Assembly (NCBI RefSeq): GCF_003952365.1
Contig: NZ_CP034443.1
Span: 737,001 to 801,000 of the forward strand
DNA length: 64,000 bases
DNA from: Mesorhizobium sp. M9A.F.Ca.ET.002.03.1.2
Lineage (GTDB): Bacteria > Pseudomonadota > Alphaproteobacteria > Rhizobiales > Rhizobiaceae
Direction of reading: 5' to 3'
Each line of letters starts with the position of its first letter. The first letter of the stretch is position 1. This document shows, one piece after another, positions 1 through 64,000 of this stretch. The notes under the pieces are model-generated. The model ran no database searches, was not told the DNA's origin, and worked only from the letters and a program-made list of their open reading frames with translations. Made by a program: the position numbers and the translations under genes.

Positions 1-54
1 CAAGGCGGCGAGGATGAGGCGCGGGGCCGGGAAAAATCGATTGCCGTCTGCCAT
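1..54 (-). CDS. TlpA-type thiol:disulfide oxidoreductase, N-terminal fragment (partial)
   Basis: Only the first 18 codons lie in the window, reading leftward from an ATG at 54 (MADGNRFFPAPRLILAAL). This looks like the cytoplasmic tip and start of a membrane anchor or signal segment. The thioredoxin fold, if present, is outside the window. The identification rests on position: in rhizobia a tlpA-type thiol-disulfide exchange gene commonly stands divergent from argH. The 34-bp gap to argH must hold both start regions. Uncertain, because no catalytic motif is visible. Confidence 0.45.
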   Translation of the reverse strand, partial: MADGNRFFPAPRLILAAL

Positions 55-88
55 TTTTTAAAACTGCTCCGGAGCACGGGTTATAGCG

Positions 89-1489
89 ATGAGCGACAAG
101 AAGGCCAGCAACCAGATGTGGGGCGGACGTTTTGCCTCGGGTCCGGCCGCGATCATGGAAGCGATCAACGCGTCGATCTCGTTCGACCGCAAACTCTACG
201 CGCAGGACATCAGAGGCTCGATCGCCCACAGCGAGATGCTGGCGCAAACGGGCATTATTTCGGCGGCCGATCAAGAAAAAATCGCTCACGGGCTGAACAC
301 GATCCTGGCAGAGATCGAAGCCGGCGGTTTCGAGTTCTCGACCAGGCTGGAAGACATCCACATGAATGTCGAGGCCCGCCTTGCCGAGCTGATCGGCCCG
401 GCCGCCGGCCGCCTGCACACCGCCCGCTCGCGCAACGATCAGGTGGCGGTCGACCTCAGGCTCTGGGTCAAGGACGAGTGCTTTCGCGTCGCCGAAGCGC
501 TGAAAGGCCTGATCACGGCGCTCCTGGAACGCGCCGAAGAGCATGCGGCAACGGTGATGCCGGGTTTCACCCACATGCAGGCGGCGCAGCCGGTGACCTT
601 CGGCCACCACTGCATGGCCTATGTCGAGATGTTTTCGCGCGACCTGTCGCGTGTTCGCGACGCCATCGAGCGGATGGACGAAAGCCCGCTCGGTGCTGCC
701 GCCCTTGCCGGCACCAGCTTCCCGATCGACCGGCACCAGACGGCCAAGGCGCTCGGCTTCCGCGCGCCGATGCGCAACTCCCTGGACAGCGTTTCGGACC
801 GCGATTTCGCGATGGAGTTTTTGGGGCTGGCGGCGATCTGCGCGACGCATCTGTCGCGGCTGGCCGAGGAGATCATCATCTGGTCGACGCCGCAATTCGG
901 CTTCGTCAGGCTGTCGGATAGCTTTTCCACCGGCTCCTCGATCATGCCGCAGAAGAAGAACCCCGACGCCGCCGAGCTGGTGCGCGGCAAGACCGGCCGC
1001 GTCACCGGCCATCTGGTCGGCCTGCTGACGGTGATGAAGGGCATGCCGCTCACCTACGGCAAGGACATGCAGGAAGACAAGGAATCCGTATTCGACGCCG
1101 CCGAGACGCTCGACCTGATGCTGGCGGCGATGACCGGCATGGTGCGCGACATGACGGTGAACACCGCCGCCATGAAGAAGGCCGCCGGCGCCGGCCATTC
1201 GACCGCGACCGACCTCGCCGACTGGCTCGTGCGCACGCTCGGCCTGCCGTTTCGCGAAGCGCACCATGTCACCGGCCGCGCGGTGGCGCTGGCCGAAGAG
1301 AAGAAGATCGGGCTCGACAGGCTGCCGCTGGAAGACTTGCAGTCCATTCACCCCGGCATCACGGCGGACGTGTTTTCGGTGCTTGCCGTGCAGAATTCGG
1401 TGAAGAGCCGCACGAGCTTCGGCGGCACCGCGCCGTCGGAAGTGAGGAAGCAGATACGCTATTGGAAAAAGCACATCGCCAAGGCGTGA
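89..1489 (+). CDS. argH: Argininosuccinate lyase
   Basis: This enzyme cleaves argininosuccinate to arginine and fumarate, the last step of arginine synthesis in the cytoplasm. The 466-residue length is usual for the fumarase/aspartase superfamily. The family signature [12 protein letters not shown], which contains the catalytic serine loop, is intact, as are [10 protein letters not shown] and the TxxGHH-like region ([13 protein letters not shown]). The start at 89 has a GGAG about 14 bases upstream, a little far but with no better alternative. It is divergent from the tlpA-like gene and followed by a lipoprotein gene and lysA, the usual rhizobial order. Confidence 0.97.
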
Positions 1490-1491
1490 TG

Positions 1492-1568
1492 CTCGTGCGG
1501 CGAATCGGAAATTCGCATCACGTTGGAGCAGCGCGGCGAGCGAATTTCGGATTCAAAAGCCGCACGAG
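1492..1568. repeat. Nested palindromic intergenic element 1 after argH
   Basis: Outer arms CTCGTGCGGC (1492-1501) and GCCGCACGAG (1559-1568) are perfectly complementary. Inner arms at 1502-1516 and 1540-1554 pair at 14 of 15 positions. The element can fold into one long hairpin just after the argH stop, so it may end or stabilise the transcript. It resembles the mosaic palindromes common between rhizobial genes. Confidence 0.7.
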
Positions 1569-1582
1569 TTAATTGATGGATT

Positions 1583-1657
1583 CTAGTGTGGTTTTGGATT
1601 TGAAGTTCCTCAACGCGAATGCCATCAATGACAGGAACTTCAAATCCACCACACTAG
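1583..1657. repeat. Palindromic intergenic element 2 between argH and the lipoprotein gene
   Basis: The left arm begins CTAGTGTGG (1583) and the right arm ends CCACACTAG (1657). The 25-base right arm matches the left arm except for three extra bases (TTT) in the left arm. The loop is about 22 bases. This is a second, unrelated hairpin element in the same 220-bp gap, 14 bp from the first. Confidence 0.7.
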
Positions 1658-1709
1658 GTGCAATGCCAGCAAAACTCGGCTAGAAGCGGCGGGCAAAAGT
1701 TTCGGACGG

Positions 1710-1925
1710 ATGGCACGGATGACCGCAAGCAGGATTTTGGTGACACTGACGCTGCTGGCGGCGATGGCAGCCGTTACAGCCTGCGGCAGGAAGTCCGGGC
1801 TCGACACGCCCTATGAGGCAGCCGTGCAGGCACGCAAGGACGCCGAGAAGGCCAAGCAGCCCGTGCCGCCGGAGCCGGAAAAACCGGTCGAGGACAAGAA
1901 GTTCGTTCTCGACCCGCTGATCTAG
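1710..1925 (+). CDS. Small outer-membrane lipoprotein (LptM-like)
   Basis: This 71-residue protein has a short basic start, a hydrophobic stretch and a lipobox ending AVTAC at about residue 25, so it should be lipidated by Lgt and processed by signal peptidase II. The mature part is short, Lys/Pro/Glu-rich and disordered-looking, ending FVLDPLI. Small lipoproteins of this kind sit directly before lysA in many proteobacteria and are annotated LptM/YifL, a helper of LptD assembly in E. coli. The family assignment is from size, lipobox and position. An in-frame ATG at 1719 is an alternative start. lysA begins 52 bp downstream, so the two are probably co-transcribed. Confidence 0.8.
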   Translation: MARMTASRILVTLTLLAAMAAVTACGRKSGLDTPYEAAVQARKDAEKAKQPVPPEPEKPVEDKKFVLDPLI

Positions 1926-1977
1926 AGCCGATGAGATCGCCCGATCTCATCGTGCTCCAACTTCCGGAACCACTCTT

Positions 1978-3246
1978 GTGAACCATTTCGATTACCGCGA
2001 CGGCGTACTGCATGCCGAGGACGTGGCGATACCGGATATCGCTGCAAGCGTCGGCACGCCGTTCTATTGCTATTCGACGGCGACGCTGACCAGGCATTTC
2101 CGCGTGTTTGCGCAGGCCTTTGCCGGGCTCGACGCGCTGGTCTGCTACGCCATGAAGGCGAATTCCAACCAGGCGGTGCTGAAGATCCTGGCCAAGCTCG
2201 GTGCCGGCGCCGACGTGGTTTCCGAAGGCGAATTGCGCCGTGCGCTGGCGGCCGGCATTCCGGCCAACAAGATCCTGTTTTCGGGCGTCGGCAAGACCGC
2301 GCGCGAAATGGATTTCGCGCTCTCGGCCGGCATTCTCTGTTTCAATGTCGAATCCGAGCCGGAACTGGAAATGCTGTCGGCCCGCGCCACGGCACTGGGC
2401 AAGGTGGCGTCGATCTCGCTGCGCATCAACCCGGATGTGGATGCCAAGACCCACAAGAAGATCTCCACCGGCAAGGCCGAGAACAAGTTCGGCATTCCCT
2501 GGCAGAAGGCGCGCCAGGTCTATGCCCGCGCGGCTGAACTGCCGGGCATCAAGGTGACCGGCATCGACACCCATATCGGCAGCCAGATCACCGAGTTGCA
2601 GCCCTTCGATGATGCCTTTGCCCTTTTGGTGGAACTTGTCGGCGCGCTGCGCGCCGACGGGCACGCCATCGAGCATGTCGATCTCGGCGGCGGCCTCGGC
2701 ATTCCCTACCGCATCGACAACAGCCCGCCTCCCCTGCCGGACGCTTACGCGCAGATCGTCAGGAAGCACGTCGCCAGGCTTGGATTGAAGGTGATGTTCG
2801 AACCGGGCCGGCTGATCGTCGGCAATGCCGGCATCCTCGTCTCGCAAGTGATCTTCGTAAAGGAGGGCGATGCCAGGAATTTCCTGGTCGTCGACGCCGC
2901 GATGAACGATCTGATCCGGCCGACGCTCTACGACGCCTTCCATGACATCAAGCCGGTGGTGCAGCAGCCGGCAGCGGCGTCGCGCATGACGGTCGACGTC
3001 GTCGGTCCGGTCTGCGAGACCGGCGACTATCTCGGCCTCGACCGCGACCTGCCGCGGCTGAAGGCCGGCGACCTGATCGCTGTCGCCACCGCCGGCGCCT
3101 ATGGCGCGGTGCAGGCCGGCACCTACAACACCAGGCCGCTGGTGCCCGAAGTTCTGGTCGACGGCGACCGTTTCCATGTCGTGCGCCCGCGCCAGGCCTA
3201 TGACGAGCTGATCGGGCTGGATTCGGTGCCTGATTGGTTGAAATAG
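1978..3246 (+). CDS. lysA: Diaminopimelate decarboxylase
   Basis: A PLP enzyme of the alanine racemase/ornithine decarboxylase fold that decarboxylates meso-diaminopimelate to L-lysine, the last step of lysine synthesis. The PLP-binding lysine lies in CYAMKANSN near residue 60, HIGSQI is present, and the C-terminal half carries the phosphate-binding GGGLG and the active-site cysteine segment GPVCETGDYLG. The 422-residue length is normal. Translation starts at GTG (1978), chosen because the protein begins MNHFDYRDG, typical of the family, and no ATG lies near. It follows the small lipoprotein gene. Confidence 0.96.
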   Translation: MNHFDYRDGVLHAEDVAIPDIAASVGTPFYCYSTATLTRHFRVFAQAFAGLDALVCYAMKANSNQAVLKILAKLGAGADVVSEGELRRALAAGIPANKILFSGVGKTAREMDFALSAGILCFNVESEPELEMLSARATALGKVASISLRINPDVDAKTHKKISTGKAENKFGIPWQKARQVYARAAELPGIKVTGIDTHIGSQITELQPFDDAFALLVELVGALRADGHAIEHVDLGGGLGIPYRIDNSPPPLPDAYAQIVRKHVARLGLKVMFEPGRLIVGNAGILVSQVIFVKEGDARNFLVVDAAMNDLIRPTLYDAFHDIKPVVQQPAAASRMTVDVVGPVCETGDYLGLDRDLPRLKAGDLIAVATAGAYGAVQAGTYNTRPLVPEVLVDGDRFHVVRPRQAYDELIGLDSVPDWLK

Positions 3247-3287
3247 GTGATCGTTTCGGCCCCGTAACGTAATCGCCGGACCCGGCG

Positions 3288-3590
3288 TTAAAGCCGGTGC
3301 CGAATGCGCTCCAGGGTCTCGGCGATTTCCTCCTCGTCGCGGCGATAGAACGTCCACTGCTTGATGCGTTTGCTGCGCAGGAGGCCCGCCTGGGTGAGCA
3401 CCCGCATATGCTCGCTGAGCGTCGCCTGGGTGATCCCCAGCTTTTCCGCGATCAGCAGCGCGCAGACGCCGTCCTCGACCAGATCGCCATCCGCCTGGGG
3501 CGGAAAATGCGCGCGCGGGTCCTTCAGCCAATCGAGGATTTGCAGCCTGCGCTCGTTGGCGATCGCCTTGAAGACATCTACCTCTTGCAT
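3288..3590 (-). CDS. ArsR/SmtB-type winged-helix transcriptional regulator
   Basis: A 100-residue single-domain regulator. A FKAIANERRLQILDWL N-terminal helix is followed by the helix-turn-helix LIAEKLGITQATLSEHMRVL and a beta wing. The family acts as dimeric repressors. The metal-binding ELCVC motif of metal sensors is absent; only one Cys (DGVC) is present, so the signal is probably not a classical metal. It is divergent from the dehydratase gene at 3641 with 50 bp between, which suggests it controls that gene and itself. Confidence 0.88.
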   Translation of the reverse strand: MQEVDVFKAIANERRLQILDWLKDPRAHFPPQADGDLVEDGVCALLIAEKLGITQATLSEHMRVLTQAGLLRSKRIKQWTFYRRDEEEIAETLERIRHRL

Positions 3591-3606
3591 TTAGCCATTT
3601 TGCTAA
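3591..3606. promoter_or_regulatory. Candidate operator between the ArsR-type regulator and the dehydratase
   Basis: An inverted repeat TTAGC-N6-GCTAA directly abuts the regulator start codon in the 50-bp divergent gap. Short AT-rich dyads like this are typical ArsR-family operators. The call is inferred from position and symmetry. Confidence 0.4.
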
Positions 3607-3640
3607 GTTACTAATTAATGTCAACCCTAGGGAGCAGGCC

Positions 3641-4582
3641 ATGCTGAACGGCAATATGATCACACGCGAACGCATCGCTTCGATGGAACCGCGCATCCGG
3701 CCATTCGTGCGCCACACGCCGGTGCTGCGTGTCGACATGGCCGATTTCGGCCGTCCGCCTCTCAGCGTCGACCTGAAGCTCGAATGCCTGCAGCATTCCG
3801 GCTCGTTCAAGGCGCGCGGCGCGTTCACCAATCTTCTCGAGCGGCCGGTTCCCAAGGCCGGCGTCGTCGCGGCATCGGGCGGCAACCATGGTGCCGCGGT
3901 CGCCTATGCCGCTATGCGGCTTGGCCACAAGGCGACCATCTTCGTTCCCGAAGTGAGCCCACCGGCCAAGCTGGAACGAATCCGTGGCTACGGCGCCGAG
4001 TTGATTGTCGGCGGCGCGCGCTATGCCGAGGCGTTGGCCGCCAGCGAGAGCTTCGCGCAAGAATCCGGAGCGCTGCAGATCCACGCCTTCAACCAGGAGG
4101 AAACGCTGGTCGGGCAAGGCACGCTTGGCCTCGAGATCGAGGCCGACCTGCCTGAGCTCGACACGCTGCTGGTCGCCGTCGGTGGCGGCGGCCTGATCGG
4201 CGGCATCGCCGCCTGGTTTGCTGGCCGCATCAGGATCATCGCGGTCGAGCCCGAGGGCGCGCCGACGCTTTATCGCGCCTTCGAGGCCGGCAGGCCCGTC
4301 GACGCGCCGGCCGAGGGCATCGCCGCCGATTCGCTGGCGCCCAAGCGTGTCGGCGAATTGATGTTTCCGATCGCCGAGGCCTTCGTGGAGCGCTCCATAC
4401 TGGTCAGTGACGACGAGATCATCGCCGCGCAGGCGGGGCTTTGGGACCGGGCGCGAATCATCTCCGAGCCGGGCGGCGCCGCGGCCTTCGCGGCGATCCT
4501 GTCCGGCCGCTACGCGCCGGCTGCGGGCGAGCGTGTCGCCGTGCTGGTCTGCGGTGCAAACGCCGATCCGGCTAAGTTCTGA
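3641..4582 (+). CDS. PLP-dependent threonine/serine dehydratase-like protein
   Basis: A fold-type II PLP enzyme of 313 residues. The PLP lysine is in the SGSFKARGAF segment near residue 53, the Asn-loop ASGGNHG follows, and the phosphate-binding loop reads VGGGGLIGG near residue 187. There is no C-terminal ACT domain, so it is the short catabolic or racemase-like type rather than the isoleucine-regulated IlvA. Exact substrate (L-Thr, L-Ser or a hydroxyamino acid) cannot be set from sequence. A GGGAGCAGG ribosome site precedes the ATG. It is divergent from an ArsR-type regulator that probably controls it. Confidence 0.88.
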   Translation: MLNGNMITRERIASMEPRIRPFVRHTPVLRVDMADFGRPPLSVDLKLECLQHSGSFKARGAFTNLLERPVPKAGVVAASGGNHGAAVAYAAMRLGHKATIFVPEVSPPAKLERIRGYGAELIVGGARYAEALAASESFAQESGALQIHAFNQEETLVGQGTLGLEIEADLPELDTLLVAVGGGGLIGGIAAWFAGRIRIIAVEPEGAPTLYRAFEAGRPVDAPAEGIAADSLAPKRVGELMFPIAEAFVERSILVSDDEIIAAQAGLWDRARIISEPGGAAAFAAILSGRYAPAAGERVAVLVCGANADPAKF

Positions 4583-4663
4583 CGATAATAGGGAGCAATC
4601 CTGTTCACGTTTTAGGGAACCGCCTCGCCTTCGCCGTGTTTGTTGGTATGCTTGGAGCAACGT

Positions 4664-4763
4664 GCATCCGCTTGGATGCGCAAAGTACGTGTCTCAAGAC
4701 TTTGAGTCTTCGCATCGTACTTGCCGAAAATCGATTCCGGTTTTCGGGTCGATGCGAAGAGTC
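4664..4763. repeat. Mosaic palindromic element upstream of the TIGR02302 gene
   Basis: Several hairpins are nested here: GCATCC-N4-GGATGC near 4664, arms near 4704-4717 and 4748-4763 (TCTTCGCATCG against CGATGCGAAGA), and inside them CCGAAAA (4724-4730) with TTTTCGG (4741-4747). The inner module recurs elsewhere in the window (24982, 28309, 51461). The element fills much of the 218-bp gap, so the promoter of the next gene must lie within or around it. Confidence 0.6.
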
Positions 4764-4800
4764 GTGAGGTTCGGGCTATCCGCTCGACCAGGAAGGGCCG

Positions 4801-7467
4801 ATGACGCAACGACCCACTCTCACCAGCGATCGCAGCCTGGCCGGGCGCCTTGCCCTGAGCCGGTTGGCAACGCGGGTTTCGATGACGGTCGAGCGTGGCT
4901 GGCCGTTGCTGCTTCCGCTGGTCATTGTTGCCAGCCTGTTCCTCAGCGTCTCGTGGCTCGGCCTCTTCCTTCTGCTGCCCGATACGGCGCGCATCGGCCT
5001 TCTGGCAGCGTTCGCCATCGCAGCCCTTGGCGCGCTCTATCCCCTGCGTTTCTTCCGAGTGCCGTCCAGCGCCGAGATCGACCGGCGCATCGAGGCGGCC
5101 AACCAATTGCTGCACAGCCCGGTGCTGGTGCAGACCGACCGGCCGAGCGGCAGGGAAAGCATTTTTTCGCAAGCGCTGTGGCGCGAGCACCAGAAACGCA
5201 TGGCCGAGAAACTCGGCAATCTCGGTGGCGACCTGCCGCGCACGCGGGTCCCGGAGCGCGACCCGTGGGGGCTGCGCGCGGTGGCGGCGCTTCTGTTGGT
5301 CACCGCCTTTGCCTTCTCCTTCGGACCGTCGGGCGGCCGCATCGCAGACGGGTTCAGTGCCCAGGCGGCGCGTGACGCCGTGCCGCCGCGCATCGACGCC
5401 TGGGTGACGCCGCCGGCTTACACCGGCCGGCCGCCGGTCTTCCTCACCGCCCCAGCCCTCGCCAACCCAGCTCTCGCCAACCCAGCCCTCGCCAACAATG
5501 GTAATCAGGCAGCGTCCGCCTTTACCGTTCCGGAAGGCAGCGATGTATCGCTGCGCGTCACCGGCGGTTCGGGCGAGGAAACACTGAGCTACACGGACGC
5601 CGGCGGCAACGCCCGCACCATCGAGCCTGCCGGGCCGCAGGCCGACACGACCAAGCCGGCGGCAACCCCGGCAACGCCCTCCCCGGCAATACCCTCCACA
5701 GTGCGCCAGTTCACCGGAAAGCTGACGGCCAACGGCACGCTGACGCTGGAATCGGGCGGTGACGAGCTCGGCCAATGGGCCTTCGCGGTGATCCCGGACA
5801 AGCCGCCGCAGATCCGCTTCGTCGGCGAGCCGAAACGCGCCGCCAACGGCACATTCGAACTCAACTACCAGATCGACGACGACTATGGCGCGGCCTCCGC
5901 CAAGGCGGATTTCGCATTGGTCGACCCACCGGCGCCGAATGCGCATCCGCTCTATGGCCCGCCCGAAATGCCGCTGTCGCTGCCGCGCCGCGGCGCAAAG
6001 GGGAATGCCGCCAAAACCACGAAGGACCTGACCGAGCATGTCTGGGCCGGCGGCAACATCAAGCTCGCGCTTGTCGCCACCGACGATGCCGGACATGCGG
6101 CAACCAGCGAAACCAAGACCCTGGTGATGCCGGAGCGGCCTTTCTCCAACCCGCTGGCGAGGGCCGTGATCGAGCAGCGCCGCCTGCTGGCGCTCGACAC
6201 CAACGCCAAGAGCCGCGTGCTCGACCTGATGGACGCGATCACGCTCAGGCCCGAAGACACGTTCGACAACATGGCGCACTACCTCGCCATCATGAGCGCC
6301 CGCAGCCGGTTGAAGATGGCAGACAGCGACGACCAGTTGCGCGACGAGGTCGCCTATCTGTGGGAGATCGCGCTCGGCATCGAGGAAGGCAATCTTTCGG
6401 CGGCCGAGAGGCGGCTGCGCCAAGCGCAGCAGGCGCTGCAGGACGCGATCAAGAACGGCGCCAGCGACGAGGAAATCGACAAGGCGATGAAGGAACTGCG
6501 CGAGGCGATGAACCAGTTCCTGCAGGAATTCGCCCAACGTGCGCAGCAGAATCCGAACGCGCCGCAGATGCAGCAGAACGGCCAGGAACTGCGCCAGAGC
6601 GACATCGAACGCATGATGGACCAGATCGAGAATCTGGCGAAGTCAGGCGATCGCGACAGCGCGCAGCAATTGCTTTCGCAACTGCAGGACATGATGAACA
6701 ATCTGCAGGCCGGACGTCAGCAGCAGGGCGGCCAGCAGAACAGCGAGATGCGCCAGCAGATGGACAAGCTTGGCGAGATCATGCGTCGCCAGCAGGAGAT
6801 GATGAACGAAACCTTCCGCATGGATCAGATGCAGCGCGGCCAGCGTCAGCGTGGAGAGAATCGCGACGAGCAGCTCGGCGAGAACGGCGAGCCGGGCCCA
6901 ATGGACGAACAAGGCAGGCCCGGCCCCGGTGAAGACCGCGATCCGCTCGGCCGGCAGAAGCCGATGACGCCACAGGAATTCGCCGATGCGCTGAAACAGC
7001 TGCAGGAAGGTCAGGGCAAGCTGCAGGGCGACCTCGACCAACTGAGGAAAGGTCTCGAAGGCATGGGGCTCGAGCCCAATGAGGGATTTGGCGACGCCGG
7101 CAAATCCATGGGCAATGCCGAACAGGCGCTTGGCGAGAGCGACGGCGACCAGGCCGTCGGTCATCAGGGTCGCGCGCTGGAGGCGTTGCGCAAGGGCGCC
7201 AAGGACATGATGAAGCAGTTGCAGGCCATGCAGGGCGACGAGGGCGGCAGCGAGCAGGGTGGCCGCCAGCAGAACGCCGACCGCGATCCCCTCGGCCGGC
7301 CGCGCGCCAGCGAGGGTCCCGATGATGGAAGTTCGGTGAAGGTCCCGGACGAAATCGACGTACAGCGCGCGCGCCAGATACTCGATGCGATCCGCAAGCG
7401 GCTCGGCAACGCGCTCAGCCCCGAAATCGAACGTAGCTATCTGGAACGGCTGCTGGAGCTGAAGTAA
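4801..7467 (+). CDS. TIGR02302/DUF4175 family large membrane protein
   Basis: This 888-residue protein has two hydrophobic segments near the start (about residues 35-80), a third near 155-175, and then a long hydrophilic part. The last 350 residues are rich in Gln, Met and charged residues (for example QAGRQQQGGQQNSEM) and probably form extended coiled coil. The architecture and length match the alphaproteobacterial TIGR02302 family, whose role is not established. It lies after lysA in many rhizobia. The start follows AGGAAGGG. A small in-frame 15-bp repeat encodes three copies of PALAN around residues 218-232. Confidence 0.85.
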   Translation: MTQRPTLTSDRSLAGRLALSRLATRVSMTVERGWPLLLPLVIVASLFLSVSWLGLFLLLPDTARIGLLAAFAIAALGALYPLRFFRVPSSAEIDRRIEAANQLLHSPVLVQTDRPSGRESIFSQALWREHQKRMAEKLGNLGGDLPRTRVPERDPWGLRAVAALLLVTAFAFSFGPSGGRIADGFSAQAARDAVPPRIDAWVTPPAYTGRPPVFLTAPALANPALANPALANNGNQAASAFTVPEGSDVSLRVTGGSGEETLSYTDAGGNARTIEPAGPQADTTKPAATPATPSPAIPSTVRQFTGKLTANGTLTLESGGDELGQWAFAVIPDKPPQIRFVGEPKRAANGTFELNYQIDDDYGAASAKADFALVDPPAPNAHPLYGPPEMPLSLPRRGAKGNAAKTTKDLTEHVWAGGNIKLALVATDDAGHAATSETKTLVMPERPFSNPLARAVIEQRRLLALDTNAKSRVLDLMDAITLRPEDTFDNMAHYLAIMSARSRLKMADSDDQLRDEVAYLWEIALGIEEGNLSAAERRLRQAQQALQDAIKNGASDEEIDKAMKELREAMNQFLQEFAQRAQQNPNAPQMQQNGQELRQSDIERMMDQIENLAKSGDRDSAQQLLSQLQDMMNNLQAGRQQQGGQQNSEMRQQMDKLGEIMRRQQEMMNETFRMDQMQRGQRQRGENRDEQLGENGEPGPMDEQGRPGPGEDRDPLGRQKPMTPQEFADALKQLQEGQGKLQGDLDQLRKGLEGMGLEPNEGFGDAGKSMGNAEQALGESDGDQAVGHQGRALEALRKGAKDMMKQLQAMQGDEGGSEQGGRQQNADRDPLGRPRASEGPDDGSSVKVPDEIDVQRARQILDAIRKRLGNALSPEIERSYLERLLELK
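5452..5496 (+). repeat. Triplicated 15-bp in-frame repeat inside the TIGR02302 gene
   Basis: Three consecutive copies of CCAGCCCTCGCCAAC (one with a single change) encode PALANPALANPALAN in the periplasmic linker. The length is a multiple of three, so copy-number change would keep the frame. Confidence 0.8.
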
Positions 7468-7553
7468 AGCCGCTCTTTTTACGGTCGGAAGATCGCCATG
7501 CGCGCACCAAGGTGGCCACTATCGCCGGGCTGCGCAATTTTGGATGACATGCT

Positions 7554-8423
7554 CTACCGGTTGATGAACGCCTCGCGGATCGCCTCTTCCATGCCGTCGA
7601 TGGCCTCGCCGGAAGCCTTCGGATTGCGGCGCAGCACCACGTTCGAGGAATCGATGTCGCCGAACCCGTCGGCGGCCGTAAGTTCGCGGCAGCCGGCCGG
7701 GATGTTGCTGCGCGAGATCGGCGCGATCGCCAGCCCGGAGGTGACGGCAAGCCGCAGGCCGCCATTGGTATCGCTGGTATAGGCGACGCGATAGGCGAGA
7801 CCGCGCTGTTCCAGCGACTTGATCGCGAAATCCTTGCACCAGCCGGCACGGTTGTAGAGCGCGATCGGCACCGGCCGCTCCTCATGCATGTGATGCAGCT
7901 CCGAGGTCACCCATACGGTCGGATCGTGCATCAGCACTTCGCCGCCGAAAAGGTCCTGCCATTCGAACACCACCGCCAGGTCGAGCTCGCCAGCGGCGAG
8001 CGCAGCGATCTGCGCACCGGAATGCGCGTAGCGGACGGTGATATCGACCTGAGGATGGCGCTTGGCAAAGGCGCCGAGCGCGCGCGACAGGATCGCGTGG
8101 CCGTATTCCTCCGGGATGCCGATGCGCACCGGCCCGCCAAGCGGCGCCGCGACCATCGATGCCGCCGTCTCGTCCAGCAGCGACACGATCCGGCGGGCGT
8201 TGACGATGAGTTCGCCGCCGCGGCGCGTCAGCGCCACACCGCGCGAGCCGCGCTCGAACAGGCTGTCGCCGACCACATCTTCGAGCCTCTTCATCTGCAT
8301 CGAAACCGCCGACTGGGTCCGGCCGGCCTGCACCGCGGCCTTGGTGAAATTGCCGGTGTCGGCAACCGCGACGAAGGTGCGCAGCAGATCGCTGTCGAGC
8401 GTGGGCTTCATGTAATCCGCCAT
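7554..8423 (-). CDS. LysR-family transcriptional regulator
   Basis: 289 residues. The N-terminal winged helix-turn-helix reads LLRTFVAVADTGNFTKAAVQAGRTQ in two blocks and is followed by SAVSMQMKRLE, then a PBP2-type effector domain (about residues 90-280). Target and ligand are unknown. It ends after the convergent TIGR02302 gene and is divergent from the DMT transporter at 8688, which is a plausible target. The first ATG (8423) is used; MKPT at 8411 is an equally common start for such proteins. Confidence 0.9.
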   Translation of the reverse strand: MADYMKPTLDSDLLRTFVAVADTGNFTKAAVQAGRTQSAVSMQMKRLEDVVGDSLFERGSRGVALTRRGGELIVNARRIVSLLDETAASMVAAPLGGPVRIGIPEEYGHAILSRALGAFAKRHPQVDITVRYAHSGAQIAALAAGELDLAVVFEWQDLFGGEVLMHDPTVWVTSELHHMHEERPVPIALYNRAGWCKDFAIKSLEQRGLAYRVAYTSDTNGGLRLAVTSGLAIAPISRSNIPAGCRELTAADGFGDIDSSNVVLRRNPKASGEAIDGMEEAIREAFINR

Positions 8424-8587
8424 AAGAAAATCTTATTGCTGGCATCATTCCAATTCGTTTGCAACATGTCAAACGGCGGATAATAGTCGCTTCACCCATT
8501 GGATATGCGGCTGCGAAATCGGCTGCGGACCAATCAAAAGTCCTCACTCGTACCCGCTGCCCGAAACGGTGGCGGGTTCTTTTTAAT

Positions 8588-8652
8588 GCATGTCGCCCAA
8601 GCATGCCCTCGGGCTGGAACCGGGGGTCCGCGGCGGTTTTGGGACAACGACC
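8588..8652. repeat. Intergenic repeat of the CATGTCGCCCAA...TTTTGGGACAACGAC family
   Basis: It starts GCATGTCGCCCAA and ends TTTTGGGACAACGAC with a GC-rich centre carrying a second dyad. A related element stands at 31589-31690 and a more diverged one at 57036-57092, so this is a dispersed repeat family. Here it lies in the leader of the DMT transporter gene. Confidence 0.6.
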
Positions 8653-8687
8653 GTTCGGGCCGCACACGACAGGAGCCGTTGAACGCC

Positions 8688-9638
8688 ATGCAGAACCGGA
8701 TCGTCCTCGGCATGGCAAGCCTTTGCCTCGGCGTTCTGGTGTTCTCGCTCCAGGACCCGCTAATCAAGGCCGTATCGGGCACTTATCCGGTGACCGAGGT
8801 GATGGCCGTTCGCTCCATCGTTGCCCTGCCCATTCTTCTCGTGCTCGTTCATGCCGATGTCGGGCTCAGGGCGATCTTTTCGAAGCGATTTCGCATGCTG
8901 ACGATGCGCGCCTTCATCCTGTTCACCTCCTACACGGTCTACTATCTGGCGATCGCCGCCCTGCCGCTTGCCGACGCGGTGGCGCTCTATTTCATGGCGC
9001 CGCTGTTCATCATGGCGCTTGCCGGTCCTTATCTCGGCGAACGGGTGGCGTGGCAGACGTTGGTAACCGTCGTGGTCGGGATGCTCGGCGTGCTGGTTAT
9101 GCTGCGGCCCGGTGCCGGGCTGTTCGACTGGGCGGCACTGCTGTCGCTGGCCTCGGCGGTGCTTTACGGTTTTTCGCAATTGATGGCCCGCAAGATCGGT
9201 GACACCGAATCATCCACGGTCATGGCGTTCTATCAAAACGGCGTCTACCTCTTGGGCGCGGCAGTGGTCGCCGGGCTCTTCTGGATGGCGGGAATAGGCC
9301 ACGCCACGCATCCGAGCCTCGAATTCCTGGTCAGGCCGTGGATCTGGCCGACGCCGATCGACTTCCTGAAGATGGCGGCCTGCGGCTTCGTCGCTTCGGC
9401 CGGGATGGTCCTGTTGTCGCAGGCCTATCGGCTGGCGCCCGCCAACAGCGTCGCCACCTTCGAATACACCGGCATCATCTGGTCGCCGCTTTGGGGCTTC
9501 CTGTTCTTTGCCGAAGTGCCGCGATCGACCACCGTCATCGGTGCGGCTCTTATCATCGGCGCCGGCCTGTTCGCGCTCAACGCCAGCCGACGCCGGAGCA
9601 GCGGTCCGGCAATCCAACCGACCTGCGATCCCGCCTGA
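8688..9638 (+). CDS. DMT/EamA-family membrane transporter
   Basis: About 316 residues with ten predicted hydrophobic segments arranged as two EamA repeats. The second repeat begins near residue 160, and a conserved EYTGIIWSPLWGF-type segment lies near the C-terminus. The family contains inner-membrane exporters of small metabolites; the substrate is not readable. The ATG at 8688 is used, 12 bases after AGGAG; a TTG at 8679 is also possible. Longer upstream extensions run through a repeat element and are rejected. It is divergent from a LysR regulator. Confidence 0.88.
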   Translation: MQNRIVLGMASLCLGVLVFSLQDPLIKAVSGTYPVTEVMAVRSIVALPILLVLVHADVGLRAIFSKRFRMLTMRAFILFTSYTVYYLAIAALPLADAVALYFMAPLFIMALAGPYLGERVAWQTLVTVVVGMLGVLVMLRPGAGLFDWAALLSLASAVLYGFSQLMARKIGDTESSTVMAFYQNGVYLLGAAVVAGLFWMAGIGHATHPSLEFLVRPWIWPTPIDFLKMAACGFVASAGMVLLSQAYRLAPANSVATFEYTGIIWSPLWGFLFFAEVPRSTTVIGAALIIGAGLFALNASRRRSSGPAIQPTCDPA

Positions 9639-9655
9639 CCGCAGTCAGGCCTTCT

Positions 9656-10027
9656 TCACGCGAAACAGGCGAGCGCCCGTTCGACACGCGCACGGATTTC
9701 GGCCAGCGTGAACGGCTTCTGCACGACGTCCAGAATGACGCCGTTCAATTCCTCGGCGCGCTCGCGCTGGTCGGCGTAGCCGGTCATCAGCAAGATCTTC
9801 GTCGCCGGGAAAAGCCTCACCGCCGCCTTGGCCATCTCGATGCCGTCCATTTCCGGCATGCGGATATCGGAGACGACAAGGTCGTAGCCGCCTCGCGCCG
9901 CGCGGATCAGGGCAAGCCCCTGCGCGCCGTCGGCGGCGATGTCGATCATATGCCCGGCGCGTTCGAGCGCACGGGCGGCGAGGGTGCGGACGGACTCATC
10001 GTCCTCGACGATCAGGAGCTTTGCCAT
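9656..10027 (-). CDS. Single-domain response regulator (CheY-like)
   Basis: 123 residues consisting of a receiver domain only. Acidic pocket residues are in VEDDES, the phosphorylated Asp is in VVSDIRMPEMDG (near residue 54), Thr is in LLMTGYAD and the conserved Lys is in VVQKPF. There is no output domain, so it acts by protein contact or as a phosphate relay. The start is the ATG before AKLLIVEDD; the upstream in-frame ATG gives an unconvincing extension. Its sequence does not resemble the CpdR regulators of rhizobia. It stands between a DMT exporter and hpt. Confidence 0.9.
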   Translation of the reverse strand: MAKLLIVEDDESVRTLAARALERAGHMIDIAADGAQGLALIRAARGGYDLVVSDIRMPEMDGIEMAKAAVRLFPATKILLMTGYADQRERAEELNGVILDVVQKPFTLAEIRARVERALACFA

Positions 10028-10137
10028 GGAGAAATGTTTGGCGGGGAAAAGTTGACTTTTCCTGAACCGCAAGCGCGGTCAGGGAGAAATCCAAAGCGCC
10101 GCATCGAAGAGTTGCATCTTTCGGGATCGAGTTCCAG

Positions 10138-10323
10138 GGTGTGTTGAGATTCAGGTCAGGCCGAGTCGAAAACAGCGGGTTCCGAGAACCGGCCTACGCC
10201 GGCCGTAACCTTCATAGGGCGGAGGCGCTCATAAGGGGCTATGGCCGACGTAGGCCGGAGCGGAGCGTATTTTTGGGTACGTGAGCTGTTTGCAGGCCGG
10301 CATCACCTGAATATCAACACACC
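10138..10323. repeat. MITE-like 186-bp palindromic element next to hpt
   Basis: Terminal inverted repeats of 19 bp (10138-10156 and 10305-10323) match at 18 of 19 positions. Inside them AAACAGC pairs with GCTGTTT, and CCGGCCTACGCCGGCC (10189-10204) pairs with 10243-10258 at 15 of 16. The whole unit folds as one nested hairpin and ends exactly at the hpt stop codon. No protein is encoded, so it is a non-autonomous repeat; no target duplication was established. Confidence 0.7.
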
Positions 10324-10866
10324 TCAGGCGTCGCCCTTGACGACGCCGACAAAGGGTAGTTCGCGAAAAGCGTGGGCGACATCCATGCCGTAGCCGACGA
10401 CGAAATAATCGGGGCAGTCGAAGCCGACATAGTCGGCATTGAGTGCGGTCTGGCGGCGCATGCGCTTGTCGAGCAGCACGGCGATGGCGCAGCTTTTGGC
10501 GCCGCGCGACAGCATCAGGTCGCGGGTGAAGGACAGCGTCTTGCCGGATTCGAGAATGTCGTCGATCAACAGCACGTCGCGGCCGGCGACCTCATTGTCG
10601 ATGTCGCGCAGCACCCTCACCTCGCCGCTTGTGGTGCCGGCGCCATAGCTGGAGATGAAGATGAACTCGACCTCGGGCGACAAGCCGACATCGTGCATGG
10701 CGCGGATGAGATCGGCGGCGAAGATAAACGATCCTTTCAGCACCGAAATCACCAGAAGGTCCTGAAAATCGTGCCCGGCGATCTCCTTGGCGAGTTCCAG
10801 GTTGCGGCGGGCAATCGCCGACGCCGAAAACAGAACCTCGATATCCTTGCCGCGCACGACTGGCAT
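10324..10866 (-). CDS. hpt: Hypoxanthine phosphoribosyltransferase
   Basis: This purine salvage enzyme makes IMP or GMP from hypoxanthine or guanine and PRPP. It is about 180 residues, normal for the family. The PRPP-binding motif VLLIDDILESGKTL is intact, the flexible-loop region SSYGAGTTSGEV precedes it, and DYVGFDCPDYFVVGYGMD near the end is the base-binding region. The start ATG (10866) follows GGAAAGG. The stop codon touches the palindromic element at 10138-10323, which may serve as its transcript end. The upstream gene at 10893 is on the same strand, so the two may form an operon. Confidence 0.95.
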   Translation of the reverse strand: MPVVRGKDIEVLFSASAIARRNLELAKEIAGHDFQDLLVISVLKGSFIFAADLIRAMHDVGLSPEVEFIFISSYGAGTTSGEVRVLRDIDNEVAGRDVLLIDDILESGKTLSFTRDLMLSRGAKSCAIAVLLDKRMRRQTALNADYVGFDCPDYFVVGYGMDVAHAFRELPFVGVVKGDA

Positions 10867-10892
10867 TGGCAGCCTTTCCAAGAAATATTCGC

Positions 10893-11531
10893 CTAGTTGG
10901 CGAAAGCGACCGAAACGGCCCTCACTCCGTTTCTAGGCACGTCGAGCCGGCTGGAAAAGCCAAATCTTTCACCGGGCGCCAGCGAACGGCTGGAAGTTGA
11001 CAGCGTGTAGCGGGTGATGTGCCCATCCTTGCCGGTGACCCGGATCTCCAGCGGCGGCAGTGGCGACGGGCCAGCGCCGTCGTTCGCGGCCTCGCCGTCG
11101 ACGAACAGGACAGGTCTCAGTCCGGACGCATCGACACGCGAAGTGACGCCTGAAATGCTGAATGCATCGCCCGTTTCCGGTGCAGCGAGAAGAAGCGGCG
11201 CCTGGCGCACCAGCGCGTGCCCGCCCGAAACCCAGAAGGCTGCAAACGCGACACTGAGGCCGGCGATCCAGAAGATCGGCCCGCCGCGCGACGCTCGCGG
11301 CCGTTCCATCGCGGCTTCGGGTTTGCGCAGCATGTCCATGCCTTCGATCGATGGCGCGGCGATCAGGCGAGAAAGCGGCGGTGAAAGGTCGATACCGGCG
11401 GTGAGGCGCGGCAGCACCTGGTAGTCGGCATCGACAATGTCATCGGCTGGGCCACGCATGATGCGTTCCGGTGCGGCAGCCGCGGTCATGATTTCGCCGG
11501 AAATCGGGCGCGCGGTTCGATCCTCAGCCAT
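10893..11531 (-). CDS. Single-pass membrane protein with DUF3426-like periplasmic domain
   Basis: 212 residues. The first 75 are hydrophilic, one transmembrane helix follows (PIFWIAGLSVAFAAFWVSGG), and the remaining 110 form a beta-rich domain ending EIRVTGKDGHITRYTLSTSS and FGFSSRLDVPRNGVR. This matches the C-terminal part of rhizobial zinc-ribbon/DUF3426 proteins that are divergent from ftsE, but the CxxC zinc-ribbon is not present here. Function is unknown. It is divergent from ftsE across a 196-bp gap with a CtrA-like box. Confidence 0.65.
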   Translation of the reverse strand: MAEDRTARPISGEIMTAAAAPERIMRGPADDIVDADYQVLPRLTAGIDLSPPLSRLIAAPSIEGMDMLRKPEAAMERPRASRGGPIFWIAGLSVAFAAFWVSGGHALVRQAPLLLAAPETGDAFSISGVTSRVDASGLRPVLFVDGEAANDGAGPSPLPPLEIRVTGKDGHITRYTLSTSSRSLAPGERFGFSSRLDVPRNGVRAVSVAFAN

Positions 11532-11642
11532 ACGGCCCCAGCACTACAGCACCTGTTCGCTCTTCGTTTCTTTTGCGTAAACGGAAATGGTTAACGCTTC
11601 CCCCACCGGAGTCCCTTGTGACGCGCCCAAAAAACTCCGGAA

Positions 11643-11658
11643 TTAACCGCCGGTTAAC
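11643..11658. promoter_or_regulatory. CtrA-like box upstream of ftsE
   Basis: TTAA-CCGCCGG-TTAAC is an exact TTAA-N7-TTAAC match to the consensus of CtrA, the alphaproteobacterial cell-cycle master regulator. It lies 70-85 bases before the ftsE start and also upstream of the divergent gene at 10893. A further TTAAC half-site lies near 11591. Cell-cycle control of ftsEX is inferred. Confidence 0.55.
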
Positions 11659-11727
11659 CATGCCGGCCGATGGTCTTTTCTCAGAGAAGGCTGGCTCGTC
11701 GCCACCGCAAGTTTCAGGTCGTCGAAC

Positions 11728-12387
11728 GTGATCCGCTTCGAAAATGTCGGCCTCCGCTATGGCATGGGTCCGGAAATCCTCCGCGACATTTCCTTGCACA
11801 TACCGGAGCGCTCCTTCCAGTTCCTGAGCGGCCCTTCGGGCGCCGGCAAGACGACGCTGCTTAGGCTTTTGTTCATGTCGCTCAAACCGACGCGCGGGCT
11901 GATCACCATCTTCGGCAAGGACCGCTCGCGCATCTCGCGCACGGAGCTGCCGCATCTGAGGCGGCGCATCGGCGTGGTGTTCCAGGACTTTCGCCTGCTC
12001 GACCACATGACGACCTATGAGAATGTGGCCTTGCCGCTGCGCGTGCGCGGGCGTGAGGAGGCGAGCTACCGCACCGACGTGACCGAGTTGCTGAAATGGG
12101 TCGGCCTCGGCGAGCGCATGCATGTGCTGCCGCCGGTGCTGTCGGGTGGTGAGAAGCAGCGCGCCGCGATCGCCAGGGCGCTGATCGAGCAGCCCGAGAT
12201 CCTGCTCGCCGACGAGCCGACCGGCAATGTCGATCCGCCGCTGGCGCGGCGCCTGTTGCGGCTGTTCATCGAACTCAACCGGCTAGGCACCGCGGTGGTG
12301 ATCGCAACGCACGACCTCGGCCTGATGGAACAGGTCGACGCGCGACGCATGATCCTGGCTGGCGGAAGGCTGGACATCTATGACTGA
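11728..12387 (+). CDS. ftsE: Cell-division ATP-binding protein FtsE
   Basis: 219-residue ABC ATPase of the FtsEX complex, which sits at the inner membrane of the divisome and activates peptidoglycan hydrolases. Walker A GPSGAGKTT, signature LSGGEKQRAAIARAL and Walker B ILLADEPTGNVD are intact, and the ATPase family spacing is normal. The reading frame overlaps ftsX by 8 bases, indicating translational coupling. The start is placed at GTG 11728 (VIRFENVGLRYG), matching FtsE proteins. Confidence 0.95.
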   Translation: MIRFENVGLRYGMGPEILRDISLHIPERSFQFLSGPSGAGKTTLLRLLFMSLKPTRGLITIFGKDRSRISRTELPHLRRRIGVVFQDFRLLDHMTTYENVALPLRVRGREEASYRTDVTELLKWVGLGERMHVLPPVLSGGEKQRAAIARALIEQPEILLADEPTGNVDPPLARRLLRLFIELNRLGTAVVIATHDLGLMEQVDARRMILAGGRLDIYD

Positions 12388-13369
12388 CCTTTCCGGCGAC
12401 CACGTCGAAGACCAACACGCCGAGCGGGCTCGGACGACGCCGCGCATTCAGCGCAAGATGGCACCGATCGTGCCGGCGCAGAACATCGCCGGCCGGGCGC
12501 TGGTCCTGGTCATCGCCATCATGACGTTCCTCTCCTGTCTGACTTTCGGTGCGGTGACGCTGGTGCGCGACACCGCCTCGGTCTGGGAGAACCAGATCTC
12601 GCGCGAGGCGACGATCCAGATCAAGCCCGTCGACGGCCTCGACATGGAGGCGGCACTTGCCCAGGCCTCGCAGATCGCCAGCGAATTTCCCGGCGTGAAG
12701 GCTACCCGGATCGTCGACCGCGATGCCACGGCGCGGCTTTTGGAGCCTTGGCTGGGTTCGGGCCTCAACATCGACGACCTGCCGGTGCCGCGTCTGATCA
12801 TCGTCACCATAGACGAGAACAACCCGCCCGATTTTACGGCGATGCGCGCCGCGATCACGCCAAAGCTGCCGAGTGCCGCACTTGACGACCATCGCACCTG
12901 GGTCGACCGGCTGGTGGCCATGGCCCGTACCACGGTGACCATCGGCGTCGCCGTGCTGGCGCTGATGCTGTCGGCAACCGTGCTGACCGTGGTGTTCGCA
13001 ACGCGCGGCGCCATGGCCGGAAACGGCCACATCATCGAGGTGCTGCATTTCGTCGGCGCCGAAGCGCGCTTCATCGCGCGCGAATTCCGCCAGCATTTTC
13101 TGGTCACCGGCATGAAGGGAGCAGCCGCCGGAGGTGCGGCGGCGGTGCTCGTCTTCATCGTCTTTTCATGGTGGTCGTCGCGCAATATGGCGACGCCTCA
13201 GGCCGATCAGGCGACCGCCCTGTTCGGCAATTTCGCCATCGGTTCAGCAGGCTATCTCGGCGTCGCCCTGATGGTGCTGGTCATCGGCGTGCTGACGGCG
13301 GCAACCTCTCATGTCACCGTCGTCACCTATCTCAACGACATCGATGTCCGCCAACCGGACGCGGGGTGA
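12380..13369 (+). CDS. ftsX: Cell-division membrane protein FtsX
   Basis: 329 residues with the FtsX layout: a cytoplasmic start, one transmembrane helix (about residues 38-62), a periplasmic loop of roughly 110 residues, and three C-terminal helices (ending VALMVLVIGVLTAA). It pairs with FtsE and passes its ATP-driven movement to periplasmic amidase activators. It overlaps ftsE by 8 bases. The large loop starts ENQISREATIQIKPVDGLD, as in other alphaproteobacteria. Confidence 0.93.
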   Translation: MTDLSGDHVEDQHAERARTTPRIQRKMAPIVPAQNIAGRALVLVIAIMTFLSCLTFGAVTLVRDTASVWENQISREATIQIKPVDGLDMEAALAQASQIASEFPGVKATRIVDRDATARLLEPWLGSGLNIDDLPVPRLIIVTIDENNPPDFTAMRAAITPKLPSAALDDHRTWVDRLVAMARTTVTIGVAVLALMLSATVLTVVFATRGAMAGNGHIIEVLHFVGAEARFIAREFRQHFLVTGMKGAAAGGAAAVLVFIVFSWWSSRNMATPQADQATALFGNFAIGSAGYLGVALMVLVIGVLTAATSHVTVVTYLNDIDVRQPDAG

Positions 13370-13446
13370 TCACGGATAGAGAATTAGCGTAACGTAATGT
13401 GTGCTTTTTCACCTACTAAACGCCGTATTTCGGGGTTAACGATAAG

Positions 13447-14172
13447 ATGATGGACGCGCGCGACTCGACCGGAACCGCTGGACAGTTGCCCTTGGTGATT
13501 ACGCGTTCCCGTGAGCGCGCCAAGTCCAGCCGATTGGTCGGCGCGTTACGCATCTCCGCTCTTTTTCTGCTCCTGCTGGCAACGCTGTTTGCCGGCGGTT
13601 TCGGCTGGTTCGCCAGCACCGTCAGCCATCTCACGACGCCCGCCAATCCGGCAAAGGCCGATGCCATCATCGTGCTGACCGGCGGCCACTCGCGTCTCGA
13701 CGCCGCTATGGGCCTGCTTGCCTCCGGGAAGGGCGAGCGGCTGCTGATCAGCGGCGTGCATCCTTCCGCCAGCCGCCGCCAGCTTCAGGTCGCAACCCGC
13801 GGCGACAAGAGATTGTTTTCCTGCTGCGTCGACATCGACCGCGCCGCGCTCGACACGATCGGCAATGCCGAGGAAAGCGCCAAATGGGTGGAGGACCATG
13901 CCTATGGCACCGTGATCCTCGTCACCAACAACTATCACATGCCGCGCAGCCTGCTGGAAATGGGCCGGCTGCTGCGCAACGCCAAGCTCGAGCCCTATCC
14001 GGTGGTCAACAGCAATCTTGGCAATGGCGGCTGGCTGATCAAGCCCAGAGCCTTGCGCGTGCTGTTCACCGAATACAACAAATATCTGCTGGCGCTGGCG
14101 CGCGGCATCGTGCCGGTGAAGCCAACGCCAACCGGCATCGCGCTCGCAGAAATTTCGACAGCAGAAGACTGA
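13447..14172 (+). CDS. YdcF/DUF218 family membrane-anchored protein
   Basis: 241 residues. A single N-terminal transmembrane helix (SALFLLLLATLFAGGFGWF) is followed by the DUF218 Rossmann-like domain, recognisable by DAIIVLTGGHSRLDAAMGLL, LLISGVHPSAS and ILVTNNYHMPRSLLEM. Relatives such as SanA and ElyC affect cell-envelope integrity, and the gene follows ftsEX in rhizobia, which fits an envelope role. The biochemical activity is unknown. It ends 20 bp from the convergent PNPOx gene. Confidence 0.87.
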   Translation: MMDARDSTGTAGQLPLVITRSRERAKSSRLVGALRISALFLLLLATLFAGGFGWFASTVSHLTTPANPAKADAIIVLTGGHSRLDAAMGLLASGKGERLLISGVHPSASRRQLQVATRGDKRLFSCCVDIDRAALDTIGNAEESAKWVEDHAYGTVILVTNNYHMPRSLLEMGRLLRNAKLEPYPVVNSNLGNGGWLIKPRALRVLFTEYNKYLLALARGIVPVKPTPTGIALAEISTAED

Positions 14173-14191
14173 GCAGTCTGCGCATCGTGCC

Positions 14192-14800
14192 TCATCCACG
14201 CAGGCGCGCGATCTCCTGTTCGAGCCATTCGATACGCTTGTCCCGCTCGGCCAGCGCCGCCGCCACATCAGCGGCTTCGAAACGCTGCGGAATGTGCTGC
14301 GGGCAATTGGAATCCCAGGCCGAAACCGTAAACAGGATGATTTGCTCGGGGCGCGCCTTGTAGCCTTCCGGCATCAGCTTCGCCATCAGTTCAGGGTCGT
14401 CCTCGACGACACGCGCGCTGCCCCAGATCTTGATGCGCTGCCGGTGGGCATAGTCGATCAGGAACAGGAAAGCGCGGGGGTTGTCGTCGAGATTGCCCTG
14501 GGTGATGAATTGCCTGTTGCCGGAGAAATCCGTGAAGCCGATCGTCCGCTCGTCGAGCACCTTGAGGAAGCCGGCCGGCCCGCCGCGATGCTGGATGTAG
14601 GGCTGGCCGTCACCATTGGCCGTCGACAGGAAGACGCTGGTCTGCGCCTCGATGAAGGCGGCGAGATCGGGCGTGATATCAGCTTGCCAGCCGCCACGCT
14701 CCTCAACACGGGCATAGGCATCACGTGAGCCTTTGCGGGCCTGGATCGCCTTGACGGTTGGCGTAAAGGCGACATCGCTGGTGAAGACGTGAGCGTTCAT
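14192..14800 (-). CDS. Pyridoxamine 5'-phosphate oxidase-family flavoprotein
   Basis: 202 residues with an FMN-binding split barrel (VFLSTANGDGQPYIQHRGG, FTDFSGNRQFITQGNL and IKIWGSARVVEDDPEL) and a short C-terminal coiled coil ending EWLEQEIARLRG. This subgroup is not the vitamin-B6 enzyme PdxH; such proteins bind FMN or F420 and act as poorly defined reductases or stress proteins. It is the last of three same-strand genes (carboxymuconolactone decarboxylase, DUF1348, PNPOx), 12 bp after the preceding gene. Confidence 0.87.
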   Translation of the reverse strand: MNAHVFTSDVAFTPTVKAIQARKGSRDAYARVEERGGWQADITPDLAAFIEAQTSVFLSTANGDGQPYIQHRGGPAGFLKVLDERTIGFTDFSGNRQFITQGNLDDNPRAFLFLIDYAHRQRIKIWGSARVVEDDPELMAKLMPEGYKARPEQIILFTVSAWDSNCPQHIPQRFEAADVAAALAERDKRIEWLEQEIARLRG

Positions 14801-14812
14801 GGAAAGCCTCCT

Positions 14813-15283
14813 TCAAAGGCCGAGTTCCGTCAGAGACGGATGGTCGTCCGGCCGGCGGCCGAGCGGCCAATGATATTTGCGGTCGGCCTCGCGGATCGGC
14901 AGGTCGTTGATGCTGGCGATGCGCAAGCGCATCAATCCATGTTCGTCGAACTCCCAGTTCTCGTTGCCGTAGCTGCGAAACCACGAGCCGCTGTCGTCGT
15001 GCCATTCATAAGCGAAACGCACGGCGATACGATTGTCGCGGAAGGCCCAGACCTCCTTGATGAGCCGGTAGTCGCGTTCGCGACCCCATTTGCGTGTGAG
15101 GAAGGTCTGGATGGCATCGCGCCCTTGCAGGAACTCGGCCCGGTTGCGCCAGCGACTGTCGATTGTGTACGCAAGCGCGACCCGTGCCGGATCACGGGAG
15201 TTCCAGGCATCCTCCGCCATGCGTGCCTTCTGTGCGGCGGTCTCGGCGGTGAATGGCGGGAGCGGCGGGCGGCTTTCAGCCAT
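14813..15283 (-). CDS. DUF1348 / NTF2-like fold protein
   Basis: 156 residues of the DUF1348 type, an NTF2-like alpha+beta barrel. Diagnostic segments are [46 protein letters not shown] and [18 protein letters not shown]. The family is often found beside oxidoreductases, and no activity is established. The start at 15283 is supported by AAGGAG seven bases upstream; a longer start at 15322 would overlap the upstream gene. It is the middle gene of the three-gene set controlled from the 15877-15977 gap. Confidence 0.88.
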
Positions 15284-15318
15284 GGGAACTCCTTGCGATG
15301 GGCTCACGGTTGCTGAAT

Positions 15319-15876
15319 TCAAGCTGCCCTGCGGGCAGAAACGACCGGAAAGTCGATCTCCGTCCTGGCAACCTCATTGATATAATTGGTCCAGACATTG
15401 AGAGCGACATGCTGGACGATCTCGATAATCTGCGCATCGTCGTAGCCTGCGAGCCTGACGGCGCTGAGATCCTCGTCATCGATATGTCCACGGTCGCGCG
15501 CAATCTTAGCGGCGAAACGCACCGCTGCGGCGGCCTTGGGGTCGTTGGACCCACCGCCGCGATTGGCGACCATCTCGGCATCGTCAAGCTTGGCGAGGTT
15601 CTTGCCGAGATAGGTGTGGGCGGAAAGGCAGTAGCTGCAGCCATTGATCTCGGCGACCGCCAGAGCGATGCGCTCGCGCGTCGGCGCGGGAAGGCGGCCC
15701 TTGGCAAGCGCTCCGGACAGACTGAGATAGCCTTCCAGCGCAGCCGGGCTATTGGAAATGAGCCTGAAGAGATTTGGGACAACGCCGAGTTGCTTCTCGA
15801 CGGCATGCAACATCGGCTGCGACGCAGCAGGCGCGGCCTCTATGGACGCAGGTGTAGAGATACGGGGCATGGGCAT
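15319..15876 (-). CDS. AhpD/carboxymuconolactone decarboxylase-family peroxidase-related protein
   Basis: About 185 residues. The core carries [18 protein letters not shown], the CxxC plus downstream His of the AhpD-like redox site, near residues 75-95. Such proteins reduce peroxides or act as general thiol-dependent antioxidants. Both ATGs at 15876 and 15870 are preceded by GAAGGA; the second has the better spacing. It is divergent from a LysR regulator 101 bp away, a common arrangement for a regulator and its target operon. Confidence 0.9.
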
Positions 15877-15977
15877 TTCCTTCTCATCGATCAGCTTCGC
15901 CACCAAACATGCCCCCTTCCATGTTTCGGATGTAGGTGTCATATTTGCAATTGATCCTTCCATTTTTCGGGAGAACC

Positions 15978-16889
15978 ATGGATCGCCTCGAGGCCATGTC
16001 GCTTTTCGTCGCCGCGGTGGAGGCCGGCAGCCTTTCGGCCGCCGGACGCCGTTTCGACATCCCACTTGCAACGGTCAGCCGCAAGGTCTCCGACCTGGAG
16101 CGGCATCTGAAGACGCGTCTCCTGAACCGCTCGACGCGGCAGCTGACGCTGACCGACGCGGGTTACGCCTACCTCGCTGCCTGCCGTCGCATTCTCGACG
16201 AGGTCGGCGAGGCCGAGCGGACCGCCGCCGGCGAATACATCGCCCCGACGGGCGAACTGATCATCACCGCACCGATCGTCTTTGGCCGCCTGCATGTGCT
16301 GCCGGTCGTCACCGGCTTCCTCGCCGCCTACCCCGACGTGGCTATCCGCCTGATGCTCGCAGACCGGATAACCCAGTTGAGCGAGGAGCACATCGATCTC
16401 GCCGTCCGCATAGGCGAGCTTCCCGACTCGAGTCTGGTGGCCACCCGCATCGGCTCGATCCGGCGCGTTGTTTGCGCGAGCCCGGCCTATCTGGCCGAGC
16501 ACGGCATGCCGGAGACCCCGAGAGACCTCGCGGCACATAGCTGCATCACCTTCGAGGGGCTCACCGCTCCCGCGGCATGGACTTTTGCCACCGGCAAGAC
16601 CGAGCTCGCTGTTCCGATCCGCTCACGGCTTCGGGTCAACACCGCGGAAGCGGCGGTCGATGCCGCGGTTGCCGGCGCCGGGATGACGAGGGTGCTTTCC
16701 TACCAGATCACAGCTGCGGTGCGGGCGGGCACACTCCGCGCCGTGCTGCAGGCATTCGAGCCGCAGCCATGGCCGGTCAGTCTCGTGCATGCCGGCCAGG
16801 GTCTGCTGCCGGTGAAACTGCGTGCGTTCCTCGATTTCGCCGCCCCACGCCTGAAGAAGCGGCTGGTGCAAGCGACGTGGCAGGCCTGA
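15978..16889 (+). CDS. LysR-family transcriptional regulator
   Basis: 303 residues. The helix-turn-helix covers MDRLEAMSLFVAAVEAGSLS and continues RRFDIPLATVSRKVSDLERHL, followed by an effector domain. This CrgA/AaeR-like subgroup often controls an adjacent divergent oxidoreductase operon, here the three genes at 14192-15876. The start at 15978 follows GGGAGA; an upstream in-frame ATG (15936) lies in the regulatory gap and adds residues foreign to the family. Ligand unknown. Confidence 0.9.
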   Translation: MDRLEAMSLFVAAVEAGSLSAAGRRFDIPLATVSRKVSDLERHLKTRLLNRSTRQLTLTDAGYAYLAACRRILDEVGEAERTAAGEYIAPTGELIITAPIVFGRLHVLPVVTGFLAAYPDVAIRLMLADRITQLSEEHIDLAVRIGELPDSSLVATRIGSIRRVVCASPAYLAEHGMPETPRDLAAHSCITFEGLTAPAAWTFATGKTELAVPIRSRLRVNTAEAAVDAAVAGAGMTRVLSYQITAAVRAGTLRAVLQAFEPQPWPVSLVHAGQGLLPVKLRAFLDFAAPRLKKRLVQATWQA

Positions 16890-16997
16890 CGAGCGGATAG
16901 CGCTCATCAAATCGGATCGATATCCGTCCTCGCACCGTTTCCTTTTTGCCCGCGCTTGGTGTAACCAACGCACACCTCCTCACCGGGCGCTTCCCAC

Positions 16998-17792
16998 ATG
17001 CTCCAAATCCGCTCGCTGGCGTTCAATCTCGTCTTCTACGTCAATCTGATCGCCCAGATGATCCTCTGGACCCCGTACTATTTCCTGTCGCCGCGCCACT
17101 GGGCCTGGTTCGTGCCGAAATTCTGGTCGCGCACATGCATGTGGCTCTACGACAAGATCGCCGGCACCAAAAGCGAGATCACCGGCCAGGAAAACCTGCC
17201 CGAGGGATCCTTTATCCTGGCGCCGAAGCACCAGTCCTTCTGGGATGCGATCGCCTTCTTCCCCTTCCTGCAGGATCCGCTCTACATCCTGAAGCGGGAA
17301 CTGACCTGGATCCCGTTCTTCGGCTGGTACATCTTGAAAATGCGGATGATCCCGGTCGACCGCGGCAGCCGCTCGAAAGCACTGAAGGCAGTCGTCGCCG
17401 CGACCAGGCAGGAACTGGCGCGCAATCCCCGCCAGCTGATCATCTATCCCGAGGGCACGCGCCGGGCGCCGGGTGACGAGCCGGCCTATAAATACGGCAT
17501 CGTCGAAATCTATGCGCAGCTTGGCGTCCCGGTGGTGCCGGTCGCCCATGTCGCCGGCCTCTACTGGCCGCGCCGGAAATTCCTGCGTTATCCCGGCACG
17601 ATCAAGGCCCGCTTCCTGCCGGCGATTCCGCCGGGCCTCGGCAAGGAGGAATTCATGGAACGGCTAATCGGCGAGACGGAAGCCGCCTGCGACCAGTTGC
17701 TTGTCGAGGCGTCCCGTGCGCCGAACCCGCCGCCCATGCCGCCGACGGCGGTGAAGCGGCTGAGGGAACTGACCTCCGATACCCCGGCCTGA
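16998..17792 (+). CDS. plsC: 1-acyl-sn-glycerol-3-phosphate acyltransferase
   Basis: A 264-residue inner-membrane acyltransferase that makes phosphatidic acid from lysophosphatidic acid and acyl donor. The catalytic HX4D motif is KHQSFWD (near residue 75), and the substrate-binding block IIYPEGTRR is near residue 150. A hydrophobic segment begins the protein. In related genomes this gene normally follows the ydcF gene; here five accessory-like genes stand between. Its last 20 bases recur at 19296, at the far side of the toxin-antitoxin cassette. Confidence 0.93.
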   Translation: MLQIRSLAFNLVFYVNLIAQMILWTPYYFLSPRHWAWFVPKFWSRTCMWLYDKIAGTKSEITGQENLPEGSFILAPKHQSFWDAIAFFPFLQDPLYILKRELTWIPFFGWYILKMRMIPVDRGSRSKALKAVVAATRQELARNPRQLIIYPEGTRRAPGDEPAYKYGIVEIYAQLGVPVVPVAHVAGLYWPRRKFLRYPGTIKARFLPAIPPGLGKEEFMERLIGETEAACDQLLVEASRAPNPPPMPPTAVKRLRELTSDTPA

Positions 17793-17957
17793 ACCCCTTG
17801 CCTGATCGATAGGTCCCCCTAGGGAACCACGGCCAGCACCGTGGCCAAAACCAGCGTCGCCGCGAACGTCAGATTGATGATCCGCGAGACCAGCGGTTTG
17901 CGCAGGAAGCGCGCAAACGCTGCCCCGGCGAGAAGCCACAGAGCATGGATAGCGACG
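17776..17957. repeat. Left copy of the plsC-end/lysE-end direct repeat
   Basis: This stretch contains the last bases of plsC (17776-17792) and a 134-base block (17824-17957) that is nearly identical, with seven differences by eye, to the 3' end of the intact lysE gene at 19332-19465. The two copies stand in the same orientation and bracket the toxin-antitoxin cassette. Confidence 0.85.
17824..17957 (-). pseudogene. Truncated copy of the lysE 3' end
   Basis: Read leftward, this segment encodes the last 45 or so residues of the LysE-type exporter (WLLAGAAFARFLRKPLVSRI and onward to the C-terminus) with no start and no upstream part. It is a remnant created by the duplication that flanks the toxin-antitoxin cassette. 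The intact gene is at 19327-19944. Confidence 0.8.
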
Positions 17958-17964
17958 GCGCAGC

Positions 17965-18036
17965 CTGCCAACGATCTTCGCGACCGGCGTTGCCCTCAAT
18001 CTCGGCAATCCGAAAATGCCGCTGTTTTATATCGGC
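17965..18036 (+). pseudogene. Short relic of a second, unrelated LysE/RhtB-type exporter gene
   Basis: On the plus strand this 72-base stretch reads LPTIFATGVALNLGNPKMPL and then FYIG. It matches the conserved G-x-x-x-N-L-x-N-P-K-x-P-L-F-Y block of the LysE/RhtB amino-acid exporter family. There is no start, and the frame ends at a stop near 18100 after unrelated codons. It is opposite in strand to the neighbouring lysE remnant, so the two relics come from different genes. Confidence 0.6.
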
Positions 18037-18135
18037 ATCGATGAGGTTGATGGCAGGCGTCGGCTAGGCTGCCAGATAGCTGGCTGCGCATCTGGATAGC
18101 GGCGGCCCTTGTCGCACGATGGCAATTTTACTATG

Positions 18136-18154
18136 TTGATAGCATCGCCATCAA
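18136..18154. promoter_or_regulatory. Candidate autoregulatory operator of the toxin-antitoxin pair
   Basis: TTGATAGC-N3-GCCATCAA is a dyad (7 of 8 positions) that ends 20 bases before the antitoxin ATG. A further half-site GCTATCA lies at 18167-18173. Ribbon-helix-helix antitoxins of the FitA/VapB type bind such repeated short sites to repress their own operon. Confidence 0.5.
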
Positions 18155-18174
18155 TTACCCGGAAAAGCTATCAG

Positions 18175-18429
18175 ATGCCCGCCGTCACCATTCGTAACCT
18201 GTCCGAGGAAGCACACCGCGCCCTCAAGGTGCGCGCGGCCCATCATGGTCGTAGCACCGAGGCCGAAATACGCGACATTCTGGAAGCGGCGGTTCGCCCC
18301 GCCAACCGCATTCGTATCGGCTCCGCCTTGTCGGCGTTGAGCCGCGACGCCGGGCTGACCAATGCCGATTTCGAGGCGCTGGAAGAGGGCTGCGACAGGA
18401 CGCCCGCCACGCCGATGAGCTTCGAATGA
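18175..18429 (+). CDS. FitA/VapB-like antitoxin (ribbon-helix-helix)
   Basis: 84 residues. The N-terminal ribbon-helix-helix reads MPAVTIRNLSEEAHRALKVR and AHHGRSTEAEIRDILEAAV, typical of FitA antitoxins of plant-associated alphaproteobacteria. The C-terminal tail should wrap the PIN toxin. The ATG at 18175 is used because the family begins here; a longer in-frame start at 18109 would cover the operator. Its stop overlaps the toxin start by four bases (ATGA). Confidence 0.9.
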   Translation: MPAVTIRNLSEEAHRALKVRAAHHGRSTEAEIRDILEAAVRPANRIRIGSALSALSRDAGLTNADFEALEEGCDRTPATPMSFE

Positions 18430-18848
18430 TCGTTCTGGACACGAATGTCGTCTCCGAGGCGATGAAGCCAGAGCCGGCCCCCATCGTTCGCGGCTGGCTG
18501 GACGAGCAGGCTGCTGAAACCCTCTATCTCTCCAGCGTGACCATCGCCGAACTGCTGTTCGGCACCGGTGCGCTACCTGATGGGCGACGCAAGCAGAAGC
18601 TCGCGACGACGCTAGACGGGCTTCTCGGCCTCTTCGACGGCAGAATCCTCCCTTTCGATACAGATGCCGCCCGTCATTATGCCGACCTGGCCGTCGCAGC
18701 CCACAACGCGGGCAAGGGTTTTCCCACGCCCAACGGATATATCGCGGCCATCGCGACGGCCCACGGCTTCGCGGTTGCGACCCGCGACGCCAGTGCCTTC
18801 ATTGCGGCAGGCGTCCCGGTGATTGACCCTTGGAAGCCCGGACACTGA
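18426..18848 (+). CDS. FitB/VapC-like PIN-domain toxin
   Basis: 140 residues with the PIN fold: first acidic residue in MIVLDTNVVSEAMKP (Asp5), Glu in TIAELLFGTG, and the late Asp region ATRDASAF. PIN toxins are Mg-dependent RNases neutralised by the cognate antitoxin. The usual Asp in the D-G-x-I-A-A-I-A block is Asn here (PTPNGYIAAIATAHG), which would weaken metal binding, so the toxin may be attenuated. Translationally coupled to the antitoxin. Located in a cassette bracketed by a plsC/lysE duplication. Confidence 0.9.
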   Translation: MIVLDTNVVSEAMKPEPAPIVRGWLDEQAAETLYLSSVTIAELLFGTGALPDGRRKQKLATTLDGLLGLFDGRILPFDTDAARHYADLAVAAHNAGKGFPTPNGYIAAIATAHGFAVATRDASAFIAAGVPVIDPWKPGH

Positions 18849-18864
18849 GGGCCGCGTTTTGACG

Positions 18865-19117
18865 ATGGAAACCACGATCCTATTGCTGCTGATCGGCTTC
18901 GGGGCCGGTTTTTACATCCGGGGCCTGCGTGCAAGGACCGAAGCCGCGAACACGAAAACGCCACGCCGATGCGCTCGATCAACAGATCGGCACACTCCAG
19001 CGCGAGATCGTCGCGATGCACAACACCGGATCCCGAAGACTGGGCGAGGTTGCCCGCCGCAAGCGCTTCTTCGAGGAAAACGACATTTCTGACGTCGAGG
19101 AAGGGGCAGGACCATGA
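18865..19117 (+). pseudogene. Frameshifted small membrane/coiled-coil protein
   Basis: Frame one from ATG 18865 gives METTILLLLIGFGAGFYIRG, a membrane helix followed by basic residues. A second frame, open up to 19117, gives the coiled-coil sequence RHADALDQQIGTLQREIVAM and ends DISDVEEGAGP. Together they read as one plausible protein of about 80 residues with a single-base shift near 18950-18965. Alternatively these are two small genes. No family is recognised. It lies directly after the toxin gene. Confidence 0.45.
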
Positions 19118-19251
19118 GTTGGGACCGTTGCGGCCAACTTCTGACGGAACGGTGCTGTCAACGCCGGGAAGCCGGAAGCTACACCAGCCTGATCGAGGCC
19201 GAGGATGGCGAAGATCACAACCTAATCTGGTCCCGCCGCAACGGCGACTGA
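19114..19251 (+). CDS. Small hypothetical protein, 45 residues
   Basis: The ATG at 19114 overlaps the preceding stop as ATGA, suggesting coupling to the broken gene upstream. The product is MSWDRCGQLLTERCCQRREA followed by an acidic tail that ends WSRRNGD. It has three cysteines and no recognisable domain. Overlap and position are the only support. Confidence 0.35.
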   Translation: MSWDRCGQLLTERCCQRREAGSYTSLIEAEDGEDHNLIWSRRNGD

Positions 19252-19295
19252 GGCCAGAACCTCAGGAAGTCCTGCTCGGCCGAGCGGTCTGGCTT

Positions 19296-19465
19296 CCGAT
19301 ACCCCCGGCCTGACCGGCAAAGATGCTTACCGAACCACGGCCAGCACCGTGGCCAAAACCAGTGTCGCTGCGAACGTCAGATTGATGATTCGCGAAGCCA
19401 GCGGCTTGCGCAGGAAGCGCGCAAACGCTGCCCCGGCGAGAAGCCACAGAGCATGGATGGCGACG
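19296..19465. repeat. Right copy of the plsC-end/lysE-end direct repeat
   Basis: CCGATACCCCCGGCCTGA at 19296 is a near-copy of the final bases of plsC, and 19332-19465 is the true 3' end of lysE. The order plsC-end then lysE-end is the same as at 17776-17957. Between the copies lie the second LysE relic, the toxin-antitoxin pair and two small genes. Confidence 0.85.
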
Positions 19466-19944
19466 ATCATCACGGCAAGGACCGCCAGCTTGAGCCCTGC
19501 GTCGAGCTCACTGGCGGATGACGTGCCGGCGAATACGGCGGCAATCGCCACATAGGCTTTTGGGTTCGCGACAGCCAGAAGAAACCCGCCCAGGAACGTG
19601 GGAAGTGCCGCCCCGCCGGCACGCGCCGCCACAGGCGGAGCCGTTGCTATCTTGAATGCGAGGTAGAGGATGTAGGCTGCGGATGCCACAGCCAGGAGCG
19701 GTGCGAGGTTCGGCACGGAAGCAAGCATGGCCGTGATGCCCGTCGCCACGACCAGAAGCACGGCGACCGTGCCAAGAACAATGCCTGAGGCGTAGCGGAG
19801 CGAATCGCGCAGACCAAAGGCGGCACCAACCGCGGTGACGCTTATCGTCGCCGGCCCCGGACTGCCCATGACGACCGCCGATGCCAGGACAAGCGAGAGC
19901 AATTGCTGCCATAGGTACGGATGGGAAAAAACCTGTCCGGCCAT
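19327..19944 (-). CDS. LysE/RhtB-family amino-acid exporter
   Basis: 205 residues with six hydrophobic segments. The family block SPGPATISVTAVGAAFGLRD is near residue 30 and NPKAYVAIAAVF near residue 125. Members export basic or neutral amino acids or homoserine lactones across the inner membrane; the substrate here is unknown. The gene is convergent to plsC in the inferred ancestral order, and its 3' end is duplicated at 17824-17957. Confidence 0.9.
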   Translation of the reverse strand: MAGQVFSHPYLWQQLLSLVLASAVVMGSPGPATISVTAVGAAFGLRDSLRYASGIVLGTVAVLLVVATGITAMLASVPNLAPLLAVASAAYILYLAFKIATAPPVAARAGGAALPTFLGGFLLAVANPKAYVAIAAVFAGTSSASELDAGLKLAVLAVMIVAIHALWLLAGAAFARFLRKPLASRIINLTFAATLVLATVLAVVR

Positions 19945-20087
19945 TGGATACCAGTATCCTACCGCGATGGGTCCGATGGTAGGGTAGGCAGATCAGGGGG
20001 TCTTGAACGATTGTGCGGGAAGCCCTCCGGCGCAGACCGCGCACGCGGTTGGCTGCTGTCTGAGCAGCCAACCGCTTCGCACAGCTT

Positions 20088-21035
20088 CTACACACTCGCG
20101 CTGTCGAGTTCGGCGATGTCGTCCGCACTGAGCTTCAGCGATGCGGCGCGGACGAGGCTGTCGACCTGGTCCAGCGTCGTGGCGCTGGCGATCGGCGCCG
20201 TGGCGCCGGGCCGCGCGATCACCCAGGCAAGCGCCACTTCCGCCTGCTTGGCCAAGTGGCGCGCCGACACGGCGTCGAGTGCTGCCAGGATGCGCATGCC
20301 GCGCGCATTGAGGTAGTCCTTCGCGTCGTCGCCACGCGCGCTTTTGCCGAGATCGGCATCGCTGCGGTACTTGCCGCTCAAAAACCCCTTGGCGAGGCTG
20401 AAATAGGTGATGACGCCGATATCCTCGGCCATGCACAGATCGCGGAGCGGCCCGTCGAAGGAGGCGCGATCGTAGAGATTGTATTCCGGCTGCAGCACCG
20501 CATAGCGCGGCAGGCCGCGCAGGCTTGCCACATCGAGCGCGGCGCGCAACTGGCCGGCATCGAGATTGGAGGCGCCGACGTGGCGGATCTTGCCTTTGGC
20601 GAGCAGCATCTGGTAGGCACCAAGCGTTTCCTCGTAGGGGATGGTCGGATCCGGCCAGTGCGACAGATAGAGATCGACGACATCGGTCTGCAGCCGCCTC
20701 AGCGACGCATCGATGGCCTTTTCGATATAGGCGGCGGAGAGGTCTTTCCTGCCCTGCCCCATATCCGACCCGACCTTGGTGACAACCACGACTTCGTCGC
20801 GGTTGCCACGGCTCTTCATCCATTTGCCGATGATGATTTCGGATTCGCCGCCCTCGTTGCCGGGCACCCAGCGCGAATAGGAATCGGCAGTGTCGATGGC
20901 GTTGAGGCCCGCGCCGACGAACCGGTCGAGCAGGTCGAAAGAAGTTTTCTCGTCGGCCGTCCAGCCGAAGACGTTGCCGCCCAAAACCAGCGGCGCGATG
21001 GACAGGTCGGTTTGACCGAGACGACGTTTCTGCAA
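20088..21035 (-). CDS. Aldo/keto reductase
   Basis: 315 residues, TIM-barrel NADPH-dependent oxidoreductase. The catalytic Asp and Tyr are in NAIDTADSYSRWVPGNEGGE, the Lys in VVVVTKVGSDMG and the His in VVDLYLSHWPDP. Cofactor residues follow near the C-terminus (APIASATTLDQVDSLV). The substrate is unknown. It lies on the minus strand between lysE and the GlxA-like regulator gene, within the accessory interval that separates plsC from chaC. Confidence 0.92.
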   Translation of the reverse strand: MQKRRLGQTDLSIAPLVLGGNVFGWTADEKTSFDLLDRFVGAGLNAIDTADSYSRWVPGNEGGESEIIIGKWMKSRGNRDEVVVVTKVGSDMGQGRKDLSAAYIEKAIDASLRRLQTDVVDLYLSHWPDPTIPYEETLGAYQMLLAKGKIRHVGASNLDAGQLRAALDVASLRGLPRYAVLQPEYNLYDRASFDGPLRDLCMAEDIGVITYFSLAKGFLSGKYRSDADLGKSARGDDAKDYLNARGMRILAALDAVSARHLAKQAEVALAWVIARPGATAPIASATTLDQVDSLVRAASLKLSADDIAELDSASV

Positions 21036-21187
21036 GACTGATCTCCGTGGGGAATGGAAGGAACGGGCGAAAAGCCCTCGCCTAACCTAGGTCTTACCGC
21101 GCCGAGGTCAAAGGCCTGGCCGTCCTTTCGGGCGGACCAGTGCTTCACAAGGCCGCGACGCGCCGCGCTCCGCGTTCCAGCCGATGT

Positions 21188-22162
21188 CTACTGGCTCTGG
21201 CGCCGGTATTCGCCAGGCGGCAGTCCGACCATGCGGTTGAAAAGCCGGCTGAATGACGCCGTATCCCGGTATCCGACCTGGTAACATATCTCCGCGATGC
21301 CGAGCTTGGTGCTTTCAAGAAGTGTTTTCGCGACCTCGAGGCGCCGGTCTTGAATCCATCGGCCGGGAGTGGTGTGCAATTCATCGGAAAACCGGCGCGC
21401 CAACGTTCGCGGCGACAGGCCGAGCTGCGCTCCAAGGAAGGCAAGGTCAAGCGCTCCGAGCTGTTTTCTGGACAGGGCTTCGAGCCTGTCGCGGAACGGC
21501 TCTTGCGAAGGCAGCAGATCGGTGAGCGGGAACTCGTAGGGCGTCTGGATCTGCCGCGACGGCGGCAGCACCAGCAGTTTGCGAACCAGGCGCTCCTCTT
21601 TAGCGAAGCCGAGATCCCTGAGCAGCGCCTTGCCAAGCTCCAGGCCTGAAAAACCACCGCCGCAAGTGTAGATCCGCCCGTCCCCGATCAGGACACGTGA
21701 AGCGTCCCAACGCACTTTCGGAAAGCGGCGCTGAGCATCCGCCTTCAGCCACCAGGAGATCGTCGCGCGTTTTCGGTCAAGAAGACCGGCATCAGCCAAG
21801 AAATAACCGGCCCCGCAATGCGCGGCGACGATGGCGCCGTCGCGTTGCGCGCTTGCGATAAGCGGCGCGGCGTGGCGGCTCTCTTCCTCCAGCGCGGCAA
21901 CAAGCTCCGGGATTTGCATGCCGGGCATGGCCAGGAGGATCAGCAGGTCCATGCGCTGCGAGGGTTCGTGTCTGGTGTGAAAGGAAATTCCAGGCGTCGT
22001 CGTGGCGTCGGCCTGCCGCGCCACGAATTCGAAGGAAATCGCCGGCGCGCCGCGAATGATGTTCACCAGCTCGAACATTTCGACAAGCGTCGCGGCAACG
22101 GCCGAATAGAAGGTCGACGGCAGCCAGATCACGGCGTGGAGGGGGCGGTTGTCCAAGATCAC
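21188..22162 (-). CDS. GlxA-type AraC-family regulator with DJ-1/PfpI domain
   Basis: 324 residues. Residues 1-180 form a DJ-1/PfpI-like domain (LILLAMPG early on, nucleophile-type AHCGAGYFLADAGLLD), and residues 210-320 an AraC helix-turn-helix pair (LGLSPRTLARRFSDELH and LGIAEICYQVGYRDTASFSR). Such proteins are activators that sense small metabolites. The start is GTG (22162) preceded by GAAGGA. It is divergent from the oxidoreductase at 22331 with a 168-bp AT-rich gap, so that gene is its likely target. Confidence 0.9.
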   Translation of the reverse strand: MILDNRPLHAVIWLPSTFYSAVAATLVEMFELVNIIRGAPAISFEFVARQADATTTPGISFHTRHEPSQRMDLLILLAMPGMQIPELVAALEEESRHAAPLIASAQRDGAIVAAHCGAGYFLADAGLLDRKRATISWWLKADAQRRFPKVRWDASRVLIGDGRIYTCGGGFSGLELGKALLRDLGFAKEERLVRKLLVLPPSRQIQTPYEFPLTDLLPSQEPFRDRLEALSRKQLGALDLAFLGAQLGLSPRTLARRFSDELHTTPGRWIQDRRLEVAKTLLESTKLGIAEICYQVGYRDTASFSRLFNRMVGLPPGEYRRQSQ

Positions 22163-22330
22163 ATCCTTCGAACAGGCAATATGGCAATTTTAGCATATAG
22201 ATTGTCAAATCTGCCAATTCCGATTTGTGCCGGCGGCCTTAGGTTCCGCGATGCCGATGAAAACGTCGGTGCAAGCAATCTGGTCACGTCCAGGCTGCTT
22301 GCCCCAGATCGCCCGTTATTGGAGACCGCC

Positions 22331-23311
22331 ATGAAAGCAATCGTGTTCGACGCAATCGGCTCCCCGCGGGACGTGCTCTATCTGGACGACGTTCCCGTTC
22401 CGCGAATTGGCGACGGCGAGGTGCTGGTCAGGATGGTCTCCGCCTCGGTCAATCCTGGCGACTTTCTGTTCATCCAGAACCTCTATCCCGAACCGAAGAA
22501 GCCGCATTTTCCCCGGCAGATCGCCGGAAACCATGGCGCCGGCATTGTCGAGGCCGTGGGCGCGAACGTCGCCTTGAACCCGGGCACGCTCGTCGCATTC
22601 AGCTACTACAACAGCTGGGCCGAATATGCGGCCGTTCCGGCCGAATGGCTGATCCCGCTGCCCGCCGACTATCCGGTCGAACGTGCCGGGCAGATGGTGA
22701 ACCCCATCACCGCCTGGGACCTGCTGGCGGATTCCCGTGTGCAGCCCGGACAGTGGCTGGCCGTCACGGCCGGCTATTCGTCGGTTTCGACGATGGTAAT
22801 GCAATTCGCCCAACGGCGCGGCATCAACGTGATCGCGCTGGTGCGACGCGCTTACAACAGGCTGGACCTGAAGGCGCTTGGTGCCACAGCCATCCTCGAT
22901 CTGTCGGGTTTGACGGTCGGCATAAGGGAAGCGGTCATGGACATGACCGACGGCGCCGAGCTGAACGGGATCATCGATAATGTCGGCGGCCCCGCCAGTG
23001 GCGAATTGATCCGCACCCTCGCGATGGGCGGTCAGATGATCATCAATGGCGGTATGAGCACCGAGCGTTTCGAACTGCACAATTTCGACGTGCTGCTGAG
23101 CGGCGTCGAGATCAGGGCAAATATCTACCGCTACTTCTTTTCGCCGCCTGTCGAAGCCGACCGACCAGTGTTGCACGAGATTGTCGACATCTTCGGCCAA
23201 TCCGATTTCCATGTCCCTGTCGGCGGCATCCATCCGCTGGCGGAGTTCGAGCTCGCTGTGACAAACAGTCTGGATCGCGCGGATCTCGGAAAGCAGATTT
23301 TCAGGATGTAG
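22331..23311 (+). CDS. Medium-chain dehydrogenase/quinone oxidoreductase-like protein
   Basis: 326 residues. The N-terminal GroES-like domain begins MKAIVFDAIGSPRDVLYLDD, and an NAD(P)H-binding Rossmann part follows (VTAGYSSVSTMVMQFAQRRG, then LVRRAYNRLDLKALGATAIL). The Cys/His zinc ligands of alcohol dehydrogenases are missing, so it belongs with the zinc-free quinone/enoyl reductase group. Substrate unknown. Divergent from the GlxA-type regulator that probably controls it. It ends 16 bp before the convergent chaC gene. Confidence 0.87.
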   Translation: MKAIVFDAIGSPRDVLYLDDVPVPRIGDGEVLVRMVSASVNPGDFLFIQNLYPEPKKPHFPRQIAGNHGAGIVEAVGANVALNPGTLVAFSYYNSWAEYAAVPAEWLIPLPADYPVERAGQMVNPITAWDLLADSRVQPGQWLAVTAGYSSVSTMVMQFAQRRGINVIALVRRAYNRLDLKALGATAILDLSGLTVGIREAVMDMTDGAELNGIIDNVGGPASGELIRTLAMGGQMIINGGMSTERFELHNFDVLLSGVEIRANIYRYFFSPPVEADRPVLHEIVDIFGQSDFHVPVGGIHPLAEFELAVTNSLDRADLGKQIFRM

Positions 23312-23326
23312 CTGGGCAACAAGAGA

Positions 23327-23860
23327 TCACGATCCGATCCGTTTCGCCACCTCTTCCAGCCAGTGATCGCGGATCCCCAGCGCCTCGAGGTGCTCCAGCG
23401 TGCTGGACACGTAGTCCTCGTTCTTTCCCGACAGGCCGACGGCGCCGCGAACGACGGTCGCCGCATCGGCCGCATCGAGCGCGCCGGCATATTGCTCGTG
23501 GCTACGGTCGACGACATAGGCGACCGCCAAGGCCATCTCGCACCCACCCTTATCGTCACCGTCGAGGCGAATGCTAAGCATGCGCTCGACATAGACATTG
23601 GTGACCAGCTCGCGCTCGCGCAGATAGGTGATGACCTCGTTGCGCAGATCGCCGGGAACGCGGAAAGCCAGCCCGATGCAGGAGCCGCCACGATCGAGGC
23701 CGAGCACCAGGCCGGGCCGTTCGCGCGTGCCGCGATGCACGAACGAGTAAACGCACAGCGACCGGCGGTAGCCGTGAAGGCGGGCGCGGCGCGTCTCGAC
23801 ATGCGCGAATCCCGGCCGCCAGATCAGCGAACCGTAGCCAAAAACCCAAAAATCGCCCAT
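23327..23860 (-). CDS. ChaC-type gamma-glutamylcyclotransferase
   Basis: 177 residues, cytoplasmic. The substrate loop is DFWVFGYGSLIWRPGFAHVE at the start, and the catalytic Glu region (LSGKNEDYVSSTLEHLEALG) lies near residue 145. Enzymes of this type cleave glutathione to 5-oxoproline and Cys-Gly. Its place between plsC and the DUF2125 gene is usual in rhizobia; here the region before it carries the accessory insert. Confidence 0.9.
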   Translation of the reverse strand: MGDFWVFGYGSLIWRPGFAHVETRRARLHGYRRSLCVYSFVHRGTRERPGLVLGLDRGGSCIGLAFRVPGDLRNEVITYLRERELVTNVYVERMLSIRLDGDDKGGCEMALAVAYVVDRSHEQYAGALDAADAATVVRGAVGLSGKNEDYVSSTLEHLEALGIRDHWLEEVAKRIGS

Positions 23861-23982
23861 ATCGCCAAGCCTGATTGCAGCACCGCACCGGAATCGGTGT
23901 TTTCTTCGACCCGCCTCCGTCTATCTGTTGTTGCCGGAAACGACAGCCCGCCCGCAACACTCGCGTTAACGAAAGCTGCAGC

Positions 23983-24981
23983 ATGACGTCAAGTGACGAG
24001 CGCCCGCCGAATTTTCGCCGCCGCCTCCTCTGGCTTGGCGCTTTCATCGTGGTGCTGTTCGGCCTCTACAGCGCCGGCTGGTTCTACCTGGCAGACAAGG
24101 TCAAGAGCGAAGCCGACAAAGCAGTGGCCGAGCTCAACGGCAATGGCATCGAGGCGGACTGCGCCAATCTCACGATCAGCGGCTATCCGCTGAGCTTCGC
24201 CGTCTCCTGCGACAGTCTGGCTTATCAGGACGACACCAGGAACGTCGCCGCCTCGCTCGGCAGCCTCAACGCAGTCACGCACGTCACCCAGATCCTGTCG
24301 CCTGGCGCCGACCTGCGGGGGCCGCTCAGGACCTCCGTTCCGGGGATGGCGCCGCTGTGGATCGACTGGGACACGCTGCGAGCGAACGTGAAACTGTCCT
24401 GGCCGCTGCCCCGGCGCGTTTCACTGGAGGCCGAGGGCCTGTCCGCCCAGACCGATCCGGCGGACGGCACAGACCCGGTCGAGCTGTTCAGCGCCGGGAC
24501 GGCGGCCGGACAGCTGCATCCGAATGGCCAGGACATCGACTATGCCGGGAGTTTTACCGATCTCGAAATCGACCCGCAGGCGATCGATGGCCGCGTGTTG
24601 CCGCCGCTCGACGGCGGCGGCGATGTGACGCTGAAGAACGGCGTGGCGCTGATCAAGACCCAGCCAAGGAGCCTGCGCGGCCAGGCTGTCGACATCGGCA
24701 AGCTCGATCTGTCGTCGGGAACCGCGCGCATCACCGTTTCCGGCCCGGTGTCGGTCGATGCCGACGGGCTGATCGACGCTGATCTGATGATCAAGCTCAG
24801 CGACCCGAAGGCCGTTGCGGCAATTCTCGGCAAGGCCATCCCCGAGCAGAAGAGCCAGATCAAAACGGGCTTTTCCGGATTGGCGCTGCTTGGCAACGAA
24901 CCGTCGATGCCCCTCAAGATCGTCAAGGGCAAGGCCTCGCTCGGTTTCATCCCGCTGGGCAAGATCAAGCCGGTCGATTAA
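23983..24981 (+). CDS. DUF2125 domain protein, membrane-anchored
   Basis: 332 residues. A signal-anchor helix (LLWLGAFIVVLFGLYSAGWF) is followed by a large periplasmic beta-rich domain (VAELNGNGIEADCANLTISG, then SGYPLSFAVSCDSLAYQDD) characteristic of DUF2125. The family is restricted to alphaproteobacteria and has no assigned function; an envelope role is likely from the export signal. The start is the ATG before TSSDERPP; earlier in-frame codons encode no family sequence. It sits upstream of the PfkB kinase gene. Confidence 0.85.
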   Translation: MTSSDERPPNFRRRLLWLGAFIVVLFGLYSAGWFYLADKVKSEADKAVAELNGNGIEADCANLTISGYPLSFAVSCDSLAYQDDTRNVAASLGSLNAVTHVTQILSPGADLRGPLRTSVPGMAPLWIDWDTLRANVKLSWPLPRRVSLEAEGLSAQTDPADGTDPVELFSAGTAAGQLHPNGQDIDYAGSFTDLEIDPQAIDGRVLPPLDGGGDVTLKNGVALIKTQPRSLRGQAVDIGKLDLSSGTARITVSGPVSVDADGLIDADLMIKLSDPKAVAAILGKAIPEQKSQIKTGFSGLALLGNEPSMPLKIVKGKASLGFIPLGKIKPVD

Positions 24982-25020
24982 ACCATGATCCCGAACGTTC
25001 GGTTCGGAAAAGATCATGGT
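24982..25020. repeat. Palindromic repeat ACCATGATC...GATCATGGT
   Basis: Perfect 9-bp arms (24982-24990 and 25012-25020) enclose CCGAAC-N-GTTCGG-like sequence. It begins at the stop codon of the DUF2125 gene and ends 15 bp before the PfkB gene. A related copy with arms GACCAGGATC/GATCATGGTC follows accA at 51461, showing a dispersed family. Confidence 0.7.
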
Positions 25021-25035
25021 CAAACAGGAAGATAG

Positions 25036-25959
25036 ATGAACAGCCCGGTGAAGCTCCTCAGTGTTGGCGCGCTGACGCTCGATACGATCCTTCGCGTCGA
25101 CACGCTTCCGACACATCAGGGCAAGTTCATCGCGTCCGACGGCCTCCAGATCGCCTCGGGCATGGCTTCGAGCGCGGCCTGCGCCGCACGCCGCCTCGGC
25201 GCCGAAGTGTCGCTGTGGGCAAGCGCAGGGGATGACGCCGTCGGCGATCAACTGGTCGCCGGGATCGAGGCCGAAGGCGTGGATTGCAGCCTTGTCCGGC
25301 GCGTCACCGGTGCGCGGTCGGCGCTGTCGGCCATCCTGATCGACACGCATGGCGAGCGCATCATCGTTCCTTTCTATGACAAGCTCGCCCAGGCCGCCCC
25401 CGGGGCGCTCCCAACCCAAGACCTCTCGGCATTCGACGCCGTCCTGGTCGACGTGCGTTGGCCAGGTGCAGCGGCTTTGGCCCTGGCGGCGGCGCGCGCA
25501 ATCGGCCGTCCGGCCATACTGGACGCCGACACCGCGCCACGGGACGTGCTGGAACGCCTGTTTCCGCTGGCCTCGCACATCGTCGCATCGGAGCCGGCGG
25601 CGTTCATCCTCTGCGGCGAGGAGCGAGGTCCGCAAAAGGCCTGTGAAGCGCTGGCCAGGCGCACCGATGCTTTCGTCGCCGTGACGGGCGGCGCGGCAGG
25701 AAGCTGGTGGTTCGACCGCTCGGTGGGCTCCGTGCGCCATGTCGCGGCGCCGAGGATCAAGGCCGTGGATACGCTTGCCGCCGGCGACGTGTTTCACGGC
25801 GCCTTCGCCGTCGGACTGGCGGAAGCCATGCCGATCGAACGGGCATTGCGGTTTGCCAGCGCCGCCGCCGCGCTCAAATGCCTGCGCTTCGGCGGCAGGC
25901 TGGGCGCACCGGACAGGGCCGAGACGTTGGCAATGATGGCGGCTCACTGGCCGGCCTGA
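25036..25959 (+). CDS. PfkB/ribokinase-family carbohydrate kinase
   Basis: 307 residues. The ribokinase fold begins LLSVGALTLDTILRVDTLP, and the C-terminal signature DTLAAGDVFHGAFAVGLAEA holds the catalytic Asp (GAGD-type AAGD) near residue 253. Substrate is unassigned: sequences like this are annotated as ribokinase, adenosine kinase or sulfofructose kinase. It stands between DUF2125 and the convergent tyrC gene, 6 bp away. It is probably an extra gene in the conserved rhizobial block. Confidence 0.88.
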   Translation: MNSPVKLLSVGALTLDTILRVDTLPTHQGKFIASDGLQIASGMASSAACAARRLGAEVSLWASAGDDAVGDQLVAGIEAEGVDCSLVRRVTGARSALSAILIDTHGERIIVPFYDKLAQAAPGALPTQDLSAFDAVLVDVRWPGAAALALAAARAIGRPAILDADTAPRDVLERLFPLASHIVASEPAAFILCGEERGPQKACEALARRTDAFVAVTGGAAGSWWFDRSVGSVRHVAAPRIKAVDTLAAGDVFHGAFAVGLAEAMPIERALRFASAAAALKCLRFGGRLGAPDRAETLAMMAAHWPA

Positions 25960-25965
25960 GAGAGC

Positions 25966-26901
25966 CTATCCCTTGGCCGGGTGCTCGACCGCCTGCCGGC
26001 CGAAATCCGGCACGTCGATGTCCTGGCCGGCCTCGATGATCGAGCGGCGGACGGCGCGGGTGCGGGTGAACAGGTCGAACAGCTTTTCGCCGTCGCCCCA
26101 GCGGATCGCCCGCTGCAGCGAGGCCAGATCTTCCGAGAACCGCGCCAGCATTTCGAGGATGGCGTCCTTGTTGTGCAGGCAGACGTCCCGCCACATGGTC
26201 GGGTCGGAAGCGGCAAGGCGGGTGAAGTCACGAAAGCCGGAGGCCGAATATTTGATGACCTCGGACTTGGTCACCGACTGCAGATCGTCGGCGGTGCCGA
26301 CGATGTTGTAGGCGATGATGTGCGGCAGATGCGAGACGATGGCCAGCGTCATGTCGTGATGTTGGGGATCCATCGTGTCGATGTTGGAGCCGCAGCGGCG
26401 CCAGAATTCCGAGAGCTTTTCCAGCGCCGCCGGATCGGTGCCGGGCAATGGCGTGAAGATGCACCAGCGGTTTTCGAACAGCTCGGCAAAGCCGGCATCC
26501 GGACCCGATTTTTCAGTGCCGGCCAGCGGATGGCCGGGAATGAAATGCACGCCATCAGGCACATGCGGCTCAATCTGCGCAATGACCGACGCCTTGGTCG
26601 AGCCGACATCGGTGAGGATGGCGCCCTGCTTCAGCGCCGGTGCGATTTCCTCGGCGACCTCGCCCGAAGCGCCGACCGGCACCGAGACGATGACCAGGTC
26701 GGCATCGCGGACCGCCTCTTTCGCATCCATCGTGTAGGAGGTGCCGAGGTCCAGTTCGCTTGCCCGCGCCAGCGTCGCTTCGCTGCGCGTCGAGATGGCA
26801 ACGTGGCGGGCAAGGCCTTCGCGGCGGATGACGCGGGCCAGCGACGAGCCGATCAGGCCAATGCCGACAAGCGCGATCTTTTCGAACATCGGTGATGTCA
26901 T
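25966..26901 (-). CDS. tyrC: Prephenate/arogenate dehydrogenase
   Basis: 311 residues. An NAD(P)-binding Rossmann motif at the start (IALVGIGLIGSSLARVIRRE) precedes the dehydrogenase core with HPLAGTEKSGPDAGFAELFE and SHLPHIIAYNIVG. The enzyme oxidises prephenate or arogenate on the way to tyrosine; no chorismate mutase or ACT domain is fused. It starts 4 bases after the hisC stop, so hisC-tyrC form an operon, the usual arrangement in rhizobia. Confidence 0.93.
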   Translation of the reverse strand: MTSPMFEKIALVGIGLIGSSLARVIRREGLARHVAISTRSEATLARASELDLGTSYTMDAKEAVRDADLVIVSVPVGASGEVAEEIAPALKQGAILTDVGSTKASVIAQIEPHVPDGVHFIPGHPLAGTEKSGPDAGFAELFENRWCIFTPLPGTDPAALEKLSEFWRRCGSNIDTMDPQHHDMTLAIVSHLPHIIAYNIVGTADDLQSVTKSEVIKYSASGFRDFTRLAASDPTMWRDVCLHNKDAILEMLARFSEDLASLQRAIRWGDGEKLFDLFTRTRAVRRSIIEAGQDIDVPDFGRQAVEHPAKG

Positions 26902-26905
26902 TGGT

Positions 26906-28015
26906 TCAGCTTTTCAAAAATGTCGTGAGGGCGGCGACAACGCCGCGATTGGCCTCTTCGGTGCCGATGCTCATGCGCAGTGCATTGGGGAAGCCGTAGC
27001 CGGAAACGCGCCGCAATATGTAGCCGCGCGCGGAGAGGTAATTGTCCGCAGCTTCAGCCGAATGCTTTTTGTCCTCGGGAAAGTGGATGAGGACGAAATT
27101 GCCGACACTCGGCGTCACCCGCAGCCCGAGCCTGGTCAATTCCTCGCTCACCCATGATAGCCAGGTCTCGTTATGCGCCACGCTGCGCTCGACATGGGCA
27201 CGGTCGCGGATCGCGGCAATGCCGGCCTCGATCGCCGTCGCGTTGACGTTGAAGGGACCCCGCACCCGGTTGATCGCGTCAATGATATGCATCGGCGCGT
27301 ACATCCAGCCGATCCGCGCGCCGCCAAGGCCGAGCTTGGAGAAGGTGCGGGTCATGACCACGTTTTCCGCGCCGGCCACAAGTTCGACGCCGGCTTCATA
27401 GTCGTTGCGGCGAACATATTCGGCATAGGCGGCATCCAGCACCAGAAGCACGTTTCGGGGCAGGCCGGCATGCAGGCGGCGCACCTCCTGGAACGGCAGA
27501 TAGGTGCCGGTCGGGTTGTTGGGATTGGCAAGGAAAATGATCCTGGTACGCGGCGTCACAGCAGCGAGGACCGCATCGACGTCGGCGCGTTCGTCGGTTT
27601 CCTTGACCGACACCGGGACAGCACCTGCCGACTGGATGTAGATCTTGTAGACCATGAAGCCGTGCTCGGTGATGACAGCTTCATCGCCGGGCGCGAGATA
27701 GGTCTGCGCAAGCAGGCCCAGAATTTCGTCGGAACCGTTGGAACAGATGATGTTCGCCGGATTGAGGCCATGCACCTCGGCGATCGCCTCGCGCAGGCGC
27801 CTGGCGGTGCCGTCGGGATATACGTCGAGTCTTGCCGCGACGTCGCGTGCGGCCTCTATCGCCTTCGGCGAGGGGCCGAGCGGGTTTTCGTTCGACGACA
27901 ATTTGTGGACCTTGGCGACACCGGCCGGCGCCGTGCTTTTGCCCGGCACATAGGCCTCGATGTCCATGATCCCCGCGCGGGGCGTTGGACGTGCCTGATC
28001 CGATGCCTGGTTCAT
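26906..28015 (-). CDS. hisC: Histidinol-phosphate aminotransferase
   Basis: 369-residue fold-type I PLP aminotransferase. Signs include [13 protein letters not shown] (Asn contacting PLP), [10 protein letters not shown], and the PLP lysine in [17 protein letters not shown]. It transaminates imidazole-acetol phosphate in histidine synthesis; in the hisC-tyrC pair it probably also handles aromatic amino acids. The start ATG at 28015 ([10 protein letters not shown]) fits the family better than the upstream ATG. Confidence 0.92.
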
Positions 28016-28173
28016 ATTGCAAAAATCCGTCGAGAACGCTTCCGCTCGGAAGCCGCAGCGGAAATACAAGCCGTGGCCTGGAATGTCGAGAGGCGGCAAT
28101 CATGGGTGAACGACTGGTCGTGTCGGCTGGCCGTTGACGCCGGGGCGCGCCGGTCCTAGAAGAGAGGCGAAAT

Positions 28174-28227
28174 CCCGTGGTGATTTGGCCGGTCGGCTTG
28201 CAGCCACGTTAAACAACTCGCTAAAGG
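28174..28227 (+). promoter_or_regulatory. SAM-II riboswitch controlling metX
   Basis: The sequence shows the full SAM-II core: CGTGGTGATTTGG (28176-28188), GGCTTGCAGCCACG (28195-28208), TTAAACAA and TCGCTAAA (to 28226). P1 forms between CGTGG and CCACG, and the downstream bases give the pseudoknot. This class binds S-adenosylmethionine and turns off metA/metX genes in alphaproteobacteria. It lies 138 bases before metX and is followed by a terminator at 28244-28276. Confidence 0.92.
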
Positions 28228-28243
28228 GCCGTTTGCATCCTGT

Positions 28244-28276
28244 AACCGGCTTTGCGAAGGCAACGCCGGTTTTTTG
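28244..28276 (+). terminator. Intrinsic terminator after the SAM-II aptamer
   Basis: AACCGGC (28244-28250) pairs with GCCGGTT (28265-28271), loop of 14 bases, followed by a run of six Ts (28270-28275). Its place between the aptamer and metX makes it the probable off-state terminator of the riboswitch. Confidence 0.8.
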
Positions 28277-28308
28277 TTGTCCGTTGCCGGCCGGACAAAC
28301 GCATCGGC

Positions 28309-28332
28309 CCGAAAATCGGTTCTGATTTTCGG
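28309..28332. repeat. CCGAAAATC...GATTTTCGG palindromic repeat before metX
   Basis: CCGAAAATC (28309-28317) and GATTTTCGG (28324-28332) pair perfectly across a 6-base loop. It belongs to the repeat family also seen near 4724 and 51471, and lies between the riboswitch terminator and the metX start. Confidence 0.7.
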
Positions 28333-28364
28333 AAAGCGCGATGGGTTAGTGTAAGAGGGACGCG

Positions 28365-29534
28365 ATGGTCGCGCTGCGCGCTAAAAGAACCAACAACGAG
28401 GCCGACGAGCCGTCGAGCCCGGTGTTGCGTTTCGGTGCCGACAAGCCGCTCAAGCTCGACGCCGGCACGCTGCTGTCGCCGTTCCAGATCGCCTACAAGA
28501 CCTACGGCACGCTCAACGAGGCCCGCTCCAACGCCATCCTCGTCTGCCATGCGCTGACCGGCGACCAGCATGTCGCCAGCACCAATCCAGTAACCGGCAA
28601 GCCTGGCTGGTGGGAAGTGCTGATCGGGCCCGGCAGGATCATCGACACCAGCCGCTTCTTCGTCATCTGTTCCAACGTCATCGGCGGCTGCCTCGGCTCC
28701 ACCGGTCCCGCCTCGACCAATCCCGCCACCGGCAAGCCCTACGGGCTCGACCTGCCGATCATCACCATCCGCGACATGGTGCGGGCGCAGTTGATGCTGG
28801 TCGACCATTTCGGCATCGAAAAACTGTTCTCGGTGCTCGGCGGCTCGATGGGCGGCATGCAGGTGCTGCAATGGGCGTCGAGCTATCCGGAGCGCGTTTT
28901 CTCGGCGCTGCCGATCGCCACCGGCGCGCGCCATTCCTCGCAGAACATCGCCTTCCATGAGGTCGGCCGGCAAGCGGTGATGGCCGATCCGGACTGGCAT
29001 GGCGGCAAATATTTCGAGCACGGCAAGCGCCCGGAAAAAGGGCTGGCGGTGGCGCGCATGGCCGCTCACATCACCTATCTGTCGGAGGCGGCCCTGCACC
29101 GGAAATTCGGCCGCAACCTGCAGGACCGTGAAGCGCTCACCTTCGGTTTCGACGCCGACTTCCAGATCGAGAGCTATCTGCGCCATCAGGGCATGACCTT
29201 CGTCGACCGCTTCGACGCCAACTCCTACCTCTACATGACCAGGGCGATGGACTATTTCGACCTCGCCGCCGACCATGGCGGCCGGCTGGCCGACGCCTTC
29301 GCCGGCAACAAGACCCGTTTTTGCCTGGTCTCCTTCACAAGCGACTGGCTGTTCCCGACCGAGGAGAGCCGCTCGGTCGTTCACGCACTGAACGCGGCCG
29401 GCGCCTCGGTGTCCTTCGTCGAGATCGAGACCGATCGCGGCCACGACGCCTTCCTGCTCGACGAGCCGGAGCTGTTTGCCGCCATCAACGGCTTCATCGC
29501 CTCGGCGGCGCGCGCCAGGGGGCTCAGCGCATGA
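28365..29534 (+). CDS. metX: Homoserine O-acetyltransferase
   Basis: 389-residue alpha/beta hydrolase-fold enzyme that acetylates homoserine at the start of methionine synthesis. The catalytic Ser is in [13 protein letters not shown], the Asp in [11 protein letters not shown] and the His in RGHDAFLLD. Homoserine is bound by CHALTGDQH. It is under a SAM-II riboswitch (28174) and upstream of metW. The ATG at 28365 follows AAGAGGGA. Confidence 0.95.
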
Positions 29535-29540
29535 CCAGTA

Positions 29541-29690
29541 GCGGACTTTTCGGATCAGGATCATGCGCCAGGCATCGCCGCATGACCCCTAAAAGTTGCG
29601 GACTTTTCGGATCAGGATCATGCGCCAAGCATCGCCGCATGACCCCGAAGAGTTGCAGACTTTTCGGATCGGGATCATGCGTCACGCAAG
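29541..29690 (+). repeat. 57-bp tandem repeat between metX and metW
   Basis: Units start at 29541, 29598 and 29655 with GCGGACTTTTCGGATC (G/A changes in the third) and have a period of 57 bases; the third is incomplete. Each unit can fold, with ACTTTT pairing to AAAAGT and CATGCG to CGCATG. The repeats fill most of the 166-bp metX-metW gap and may affect transcript stability. Confidence 0.85.
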
Positions 29691-29700
29691 AGGCGAGACC

Positions 29701-30315
29701 ATGAGTGTCAACCATGCCCAGCGCGTCGACCTCGAAGTCGTCGCCGACCTCATCCCGGCGCAGTCGCGGGTGCTGGACGTCGGCTCCGGTGACGGGCTGC
29801 TGCTCGAATTGCTGCAGGCAACGAAGCAGGTCGACGGCCGCGGGATGGAACTGTCGCAGCGCGGCGTCAACGAATGCGTGGCGCGCGGCCTGTCGGTCAT
29901 CCAGGGCGACGCCGACAAGGACCTCGAATTCTATCCCGACAAGGGTTTTGATTTCGTCGTCCTGTCGCAGACCTTGCAGGCGACCCGCAACCCGAAGCTG
30001 GTGCTCGACGAATTGCTCAGGATCGGCAAGCACGCCATCGTCTCCTTCCCCAATTTCGGCCACTGGCGGGTGCGCCTCTCGCTGTTCCTCGACGGTCGGA
30101 TGCCGGTGACCAAGGACCTGCCCTATTCCTGGTACGACACGCCCAACATCCATTTCTGCACCATCCGCGACTTCGTCAATCTCTGCGACGAGCTCGGCGC
30201 AACGGTGGAAAAGGCAACCGCGCTCGACGCCAATGGCCAGAAGATCGGCCTGTCGATGCCATGGTGGTTCTGGAATTTCTTTGGCCAGCAAGCGGTGTTC
30301 CTGCTGAGGCGTTAG
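29701..30315 (+). CDS. metW: Methionine biosynthesis protein MetW
   Basis: 204 residues with an S-adenosylmethionine-type methyltransferase fold (VLDVGSGDGLLLELL near residue 24) and the MetW blocks FVVLSQTLQATRNPKLVLDE and SFPNFGHWRVR. MetW works with MetX in homoserine acylation and methionine synthesis in proteobacteria. The start at 29701 (MSVNHAQRVD) follows GAGG; upstream in-frame codons come from the tandem repeat and are rejected. Confidence 0.93.
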   Translation: MSVNHAQRVDLEVVADLIPAQSRVLDVGSGDGLLLELLQATKQVDGRGMELSQRGVNECVARGLSVIQGDADKDLEFYPDKGFDFVVLSQTLQATRNPKLVLDELLRIGKHAIVSFPNFGHWRVRLSLFLDGRMPVTKDLPYSWYDTPNIHFCTIRDFVNLCDELGATVEKATALDANGQKIGLSMPWWFWNFFGQQAVFLLRR

Positions 30316-30334
30316 GATCTGCTCGCGGCCGATC

Positions 30335-30655
30335 CTATTCAAGAACGTCGGTGGCCTTGTGTGGATGCCTGACGCCGTCGACGAAGAACACATCGGACTG
30401 GGAATTCTCGGTGCGCAGCGGCAATATCTCTTGATAGGCGGGCGAGCGGTACCATCCGCGCGCCTGCCGCATGTCTGGAAACTCGATGATGACAAGGTGC
30501 CCCGGCCAGGTGTTCTCAACCAGCTCCACCTCGCTACCATGCACAATGAAGCGACCGCCAAACGGCTCCAGTGTCGCATCGATCTTCTGCAGGTATTTGA
30601 CGATTTGCGGCCCCGGCGTGACCTGGCGCATATGGGCGACGGCATAGGCAGTCAT
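30335..30655 (-). CDS. DUF1330 family protein
   Basis: 106 residues with the ferredoxin-like DUF1330 pattern: VAHMRQVTPGPQIVKYLQKI, GGRFIVHG and VIIEFPDMRQARGWYRSPAY near residue 75. The family is a dimeric alpha/beta barrel related to stress-responsive antibiotic-biosynthesis monooxygenases, with no fixed reaction. Convergent to metW with a 20-bp gap. The start ATG is at 30655. Confidence 0.85.
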   Translation of the reverse strand: MTAYAVAHMRQVTPGPQIVKYLQKIDATLEPFGGRFIVHGSEVELVENTWPGHLVIIEFPDMRQARGWYRSPAYQEILPLRTENSQSDVFFVDGVRHPHKATDVLE

Positions 30656-30788
30656 GACTGTACTCCCTGGTGGTTCGAAGCCGGACTACCGGCTTGATGG
30701 AAGCAGTTTGCCGAGATGTTGCGCACTGGTCGATTACTCCTGAGGTAATGATACCGAATACAGGAACCGCCCCCTTCCCAGCAAAATC

Positions 30789-31664
30789 TTAGCGATCAAG
30801 CTCCGGGAAATACGGATCGGAGAAAAACCGACGGTCGCGCTCGCCTTGCAAACAGTCGACCGGTGCCGCCGCTTCGATCCGGATCGGCCCGGGATCGGCC
30901 CAAGGACCGGCAACACCGCTGACCTCGAGGACCAGCTTGCGGCGTATGGCGGTCACGAATTCGGAGGCGGCATAGACCGGCAGCACGAAGGAGCCGGGCC
31001 CGCCGGTAACGCACTGGGCATAATATTGGTCGAGATGGCTGAAGCTGGGCGACGGGCTGATCAGGATCGGCAGGCCGTTGATGACGATGCCGTTTGCCAA
31101 CGCGGCGTCGCGCGTCGTGGTGACGGGCATCCCGATATTGTTGGGGCCATCGCCAGAGATGTCTATGACGCGGCGTTCGCTCTCAAAAGCGGTTCCATCG
31201 AAAAGCTCCGCGCCGAAGGCGAGCGCACCGGAAATCGAGGTGCCGCGAAAGCTCCTGAAAGGGCGGGCCTCGATCTTGTCGGCGAAAGCGTCGGCGCTCT
31301 CTGCACCGTCGACAACCTGCCAGGCAATGACCGCATCGTCGCGGACGGTGCCCGCCCATTCGAAATAGGCGAGCGCAATGCGGCCGGTCGCACCCAAACG
31401 CACTGCCTTGATGAAGTCGGGGTGGCGCAGCGCCTCGACGTAACCGGCGCGCTGCAGGGCGAATTCCCTTTCGTCCATCGAGTGCGAAATGTCGACCGCC
31501 AGCACCAGTTCGACATCCACGGCAATGGTATCGGCGGGCGCGGCCAGTGGTGCTGCCTGAGCGCAGGCAAGGCAGGCAAGCAGGCTAATGCATGTCGCCC
31601 AAAAGTGTGCAGCGGTTTTGGGATGCCGACATGGATAGAAACAAAGGCCTAAAGCGCGTCGCAT
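30789..31664 (-). CDS. DUF1194 von Willebrand factor A-like secreted protein
   Basis: About 291 residues. After a hydrophobic leader (CISLLACLACAQA) the mature part begins VDVELVLAVDISHSMDEREF, a VWA domain with an intact DxSxS metal site, then VIDISGDGPNNIG. DUF1194 proteins are predicted periplasmic or surface proteins of unknown binding partner. The start is uncertain: no ATG stands just before the leader, and every upstream ATG (31664, 31700) lies inside the palindromic repeat 31589-31690, which therefore supplies the first residues. Confidence 0.75.
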   Translation of the reverse strand: MRRALGLCFYPCRHPKTAAHFWATCISLLACLACAQAAPLAAPADTIAVDVELVLAVDISHSMDEREFALQRAGYVEALRHPDFIKAVRLGATGRIALAYFEWAGTVRDDAVIAWQVVDGAESADAFADKIEARPFRSFRGTSISGALAFGAELFDGTAFESERRVIDISGDGPNNIGMPVTTTRDAALANGIVINGLPILISPSPSFSHLDQYYAQCVTGGPGSFVLPVYAASEFVTAIRRKLVLEVSGVAGPWADPGPIRIEAAAPVDCLQGERDRRFFSDPYFPELDR

Positions 31665-31690
31665 GGCTCCCTTCAATGGGACGCGCTTTA
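31589..31690. repeat. Palindromic repeat overlapping the start of the DUF1194 gene
   Basis: Two hairpins: CATGTCG-CCCAAAA (31591-) with TTTTGGG...CGACATG (to 31633), and AAAGCGCGTC (31651-31660) with GACGCGCTTT (31680-31689), a perfect 10-bp pair. A relative stands at 8588-8652. The element overlaps the first codons of the DUF1194 gene on the opposite strand. Confidence 0.75.
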
Positions 31691-31789
31691 AGCGCGTCAA
31701 GCACCGGTCTAACGCCGCGGACTTCCGAACGACGCCGGCAATATTTCGCTGCGATCACGGCGAAATAAAGCTTGGCTGCGTATGACCGG

Positions 31790-33622
31790 CTATTCCTCTT
31801 GATAGGCTGGGACGATGGCTGGGGGTGGCTCGATCGCGCCGGCCTTGACGCGGACTGGCTTGAGGGCCGGCCGGTCGACGTCTTTCACGATCGTCAATGA
31901 GCGCGGAAAGAATTCAATGTTGTGCTGGCCACGGCCGATATTGAGGATCGCAGCGCCGGCAAGACGCGCCTTCAGCATCGACAGCACCCGCCTCAGCGTC
32001 GCACCGTCGAACGTATCCAGAGCCTCGTCGATGATCACCCATTTTGGCTGTCGCAAGGCGAGCCGAGCAAAGGCGAGCAGGCGTTGCTCGTCTTCGCCCA
32101 GTTCACGCTCCCAGCGCGCGGAGCGGTCGAGCGAGGACGACAGGCGCTCGAGACCGACCTCGGCAAGCACCGCCGAGATCTCGGCATCGTCCGCCGTGGT
32201 CGCGCCGTCGGCATGGTTGAGCACCTCGCGCAGCGTGCCGAGCGGGAAATAGGGAGTGCGCGGAACGAAGGCGGGCACTGCTCCGGCCGGCATGCCGATA
32301 CGCCCGCTTCCCCACGGCCACAGACCGGCAATGGCGCGAAAGAGCAGCGTCTTGCCGGCGCGCGGCTCTCCCGTGATCATGATGCGCTCGCCGGCGCGGA
32401 TTTCGACATGCGGCTCGGCGAGTTTCGTGCATCCATCCGGCGACGCAACCTCGAGTGCCTCGAATGTCAGGCTACCGTTTGGGTTCTCGCCGAACGCGAT
32501 GCGCCTTTCTGTGTGGTGAAGCACGTCGGTTTCGCCAAGCGCAATGCGGAAGTCGGCGACCCGCATCAGCGTGGCCCGCCAATCGGCGATGCCGCCGATA
32601 TTGTTGATGAACCAGCGCAGCGACGAGTGGACCTGGTTGAAGGCCCCGACCGCCATCATCAGCCCGCCGAAGCTGATATCGCCGGCGAAATAGACCGGCG
32701 CCGCGACCAGAATCGGCGCAACGACAGTGATCCAGCCATAGGTATCGGTCACCCAGGAGAGATTGATCTGGGCGCTGTAGATGCGCCGCATGGCACCGAG
32801 CAGGGTGCCAAGGTCGAGCTCAAGCCGTCGCTTAGCGTCAGCCTCGCCATGCGCAAGCGCGATGGCATCGACATTCTCGTTGACGCGGACCACCGAGGAC
32901 CGCAGCTCCGCTTCACGCGTATAGCGGTCGTTGTTGAAGCGGATGAGCGGCCGTCCGACCAGCCAGCTCAGCCAGGAGGCGGTGCCGGCATAAAGGATCG
33001 CGGCCCACACCATGTAGCCTGGAATGGCCAGAGAATAGCCGCCGATATGGAAAACGAAGCCCGAAGACAGCGACCACAAGACGCCGACGAAGGAAACAAG
33101 CAGAATGAGCGACTGCAGCAGGCCGATGCCGAGACCGGTGGAAAGATCGGAGAGATGCCCGGAATCCTGCTGCATGCGCTGGTCGGGGTTGACGCCGATG
33201 GCGCCGGCGTTGGCGAGCCGGAAGGCGCGGCTCGGCCGCATCCATTCGTCGATCAGGTCGAGCGTCAGCGCCTCACGCAGCTTCAGCCGGATCATCTGGT
33301 CGAGCCAGGTCTGGCCGATATTGAGCACCACAAGCCCGCCGGCTATTGCCGCAAAGACAACAAGCTGATGCAGGAAGCCCTGCATGTCGCGGCGTGCGAT
33401 CGCGTCATAGAAAGGCTGATTCCAACGGTTGAGCAGAATCTGTCCGATCGAGGTTGCCACAATGACGGCCATGATGCCTATCGACATCCACAGCAGCGTC
33501 TTGCGAGCCGGCGAGGTGGTCAGCGCCAGCCGGATTGTCGCCAGCTGATCGCGCAGGCTGCTGGCCTCGACCGACGCGGCACCTGGCCGTGCGTTGGCCT
33601 TGTCGTCCGGATGATCAGCCAT
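31790..33622 (-). CDS. ABC transporter with fused permease and ATPase (ABC_membrane_2 type)
   Basis: 610 residues. The first 370 form a six-helix exporter-type domain of the SbmA/YddA/peroxisomal (ABC_membrane_2) group, with QPFYDAIARRDMQGFLHQL in the first third. The ATPase domain follows with Walker A GEPRAGKTL, signature-like LGEDEQRLLAFARLAL and Walker B WVIIDEALD. These half-transporters act as homodimers in the inner membrane and export fatty acyl, peptide or related hydrophobic compounds; the substrate is unknown. Confidence 0.88.
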   Translation of the reverse strand: MADHPDDKANARPGAASVEASSLRDQLATIRLALTTSPARKTLLWMSIGIMAVIVATSIGQILLNRWNQPFYDAIARRDMQGFLHQLVVFAAIAGGLVVLNIGQTWLDQMIRLKLREALTLDLIDEWMRPSRAFRLANAGAIGVNPDQRMQQDSGHLSDLSTGLGIGLLQSLILLVSFVGVLWSLSSGFVFHIGGYSLAIPGYMVWAAILYAGTASWLSWLVGRPLIRFNNDRYTREAELRSSVVRVNENVDAIALAHGEADAKRRLELDLGTLLGAMRRIYSAQINLSWVTDTYGWITVVAPILVAAPVYFAGDISFGGLMMAVGAFNQVHSSLRWFINNIGGIADWRATLMRVADFRIALGETDVLHHTERRIAFGENPNGSLTFEALEVASPDGCTKLAEPHVEIRAGERIMITGEPRAGKTLLFRAIAGLWPWGSGRIGMPAGAVPAFVPRTPYFPLGTLREVLNHADGATTADDAEISAVLAEVGLERLSSSLDRSARWERELGEDEQRLLAFARLALRQPKWVIIDEALDTFDGATLRRVLSMLKARLAGAAILNIGRGQHNIEFFPRSLTIVKDVDRPALKPVRVKAGAIEPPPAIVPAYQEE

Positions 33623-33770
33623 GAGCGAGATCCTTGCATTCGAAAGTGGTGCTAACCCCGGTCACAGGTTTCGACGGGCACACCCGAACCCTGTCTTCGA
33701 CAGATAGGTGAGAAAGAGCGCAATTGCCTTCACGAACGCGTCACTCCGGCGGCCAAGGCGATCGTCTTGC

Positions 33771-34514
33771 TTAAGACGTCCGACTGAGTCTCGTGGCGCC
33801 ATGCGGCGAGAGCACCGGCACGAAGACGCGGCGGGAGGCGCGCTGGGCGACCGGCACGCCCTGATAGAGCCGCTTCTGCGCCTCGACCACGATGACGCCG
33901 GAAAAGATCGGCCAGAACCTGCGGCCGGCGCGCTCCAGCACATTGTGGAACCGCATCATGAAGCGTCGCCGCGATGGCGGGAAGAACAGGGCATCGGACC
34001 AGGCCGCGGGCGTGAAGTTTGCTTCGCGCAGCAGTTCGGTGAGCTGGCCGCGCGAGAACGGTCGGCCGCTGCCGAAAGGCGTATGCTCGAAACGGGCCCA
34101 GACACCGCGCCGGTTGGGCACGACGATGACGACGCGGCCGGCGGGCGACAGCACCCGCCAGATTTCGTTTAGCGTCTCGCGCGGGTTCTCGGCATGTTCG
34201 AGCGAATGGACGAGCAGCATGCGGTCGATGGAGGCATCGACCAGCGGCAATTCCTCGTCGAAGACCAGCGCGGTCGCGGTCGGCCCCGTGGCCGGCCAGA
34301 CCACCGCGCCTTGCGTCGCCGGCATGAAGGCAAAGACGCGCTCCGCGTCTGCGCCGAACCGCTCCAGCCACGGCAAGGTGTAACCGAGGCCGACCAGCCG
34401 CTCATTGGGCACGACAGCCCATATCGAGGACAACGCCATGGTGATCGAGCGTTCGGCCAATCGCCCGAGCGTGGTCGAATAGAAGGAACGGAGATCGACG
34501 ATATCGGAATACAT
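33771..34514 (-). CDS. Class I SAM-dependent methyltransferase
   Basis: About 247 residues with a Methyltransf_11 fold: FAFMPATQGAVVWPATG near residue 60, then SLEHAENPRETLNEIWRVLSP, the acidic core and VVIVVPNRRGVWAR. A glycine-rich motif I is not obvious, so activity is uncertain. The C-terminal domain is about 80 residues. In rhizobia this gene stands divergent from gloB, as here (112 bp apart). The start ATG at 34514 (MYSDIVDLRSFY) fits the family. Confidence 0.85.
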   Translation of the reverse strand: MYSDIVDLRSFYSTTLGRLAERSITMALSSIWAVVPNERLVGLGYTLPWLERFGADAERVFAFMPATQGAVVWPATGPTATALVFDEELPLVDASIDRMLLVHSLEHAENPRETLNEIWRVLSPAGRVVIVVPNRRGVWARFEHTPFGSGRPFSRGQLTELLREANFTPAAWSDALFFPPSRRRFMMRFHNVLERAGRRFWPIFSGVIVVEAQKRLYQGVPVAQRASRRVFVPVLSPHGATRLSRTS

Positions 34515-34626
34515 GCGCGCGACGGTATCTTCGATGCTGCTCAAGTTCAACAAAGGCGGATGACATCCGCGGGCAAGCGCCCTATGTCTGCGGCGACAAG
34601 GGGCCGACGAAGGAGAGAGAGACGCG

Positions 34627-35394
34627 ATGCCGGTTGAAATCGAACAATTCATGTGCCGCAGCGACAATTTCGGCGTGCTGGTGCATGACCCGAAGAGCGG
34701 CCAGACCGCGATCATCGACGCGCCCGAGGAGGCGCCGATCCTGGCCGCGATCGAGCGTACCGGCTGGACGCCGACCATGATCCTGACCACCCATCACCAT
34801 GTCGACCATGTCGAGGCCAATCTGGCGCTGAAGGAACGCTTCAAGCTGCGCATCGTCGGACCGGAGGCGGAAAAGGCGAAGATCCCCGGCATCGACGAAA
34901 CCGTCGAGCAAGGTTCGGTCATCCACCTCGGCGACGAGAGGATCGACGTGATCGCCACGCCCGGCCACACGGCAGGCCATGTCTCCTATCATCTGCCGAC
35001 GTCGAAAGTGGCGTTCACCGCCGATACGCTGTTTGCGCTCGGCTGCGGCCGGCTGTTCGAATGCAAGCCGCCGGTGATGTACGATTCGTTGAAAAAGCTC
35101 GCCGCACTTCCGGCCGAGACGGTCGTCTATTGCGGCCATGAATACACGCTCGCCAACGCCCGCTTCGCGCTGACCGTCGACCCGACCAATTCGGCGTTGA
35201 AGGAGCGCGCCGCGAAAATCGAGGCGCTGCGTGCCGATGGCAAGCCGACGCTGCCGACCACGATCGGCGAGGAACTGTCGACCAATCCGTTCCTGCGCTG
35301 GCACGATCCGGCAATCCGCAAGCATCTCGGCATGGAGAAAGCCTCCGACGCCGAAGTGTTCGCCGAGATCCGCAAGCGCAAGGACAATTTCTGA
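34627..35394 (+). CDS. gloB: Hydroxyacylglutathione hydrolase (glyoxalase II)
   Basis: 255-residue metallo-beta-lactamase-fold enzyme that hydrolyses S-lactoylglutathione to lactate and glutathione. The metal motif TTHHHVDHVEAN is near residue 58, with HTAGHVSYHL and CGHEYTLANARFAL supplying further ligands. The C-terminal substrate domain ends ASDAEVFAEIRKRKDNF. It follows a GGAGAGAG ribosome site. The cupin gene downstream is separated by 37 bp. Confidence 0.95.
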   Translation: MPVEIEQFMCRSDNFGVLVHDPKSGQTAIIDAPEEAPILAAIERTGWTPTMILTTHHHVDHVEANLALKERFKLRIVGPEAEKAKIPGIDETVEQGSVIHLGDERIDVIATPGHTAGHVSYHLPTSKVAFTADTLFALGCGRLFECKPPVMYDSLKKLAALPAETVVYCGHEYTLANARFALTVDPTNSALKERAAKIEALRADGKPTLPTTIGEELSTNPFLRWHDPAIRKHLGMEKASDAEVFAEIRKRKDNF

Positions 35395-35431
35395 CATTTG
35401 ATGATCTGGAAACCATGAAGTTCTGGAGGCA

Positions 35432-35872
35432 ATGACCAGTTCCGCCGAAATCATCGCCACGCTCGGCCTGAAACCGCATCCGGAAGGCGGCTGGTATGCC
35501 GAGACCTTCCGCGATGGCGCGGAGGGTGCGCGCGGCCATTCGACCGCGATCTATTTCCTTTTGGAGCAGGAGCAATTGTCGGCCTGGCACCGCGTCAAGG
35601 ACGCGGCCGAGGTCTGGCATTTCTATGCCGGCGCCCCGCTGGCGCTGTCGATGCATCAGGAAGGCGGGCCGGTGATCGAGCAAGTGCTCGGCACGGCACT
35701 GGCCGCCGGCGAGCGGCCGCAGATCGTCGTGCCGGCAGGCTGGTGGCAGTCGGCACGCAGCCTGGGCGAGTGGACGCTGGTCGGCTGCACCGTGGCACCG
35801 GGCTTCGATTTCGCGGCCTTCGAGCTGGCCGCACCGGGCTGGAGCCCTAACCCAGCAGGAAGCCCAGCGTGA
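35432..35872 (+). CDS. Cupin-domain protein of the DUF985 family
   Basis: 146 residues. The cupin fold shows HPEGGWYAETFRDG, IYFLLEQEQLSAWHRVKDAAEVWHFYAG and VPAGWWQSA, typical of the DUF985 group, which binds metal in the small beta barrel. No reaction is established. It probably forms a transcription unit with gloB. Its last 26 bases overlap the convergent YhhN-like gene. Confidence 0.87.
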   Translation: MTSSAEIIATLGLKPHPEGGWYAETFRDGAEGARGHSTAIYFLLEQEQLSAWHRVKDAAEVWHFYAGAPLALSMHQEGGPVIEQVLGTALAAGERPQIVVPAGWWQSARSLGEWTLVGCTVAPGFDFAAFELAAPGWSPNPAGSPA

Positions 35873-36515
35873 TTGCCAACTGGGCGGCGTAATACAGCAT
35901 CCAGACCGCGTAGCGCATCCAGACGCGGTGCAGCGAGATGGCGGGCAGCAGGAACTTTTCCGCGGCCAGCAGGCCGTCGGATGCCATGAACAAAACCGCA
36001 CCGCCAATAACCCAAAGGCTGTTCAGGGTGAGCGCGGAAATGCCCATGGCGAGGATTGCCACGATATAGACGCCGACCGGAAGCCGTAAGGCGGGGCCGA
36101 CACGGCGCCCGAGTGCAAAAAGCATAGCGAACGCGAAGACAACCATCGCCACGGCAATCGCCCCGCGCCACGGTTCGGCCGACAGCAGCCCGACCCCATC
36201 GCCGGAGCGCAGGAACAGCGCGACATACAGCACATGCGCAACGAGAAAGCTGGCCAGCGCGCCGAGAAAGGCCTTTTCGCCGTCGCGCGACAGCAAGGCA
36301 TCACCGATGGCGCTGAGCGCCAGCGCCGCGACGAGCAGCCCAGGACCGCCCTGCAGCAGGACCAGCACGGCAAGCAATGCCACGGCCAGTGTCTTGACCG
36401 CCAAGCGTGCGAGGCTCGGTGGCATATCGAGGGTGAAGGCGTAGATCACCGCCGCCACCAGCGAAAACAGCAGCGTCGCATTGGCGTTGGCGTCGATGCC
36501 GCCGGGAAATGGCAT
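35847..36515 (-). CDS. YhhN-family membrane protein (lysoplasmalogenase-like)
   Basis: 222 residues with about eight hydrophobic helices, as in the YhhN/TMEM86 family (LSAIGDALLSRDGEKAFLGALASFLVAHVLY contains the conserved GD and HxxY region, split here as two motifs). Family members include lysoplasmalogenases; whether that reaction applies here is unknown. The ATG at 36515 overlaps the stop of the upstream transporter by one base (TGATG), so translation is coupled. Confidence 0.84.
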   Translation of the reverse strand: MPFPGGIDANANATLLFSLVAAVIYAFTLDMPPSLARLAVKTLAVALLAVLVLLQGGPGLLVAALALSAIGDALLSRDGEKAFLGALASFLVAHVLYVALFLRSGDGVGLLSAEPWRGAIAVAMVVFAFAMLFALGRRVGPALRLPVGVYIVAILAMGISALTLNSLWVIGGAVLFMASDGLLAAEKFLLPAISLHRVWMRYAVWMLYYAAQLAITLGFLLG

Positions 36516-37417
36516 CACGCCCCTGCCTCGCTCGTTGCCTGCTTGCGCAACAACAGCGATTTCGCCGCAAGGGCTGCCCCGCCGGTGATCAGCACGCAGG
36601 CGGCGAGGATGCGCAAGGACGGCTCGGCGAAGCCGGCGGCAATCAGCACCAGCGTCGACAGCAGCGGCGCGGCATAGCTCGCCGCGCCCAGCACCTGTAT
36701 GTTGCCGCGCTTGACGCCGATGTCCCAGGCGTAGAAGGCCGCGCCCACCGGCATCAGCCCGAGGCCGAGCACGGCCAGCCACTGGCCGGCGCCGTCAGGC
36801 AGCACCGTCTCTTCCAGCACGAGATGGCAGATAAGCGAAAGCGCGGCCGTAGCAGCACAAAACCAGGTGACGATGCTGGTCGGCACCGACGGGAAGCGCC
36901 GTGACAGCAGCGAATAGGACGACCACAGCACCGCGCAGACGCCGGCCATCGCATAGCCGAAGGCGTAGCGCGCGTCGAAGGCTAGCCCGCCGCCCTTGGT
37001 GACGATCAGGAAAGTGCCGGCGAGGCCGAGCAGTGCTCCGGCGACATGGTTCCAGGCCAGCCGCTCGCCCGGCATCAGCGCCGATCCGAGCACGATCAGC
37101 AGCGGCCACAGATAAGCGATGAGGCTCGCCTCCACCGCCGGCGCATTGCGCAGCGCGGTGAAGTAGAAGAAGTGGTAGCCGAACAGGCCGGCAATGCCGA
37201 TCACCCACACTTGGCGCGGTACCTTCTCGCTCCTGTCGGCGGCCGGCATGAACAGCCGCGCGACGAGCCCGACGCCGGTGCCGATCGTGAAGGTGATCGC
37301 CGAAAGCAGGAACGGCGGCACCGCACCCGAAGCATCCGTAAGCAGCGCCAGCAGCGCCCACATGGCGATCGCCGAGAAGCCGATCAGTGTTGCGCGCCCC
37401 ATATCCGTCGGCCTCAT
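36515..37417 (-). CDS. EamA/DMT transporter (YddG-like)
   Basis: About 300 residues and ten hydrophobic helices in two EamA repeats. The segment AIMWALLALLTDASGAVPPF resembles YddG-type aromatic amino-acid exporters. YddG secretes aromatic amino acids across the inner membrane; export of a related compound is inferred. The start at 37417 is used; an ATG at 37402 with GAGG upstream is equally possible. It overlaps the YhhN-like gene by one base. Confidence 0.85.
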   Translation of the reverse strand: MRPTDMGRATLIGFSAIAMWALLALLTDASGAVPPFLLSAITFTIGTGVGLVARLFMPAADRSEKVPRQVWVIGIAGLFGYHFFYFTALRNAPAVEASLIAYLWPLLIVLGSALMPGERLAWNHVAGALLGLAGTFLIVTKGGGLAFDARYAFGYAMAGVCAVLWSSYSLLSRRFPSVPTSIVTWFCAATAALSLICHLVLEETVLPDGAGQWLAVLGLGLMPVGAAFYAWDIGVKRGNIQVLGAASYAAPLLSTLVLIAAGFAEPSLRILAACVLITGGAALAAKSLLLRKQATSEAGA

Positions 37418-37445
37418 GCCTATTTCTGGCGGCGCGCGATCACGC

Positions 37446-38234
37446 CTATTCTGTAGCTTCGAACCGCCCCGCACTGACGGTGAGAGTGCCGATTTGCGTG
37501 CTGACCGTGGCGTAGATCGGCGCATATACGCCGGTTTGGCCAACGGGTGCAAACGTTACCATGATACGGCTGCGATTCTTCAAGTAATTCAAGGCTTTGC
37601 GATTCTTGCGGTAACCCGCCACCGGCTCAAAACCCATCTTGCAAGTGACGGTCTCGCCCTTGTAGCCGCGCACCGATATCGAGCCCTTCGAATCGTAGGT
37701 CAGCGTCAGGTTGGCGCGCATCTCGCCGTCATAGAGTTTCACCGTGCGCCCGCAGACCTTGTCGAGGCTATCGGCATGGATGACGGTGGCGGCCATCGGA
37801 TCGAGCACCGACGCGAGATCGCTGGCGCCCAGCGGTATCCAATTCCTGGGATTGCGCTTCCTCGGTGCAGGCACGACCTTTGTCGCGGTAACAGCGCCAT
37901 TGGCGAACTGGATATCGATCATCGACGTCTTCTTGCCCGACTTGTAGTCGGCACGGAACGCCTGCGGCTGCAATTGCGTGCCCGAAATGCGCCCTTTTGA
38001 CGAGATCGTGCCACGCGTGTCGTCGAAGATTGTGGCGAGGCCGGCGCTGGAGACGCTGCCGTCGATCGAATAGGTATCGCCTTCGTAGCTGCTGGAAAAA
38101 GTTGCCTTCGCCACAGAGAGGCCGAGGAACGACACCGTATACTCGCCCTTGAAGGATTGTGGCGTGGCGGCGGACATTGTCGTCGGCAGCGCAACGGCGA
38201 GCAAGGCTAAAAGAGCGTGAGACGAACGAAGCAT
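37446..38234 (-). CDS. DUF3108 periplasmic protein
   Basis: 262 residues. A signal peptide (SSHALLALLAVALPTTMSAA) is cleaved before ATPQSF, and the mature part is a beta-rich DUF3108 domain with KGEYTVSFLGLSVAKATFSS at its start. The family is alphaproteobacterial, exported and of unknown function. It is on the same strand as the YddG-like gene, 28 bp upstream of it. It is divergent from rpmB. Confidence 0.85.
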   Translation of the reverse strand: MLRSSHALLALLAVALPTTMSAATPQSFKGEYTVSFLGLSVAKATFSSSYEGDTYSIDGSVSSAGLATIFDDTRGTISSKGRISGTQLQPQAFRADYKSGKKTSMIDIQFANGAVTATKVVPAPRKRNPRNWIPLGASDLASVLDPMAATVIHADSLDKVCGRTVKLYDGEMRANLTLTYDSKGSISVRGYKGETVTCKMGFEPVAGYRKNRKALNYLKNRSRIMVTFAPVGQTGVYAPIYATVSTQIGTLTVSAGRFEATE

Positions 38235-38491
38235 GGCGGCGATCGGTCCTCGATTTTTCAACCAGAGATGGGCAACTCCGGCCTGGCATGTCCCTGTGCG
38301 ACCGCTTATAGGCGGAATTCCGGCCTTTATGTGAAAGGCGCCGTCACACCGCGCGCAAGCCGGAGCTTGACGCATCGGCGAAATGCAACTATGGAACGCC
38401 AACTTTTTCCATAAGGCCGCCTGACCGAAACCGCGCGCCACCCGGCGCGGGTCGAATGTTTGGCCCGACCGAGAACTGAAGGTTTAGAACC

Positions 38492-38788
38492 ATGTCCCGC
38501 ACCTGCGAACTCACTGCCAAGGCAGTCATGTCCGGCAACAATGTGAGCCACGCCAACAACAAGACCAAGCGTCGCTTCCTGCCGAATCTCGTCAATGTGA
38601 CGCTGATCTCGGAAGCGCTGAACCAGAATGTGCGCCTGCGCATTTCGGCCAACGCGCTGCGTTCGGTCGAGCATCGCGGCGGTCTCGACGCCTTCCTCGC
38701 CAAGGCCGACGTCAAGGAACTGTCGCAGCGCGCTCGTCTGTTGAAGAAGCAGATCGCCAAGAAGCTGGCCGAACAGCCGGCGGCCTGA
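38492..38788 (+). CDS. rpmB: 50S ribosomal protein L28
   Basis: 98-residue large-subunit ribosomal protein with the expected N-terminal [20 protein letters not shown] and the basic core [20 protein letters not shown]. There are no CxxC zinc ligands, as in other alphaproteobacteria. The following hairpin at 38779-38804 overlaps the stop codon and may end the transcript. Confidence 0.97.
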
Positions 38789-38804
38789 TTTTCAGGCGGC
38801 CGCC
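38779..38804 (+). terminator. Possible rpmB terminator hairpin
   Basis: GGCGGCC (38779-38785) pairs with GGCCGCC (38798-38804) around a 12-base loop that contains the stop codon. There is no long T run, so termination is uncertain; it may instead protect the transcript. Confidence 0.35.
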
Positions 38805-38842
38805 TTCCAAGGAGTGTCGTCCGAACTCGGCATGACATTTCG

Positions 38843-38871
38843 CTGGTTCCATTACCCAGGATAAAAAAATG
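38843..38871 (+). promoter_or_regulatory. preQ1-I riboswitch at the start of the queuosine-precursor transporter
   Basis: CTGG-TTC-CATTA-C-CCAG followed by GATAAAAAAATG matches the preQ1 class I layout: a short hairpin with a CTGG/CCAG stem and an A-rich tail that folds back as a pseudoknot. The tail runs into the ATG at 38869, and AGGA at the end of the stem is the likely ribosome site. Ligand binding would hide it, so control is at translation. This is the smallest known type of riboswitch, so a chance match cannot be excluded, but the gene context is right. Confidence 0.75.
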
Positions 38872-39549
38872 ACTTTTTTCTCCCGATACCTGCCCTTCGT
38901 GGCCGCTATGGCGCTTGTCGTCGTCGCGTCGAACATCCTCGTGCAGTTCCCGATGCAAGGTGCGGTCGGCGACTTGTCGCTGGCCGACATTCTGACCTGG
39001 GGCGCCTTCACCTACCCGTTCTCCTTCCTGGTCACCGACCTTGCCAATCGCCGCTACGGCCCGGCCGTGGCGCGCAGGATCGTTTTTGTCGGCTTCATGA
39101 CGGCGGTGATCTGCTCGATCCTCATTCCGCCCTTGCTGTTCCGCTACGGCCTGATCGAGTTCGAGACCGCCGCCGACCGGCTGGTGCGCATTGCCGCGGC
39201 TTCCGGTACCGCGTTCCTGATCGCACAATTGCTCGACGTGGCCGTGTTCAACCGGCTGCGCCGGCAGAGCTGGTGGCGGGCGCCGATCGTCGGCACGCTG
39301 GTCGGCTCGGTGTTCGACACCGCCGTATTCTTTACCGTCGCCTTTTCGGCGGCCTTCGCCTTTGCTGGCCCGAGCGATAGCTTCGCGCTGGAGACGGCGC
39401 CACTGATGGGCGTGCTGCCGATCGAGGCCATGCGCTGGGTGTCATGGGCGCTCGGTGATCTAGCGGTGAAGCTGATCATCGCGGTGGTGGCGCTGATCCC
39501 CTACCGGCTGCTTGCCGCCCGCTGGAGCCAGCCGGCGCTGGCGGCATAG
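38869..39549 (+). CDS. yhhQ: Queuosine precursor transporter (YhhQ family)
   Basis: 226 residues, six or so hydrophobic helices. ADILTWGAFTYPFSFLVTDL and LANRRYGPAVARRI match the VUT/YhhQ family (COG1738), which imports the tRNA-modification precursors preQ0/preQ1. The upstream preQ1-I-like element supports the assignment. The next gene starts three bases after its stop, so the two form an operon. Confidence 0.92.
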   Translation: MTFFSRYLPFVAAMALVVVASNILVQFPMQGAVGDLSLADILTWGAFTYPFSFLVTDLANRRYGPAVARRIVFVGFMTAVICSILIPPLLFRYGLIEFETAADRLVRIAAASGTAFLIAQLLDVAVFNRLRRQSWWRAPIVGTLVGSVFDTAVFFTVAFSAAFAFAGPSDSFALETAPLMGVLPIEAMRWVSWALGDLAVKLIIAVVALIPYRLLAARWSQPALAA

Positions 39550-39552
39550 GCA

Positions 39553-40254
39553 GTGATCCCATGGGTCCAGCTCGATACCGCGAAAACGCCTGACGGCGAC
39601 CACGAGCTTCGCCTGAAACGGCGCGGCGCCGAATTCTCGATCATGCTCGGCACCAACGAGCTGATGAACAGCCGTCTCAGCGGCTCCGAGGAAGCGCTGG
39701 CGAGATTGTCCTGCCAGAGGATCGCCGGCCGCCGGCAACCGAAAATCCTGATCGGCGGGCTGGGCATGGGTTTTACGCTGCGCGCGGCCCTTGCCGAGCT
39801 TGGCGCGGATGCCGGTATCGTTGTCGCCGAATTGGTGCCCGCCGTCGTGGCGTGGGCACGCGGCCCGATGGCCCCGGTGTTCGGCGGCTGTCTCGACGAA
39901 CCGCGCGTAACTGTTCGCGAAGCGGATGTTGGACAACTCATACGGTCGGAGACCTCGGCCTGGGATGCCATCCTGCTCGACGTCGACAACGGGCCGGAAG
40001 GGATCGTCCACAAGGCCAATGATGCTCTTTACAGCATCGCCGGGCTGAACAGCGCGAGAGCAGCGCTCAAACCCGGCGGCGTGCTGGCGGTGTGGTCACA
40101 GGGGCCAGACGCAGGTTTTACACGGCGGCTCAAACAAGCAGGCTTCGCGGTCGAGGAAATCAAGGTCCGCGCCAACGGCAAACGCGGCGCCCGCCACGTC
40201 ATCTGGATCGCGACCAACGGACCCCGGCCCGCGGCAGCTGGCACGAAACTGTAG
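39553..40254 (+). CDS. Spermidine synthase-like methyltransferase-fold protein
   Basis: 233 residues. An S-adenosylmethionine-type Rossmann fold is visible (ILIGGLGMGFTLRAALAELG, VVAELVPAVVAWARG, DAILLDVDNGPEG and LKPGGVLAVWSQG). The acidic polyamine-binding residues of true spermidine synthases are not clear, so the reaction is unknown. The start is GTG at 39553, three bases after the yhhQ stop. Ends 30 bp from the convergent phytase-like gene. Confidence 0.82.
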   Translation: MIPWVQLDTAKTPDGDHELRLKRRGAEFSIMLGTNELMNSRLSGSEEALARLSCQRIAGRRQPKILIGGLGMGFTLRAALAELGADAGIVVAELVPAVVAWARGPMAPVFGGCLDEPRVTVREADVGQLIRSETSAWDAILLDVDNGPEGIVHKANDALYSIAGLNSARAALKPGGVLAVWSQGPDAGFTRRLKQAGFAVEEIKVRANGKRGARHVIWIATNGPRPAAAGTKL

Positions 40255-40283
40255 ACCTGCATCGGTCGTTCCCGCCGACTGCC

Positions 40284-41315
40284 TCAATCCTCGTGCAGAA
40301 CAAATTCCAGGTAAAGATTGCGCTGCAGGATCGAGTGGTTGTCGTCCGAGATCAGCGACACCATCAGCGCGCCGTCGTCTCGGGTCCAGACATCCAGCCC
40401 TTCCATATTGTCGATCTGGTAGCCCATGTCGGCCTCCATCAATACCGGCCCGTCGGCAACGGCGCCCTTCTCGACGCTTTCGCCATAAATACGCCTCAGC
40501 CGCATCTTGACGCCGCCGGCCATCGAAAAACTGCGCTCCAGCAGCAGGAGGTCGCCGTCGGGCAGGAAGGCGCCGTCGGTGATGTCGAAATCGCCGTTGC
40601 GCTTGACGGTGAAGACGCCCTTGTGCGGCCCTTCGATGATGGCGGCAAAGATGTTGCCTGCCTTGTCGAGGCTCTTCTCCGACACCACGACCAATCCGCC
40701 CTGATGCTGGCCGTTTGGATTGGCATGGGTGACGGTCTCGAAGCCGCGATTCAGGCGAAGCTCCCAGGCCGGAACCAGGAAATCAAGCTGCTTGAACGGC
40801 GCTTTCATATTGTCCGGCTCGATGCTGAACTGGGCGACGCGCTGCTGGCGCTCGAAGCCGGCTGTGGCGATGCCGTCCTTGACCGCGAGGCCTTCGGCGT
40901 CGACCTCCCATTTCTCCTCGACCGGCTGGCCTGATACGTCGACCATCTCTTGCATGCGGAAATTCTGAATGCCCGCGGGGCGCCTGTCGGCATCGTGGAT
41001 AATCGTGCCGAAGAACCAGAAACCGGTGTCGGCGACGCCGATGAAATCGCTGCCGGGCTTGAGAAAGCGAAACGCCGACAGCCCGCCCAAATCGCGTGAC
41101 GGCGAGGTCATCTCCAGCCCGCCGGCGAATTCGAGCGGGCCGAACCGTTCTTCGTCACGGCCGATATGAAACCGGGCTATCCGCCGTACCGAGACTTCGA
41201 TCGGCTCGACCGAAACCGGGGCGGCAGTGGTGGAAGGCGACAAGGCGATGCCGGCAACGAACAGTGCTGTGGCGGCGAAAAACGTCTGCCGAAAGCCGCC
41301 CCGCGAAAAACTCAT
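40284..41315 (-). CDS. Phytase-like/esterase-like secreted beta-propeller protein
   Basis: 343 residues. An N-terminal signal peptide ([20 protein letters not shown]) precedes a beta-propeller of the esterase-like phytase type, with [20 protein letters not shown], the middle block and [20 protein letters not shown] near the end. Substrate is unknown. The ATG overlaps the cobT stop by four bases, placing it at the end of the cobS-cobT operon, although a role in B12 synthesis is not implied. Confidence 0.82.
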
Positions 41316-43210
41316 CCGGCGCGCCGCATGCTGCCGCGCCGCGTATCGCGCACGCTTTCCTCGCCAAACAGCGAAGCGAGCTGCTCGGTCATGGCGCCGG
41401 CCAGTTCCTCGGCATCGACGATGGTGACGGCGCGGCGATAGTAGCGGGTAACGTCGTGGCCGATACCGATGGCCAGGAGCTCGACCGGCGAGCGCGTCTC
41501 GATCAGCTCGATCACGGCGCGCAGATGCCGTTCGAGATAGTTACCCGGATTGACCGACAGCGTCGAATCGTCGACCGGCGCGCCGTCCGAGATCATCATC
41601 AGGATCTTGCGCTGCTCCGGCCGGGCGATCAGGCGGTTATGCGCCCACAGCAGCGCCTCGCCGTCGATGTTTTCCTTGAGCAGGCCCTCGCGCATCATCA
41701 GGCCGAGATTGCGGCGCGCCCGCCGCCACGGATGGTCGGCGGATTTATAGATGATGTGGCGCAAATCGTTGAGTCGCCCGGGATTCGGCGGCTTGCCTTC
41801 CTTCAGCCATTTCTCGCGTGCCTGCCCGCCCTTCCAGGCGCGGGTGGTGAAGCCGAGGATCTCGACCGAGACGCCGCAGCGCTCCAGCGTGCGCGCCAGA
41901 ATGTCAGCGCAGGTGGCGGCGACCGTGATCGGCCGGCCGCGCATCGAGCCCGAATTGTCGAGCACCAGCGTCACCACCGTGTCGCGGAATTTGGTGTCGC
42001 GTTCCTGCTTGAAGGACAGCGGCTGCATCGGGTCGATGACGACGCGCACCAGCCGGGCCGGATCGAGATAACCCTCTTCGAGATCGAAATCCCAGGAGCG
42101 GTTCTGCTGCGCCATCAGGCGGCGCTGCAGCCGGTTGGCCAGCCGGCCGACGACGCCGGACAAATTGGCAAGCTGCTTGTCGAGGAAGGCGCGCAACCGA
42201 TCCAGCTCTTCCTCTTCGCACAGATCCTCCGCGCCCACCGTCTCGTCGAAGGCGGTGGTGAAGACCTTGTAGTCGATCTCCTTCGACAGATTGGTGAAGG
42301 GATTGTCGTTGCGGCGCGCCTCGCCGGGCGTTTCCGCATCGGCGTCGTCATCGTCGGACAGGTCGTCGGCGGTGGCATCTGACGCCTCCGTCTCCGCCGA
42401 TTGCTCGTCGTCTGATGATGCTTCGGTGTCGTCGGACTGCGACTGCTCGGAGCCGGAATCCTCCTCACCGCCCTCCTCGCTCTGCTCCTCGCCTTGCGGC
42501 TGGTTGTCGTCGTTGTCCTCCGAGTCTTCGGTCTCCTGGTCGTCGCCGAGTTCCTCGGCCATTTCCATGGAAGCCAGCATCTCGCGTACGACACGGGCGA
42601 AGGCTTGCTGGTCGTCGAGCTTTGCCGACAGCCCGTCGAGATCGGCGCCGGCTTTCTCCTCGACCCAAGGGCGCCAGAGGTCGACCAGCCGCTCGCCGCT
42701 CTTCGGGACAGTGCGGCCGGTCAGCTTTTCGCGCACCATCAGGGCCAACGCCTCCTCGATCGGCGCGTCGGCCTTGTCTTTGATGTCGACGAGATTCGCC
42801 TTGGCGTATTTGTCCTCGAGCATTGAGCCGATATTGTCGGCCACACCTTGCATGGCGCGAGAGCCGATCGCCTCGACCCGGGCCTGCTCGACCGCATCAT
42901 AGACGGCGCGGGCCTGCTTGCCCTCCGGCGCCAGCCTGGTGTGGATGCGCGCGTCGTGGCAGGCGCGCTTCAGCGCCATGGAATCGCCGAGGCCGCGGGT
43001 GATGGCGATGTCGGCTTTCGACGCCTTCTTCGGCAGTTCGGGCAGCCGGGCGCGGCTGCCGGCGAGCGCCGGCCGATCCTTGGCGAAGCCGACTTCGAGA
43101 TCCTTGTCGCCGGCGATCGCGCGCATGCAGACGGTGACGGCGCGCTTGAAGCTGTCGGCTTCAGAACCCGTCTTCGACTTGTTGCGCGTGTTGTCGCCCG
43201 GACCCGCCAT
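41312..43210 (-). CDS. cobT: Aerobic cobaltochelatase subunit CobT
   Basis: 632-residue subunit of the cobalt chelatase CobNST that inserts cobalt into hydrogenobyrinic a,c-diamide. An acidic low-complexity stretch rich in Asp, Glu and Ser (around residues 215-300) is followed by a VWA domain with the metal site [11 protein letters not shown] and a final DGAPVDDST segment. It forms a complex with the AAA+ protein CobS, whose gene is 60 bp upstream. CobN is not in the window. Confidence 0.95.
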
Positions 43211-43269
43211 TGATCATTCCTTGCAGCACGATCTTGTCCGAAAAGCCGTGCGACTTTTCAGAACCATGC

Positions 43270-44256
43270 TTAGCCCAGCACCACGTTCGCCGCCGATTCG
43301 GGCAGGTCTTCGCCAAAGGCGCGCTGGTAGAACTCGGCCACGAGCGAGCGTTCCAGCTCGTCGCACTTGTTGAGGAAGGTCAGCCGGAACGCCATGCCGA
43401 TGTCGCCGAAAATCTCGGCATTCTCGGCCCAGGTGATGACCGTGCGCGGGCTCATGACGGTCGAAAGGTCGCCGTTTATGAAGGCCGAACGCGTCATGTC
43501 GGCGACGCGCACCATCTTGTTGACGATCTCCTTGCCCTTGCCGTCGCGATAGTGCTTGGCCTTGGCCAGCACGATGTTCACCTCATTGTCGTGCGGCAGA
43601 TAGTTCAGCGTGGTGACGATCGACCAGCGGTCCATCTGCGCCTGGTTGATCTGCTGGGTGCCGTGATAGAGGCCTGTGGTATCGCCGAGGCCGACCGTGT
43701 TGGCGGTGGAAAACAGCCGGAACGCCGGATGCGGGCGGATGACCCGGCTCTGGTCGAGCAGCGTCAGCCGGCCCGACGATTCCAACACGCGCTGGATGAC
43801 GAACATCACGTCCGGACGGCCGGCATCGTATTCGTCGAAGCACAGCGCGACATTGTGCTGGTAGGCCCAGGGCAGGATGCCGTCGCGGAATTCGGTGATC
43901 TGCAGCCCTTCCTTGACGACGATCGCGTCCTTGCCGACGAGATCGATACGGCTGACATGGCTGTCGAGGTTGACGCGCACCATGGGCCAGTTGAGGCGGG
44001 CGGCGACCTGCTCGATATGCGTCGACTTGCCGGTGCCGTGATAGCCCGACACCATGACGCGGCGGTTGTAGGCGAAGCCGGCGAGGATCGCCATCGTCGT
44101 GTTCTTGTCGAACAGATAGTCCGGATCGATGTCGGGCACATGCTCGCTCGTCACCGAATAGGCCGGCACCACCATCTTGGAGTCGAAGCCGAATTTCTCC
44201 TTCACCGACACGGTGGTGTCGGGCAGGTTGGCGATGTCGCGATCGACCTTGTTCAT
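43270..44256 (-). CDS. cobS: Aerobic cobaltochelatase subunit CobS
   Basis: 328-residue AAA+ ATPase that drives cobalt insertion with CobT and CobN. Walker A is [15 protein letters not shown], Walker [12 protein letters not shown] and the sensor region [13 protein letters not shown]. The start at 44256 ([13 protein letters not shown]) matches CobS proteins; an upstream in-frame ATG at 44364 would add 36 residues unlike the family. It is first of the cobS-cobT-phytase-like operon. Confidence 0.95.
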
Positions 44257-44379
44257 CACTATCAACGTCTCCACGGGCGAAACGCCTGATTTCGCCGGCA
44301 ATCGATTTTGTCCGGGGGCGGTCTTAGAGCCTTTTCCAACCTTATGAAAGTTGGAAAACGACACGGACCGTAAGGTCGC

Positions 44380-45000
44380 TCAGCACAATCCTGCCTGCTT
44401 GAGCACGCGATAGGCATGAAGCACATCGCGGAACCGGTCTTCCGAACCTCTGTCGCCGCCATTCGCATCCGGATGGTGGCGTTTCACCAGTTCCTTATAG
44501 CGCGCCTTGATATCCTTGCCAGTCGCCTTTGTATCAAGACCAAGCGTTTCCAGCGCCTTGGCCTCAAGCGGCTTGGCCTTGCGCTCGCGCGGCGCCTGCG
44601 GATCGTTGAACAGGTTGAACGGGTCGCGCATGCGGTTGTAATAACCGGCGCGGCCGGAACGCTGCTGGGCGAAGTCGGGAGAAGAGCGCGTCGAGGCGCC
44701 ATTGATGCCCATCTTCCAGGTCGGCCGGTGGCCGGTCATCGCTTCCTTCTGGAAGCGGGCGATCTCGGTGTCGGGAACGCCGGAGAAATAATTGAAGCCC
44801 TTGTTGTACTCGCGCACATGATCGAAGCAGAACTGGAAATACTCGCCCTCCTTCATGCGTCCGACCGGCGCGCGATGGGTGCCAGCCTCCTTGCAACCGT
44901 CCCATTGGCAGATCGGCGAGCGCGACTTCAACTCCGCATCCTTCTCCGGTCGGATACGAATCTTCTCGAAATATTTGGGGTACGGTTTCATCTCACCCAT
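44380..45000 (-). CDS. J-domain protein with C-terminal DnaJ domain
   Basis: 206 residues. The C-terminal J domain (about residues 140-205) carries KELVKRHHPDANGG with the HPD motif that stimulates Hsp70 ATPase activity. The N-terminal part has three Cys/His-containing blocks (CQWDGCKEAGTHRAPVG and FQFCFDHVREYNKG) that look like a zinc-binding unit. It is a specialised co-chaperone in rhizobia. The start may be 45000 or the ATG at 44991 (MKPYPKYFEKIRIR). Divergent from bolA. Confidence 0.88.
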   Translation of the reverse strand: MGEMKPYPKYFEKIRIRPEKDAELKSRSPICQWDGCKEAGTHRAPVGRMKEGEYFQFCFDHVREYNKGFNYFSGVPDTEIARFQKEAMTGHRPTWKMGINGASTRSSPDFAQQRSGRAGYYNRMRDPFNLFNDPQAPRERKAKPLEAKALETLGLDTKATGKDIKARYKELVKRHHPDANGGDRGSEDRFRDVLHAYRVLKQAGLC

Positions 45001-45193
45001 TTATGGGCTGTTCGCTGTTGCGAAACAAGAATTGACATTTTCGCGATGATCGCCCTAACCGGTGAATCGCGGCATAAAGCGGGCGATTGGCGGATTTTCT
45101 CGCGGCGACGGCATCGCGCGTCCTCTAGGACGCACCATGAGTACCGATTTTCGGGGGTCATGCGCCGGCCATATGTGGTGAAGGGAAGTGCGA

Positions 45194-45496
45194 ATGTCCA
45201 TACAGTCGACGATGGAAGGCAAGTTGAAGACGGCGTTCTCGCCGGAGCGGCTGGTCATCATCAACGAAAGCCATCTCCATGCCGGCCATCACCATCAGGA
45301 CTCCGACCATCACGGCACCTATGACGGCACCGGCGAGACACATTTCCGCGTCCGCATCGTCTCCCCCGTCTTTGCCGGCATGAGCCGCATCGACCGCCAC
45401 CGCGCGGTCAACGAATTGCTGGCCGACGAGTTGAAGGCCGGTGTCCATGCGCTGGCCATCGAGCCGGCAGCACCTGGCGAAAACACCAGATGGTAG
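45194..45496 (+). CDS. BolA-family protein
   Basis: About 100 residues of the BolA fold: EGKLKTAFSPERLVIINESH, the His-rich loop HLHAGHHHQDSDHHG and SRIDRHRAVNELLADELKAGVH in two pieces. BolA proteins bind [2Fe-2S] clusters with monothiol glutaredoxins or act as regulators of envelope genes. The ATG at 45194 is taken as the start after GGGAAGTG. It ends two bases before the convergent hydrolase gene and is divergent from the J-domain gene. Confidence 0.9.
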   Translation: MSIQSTMEGKLKTAFSPERLVIINESHLHAGHHHQDSDHHGTYDGTGETHFRVRIVSPVFAGMSRIDRHRAVNELLADELKAGVHALAIEPAAPGENTRW

Positions 45497-45498
45497 GA

Positions 45499-46308
45499 TC
45501 AGCCGAGCGCCGACTTGAGGAAGATCATCACCGCAGAGGTCAAGGCGTCGCCCTCATCACCGAAAGCGCGATCGATCGACATGTGCGAATAGGCGCTGCC
45601 GTCGAATAGTGTCACCACCGTTCCGGTCGCCCGCAGGCGCTCGGCGAAGGCCCGTGAAACTGTCGCGCGACCGGATGCGCGCGAATAGGCAATGAAGGTC
45701 GGCGGATATTTGCGCCCGCCGACATGGGCGGCAGGCGACAGCGCGCGCCACTGCGCGGGGTCTGGAAAGGCCCTGGCATAGGCTCGTGTCATGCCGCCGC
45801 TCCTGGCAAGCGCCTCCAGGTCATAGGCCTTGGTATCGCCAAGGACGAGCGCCGCGACGCCGGGCAGGCCGCCGCGCAGGCCGGTCAATGCAGCCAGATG
45901 GCAACCGGCCGAATGACCCATCACCGCCATCCGGTCCGGATCGCCGCCGTGTTTGGCGATGTTGGCGCGCACGTAGCGATATGCCTGCTCGACATCGTCG
46001 GCCTGGGTGGCGACATCGGCCTTGGGCAGCAGCCGATAGTCGATGGAGACGAAGCAGAAGCCGTTGTCGAGCAGGAAGGCCGGCTTGGAATCCACATTGT
46101 TGCGATTGCCGGCGCGCCAGGCACCGCCATGGATGTAAAAGACCACAGGCAGGTTGCGTGCGCCATCGCGCGAGTAGATGTCGAGCCTGGCCGGTCCGTA
46201 GTCGAAGGTTTGCGGAGACGGCGAACGCCGGCGCGATGCCGCTGAAGCGCTGGCCGGCAACAAAGCCATTGACATCAAGAGCAGGGTTCGCCGATCGATC
46301 ACCGTCAT
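45499..46308 (-). CDS. Alpha/beta hydrolase (HSL/carboxylesterase-like), exported
   Basis: 269 residues. A start MTVIDRRTLLLMSMALLPAS is a possible Tat or Sec signal (RRTLLL). The oxyanion loop is FYIHGGAWRAGN and the nucleophile motif VMGHSAGCHLAALTG; the late catalytic pair is in the FDGSAYSHMSID region. Esterase activity on an unknown substrate is inferred. The ATG at 46308 is chosen; codons upstream belong to a 15-bp duplication. Confidence 0.87.
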   Translation of the reverse strand: MTVIDRRTLLLMSMALLPASASAASRRRSPSPQTFDYGPARLDIYSRDGARNLPVVFYIHGGAWRAGNRNNVDSKPAFLLDNGFCFVSIDYRLLPKADVATQADDVEQAYRYVRANIAKHGGDPDRMAVMGHSAGCHLAALTGLRGGLPGVAALVLGDTKAYDLEALARSGGMTRAYARAFPDPAQWRALSPAAHVGGRKYPPTFIAYSRASGRATVSRAFAERLRATGTVVTLFDGSAYSHMSIDRAFGDEGDALTSAVMIFLKSALG

Positions 46309-46309
46309 C

Positions 46310-46339
46310 TCCAGACAGCCCAGTTCCAGACAGCCCAGT
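46310..46339. repeat. Exact 15-bp tandem duplication before the hydrolase start
   Basis: TCCAGACAGCCCAGT occurs twice in a row (46310-46324 and 46325-46339) two bases upstream of the ATG on the opposite strand. On the coding strand it extends the open frame by repeating LGCLE. Confidence 0.85.
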
Positions 46340-46398
46340 CGAAAGTGCATGCCGGCGCGGCGAGCGTCCAGTCAAGCATTGGTAAGCCGGACCAGACC

Positions 46399-47292
46399 CT
46401 AAACCTCGCCGGCCGGCCTGATCCTCAGCTTTGCGATCCGGTTCTTGTCGCGCTTCATGACGACGAAGCGCTTGCCGTGAAAGGTGAAAGCCTGCTTCTC
46501 GTCCGGGATCAATTGCGTCTCATGGATGACGAGGCCGGCAATGGTGGTGGCTTCTTCGTCCGGCAGGTCCCAGCCGAGCGCCCGGTTCAGGTCGCGGATC
46601 GGCACCGTGCCGTCGACGACGACAGAGCCGTCGGCTTCCTGCTTGACGCCCTGCATGTCGATATCGTGCTCGTCGGCGATCTCGCCGACGATCTCCTCGA
46701 TGATGTCCTCCAGCGTCACCAGCCCCTCGACCTCGCCATACTCGTCGACGACGACGGCGAAATGCGCCTTGCGACGCAGGAAGGCGTTGAGCTGTTCCTG
46801 CAGCGTCGTGGTATCGGGCACGAACCACGGTTTCGAAGCGATCTTCATCACGTCGATCCTGGAAAAGTCGTTGCCGACATCGTTCAGCGCGCGCAGCAGG
46901 TCCTTGGCGTGCAGCACCCCGACGATGTTGTCGAGCGAGCCCTTCCACAAGGGCATGCGGGTGTGCGGGCTCTGCAGGATCTCGCGCACCACCGCTTCCG
47001 GCGGATTGTCGGCATTGACCGAGCGCATGTTGGTGCGATGGACCATGACATCGGACACTTCGAGCTCGTCGAGATCGGCGAGGCGGCCGATACGGGCGCG
47101 ATCCTCGCGCACCACCTGGCCATCGCGCCGAAAATCGTCAACGCCGCCGCGCAATTCGTCATGGCTCGAACGCTGCGGCTCGATCCGCAGCAGTTTGTAG
47201 CCGAAGGCAGCGAGCAGGCGCGCACGAAAGGCGAAAGCGAGCAGGCCGAGCCCGGCAAGGACAGCAGCGGCGATCCAGCCGGTCTCGTTCAT
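46399..47292 (-). CDS. CorC/HlyC-like CBS-domain protein lacking the DUF21 membrane domain
   Basis: 297 residues instead of the usual 420-440. The start [20 protein letters not shown] keeps one membrane helix. The four-helix DUF21/CNNM domain is missing, and the chain continues directly into the linker [19 protein letters not shown], two CBS domains ([15 protein letters not shown], then [20 protein letters not shown]) and a CorC_HlyC domain ending [16 protein letters not shown]. Normal family members sit next to aroB and act in Mg or Co transport or efflux. An in-frame deletion is the simplest explanation. The ATG overlaps the aroB stop. Confidence 0.85.
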
Positions 47293-48470
47293 CCCGGGCT
47301 GCTCTGCTGACCCGGGCGGCTTTTCCGCCGACCCGGGCGGCTTTCCTGCTGACCCGGATGGTTCTCCTTTAGAAACGACAACACTTCCGACGCCGGCACA
47401 TCCCTGGCGATGAAGGCCTGGCCGATGCCATGTGTCAGGATGAAGGTCAGCGCGCCGCGCGACACTTTCTTGTCCTGGGTGATGAAGGCAAGCAGCGCCT
47501 CGGCGTCAGGCAATTCGCCCGGAATATCGGCCATGCGCCAGGGCAGGCCAACGGCGCGAAGATGCGCCTCGATGCGCGCCGCATCGTCGGGGCTTGCCAG
47601 ATTGAGACGTGACGAGAAGCGATAAGCCAACGCCATGCCGATGGCGACCCCCTCGCCATGGACGAGACGGGCGCCGTCATAGCGGGTGGCGGCCTCCAGC
47701 GCATGGCCGAACGTGTGGCCGAGATTGAGCAGCGCGCGGTCGCCGGTCTCGAACTCGTCGCGGGCGACGACGTCGGCCTTGGCGCGACAGGCTTCGGCGA
47801 TGGCCTGCGCCCGCTCCGGGCCGCCGGCAAACACTTGGCCCCAGTTCTCCTCCAGCCAGGCGAAGAAGTCCGGGCGGTCGATGAGCCCGTATTTGGCGAG
47901 CTCGGCGTAACCTGCCCTGAATTCCCGGATCGGCAGCGTATCGAGCACTTCGGTGTCGGCCAGCACGAGCTTCGGCTGATGGAAGACGCCGACGAGGTTC
48001 TTGCCGCGCGCACTGTTGATGCCGGTCTTGCCGCCGACCGAGGAATCGACCTGGGCGAGGAGCGAGGTCGGGATCTGCACGAAATTCATGCCGCGGCGCA
48101 CAATGCCGGCGGCAAAGCCGGCCAGATCGCCGATGACGCCGCCGCCGAGCGCGATCACGACATCGCCGCGCTCGAGCCTTGCGGCGAGCACGCCGTCCAC
48201 CACCTCCTCGAGATGCGCGAAACTCTTGGTCTTTTCCCCAGCCGGCAGCGTGATGACGGCAGGCTGGGTGCCGCCCTGTTCGAGGCCGGCCTTCAACGTT
48301 TCGAGGTGTGCTGTCGCGACATTGTCGTCGGTGACCACCGCGGCGCGCGTGCCGGGCAAGCGGCGCGAAATCTCGGTACCTGCGCGGGAAAGCAAGCCGG
48401 GGCCGATCAATATGTCGTAGGCGCGATCGCCAAGCCCGACTTCGACGGTGACTGTCGCATTGGCGCTCAC
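47289..48470 (-). CDS. aroB: 3-dehydroquinate synthase
   Basis: About 393 residues, NAD-dependent second enzyme of the shikimate pathway. NAD and metal segments [20 protein letters not shown] and [17 protein letters not shown] are present. The start is GTG (48470), overlapping the aroK stop as GTGA. The C-terminus beyond FLKEN carries a tail of seven-residue repeats ([20 protein letters not shown]), encoded by a 21-bp tandem repeat, not a normal part of AroB. Confidence 0.94.
47291..47371. repeat. 21-bp tandem repeat at the aroB 3' end
   Basis: Units GACCCGGGCGGCTTTTCCGC, then C (47309-47329), 47330-47350 and 47351-47371 are similar, with a partial copy at 47291-47308. On the minus strand they encode the seven-residue repeats of the AroB tail. 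The last partial unit overlaps the start codon of the corC-like gene. Confidence 0.85.
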
Positions 48471-49072
48471 GACCGCACCTCGCCTGTCTCGGCTGCAACG
48501 CCGAAATGCCTGCAAAGCGCGCTCACCACCTCGGCCGCAATGACCTCCTTGCGATCGTCGCGGGTCGGCACAGTGACATCGGCGGTTGCGTAGACCGGAT
48601 AGCGCTCGACCATCAACCGCTCGATCACGGCGCGGGGATCGGCGCTTTTCAGGAGCGGCCGGTTCTGCTTCTTGGAAACGCGGTCCATCAGGAGGTCGAT
48701 CTCGGCTTTCAGCCATACCGACACGCCATGGCCTTGAATGGCCTCCCGCGTCTGCGCACTCATGAAGGCGCCACCGCCGGTCGACAGCACCTGCGGGCCG
48801 TGTTCCAGCACGCGCAGGATGACGCGCTGCTCCAGCGCCCGGAACTCGGTCTCGCCATAGCGTTCGAACAGGTCCGGGACGGTCATGCGCGACACGCTTT
48901 CGATCTCCTGATCGCTGTCGATGAAAGGCAGCCCCAGCATCCCCGCGACCTTGCGGCCGATCGCAGTCTTGCCTGCGCCCATTAGGCCGACGAAGACGAC
49001 GGAACGGTCACCCAGCCGGCCGAGCAGCGCGGCATGGCTTTCATCAGAAGGATTTGCTGGCAGCGCGTTCAT
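48467..49072 (-). CDS. aroK: Shikimate kinase
   Basis: 201-residue P-loop kinase that phosphorylates shikimate. Walker A is [16 protein letters not shown], and the substrate-binding blocks are [12 protein letters not shown] and STGGGAFMS. The N-terminal 25 residues are an extra that many rhizobial AroK proteins share. The stop overlaps the aroB GTG start, giving an aroK-aroB pair. Confidence 0.94.
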
Positions 49073-49091
49073 GACACCATGATGTTTCTAA

Positions 49092-49136
49092 GCAGGTTCC
49101 GCAAAAGTGTCCCACGGTTTTGCGATAAGAACCTGC
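49092..49136. repeat. Palindromic element between aroK and xerD (1)
   Basis: GCAGGTTC-CGCAAAA (49092-49106) pairs with TTTTGCG (49118-49124) and GAACCTGC (49129-49136), leaving four unpaired bases in the right arm. It begins close to TCTAAGCAGG, the same sequence that starts the next palindrome at 49151. Confidence 0.7.
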
Positions 49137-49150
49137 GACAAACCAAAGAA

Positions 49151-49194
49151 TCTAAGCAGGCATTCGTGGGCTGGCCCACGAATGCCTGCTTAGA
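49151..49194. repeat. Perfect 21-bp inverted repeat between aroK and xerD (2)
   Basis: The left arm 49151-49171 (TCTAAGCAGGCATTCGTGGG, then C) and its exact reverse complement 49174-49194 are separated by only TG. A hairpin this long and perfect suggests recent origin or selection. It is in the 276-bp gap before the small membrane protein. Confidence 0.85.
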
Positions 49195-49348
49195 GCCCTC
49201 TTTGCCGGGTATCGACATCAAAAGCCTGTTTGCGTCAAGCGTGCGCGCGCCGCGCGTCCGCTTAAGCTTCGTCCTTGAATTGGCCGGATTGGCGTCTCAT
49301 AAGGGCACAGGGTTTGGAAACGCAGAACAAGAAGACGGGCGAAAATTA

Positions 49349-49497
49349 ATGCCGACACTGTTTCGCTTTGTCGTGACACTCACGATTCTGGCCGGCATTG
49401 TCTATGGCGCGATGTTCGCTCTGGCGATGTTCGTCGAGCCGAGAAAGGCCGAAATGAGCGTACGCATTCCTCCGGAAAAGCTGAACCCAAAAAATGA
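49349..49497 (+). pseudogene. Small membrane protein upstream of xerD, with a frame slip at CCCAAAAAA
   Basis: ATG 49349 begins MPTLFRFVVTLTILAGIVYG, a single membrane helix, and continues AMFVEPRKAEMSVRIPPEKL then NPK. Short proteins of this shape precede xerD in rhizobia. The expected stop (TGA, overlapping the xerD ATG at 49494) is one base out of frame: the frame reads through xerD until 50587. Within C-CCA-AAA-AAT a -1 slip would give NPKK and the TGA at 49495. Thus either a lost A, a -1 frameshift or a sequencing error. Confidence 0.6.
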
Positions 49498-50411
49498 GCA
49501 GCGCGGCCCGCATCGAAGCCTTTCTGGAAATGATGAGCGCCGAGCGGGGCGCTGCCGAGAATACGCTTTCCAGCTATCGCCGCGACCTCGAAGACGCTTC
49601 GGCCGGGATCGATGGCGGACTTGCGGGTGCCGCCGCCGCCGCCATCCGCGCCTATCTCGACGATATCGCCGCGCGCGGTTTTGCCGCCACCTCGCAGGCA
49701 CGCAAACTGTCGGCGATGCGCCAATTCTTCAAATTCCTTTACGCCGAGGGCCTGCGCGGCGACGATCCGACCGGAACCCTGGACAGTCCGAAAAAGGGCA
49801 GGCCGCTGCCGAAGACGATGAGCGAGGCCGATACCGGCCGGCTGATCGACCGCGCGGCGCAAGAGGCAGGCGACACCTCACTGAACGACGGCGACAGCCT
49901 GGCGGCGCTGCGCCTGCATGCGCTGGTCGAGGTGCTCTACGCCACCGGCCTGCGCGTTTCCGAGCTGGTCGGCCTGCCGGTGACGGTGGCGTTGCGCGAC
50001 GATCGTTTCTTCATGGTGCGCGGCAAGGGCGACAAGGAACGCATGGTGCCGCTGTCGGCAAAGGCGCGCATGGCGATGCGAGCCTGGCTCACTGCGCGGG
50101 CAACGGTGCCGGCTTTCGCAGACAGTCCGTTCTTGTTTCCGGCAGCAAGCGACAGCGGCTATCTCTCCAGGCAGGTCTTCGCCCGCGACCTGAAGGGCCT
50201 TGCCGCGCGGGCCGGCATCGCCTCGGCGAAAATATCGCCGCATGTGCTGCGCCATGCTTTCGCCAGCCATCTCCTGCAGAACGGCGCCGATCTCAGGGCC
50301 GTGCAGCAGTTGCTCGGCCATGCCGACATCTCGACCACGCAGATCTACACGCATGTGCTGGAGGAGCGGCTTGTGCGACTGGTCAACGATCATCATCCGC
50401 TTGCCGACTAG
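49494..50411 (+). CDS. xerD: Tyrosine recombinase XerD
   Basis: 305-residue tyrosine recombinase that with XerC resolves chromosome dimers at dif. The SAM-like N-terminal domain is followed by the catalytic residues: Arg in [13 protein letters not shown], Lys in [11 protein letters not shown], His/Arg in [15 protein letters not shown], then [14 protein letters not shown] with the Tyr nucleophile. The ATG at 49494 is preceded by the A tract of the preceding gene. It is upstream of accA by 99 bp. Confidence 0.94.
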
Positions 50412-50510
50412 GCGTCATATCGCTATGTGAGGCGACGTTCCGCCGCTCGGAGCCTCTGTTTCCTGGGGCTCCGCCAGTCATTGCCTTCCGACTTACCGGT
50501 CCGCTCAAGA

Positions 50511-51461
50511 ATGTACAATTACCTCGATTTCGAAAAGCCGATCGCCGATCTCGAAGGCAAGATCCTCGAGCTGAAGAAGCTTGCTGAGAATGGCGAGGCG
50601 GTCGATGTCGGCGATGAGATCGGCCGTCTCGAGAAACGCGTCCGCGATGCGCTGCGCGACATCTATAAGGCGCTGACGCCATGGCAGAAAGTGCAGGTGG
50701 CGCGCCATCCGGACAGACCGCATTGCGTCGACTACATCAAGGGTCTGTTCAGCGATTTCACGCCGCTCGCCGGCGATCGCAATTTCGGCGAGGATCAGGC
50801 GATCGTCGGCGGCTTCGCCCGCTTCCGCGGTGAACCGGTGGCGATCATCGGCCAGGAAAAGGGCTCGGATACGGCGAGCCGCTTGAAGCATAATTTCGGC
50901 TCGGTGCGACCGGAGGGTTACCGCAAGGCGGTGCGGCTGATGGAACTCGCCGACCGCTTCAATATCCCGTTGCTGACATTGGTGGACACGGCCGGCGCAT
51001 ATCCCGGCGTCAATGCCGAGGAGCGCGGCCAGGCTGAGGCCATCGCCCGTTCGACCTCGGCCTGTCTCGGCCTGAGGGTGCCGTCGATCTCGGTGGTCAT
51101 CGGCGAAGGCGGCTCGGGCGGTGCCATTGCGATCGCCACCGCCAACCGCGTCTACATGCTCGAGCACGCCATCTATTCGGTGATCTCGCCGGAGGGCGCC
51201 GCCTCGATCCTGTGGCGCGACACCACCCGCTCGAAGGATGCGGCGACCAACATGAAGATCACGGCTCAGGACCTGCTCGAGCTGAAGATCATCGACGCCA
51301 TCGTTCCCGAGCCGCTCGGCGGCGCCCATCGTGGCCCGGAAACGGTGATCGCCGCCACTGGCGACCTCATCGCGAAGACGATGAAGGAATTCTCCGGCGC
51401 CAACACCGATTTTCGCGAGCAGCGCCGCGAGAAATACCTGGCCATGGGCCGGAACCTTTAG
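50511..51461 (+). CDS. accA: Acetyl-CoA carboxylase carboxyltransferase subunit alpha
   Basis: 316 residues. Starts [20 protein letters not shown]. The carboxyltransferase crotonase-type core shows [39 protein letters not shown] and [12 protein letters not shown]. AccA pairs with AccD to pass carboxyl to acetyl-CoA in fatty acid synthesis. Length is normal. No strong ribosome site is visible; the ATG is chosen because the family starts there. Confidence 0.96.
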
Positions 51462-51508
51462 ACCAGGATCCCGAAAAGTGGGAACCGGTTTTCGGAAAAG
51501 ATCATGGT
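51461..51508. repeat. Palindromic repeat after accA
   Basis: GACCAGGATC (51461-51470) pairs with GATCATGGTC (51499-51508) at 9 of 10 positions; inside, CCGAAAA pairs with TTTTCGG. It has the same structure as 24982-25020. Confidence 0.75.
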
Positions 51509-51522
51509 CAAACAAAAAGATT

Positions 51523-51552
51523 CAGTCCGTCCGATTTCAATCGGATGGACTG
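51523..51552. repeat. Stem-loop after accA, 13-bp arms
   Basis: CAGTCCGTCCGAT and ATCGGATGGACTG pair across TTCA with one G-T mismatch position. No T run follows, so it is a repeat or RNA-stabilising hairpin rather than a clear terminator. It lies in the 290-bp gap between accA and the L,D-transpeptidase gene. Confidence 0.6.
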
Positions 51553-51750
51553 CCAGACGATTTCGGTGTCGCAATGTGGCGAGATTGAGCACTTTCGCCA
51601 CAAAAATGCCGCTGCATTCGGTTCAATCAGATTGCCGTGAGGGATGCGCCCGGCGCTTGCGGTAAGGAATTTTCAAGGTTAACGGGTTTAGGGTTGGGGC
51701 TGACGGCGCTGATGCCTGCAGTCCGAAAGAAAAAAGACATAGCCATACGC

Positions 51751-53045
51751 ATGTTTGCCAAGCTAGCCCGCACCGGACTTCTGATTGCCGCGATAGGGGT
51801 CGCCGGCTGCACCGATTCTTCGATGAAGGATTTTCCCCCCAGGCCAACAAGCCGCTGCCCGACAAGATCCTGGCCAGCATGAAGGCCAAGGGTATGACCC
51901 GCACCTCGCCGGTGATGGCCCGCATCTTCAAGGAAGAGGGCAAGCTCGAAATCTGGAAGGCCAAGACCAACGGCCGCTACGACATCGTCGCCAGCTATGA
52001 CATCTGCAAATGGTCGGGCAAGCTAGGCCCCAAATTCACCGAAGGCGACCGTCAGGCGCCGGAAGGCTTCTATACGGTCCGTCCGTCGCAGATGAATCCG
52101 CGGTCGAGCTACCACCTTGCCTTCAACATCGGCTATCCCAACACCTATGACCGCGCCAATGGCCGCACCGGTTCCCATCTGATGGTCCATGGCGCCTGCT
52201 CGTCGTCGGGCTGCTATTCGATGACCGACGCGCAGATCGAGCAAATCTACGCCTTCGGCCGCGATGCCTTCCAGGGCGGCCAGACCGAGTTCCAGATCCA
52301 GGCTTTTCCGTTCCGCATGACCGCCGCCAACATGGCGCGCTATCGCAAGGATCCGAACTACGAATTCTGGAAGATGCTGAAGGTCGGCTACGACAATTTC
52401 GAGATCACCAAGGTGCCGCCGAAGGTCGACGTCTGCGAGAGGCGCTATGTCTTCAACCAGGTCGCGGCGGACGGCGCGACCTTCGATCCGGCCGGCGCCT
52501 GCCCCACGACCACACAGCCGGATTCGCTGAAGAGCGCCTTCAATGCCTACCAGAGCACTTACGAAGCGGCTTTCAACGGCGCGGTCAAGGCCAGCGTGCC
52601 GGCACCCAAGCCGACCATCGCCGGCATCAAGGAAGCCAGCATCGTTTCCGACTGGTCCAAGCGCCGCGCCCGCGGCGAACGCGTGACGATCGAGCCGCCG
52701 TCGCTCAACGCCGACGGCTCGATGACCGAGACGGCGCGCATGGGCCGTATCGATTCGCCGGCGGGCCGCAAGATGGCCGCGCTCGACGCGGAGAAGGCCG
52801 CCAAGCAGAAGGCCGAGGAGCAAAGGCTTGCAGCGATGGAAGCAGCCAAGGCCGAGAAAGAGGCGGCCAGGATTCAGTCCCTGGCTGAAGAGGAAGCGGT
52901 CAGGGCCGCGGCCGAAGCGCCTGTCGCCACTGCAACCATCGCGCCCGCCGAGGCCGCCCCGGTGACCGAAACGCAGGCGGCGAGCGCTGAGGGCAGCACA
53001 GCGGCAAAGCTGAAGAGGAAGCTGCTCGGCATGTTTGGCGGCTGA
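51751..53045 (+). pseudogene. L,D-transpeptidase-type lipoprotein (YafK/YkuD), interrupted by a frameshift
   Basis: From ATG 51751 the protein begins MFAKLARTGLLIAAIGVAGC, a lipoprotein signal with lipobox VAGC, then DSSMKDF. The catalytic part is in another frame (51879 on), with the L,D-transpeptidase motif HLMVHGACSSSGCYSMTD (Cys nucleophile in SSGCYSM) near residue 110 and a coiled-coil tail. The two parts join if the run of C at 51835-51840 (six) had one more base, giving PPQANKPLPDKILASM. As sequenced, only an unlipidated 388-residue product from 51879 is made. Confidence 0.75.
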
Positions 53046-53057
53046 GGTTTCCCCACC

Positions 53058-53297
53058 TTGACCAAGCACGCTGCTGTTTACGATCTGAAGGGGCTGAACT
53101 GCCCCTTGCCGGTGCTCAAGGCGAAGAAACGGCTGGCGGCGATGCAGCCGGGCAGCCAGCTTTGGTTAGAGACCACCGACCCGCTCGCCGTCATCGACAT
53201 TCCCTCCTTCTGCGCCGAGAGCGGTCATCATCTGGTCGAAACGACAGCGGTTTCCGGCGGCCATCGCTTTCTGGTCGAGCGCGGCGGGGCCGCGTAA
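53058..53297 (+). CDS. TusA-family sulfur-relay protein
   Basis: 79 residues with the TusA/SirA fold. The invariant motif LNCPLPVLKAKKRL holds the reactive Cys near residue 14. TusA-type proteins carry sulfur for tRNA thiolation, molybdenum cofactor or other sulfur relays. The start is TTG at 53058, 12 bases after the preceding stop, chosen because TKHAAVYDLKG follows directly. Convergent to the G3E GTPase gene. Confidence 0.88.
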   Translation: MTKHAAVYDLKGLNCPLPVLKAKKRLAAMQPGSQLWLETTDPLAVIDIPSFCAESGHHLVETTAVSGGHRFLVERGGAA

Positions 53298-53343
53298 ACT
53301 CTGCGATCTCGCCATTCTGCCGGTTCGGCGCTTGCGAATTACA

Positions 53344-53362
53344 GGTAGGCGAAAATCCTACC
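53344..53362. terminator. Stem-loop between the tusA-like and G3E genes
   Basis: GGTAGG-CGAAAAT-CCTACC is a perfect 6-bp hairpin that overlaps the stop codon of the convergent GTPase gene. There is no T run. It may terminate either transcript. Confidence 0.3.
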
Positions 53363-54464
53363 GCCCGGCGATGGCCAGCGGGTTGTTTTCCAGCGCTGCG
53401 CGGTCGGGTGTGTCGATCGACGGCCGGTTGGTGAAGGCGGCAAACAGCCGGCGGACGTAATCTTCCGGCATGTCGAGCGTGATCAGCACCAGCCTCGTGC
53501 CGCGTTGGCCGTCCGGCCAGGACGGCAGCCGCGCCGGCGGATGCAGAATCTTCTGTACGCCGTGGACGACCAGCGGCCGCGACGGGTCTTCCAGCAGTTC
53601 GATGATGCCCTTCATGCGCAGCAGGCGCTCGCCATGCGCCGATCGCAGCAGGTCCAGGAACATCTCGATCGCCGAAAACGGCACCGGCCCATCATGGACG
53701 AGCGCGTGGGAGCGCACACGGGAATCGTGCCGATGGTCGTGGTCATGGTCGCCGTGGTCATGGTCACCATGGTGGTGATGATCATGGGCGGCTTCCTCGC
53801 CCAGCCAGCGCCGCACGTCGGCGGACTTGGTGGCTGGGTTGTAGAGGCCGCAATCGAACAGCGCCGCTACATCGGTCCTACTGTCACCGGCATCGAGCAG
53901 CCCGGCACCCGGATTGATCTGCCGCAGCCGGGTCCGCAAGGCCTCCACGTCACGCGGATCGGTGGCCAGGTCGGCTTTCGCCAGCACAATGCGGTCGGCG
54001 ACAGCCACCTGCTTCACCGCCTCGACATGGGCGTCGAGCGTCGCACTGCCGTTGACCGCGTCGACCAGCGTGATGACGCCGTCGAGCCGGAAGGCCTGGA
54101 CCAGCGCCGGATGCCCCATGATCGACTGCAGCACCGGCGCCGGATCGGCGAGGCCGGTGGTTTCGATGACGACGCGGGCCAGCCGGGCGATGCGGCCGGT
54201 CTGCAACCGGTCGACGAGATCGGCCAGCGTGTCGACCAGTTCGCCGCGCACCGTGCAGCAGAGACAGCCGTCTGAAAGCTGGATGATGCCATCGGAGGCT
54301 TGTTCGACCAGGAGATGATCGATTGCGACCTCGCCGAACTCGTTGATGATGACCGCGGTGTCGGCTAGCGCAGGATCCCTGAGCAGCCGGTTGAGCAGCG
54401 TCGTCTTGCCAGCGCCGAGAAAACCGGTCAGCACCGAGACGGGGATGGGAAAGCCGCTGCTCAT
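53358..54464 (-). CDS. G3E-family GTPase (CobW/ZNG1-like) with His-rich metal loop
   Basis: 368 residues. P-loop LTGFLGAGKTTLLNRLL, metal-binding LSDGCLCCTVRGE (CxCC), and the G-domain NKxD-type block are present. A His/Asp-rich stretch (HDHHHHGDHDHGDHDHDHRH) near residue 230 suggests metal chelation. The CobW C-terminal domain follows. Such proteins hand zinc or other metals to target enzymes. The cob genes at 41-44 kb are not adjacent, so a B12 link is not shown. Stands 4 bases after dacF-like gene stop. Confidence 0.89.
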   Translation of the reverse strand: MSSGFPIPVSVLTGFLGAGKTTLLNRLLRDPALADTAVIINEFGEVAIDHLLVEQASDGIIQLSDGCLCCTVRGELVDTLADLVDRLQTGRIARLARVVIETTGLADPAPVLQSIMGHPALVQAFRLDGVITLVDAVNGSATLDAHVEAVKQVAVADRIVLAKADLATDPRDVEALRTRLRQINPGAGLLDAGDSRTDVAALFDCGLYNPATKSADVRRWLGEEAAHDHHHHGDHDHGDHDHDHRHDSRVRSHALVHDGPVPFSAIEMFLDLLRSAHGERLLRMKGIIELLEDPSRPLVVHGVQKILHPPARLPSWPDGQRGTRLVLITLDMPEDYVRRLFAAFTNRPSIDTPDRAALENNPLAIAGR

Positions 54465-54468
54465 CAGG

Positions 54469-55638
54469 CTAGTTCAAGGCCTTGGCGGGCTGGCCGTCCT
54501 GGGTCGCGGCGGCGGAACCCATCACTATTGGTTCGGCACCGGGTGGCTGCGGCAGGTCGGGCCGCCACGTCGGCAGTGGCACGTCGGCATATTCCTGGCC
54601 CGATGCATCGAGCATCGCCTTCGGCTTCGGCCCGGTGGCGCCGCCAAGGCCGACGGCGACCAATGTCGGCACATGGTCGAGCTTTTCCCGATAAGGGGAT
54701 TTTGGCGCCTTGTCGCCGACCGGGACGGCAGCTTCCGACTGCTCCTTAGCCGGCTTTTTCTTGCAAAGCTCGTCACGCAGATCGTTGACGGACGTCGTGT
54801 CGCCATAGGCGGGCAGCGCCGCGACCGTGGTCCAGCTCGACACAGGCGCCGCAAAACCCTGGTCAAGCAATCTCGCCGTGGTCTCGGCACGTGTAATGGT
54901 CGACTGTTCGCCGAGCACCACGGCGACCAGCGTGCGGCCGTCGCGCGTTGCCGAGCCGATCATGTTGAAGCCCGAGGGGCAGACGAAGCCCGTTTTCATG
55001 CCGTCGGCGCCCGGATAGCGGCCGATCAGAAGATTGTAGTTCGGGATCTGCTTCTTGCCGACGGCGAGGCCCTCGATCGAAAACCAGGGGGCATATTGCG
55101 GAAATTCCGTGCGGATCGCCATCACCAGCAAGCCGAGGTCGCGCGCCGTCGTGTACTGGTCCGGCGAAAAGAGTCCGTTCGGGTTGACGAAATGCGATCC
55201 GGTCATGCCGAGCCGGCGTGCCTCGGTGTTCATGCGTTCGGCGAAAGCGGCTTGCGAACCGCCGATGTTCTCGCCGACTGCCATGGCGACGTCGTTGGCC
55301 GATTTGACCAGCATCATCTTCAGCGCATTGTCGAGCCGCATGACGGAACCCGGTTTGAAGCCCATCTTGCTCGGCGGCTCGCCAGCGGACCGTTTCGTGA
55401 CCTTGATCGGCGAATCGAGCTGAACCTCGCCGGCCGCGATCGCGCGGAACGTCACATAGGCGGTCATCAGCTTGGTCAGCGAGGCAGGATACCAGCGCTT
55501 GAAAGCCTCCTGATGCTGGAGGATCCTGCCATTTTCCAGGTCGAACACGATCGTCGGATTGGCGAGAGCCGGCCCGGCCAGCACCGGAAGCGCCACGGCG
55601 CCCGCCAGCAAAAGTCTAGGGAAATGCCTGTATCGCAT
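54469..55638 (-). CDS. D-alanyl-D-alanine carboxypeptidase (DacF/PBP5-like)
   Basis: 389 residues. A signal peptide (LLLAGAVALPVLAGPALA) leads to a serine penicillin-binding domain with the three motifs SLTK (YPASLTKLMTAYV), SAN (KSANDVAMAVGE) and KTG (DGMKTGFVCPSGFN). Removes terminal D-Ala from peptidoglycan in the periplasm. A tail of low complexity (KPAKEQSEAAVPVGDKAPKS) follows. Precedes the G3E GTPase gene by 4 bp. Confidence 0.93.
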   Translation of the reverse strand: MRYRHFPRLLLAGAVALPVLAGPALANPTIVFDLENGRILQHQEAFKRWYPASLTKLMTAYVTFRAIAAGEVQLDSPIKVTKRSAGEPPSKMGFKPGSVMRLDNALKMMLVKSANDVAMAVGENIGGSQAAFAERMNTEARRLGMTGSHFVNPNGLFSPDQYTTARDLGLLVMAIRTEFPQYAPWFSIEGLAVGKKQIPNYNLLIGRYPGADGMKTGFVCPSGFNMIGSATRDGRTLVAVVLGEQSTITRAETTARLLDQGFAAPVSSWTTVAALPAYGDTTSVNDLRDELCKKKPAKEQSEAAVPVGDKAPKSPYREKLDHVPTLVAVGLGGATGPKPKAMLDASGQEYADVPLPTWRPDLPQPPGAEPIVMGSAAATQDGQPAKALN

Positions 55639-55794
55639 GGTGGAATCCGAAATCGCCTCTTGCCGTAGTCGCCCCTGGCTCCGTAAGATTTCGTTACGCG
55701 ATCGCCAGCAAAGTGGATCCGACCCTCTGCCCGGACCATAGTTGCGGTGCTATTTAGCCTATGTGACGTCAAGATGGCAAAGTGCCTGACAATC

Positions 55795-55834
55795 ACAATT
55801 GCAAAGCAGCAGGCACAATCGCAAAACAGCAGGC
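55795..55834. repeat. 20-bp tandem duplication upstream of the M20 amidohydrolase
   Basis: ACAATTGCAAAGCAGCAGGC (55795-55814) is followed directly by a copy with two changes (55815-55834). It lies 37 bp before the ATG. Confidence 0.75.
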
Positions 55835-55870
55835 CAAGACCGTCTGCTCCAACAGCGAGATGGAACCATC

Positions 55871-57034
55871 ATGCCAATCCTGAACCGCGCCGCCGAAATG
55901 CAAGACGAGGTCGCCGGCTGGCGCCGTCATCTGCACCAGACTCCAGAGCTGAATTTCGACGTCTTCAAGACCGCCGCCTTCGTCACCGAGAAGCTCAGGG
56001 CCTTCGGCTGCGACGAATTGGTGACCGGGCTCGGCAAGACCGGCGTCGTCGGCATCATCCGCGGCCGCCAGGGCGAAGGCACGACCATCGGCCTGCGCGC
56101 CGACATGGACGCGCTGCCGCTCAATGAGATCACCGGCAAACCCTACGCCTCGACCGTTCCAGGCAAGATGCATGCCTGCGGCCATGACGGCCACACCGCG
56201 ATGCTGCTGGGTGCGGCCAAATATCTCGCCGAAACGCGCAATTTTGCCGGCTCTGTCGCAGTGATCTTCCAGCCGGCCGAAGAAGGCGGCGGCGGCGGCA
56301 ACGAGATGGTCAAGGACGGCATGATGGAGCGCTTCGGCATCTCCAAGGTGTTCGGCATGCACAATATGCCGGGCCTGCCGGTCGGGCAGTTCGCCATCAG
56401 GCCGGGCCCGATCATGGCGGCGACCGCCGAATTCACCATCACCGTCAAGGGCCGGGGCGGGCATGCGGCGATGCCGCACGGCACGATCGATCCGATCGTC
56501 ATCACCAGCCAGCTCGTCGGCGCGCTGCAGACGATCGCCTCGCGCAGCACCGATCCGGTCGAGGCCGTCGTGGTGTCGGTGACGAAATTCCATGCCGGCG
56601 ACGCCTACAACGTCATTCCCGAGAGCGCCGAGATCGCCGGCACGGTGCGCACGCTGAAGAAGGAGGTCGCCAAGAAGGCGGAGGAGCGCGTGCGCGCCAT
56701 CTGCGCGGGGTTGGCCTCGGCCTTCGGCGCAACGATCGAGGTCGATTACAATGCCAATTATCCCGTCACCTTCAACCACGCGGAAGAGACGGTCTTTGCC
56801 AGCGACGTCGCGGCCAATATCGCCGGCGACGCCCATGTGCACCGCGCCATCCAGCCGGTGATGGGCGGCGAGGATTTCTCCTATATGCTGGAGGCACGGC
56901 CGGGCGCCTTCATCTTCATCGGCAATGGCGACACCGCCGGTCTCCACAACCCTGCCTACGACTTCAACGACGAGGTCATCCCGCACGGCATGAGCTACTG
57001 GGTGAAGCTGGCGGAGACGGCGCTGGCCGCCTGA
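55871..57034 (+). CDS. M20-family amidohydrolase (hippurate/N-acyl amino acid hydrolase-like)
   Basis: 387 residues. The metal-binding His/Asp are in GLRADMDALPL and ACGHDGHTAMLLG; the catalytic Glu is in QPAEEGGGGG. The dimerisation domain follows and the last metal His is near the C-terminus (GLHNPAYDF). Cleaves N-acyl amino acids such as hippurate; the exact substrate is unknown. ATG at 55871 is used because MPILNRAAEM matches the family. Confidence 0.92.
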   Translation: MPILNRAAEMQDEVAGWRRHLHQTPELNFDVFKTAAFVTEKLRAFGCDELVTGLGKTGVVGIIRGRQGEGTTIGLRADMDALPLNEITGKPYASTVPGKMHACGHDGHTAMLLGAAKYLAETRNFAGSVAVIFQPAEEGGGGGNEMVKDGMMERFGISKVFGMHNMPGLPVGQFAIRPGPIMAATAEFTITVKGRGGHAAMPHGTIDPIVITSQLVGALQTIASRSTDPVEAVVVSVTKFHAGDAYNVIPESAEIAGTVRTLKKEVAKKAEERVRAICAGLASAFGATIEVDYNANYPVTFNHAEETVFASDVAANIAGDAHVHRAIQPVMGGEDFSYMLEARPGAFIFIGNGDTAGLHNPAYDFNDEVIPHGMSYWVKLAETALAA

Positions 57035-57035
57035 T

Positions 57036-57092
57036 GCATTATCGCCCCAAAGCGTGCCCTCAGGCAGACCCGAGGGTACGCAGCGGTTCGAG
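57036..57092. repeat. Diverged copy of the ATGCAT-CGCCCCAA repeat
   Basis: GATGCATTATCGCCCCAAAG starts the element; GCGTGCCCTC (57052-57061) pairs with GAGGGTACGC (57072-57081) at 9 of 10. It resembles the centre of the repeat at 8588-8652. It follows the M20 stop codon. Confidence 0.5.
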
Positions 57093-57141
57093 GCGACCTC
57101 CAAGCAAGCTATCCGGCTAATCGGTCGATGTTCGCCGATCG

Positions 57142-57441
57142 CTACGGCCCGCTCTTCGAGTCGTCGACCTCCAGCGCCTCCATGACGGGCGCCGGATCAC
57201 CCTCTTCGGCCGTAACGGCAGCTTGCGGCCTTTCGCCTGCCCTCGCCTTGCTCAGGGCTTCCGCAATGGCCTCTTCAATGTTGCCGATCTCATCTTCGCG
57301 TACCTCGCGACCATAGCCGGCCGCATCGGCATCTTGCTCGAATTGCTGAGCCAGGACGGCCACGCTCACTTCGCTTTCAGCGGGCAGCTCGCCGACGTTC
57401 TCCTGGAGCCAGCTTTCAAAGAACTCTTTCGTGGCGCTCAT
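57142..57441 (-). CDS. DUF768-like small acidic protein
   Basis: 99 residues, acidic, no signal peptide. Starts MSATKEFFESWLQENVGELP and has the helical block AEALSKARAGERPQ. It resembles the DUF768 family known mainly from Mesorhizobium, but the match is by pattern only. AAGGAG stands five bases before the ATG. Function is unknown. It is 85 bp from the downstream hydrolase gene. Confidence 0.6.
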   Translation of the reverse strand: MSATKEFFESWLQENVGELPAESEVSVAVLAQQFEQDADAAGYGREVREDEIGNIEEAIAEALSKARAGERPQAAVTAEEGDPAPVMEALEVDDSKSGP

Positions 57442-57526
57442 GCGGTATCTCCTTCGGCACACTAAAGCGCGGCGCTGGTCCGAAGTTCCGCTCTCCCATT
57501 CTATCTTTGCGCCTCTCGCATATCGG

Positions 57527-58642
57527 CTACGCGGGAAAGCGCCGCTTCAGCCAATCGGCCATGAGCGCGGTGACCTCCTCCGGCTTCTCTTGTTGCGACC
57601 AATGCCCGCAACCAGTGATCACATGTTTTTCAAGATCGGCTATGTGAACGTCCATTCCATCCATCAGCGCCGGGGCCAGCACGACATCGTCCTCGGCACC
57701 GATCATCAGCGACGGCACCTTTATCGTCTGGTCGACGTTCAAGCCGGCTTTCCAGTTGCGCGACAAGTTGCGATACCAGTTGATGCCTGGCGTGAAACCG
57801 GTGCGCCCGAAGCTGTCGACATAGAATGCAAGCTCGTCCGACGTCAGGATCGAAGAGCCGGGCAGCGTCTTCGGTTCCGGCTGCTCGAGCGCCTTGATAA
57901 AGGCCATCTGCCGGGCCTGCGGCGGCAGCCTGGCATATTGCGCGGCGGTAATGACGCCCTTGCGCATATTATCCCTGAACACCCGCGCCACGTCACGCGC
58001 CATCAGTCGGTCGGCGAGATCGCCGTCCTCGAACATCAGCACATACATGTCGGGGCTGTAGACTTCGCGCATCTGGGTGATCGGGTCTTTGGTCGCGTCG
58101 GCCACGAACGGCTTGCCGGGGGCCGTCAGGCCATTGACAAGGCTCGGTTGCAGCCACAGCATCTCGTGGGGAATGAACGGCGTGTTGAGGCCGATGACGC
58201 CGGCGACCCGGTTTTGGTGGAAAAGCGGCATTTGCCACGCGATCAGACCGCCCCAGTCATGGCCCGCGAACACGGCCTTTTCGACGCCGAGCGCATCGAG
58301 GAGACCGATGAGGTCACCCGTCAGATGCACCATGTCGTAATCCTCGACCTTCGACGGCCGCTCGGTCAGACCATAGCCGCGCTGGTCGGGAACGATGACG
58401 CGGTAGCCGGCGGCGGCCAGCGGCGCGATTTGGTGGCGCCAGGAAAAAGCGAGCTCGGGAAAGCCGTGCAGCAAGACCATCGCCGGTCCCTTGCCGGCTT
58501 CATAAACGGCCATATCGATGCCGTTGGTGCGAACGTATCGGACCGGCGGCATAGCCGGCGCCGCGCCGAAAGCCGGCATAGAAGGCGCAACGAGACTGGC
58601 GGCGGTGCCGAACAGCACCGCCCTGCGGGAAAGATTGATCAT
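57527..58642 (-). CDS. Tat-exported alpha/beta hydrolase (epoxide hydrolase-like)
   Basis: 371 residues. A twin-arginine leader (LSRRAVLFGTAASLVAPSMP) is followed by an alpha/beta hydrolase with HGFPELAFSWRHQI, nucleophile-type GHDWGGLIAW (Asp nucleophile as in epoxide and haloalkane hydrolases) and late His in TGCGHWSQQE. Probably opens epoxides or hydrolyses an organic ester in the periplasm. Its ATG overlaps the TetR stop (ATGA), so it is co-transcribed with its regulator. Confidence 0.88.
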   Translation of the reverse strand: MINLSRRAVLFGTAASLVAPSMPAFGAAPAMPPVRYVRTNGIDMAVYEAGKGPAMVLLHGFPELAFSWRHQIAPLAAAGYRVIVPDQRGYGLTERPSKVEDYDMVHLTGDLIGLLDALGVEKAVFAGHDWGGLIAWQMPLFHQNRVAGVIGLNTPFIPHEMLWLQPSLVNGLTAPGKPFVADATKDPITQMREVYSPDMYVLMFEDGDLADRLMARDVARVFRDNMRKGVITAAQYARLPPQARQMAFIKALEQPEPKTLPGSSILTSDELAFYVDSFGRTGFTPGINWYRNLSRNWKAGLNVDQTIKVPSLMIGAEDDVVLAPALMDGMDVHIADLEKHVITGCGHWSQQEKPEEVTALMADWLKRRFPA

Positions 58643-59208
58643 GGCAGAAGTTTCCGTAGCTGCTCGAATTCCGATCGAATGACTGCCTGGCAGGCAGAGA
58701 CGTTGCGGCCGGCGCGGATCAGGACAAGGATGCCCTGGTAGAGAAGCAGAAGCCTGACGACCAGAAGCTCGACCTGCCCGCCCCCGATCTGGCGCTCGAT
58801 GCCCCCCCTGATGGCGGCTTCGAGCACGGCGAAGCCCTGCGCCAGGCCTTCCGAGGCGACCGACGGCCGAGCGCCGAACTCGACGGCGGCATTCGTCAAT
58901 AGACAGCCATGCTCGTCGCATTCTGGGGCCCGCAGCAATGACAGGAACAACTGTTCCAAGCCATCCAGATCGCCTGCCTCACCGACATAGGTCTCAATCC
59001 GGTGGCGGATGACGGCGTCGATATAGTGGCTGAAAGCCGCCCGATAGAGCCCTTCCTTGTCGCCAAAGGCATTGTAGATCGAGCCCGATGTCAGGCCCGT
59101 GGCATCGGCCAGATCCTTGATCGAAGCACCCGCGAAACCGGCTCGCCGAAACGCGCCCATCGCGTCTTGCAGCACAGTGGCTTCGTCAAACAATCGTGGT
59201 CTGGTCAT
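58639..59208 (-). CDS. TetR/AcrR-family transcriptional regulator
   Basis: 189 residues. N-terminal helix-turn-helix: GAFRRAGFAGASIKDLADAT and SGSIYNAFGDKEGLYRAAFS, then a ligand domain. It is first of a two-gene operon with the Tat hydrolase, and a 38-bp perfect palindrome begins 11 bp upstream of its start. That is the expected autorepression arrangement. Ligand is unknown but may be the hydrolase substrate. Confidence 0.92.
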   Translation of the reverse strand: MTRPRLFDEATVLQDAMGAFRRAGFAGASIKDLADATGLTSGSIYNAFGDKEGLYRAAFSHYIDAVIRHRIETYVGEAGDLDGLEQLFLSLLRAPECDEHGCLLTNAAVEFGARPSVASEGLAQGFAVLEAAIRGGIERQIGGGQVELLVVRLLLLYQGILVLIRAGRNVSACQAVIRSEFEQLRKLLP

Positions 59209-59218
59209 CTGGCGGCTC

Positions 59219-59256
59219 GTTATAAAATGCTCATTCTAGAATGAGCATTTTATAAC
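59219..59256. promoter_or_regulatory. 38-bp perfect palindrome, probable TetR operator
   Basis: The half GTTATAAAATGCTCATTCT is followed by its exact reverse complement (59238-59256). The core ATGCTCATTCTAGAATGAGC contains an unusually long symmetric site. Its position 11 bp before the tetR start and AT-rich sides suit an operator overlapping the promoter. Confidence 0.8.
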
Positions 59257-59388
59257 TGGAGTCAACTAGCCTTGCAGAGATCATTGGCAAGTCGCCGAGG
59301 TGGACATGCGGCGCCGGCATCAAACGGATCATCATCGCCCGCGGCCTCTTGGCGAAACGATCCGAAGCGGTTATGTGTCGGGCAGCGT

Positions 59389-59465
59389 GGTCCCGTAGCT
59401 CAGTAGGATAGAGCGGCAGATTCCTAATCTGTAGGTCACAGGTTCGATTCCTGTCGGGATCACCA
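59389..59465 (+). tRNA. tRNA-Arg (anticodon CCT)
   Basis: A 77-base cloverleaf including the encoded CCA. Acceptor stem GGTCCCG pairs with CGGGATC (one G-T). The D-arm is TAGCTCAGTAGGATAGAG, the anticodon stem GCAGA/TCTGT carries the loop TTCCTAA giving anticodon CCT (reads AGG), and the T-arm is GGTTCGATTCC. It lies between the TetR operon and the flotillin operon; no integrase is next to it. Confidence 0.93.
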
Positions 59466-59701
59466 TGCTTTTTCAATTACTTAGGAAAGTGCTGCCGTAC
59501 TTTTTTGGAAACTGCTACGCGTTGTTCATGCGTTATGGTGTTTCGGCACACATCCCCAAGGAGACAAACGCCTCAGATCCGGTGCCCGTGCCGGCGTCTT
59601 CGACCGAGCGAAGCCCTCCTCATCGGCGGCCAAAAAACCGGGCGCCAAACAGATCGGGCGCGAAGCAATGCGCGCCCGACTACTGGTTCCGTTCAGGCAA
59701 T

Positions 59702-61426
59702 TCAGGCCTTTGGCGCCTCCGCCGCTGGCGCTGGAGGGGTGGCGACCAACCCGTCGTCCTCGCCGTCTGGATCGTCAAACACCTCCGCCTGATCGTCTTC
59801 AGCTTTCGATTTCTGAGCCTCCGGCCGCGCTGCGACGAGATCCTTCAGCGTGCCGCCGGCACCGGCGATTCCGGCCTCCTTCAGCAGCGCGTCGATCAGC
59901 GGCTTGTTGCCGGTGAACTTCAGCAGTTGGTCGGCGAGGTCGCCAGGGCCGGAGCGTTCGCCTTCTCCGCTTGACCGTCCGCCCGAAAAGCCAGCCGTGT
60001 CGAACACACGGATCGAGTCGATGCGGCTCGCGGGCTCCATCAGCGCCTTCAGCGACTCCGGCAGCATGGTGATGCGCGCCTGCGTCAGCTCAAGCTGGAT
60101 CAGACGGTCGGAAAGCAGGTTGCGCGCCTCGTTGGTGGCGCGGATGGTCGCGGCCTGCGCCTCGCCTTCCGCAACCACGCCATTGGCGCGCACCTTCATC
60201 GCCTCCGCCTCAGCGCGGGCTTCCACCAGCACAGCCTGGGCACGGTCTTCCGCCGCCGCCCTTTCCGCGCTGGCGCCGACGGTGACCGAGACGGCTTCCG
60301 ATTCAGCGGCTTCCTGCGCCTGAAGAACGGCGATCTGGCGAGCGCGGTCGGCGATTTCGCGTTCGCGCGCCGTCTGCACCTTTTCCTCCGCCGCAACCGT
60401 CAGCGCCTCGGCCTCGCGGGCCTTGGCTTCTGCCTGGCTGGTTTCCTGGCTCTTCTTGGCGATGGCCACCGCCATGTTCTGGCGGGACAGCTCGACCTCG
60501 CGCTCGGAATTGATGCGAGCTTCCTCCTTTGCGCGCTGCGCTTCCGCCGCATGTTCGGCGATCTCGCGTTCGCGGGCAATCTGCGCCGCCTGTTCGGCCA
60601 GCTTGGCGGCTTCCTCGGCCTTGGCCATTTCGGAGCGGGTCGCAGCCTGCTTGGAGACGACGTCGCGCTCCTGCTCAAGACGCGCCTCTTCCTCCTGCCG
60701 CTTCAGCGCGAACTTTTCGCGCGACGCGTTCAGGTCCTGCTCGGCGATGGCGACTTCGGTCTTTCGCGTAACCTCGTTGCGCTCCTTACGGCGCTGCTCG
60801 GTAATGGTCGTCAGCTTCGCCAAGCCGACAGCGTCGAAGGCGTTGGTTTCGTTGAAAAACTCCCGCGGAGTCTGGTCGAGGCCGGTGAGCGACACCGATT
60901 CCAGTTCAAGGCCGTTGGAGCGCAGGTCGGTCTCCACCGCGTCCTGCACCGCCTTCACGAAGTCGGAGCGGTTTTCGTGCAACTGGTCCAGCGTGTTACG
61001 GGCGGCGACCGAGCGCAGCGCGTCGACCAGCTTGGCTTCCACCAGATCTTGGATCGCCTTCGGGTCGTTGACGCGGTCGCCCAGCGTCTGTGCAGCTAAG
61101 CCGATGCCGTCATCCGTACCGTCAACGCGCACATAGAACTCAGCGCGGATGTCAACGCGCATGCGGTCGGAGGTGATGAAGGCGTCTTCGCGGCGGCGGT
61201 CGACCACCAGCTTGACGGTATTCAGCTTCACCTTGGCCAGCGCGTGCACGATGGGCAGGATCAGCGCGCCGCCATCCTTGACCACCCTGCGGCCGCCAAC
61301 GCCGGTGCGCACAAAGGCTTCGTCGCGTTCGGCGCGCTGGTAGAGCCGTCCGAGCACAAAGCCGATAACCGCCAGCACGAAGATGACGATGCCGGCCCAG
61401 ATCAGAAATTGTACGATATTGTCCAT
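59702..61426 (-). CDS. Flotillin family protein (YqiK-like)
   Basis: 574 residues. A membrane anchor at the start (FLIWAGIVIFVLAVIGFVLG) is followed by an SPFH/Band-7 domain (residues 30-200) and a long Ala/Glu-rich coiled coil with repeats of the form EAEAKAREAEALTV. The C-terminal part is flotillin-like. It assembles as oligomers in membrane microdomains. The ATG at 61426 follows GGGGCA; an in-frame TTG at 61438 is possible. It is the last gene of the PspA-like/YqiJ/flotillin operon, 58 bp after YqiJ. Confidence 0.9.
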   Translation of the reverse strand: MDNIVQFLIWAGIVIFVLAVIGFVLGRLYQRAERDEAFVRTGVGGRRVVKDGGALILPIVHALAKVKLNTVKLVVDRRREDAFITSDRMRVDIRAEFYVRVDGTDDGIGLAAQTLGDRVNDPKAIQDLVEAKLVDALRSVAARNTLDQLHENRSDFVKAVQDAVETDLRSNGLELESVSLTGLDQTPREFFNETNAFDAVGLAKLTTITEQRRKERNEVTRKTEVAIAEQDLNASREKFALKRQEEEARLEQERDVVSKQAATRSEMAKAEEAAKLAEQAAQIAREREIAEHAAEAQRAKEEARINSEREVELSRQNMAVAIAKKSQETSQAEAKAREAEALTVAAEEKVQTAREREIADRARQIAVLQAQEAAESEAVSVTVGASAERAAAEDRAQAVLVEARAEAEAMKVRANGVVAEGEAQAATIRATNEARNLLSDRLIQLELTQARITMLPESLKALMEPASRIDSIRVFDTAGFSGGRSSGEGERSGPGDLADQLLKFTGNKPLIDALLKEAGIAGAGGTLKDLVAARPEAQKSKAEDDQAEVFDDPDGEDDGLVATPPAPAAEAPKA

Positions 61427-61484
61427 AATATGCCCCAAGTTTTGAAAGAGGTTGAGATTCCGCCCTGCTCAGAGTCCTCTCTGA

Positions 61485-62102
61485 CTACTCGCCCTCCTCG
61501 AACGGCATGACGAGCCAGACGCGACCTGGTCCCTCGGCGGCTTCCACCACGACGACCTCTGCGCCTTTCTCGATTTTCATTCCCGCATCGGCAGGACGCG
61601 CCCGCAGCGTGTGCAATTCGCCATATTCGTCGCGCACCCGAATCGAGCCGGGCGGGCCGTCGTCCAGCGGCCCGAGCGAAACTATGCCGCGCCGCCCGAC
61701 CAGGCGATCATGGTTGACCACATAGGTTTCGTCCTGCGGCAGCAGATGCGCGATCCAGCCGGCGGTGATTTTGGTCACCATCACCGCCGCAGGCACCGCG
61801 CCGATGGCGAAGCTCCACACCGGCAAAACGGGGAAGATTTGCCACAGCATGATCCCGACCATTCCGAAGGTCACCGAAAGCAACATCATCAGGATCGAGA
61901 AGGGAACGCGACCGAAGTTCAGCCAGTCGAACAATTCGCCGAGATGCGTAGCGTCAAGAAAGTGATCGAAGGCGCCCTCACCGCCGCCATGGTCGAAATT
62001 ACCGGCCCCGACGAAGTACAGGACGATTTGCAGGATGCCCAGCAACAGCCCCGCCAGCAACGGGTAGAGATAGAGCGCAGGTGCGTTGAGGAGGTCTGCC
62101 AT
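61485..62102 (-). CDS. YqiJ/OB-fold membrane protein (NfeD-like)
   Basis: 205 residues. Two to four hydrophobic segments (YLYPLLAGLLLGILQIVLYF, SILMMLLSVTFGMVGIMLWQ and VWSFAIGAVPAAVMVTKITA) precede a C-terminal OB-fold domain of NfeD type (LVGRRGIVSLGPL, GSIRVRDEYGELHTLRA). YqiJ proteins partner with flotillin YqiK. Starts five bases after the PspA-like gene stop, so all three genes are in one operon. Confidence 0.86.
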   Translation of the reverse strand: MADLLNAPALYLYPLLAGLLLGILQIVLYFVGAGNFDHGGGEGAFDHFLDATHLGELFDWLNFGRVPFSILMMLLSVTFGMVGIMLWQIFPVLPVWSFAIGAVPAAVMVTKITAGWIAHLLPQDETYVVNHDRLVGRRGIVSLGPLDDGPPGSIRVRDEYGELHTLRARPADAGMKIEKGAEVVVVEAAEGPGRVWLVMPFEEGE

Positions 62103-62107
62103 CGGCG

Positions 62108-63226
62108 TTACTTCTCGCCCTTGAGTTCACTGCGAAGCGCGGCCAGCCGGTCGTCAATCCGCCGCTGGCGGCCAAATTCTTCGAGCTCGGCCAGATCATT
62201 GTCGCGCGCCGTGCCGGCGGGCAGGTCGGTCAGCCGCGCCACGCTGGACAGGGCCGCCGCTATGCGATCTTCCGGCGCCGGCTTGCGAAAGCGACCCGTG
62301 GCGGCGGTCGCGCCGGGCGCCTGCGCCTCGCGGGCGCGCCGCGCGATCTTCACCCGCTCCTCAGCGTCGCGACGCGCTGCGCTCGCTGCATTCAAGGCCC
62401 CACGCGCTTCATCGATGCGTACATCCACGTCGTAGATCAACTTGTCGATGGAGGTAACCTGCGCGTCGATGTCGTCCTGTCGGCCGATGCCGGCGCGGGC
62501 GAGATCCTCGCGGCCGTCTTGCAGCGCGATGCGAATGTTCTGATCCAGGCCCTCGCGCTCGGCGGTGAGGTCGCCCTTTTGCAGCGTGTAGCGCTTGCGC
62601 TCGGCGATCAGCGCGGCAAGGTTGGACTTCAACTCGTCGGCGGCCTTGTCGATCTCGCGGATCGCCTGCTCGGCCACCGCCTCGGGAGCCTTCTTCTCCA
62701 GACCGTCGATCACGGTCGTGACCAGGCCAGCGGCAAGGCGCGAAACGCGCCCAGAAATGGATTCGGTCTGCATCGCTTCGATCTCCCTATGTTGCATGTC
62801 CGCCGAAAGCGGAACGGTGAGTGAATAGTATCCGCTCTCGCGCACGAGATGGGACAGTTGCGCCTTCTCTTGGCTGTCGGAATAGCCGGTGGCCAGAAAG
62901 CCGGCGATCACCCGCCCCTCGACGGTGGAAATCGACACCTTGTCGACCCCTTTGAAGGACATGAGCTTATCGTCGAGTGGCAGACGGTCGAACGACCAGG
63001 CGCCGGAGGCGTATTCACGGATGCCGTTGGTGACGAGCCGCGCCGGCAGGCCAGTCTCCGCCCGGATCGCCTCATAGGCGAGTTTCTGCAGTTCGAAAGT
63101 ATTGGTGCGGTGGGCCGAGCCAGTGCGATCCAGAACGTCGTGCATGGCGGCATAGGCGGCGAATGTCGCCTCGACGTCGCGCTCGCCGGCTTGGTCCAGG
63201 ATCAGCTTGTAACGCGCTTTCTTCAT
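62108..63226 (-). CDS. PspA/IM30-like coiled-coil protein with a TnpB-like N-terminal domain
   Basis: 372 residues. The C-terminal 220 residues are a PspA/IM30-type helical coiled coil (ISGRVSRLAAGLVTTVIDGL, PEAVAEQAIREIDKAADEL, IALQDGREDLARAGIGRQDD). Residues 1-150 are different: LQKLAYEAIRAETGLPARLV and IREYASGAWSFDRLPLDDKL, LMSFKGVDKVSISTVEGRV, then GYSDSQEKAQL and SGYYSLTV. That order and wording follow the N-terminal (REC/WED) half of TnpB-type IS605 transposon nucleases, ending where the RuvC domain would start. No nuclease residues follow. This looks like an exapted RNA-binding module joined to a membrane-stress protein. First gene of the operon; starts after GGAGGAACAAA. Confidence 0.8.
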   Translation of the reverse strand: MKKARYKLILDQAGERDVEATFAAYAAMHDVLDRTGSAHRTNTFELQKLAYEAIRAETGLPARLVTNGIREYASGAWSFDRLPLDDKLMSFKGVDKVSISTVEGRVIAGFLATGYSDSQEKAQLSHLVRESGYYSLTVPLSADMQHREIEAMQTESISGRVSRLAAGLVTTVIDGLEKKAPEAVAEQAIREIDKAADELKSNLAALIAERKRYTLQKGDLTAEREGLDQNIRIALQDGREDLARAGIGRQDDIDAQVTSIDKLIYDVDVRIDEARGALNAASAARRDAEERVKIARRAREAQAPGATAATGRFRKPAPEDRIAAALSSVARLTDLPAGTARDNDLAELEEFGRQRRIDDRLAALRSELKGEK

Positions 63227-63242
63227 TTTGTTCCTCCTACCT

Positions 63243-63261
63243 AATCACTTAAATAGTGATT
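63243..63261. promoter_or_regulatory. Candidate operator A of the PspA-like/YqiJ/flotillin operon
   Basis: AATCACTTAAATAGTGATT is a 7-bp-arm dyad with five central bases, 17 bases upstream of the first ATG (63226). A close copy stands at 63280-63298. Confidence 0.6.
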
Positions 63262-63279
63262 GCAGAGAATTCAAGGGTA

Positions 63280-63298
63280 AATCACCAAAATGGTGATT
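63280..63298. promoter_or_regulatory. Candidate operator B of the PspA-like/YqiJ/flotillin operon
   Basis: AATCACCAAAATGGTGATT is the second copy of the dyad, with centre 37 bases from that of copy A. Two matched sites with shared AATCAC/GTGATT arms suggest cooperative binding of one dimeric regulator; no regulator gene is nearby in the window. Confidence 0.6.
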
Positions 63299-63764
63299 GA
63301 GCTATTGGAGGGGTTAATTGGGCGTGGAGATGACCCGAAAATTGCGCGATTGAAGATTGGTTGGCGATAAGGCCGCAGCAGCTGGCCGAAATGCAACCAT
63401 ACGACGTGTGGAGCCGATCGGCCGACCAGCGCGCAGTGCCGCCGGCAGTCAATGTTCCGTCTTTGGTGCCCCCATTGCCGTGGTCCACTTCATCAGTACA
63501 CGCCGCAAAGCCGCGGGCGGAAATGGCCGACGGGGCAATATCGGTGGAGGCGTGCGCATAGGAGAAGTATCCTTCGTGGCAGGCGCATGAACTTACCGTC
63601 TTGCATGTCCTGATGCCCCAGGCGCCGACCTCCTGGCGCTGGCTGCGCGCTAGGCAATGGCGACAGGGTCGGCGCGAACCGGCTCGCCAGTTCTTCCAGG
63701 CCACGGTCATTGTAGCGCGTGAGGGACCTTGCAACCGCTCTTGCGCGGTTGCGGCCGCGCCCGA
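63299..63764. other. Intergenic region between the PspA-like operon and the ABC ATPase gene
   Basis: About 466 bases without a supportable gene. An open frame on the minus strand across 63282-63734 has no family pattern and is rejected. Nothing else was recognised except the hairpin at 63731-63752. The promoter of the minus-strand operon must lie at its left side near the two operator dyads. Confidence 0.5.
63731..63752 (-). terminator. Terminator-like hairpin after the ABC ATPase gene
   Basis: GCAACCGC (63731-63738) and GCGGTTGC (63745-63752) pair perfectly with a 6-base loop, 12 bases after the ATPase stop codon on the minus strand. No T run is clear, so termination is probable but not certain. 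Confidence 0.55.
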
Positions 63765-64000
63765 TCAGATACGCCGGCCGGTTTTCGCGTCGAACAAATG
63801 GGCGCAGGCGCGATCGATCTCGATCCGCACCTGGGCGCCCTGCCTGAGCGGCAACCGCTCCCGGAAAAGGCAGGAAATTTCCTCGCCGGCGCAGTCGACC
63901 TTGGCGAAGATTTCCGAACCTGTGGCTTCCAGGAGTGTGACCGTGCCGGGCAAGCCCTGGGCAGTTGCGCGGATATGTTCGGGGCGGATGCCGTAGACAA
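63765..64000 (-). CDS. MalK/UgpC-type ABC transporter ATPase, C-terminal end (partial)
   Basis: Only the last 78 codons are inside the window. VYGIRPEHIR, the conserved regulatory-domain motif, is followed by a TOBE-type beta strand region (TVTLLEATGSEIFAKVDCAG, then RERLPLRQGAQVRIEIDRAC) and ends FDAKTGRRI. This is the usual C-terminus of ATPases for sugar or glycerol-3-phosphate ABC importers. The Walker motifs lie outside the window. Which permease it serves is unknown. Confidence 0.88.
   Translation of the reverse strand, partial: VYGIRPEHIRATAQGLPGTVTLLEATGSEIFAKVDCAGEEISCLFRERLPLRQGAQVRIEIDRACAHLFDAKTGRRI

Follow-up and report, generated by a model that had tools for sequence, protein, structure and literature searches.

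The window analyzed here is a 64,000-nucleotide stretch of the genome of Mesorhizobium sp. M9A.F.Ca.ET.002.03.1.2, and its minus strand carries an operon that begins with an open reading frame of 372 amino acids (62108-63226). Both this frame and the motifs quoted in the original prediction were recovered from the sequence. Domain matches and fold comparison identified the gene as a fusion of a TnpB-type recognition lobe with a PspA/IM30 protein. The PspA/IM30 part (residues 152-372; 62111-62773, minus strand) begins with the helix-0 region and coincides with the predicted product of an internal start. Residues 160-302 matched PF04012 with 38.3 bits against a gathering score of 33.9, upholding the claimed fusion to PspA/IM30, and the same model was matched by all 35 aligned homologues. 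The threshold of the equivalog PspA model TIGR02977 was not reached (30.1 versus 242.95 bits), and by profile score the part is a relative of the classical PspA equivalog, not a member. Coiled-coil and helix-0 regions were found in it; its polymerization on membranes is predicted only. A second PF04012 match and a guided_TnpB match were both lacking in the window's genome. Downstream lie the genes for a YqiJ-type membrane protein with an OB fold (61485-62102, minus strand; PF07290 and PF21001 above cutoff) and for a flotillin with SPFH/Band 7 and Flot domains (59702-61438, minus strand, start codon uncertain; PF15975 at 88.3 bits and PF01145 at 27 bits, both above cutoff). This order of lobe-PspA, YqiJ and flotillin was found in all 81 loci tested, in agreement with the proposal that the fusion gene leads a flotillin operon.

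TnpB is the accessory nuclease of IS200/IS605 and IS607. Folded alone, the N-terminal lobe (residues 1-140; 62807-63226, minus strand) gave a predicted model with a pLDDT of 90.4, in which WED strand 1 occupies residues 2-9, the REC helices residues 12-34, 43-58 and 62-74, and the WED beta barrel residues 81-139. Of the best 50 structural matches listed for this model, 49 were of TnpB, Fanzor or Cas12 type, which is the outcome that the fold comparison suggested in the original prediction called for. The lobe was folded separately because a structure search with the full-length model (VIA-align) placed all 50 listed matches on the coiled-coil region. The companion suggestion, a profile search, had a divided outcome: curated TnpB profiles gave no direct match to the N-terminus of the single protein, but TnpB relatives aligned over all of residues 1-140, co-linear with one TnpB clade. 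OrfB_IS605, Cas12f1-like_TNB and guided_TnpB had no match in the fusion protein and were matched by two full-length related TnpBs that were scanned; sequence relatives and folds were therefore used instead of curated profiles. A PDB-chain sequence search with a five-row lobe alignment returned no TnpB/Cas12 match, and its five weak matches to other proteins were taken as chance. The case for the lobe fold rests on the predicted structure and on the intermediate TnpB relatives. From about residue 150 onward the sequence is that of PspA, and no RuvC match was obtained, in keeping with the suggestion that the nuclease half is gone. Judged by alignment and predicted fold, the fusion gene encodes a recognition lobe that was domesticated from TnpB and joined in frame to PspA.

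The phylogenetic spread of the fusion, raised in the original prediction as a point to check, was established with a lobe profile. This profile matched 25 of 397 Hyphomicrobiales genomes, one of them through a full TnpB, leaving 24 genomes with the fusion (the window's own included), and 6 of 385 alphaproteobacterial genomes, two in Hyphomicrobiales and four outside the order. Eight further genomes assigned to the genus of the window were scanned and all lacked the fusion, which is nevertheless present in records named Mesorhizobium, so its distribution is patchy. A tRNA gene on the plus strand (59400-59462, the match beginning at the edge of the searched stretch) ends about 240 bp past the end of the flotillin gene and, together with this patchiness, might be the trace of an integration site. 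When 59 lobes were placed in a tree, some of whose branches are long, the 36 fusions formed one side of a branch (100/99) and seven standalone lobes another branch (100/100). One full TnpB related to the lobe (L130, the same gene as L157), a 419-amino-acid open frame with RuvC- and zinc-like motifs from a Hyphomicrobiales genome, sits on a very long branch of this tree. No TIGR01765 match was found in 100 genomes, and 50,697 phage records searched with the lobe by tblastn gave nothing at E values up to 1. Weak plasmid matches in Caballeronia and Pseudomonas syringae were rejected where translated, their translations being unlike TnpB; another weak match falls in a sugar transferase gene.

The fused lobe differs from its relatives in charge. 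Mean net charge was −2.2 in 89 fusions versus +4.2 in 16 related TnpB lobes (some taken from fragments, and including two acidic ones from halophiles) and +6.7 in seven standalone lobes. Not one of 36 fusion representatives has a basic residue at the positions aligned to residues 43, 67, 71 and 77, which in TnpB and standalone lobes are mostly basic; positions 55, 87, 92 and 105 are still basic in the fusions, and positions 63, 70 and 76 are basic chiefly there. Loops before and within the WED barrel are shorter in fusions than in TnpB or standalone lobes. No Rfam guide-RNA family was found at the operon (59400-64000), which is weak evidence, as Rfam holds described families only. These differences indicate a change in TnpB-style nucleic-acid binding in the fused lobe. 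The original prediction supposed that the RNA-binding half had been kept, possibly for RNA or nucleic-acid sensing; with a negative lobe charge, the basic positions of TnpB lost, RuvC absent and no Rfam match, sensing through a retained omegaRNA-binding half no longer stands as the lead view.

An internal start is also conserved across the fusion loci. An ATG stands just 5′ of the PspA helix-0 motif in all 109 fusion loci; in the window it is Met152 (62771-62773, minus strand), with a Shine-Dalgarno-like AGGGAG (62783-62788, minus strand) 9 nt on its 5′ side. With the best-scoring ATG at that place counted for each locus, 103 of the 109 reached a Shine-Dalgarno duplex score of at least −6 kcal/mol in strength. 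The mean duplex score at the internal start was −9.0 (81 loci), whereas elsewhere in these genes it was −2.1 over the remaining codon positions and −1.7 over 397 further in-frame ATGs; this first test located 81 of 89 loci by motif, and a later one located all 109. Across 46 distinct upstream stretches the mean was −8.76 versus −4.73 (s.d. 0.39) in synonymous-codon shuffles, none of 200 shuffles being as low as observed. Under the same best-of rule, −6 was reached in 1.8% of other stretches with an in-frame ATG (a set that includes one TnpB, L130). The first start of the window scored −10.2 and Met152 −9.0. Six loci have a weaker internal Shine-Dalgarno (L055, L096, L138, L145, L147 and L151); three of these (L145, L147 and L151) belong to one genus-level group and retain the ATG with a score of −2.9, whereas four other members of that group scored −6.4, and the short form may be made less in those three. 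Judging from its conservation, the internal ATG would also yield a lobe-less PspA, and we infer that both starts are used.

Upstream of the fusion gene, a palindrome-like site could be assigned in all 109 loci, some sites being imperfect (among them that of L158). Five were assigned by eye (L156, L158, L043, L150 and L151), and all five fit the base-3 rule given below; L155 (a duplicate of L131), L130/L157 (the full TnpB) and L123/L134 (the window itself) lie outside the 109. The two 7-nt arms are identical in 72 of 109 loci, and the commonest form is AAAGCAC-N7-GTGCTTT. The window and its Mesorhizobium/Aminobacter relatives carry two copies of AATCAC-N7-GTGATT, located in the window by exact pattern search at 63243-63261 and, 37 bp farther upstream, at 63280-63298 (neither assigned a strand), which we regard as candidate operators. 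Within 140 nt upstream, 22 of 33 cluster representatives had 7/7 arm pairs (0.8% of shuffles) and 30 had at least six (14% of shuffles). In 9 of 11 fusion genomes the main pattern, allowing at most one mismatch, had a single site, always beside the fusion gene; the other two had no main-pattern site and carry the variant half-sites GTCCTTT and GTGTTTT, and a reversed control pattern gave 0-2 sites per genome. The exact AATCAC-N7-GTGATT occurs only twice in the window's 6.4-Mb genome, both times upstream of the fusion gene. In all, the palindrome pattern was confined to the region upstream of the fusion gene in 10 of the 12 genomes searched. Many main-class loci have the palindrome between a −35-like TTGAAA and a −10-like TATGTT, and TTG[AT] adjoins the left arm in 84 of 109 loci (some read on the opposite strand in this count). 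No clear promoter elements surround the palindrome in Mesorhizobium, and a simple pattern for sigma-54-like promoters found none in the upstream stretch of 16 loci.

The identity of the half-site bases followed two residues of the lobe across the 109 loci, which an 80% identity threshold sorts into 33 clusters. All 98 loci with arginine at residue 63 (window codon 63038-63040, minus strand) had G as the third half-site base in one arm or both, and all 11 with glutamine there had C or A; no other lobe column had the full association with base 3. Counted by arm, R63 occurred with G 178 times and with A 18 times, and Q63 with C 19 times and A three times, an A replacing G in one arm in 18 of the 98 R63 loci. 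The best column for base 4 was residue 47 (glutamine in the window; codon 63086-63088, minus strand), with a normalized mutual information (NMI) of 0.939 over the 33 clusters when unlike arms are scored as C. Of 96 loci with H47, 91 carried C in each arm and the other five had A in one of the two; Q47 was accompanied by A in 11 of 11 loci, N47 by A in one locus and T47 by T in one. When labels were permuted over the 33 representatives, the observed value was reached in 0 of 500 permutations for residue 63 and 0 of 500 for residue 47.

These values depend on how unlike arms are coded: NMIs of 1.000 and 0.939 were obtained with base 3 taken as G if either arm has G and base 4 as C where the arms differ. 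With unlike-arm rows dropped, residue 63 scored 0.922 (30 rows) and residue 47 scored 0.937 (31 rows). Coding the two arms as a pair lowered the scores to 0.766 and 0.815, respectively, and with hand-entered rows removed both were 1.000 (30 rows). Residues 63 and 47 ranked first under all three alternative codings. On the same 33 rows, where the lobe reached 1.000 for base 3 and 0.939 for base 4, the best of 219 PspA-part columns reached 0.568 and 0.671, respectively, and the best of 211 YqiJ columns 0.537 and 0.533. Flotillin columns came closer, reaching 0.909 and 0.914 versus 1.000 and 1.000 for the lobe in the 24 rows for which a flotillin was found. When changes were mapped on a tree built from PspA-part sequences, only residue 63 among 136 columns matched the base-3 changes exactly (2 of 2); residue 47 coincided with three of four base-4 changes, a count at which residue 69 ties with it, although by NMI residue 69 (0.752) falls below residue 47. 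Taken alone, the association of residue 63 with base 3 rests on few events, two changes each on the tree. The covariation as a whole thus draws on a small number of independent events, and its strength lies in how specific the columns are.

Both residues were located on ISDra2 TnpB by alignment. Residue 63 aligns with F77, and residues 62 and 66 with K76 and Q80; in the published account of ISDra2 TnpB, K76, F77 and Q80 touch the TAM duplex, and cleavage is abolished by K76A and Q80A and reduced by F77A (PMC10097598). Residue 47 belongs to the helix in which ISDra2 has Y52 and S56 and is placed by MAFFT at G53, beside Y52, the register of helix 2 relative to ISDra2 being uncertain. The reading that we favor from this covariation is that the lobe recognizes the promoter DNA of its own operon in a sequence-specific manner, DNA binding itself being what we infer. 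The negative mean charge of the fused lobe speaks against this reading.

PspA-type proteins self-assemble and bind stressed membranes. We assign a probability of about 0.7 to the reading that a TAM reader, fused to a bacterial ESCRT-III protein, has been exapted to autoregulate by binding DNA without RNA, with the operon repressed at rest. The TnpB lobe reads a short TAM motif in double-stranded DNA; without RuvC, and apparently without a guide RNA, the fused lobe would read both half-sites of the palindrome upstream of its own gene. Base 3 of the half-site would face residue 63, on REC helix 3, and base 4 would be specified by residue 47, on helix 2. Self-assembly of PspA would supply the dimer or oligomer that a palindrome requires. 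Most likely, lobe-PspA oligomers would occupy the promoter palindrome at rest and repress the operon. Under membrane stress the PspA part would be drawn to the membrane together with YqiJ and flotillin, emptying the operator, and the emptied operator would allow more lobe-PspA, YqiJ and flotillin to be made. The second start would add a lobe-less PspA effector able to build the coat without occupying DNA.

Alternatively, a dedicated transcription factor encoded elsewhere would read the palindrome, and the lobe would be only a protein adaptor, coupling PspA to YqiJ and flotillin or limiting PspA polymerization. An adaptor would fit with the loss from the lobe of the basic residues of its TnpB relatives, and related PspA-flotillin operons have a separate CesT/Tir-like partner, proposed to be a chaperone in the section of PMC11237479 that treats them. 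We nonetheless consider this rival unlikely, for an unlinked factor leaves unexplained why lobe columns 63 and 47 outperform every PspA and YqiJ column, and the site is the sole one found in 10 of the 12 genomes searched. Nor does a neighboring gene of at least 90 codons offer itself as the regulator, a candidate rejected on the flanks of 22 loci, where no open reading frame of at least 90 amino acids outside the operon was widely conserved (the most widely shared matched four other genera); a small or distant regulator gene is conceivable.

Covariation identifies the DNA that is recognized but is silent on the sign of regulation, and the lobe might read the operator as an activator, or stress might alter binding without sequestration at the membrane. 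Both variants appear improbable given the many main-class loci in which the palindrome falls between the −35-like and −10-like elements, a position from which a bound dimer should obstruct polymerase. Least probable by our estimate, at well under one chance in ten, is a lobe that still binds RNA and turns PspA into a membrane effector that senses RNA or nucleic acid: the lobe fold is intact and positions 55, 87, 92 and 105 remain basic, but the omegaRNA scaffold of TnpB is described as held mainly by WED and RuvC (PMC10097598) and RuvC is missing here, net charge has dropped with loss of the clade's basic positions, and no Rfam guide-RNA family (of those described) lies at the locus.

In Escherichia coli, PspA is both an effector and a negative regulator of its own operon, inhibiting the separate sigma-54 activator PspF. 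The autoregulator proposed here would likewise combine effector and own-operon negative regulator in one protein, with the difference that its PspA would itself contact DNA. The operons with a CesT/Tir partner resemble the fusion operon in bringing together PspA, a TM+Band 7+flotillin protein and a YqiJ-type protein, but the section describing them does not mention a TnpB lobe on PspA (PMC11237479). Similarly, in the YdjI-PspA system of Bacillus subtilis an SPFH protein is needed to localize PspA to the membrane, as the fusion operon has flotillin alongside PspA, whereas the abstract on that system mentions no DNA-reading lobe on its PspA (PMC8581546).

Compared with TnpB (ISDra2 as reference), the fusion retains the WED/REC lobe, comprising beta-1, the REC helices and the WED barrel. 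It differs in having neither RuvC nor a TNB/zinc domain, in the replacement of helix-3 basic residues and in the fused PspA, with no guide RNA found at the operon by Rfam search; the 36 fusions form one group among the 59 lobes. The nearest relative in idea is TldR, described as TnpB-derived, RNA-guided transcription factors (PMC13418256), which share with our proposal the exaptation of a TnpB descendant for transcription control. Unlike the RNA-guided TldR of that description, the fusion has the recognition lobe alone, a palindromic site and no guide RNA that we could find; an inactive RuvC remnant, a feature of TldR, was sought in the fusion without a match, PspA coming after the lobe. The word TnpB does not occur in the main text of two surveys of PSP systems (PMC11237479 and PMC9239133), nor the word transposase in that of PMC11237479. 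Among the matches listed in searches of titles and abstract openings in the open-access literature, none described a TnpB-PspA fusion or an RNA-free transcription factor made from a TnpB lobe.

We put at slightly better than even the chance that the lobe has become a DNA-binding domain of a new class, sequence-specific and independent of RNA, whose residue-to-base code can be read. Such a domain would tie an ESCRT-III repair protein directly to its own promoter and would perhaps also be at work in standalone lobes of Paenibacillaceae. As part of this reading, the code as it appears from the covariation would pair R63 with G and Q63 with C or A at base 3, and H47 with C, Q47 or N47 with A, and T47 with T at base 4. 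In our judgment, novelty as a class stands or falls with DNA binding. If the reading is correct, the motif-reading half of a CRISPR-type enzyme has become a transcription factor without RNA or nuclease. This would provide a natural and compact DNA reader, one that might be programmable, and would show how TAM specificity changes. The operon would moreover be a self-contained envelope-stress system in which the membrane-remodeling protein regulates its own gene, and the covariation makes the proposal testable by single-residue swaps.

Standalone, RuvC-less TnpB lobes of about 175 amino acids were found at L032:4998-5528 and L132:8001-8543, the named members coming from Thermobacillus and Paenibacillus. 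They keep a positive charge and lie on plasmids with T2SS/T4P-type ATPase genes close by, and one sits directly downstream of a replication-relaxation family gene. A short lobe-like hypothetical protein of 175 codons, possibly a decayed TnpB, is encoded on an Allomeiothermus plasmid (L133:2492-3019), with a second short hypothetical gene 243 bp downstream. Upstream of the Thermobacillus standalone lobe, at a distance of 43 nt, lies an imperfect palindrome.
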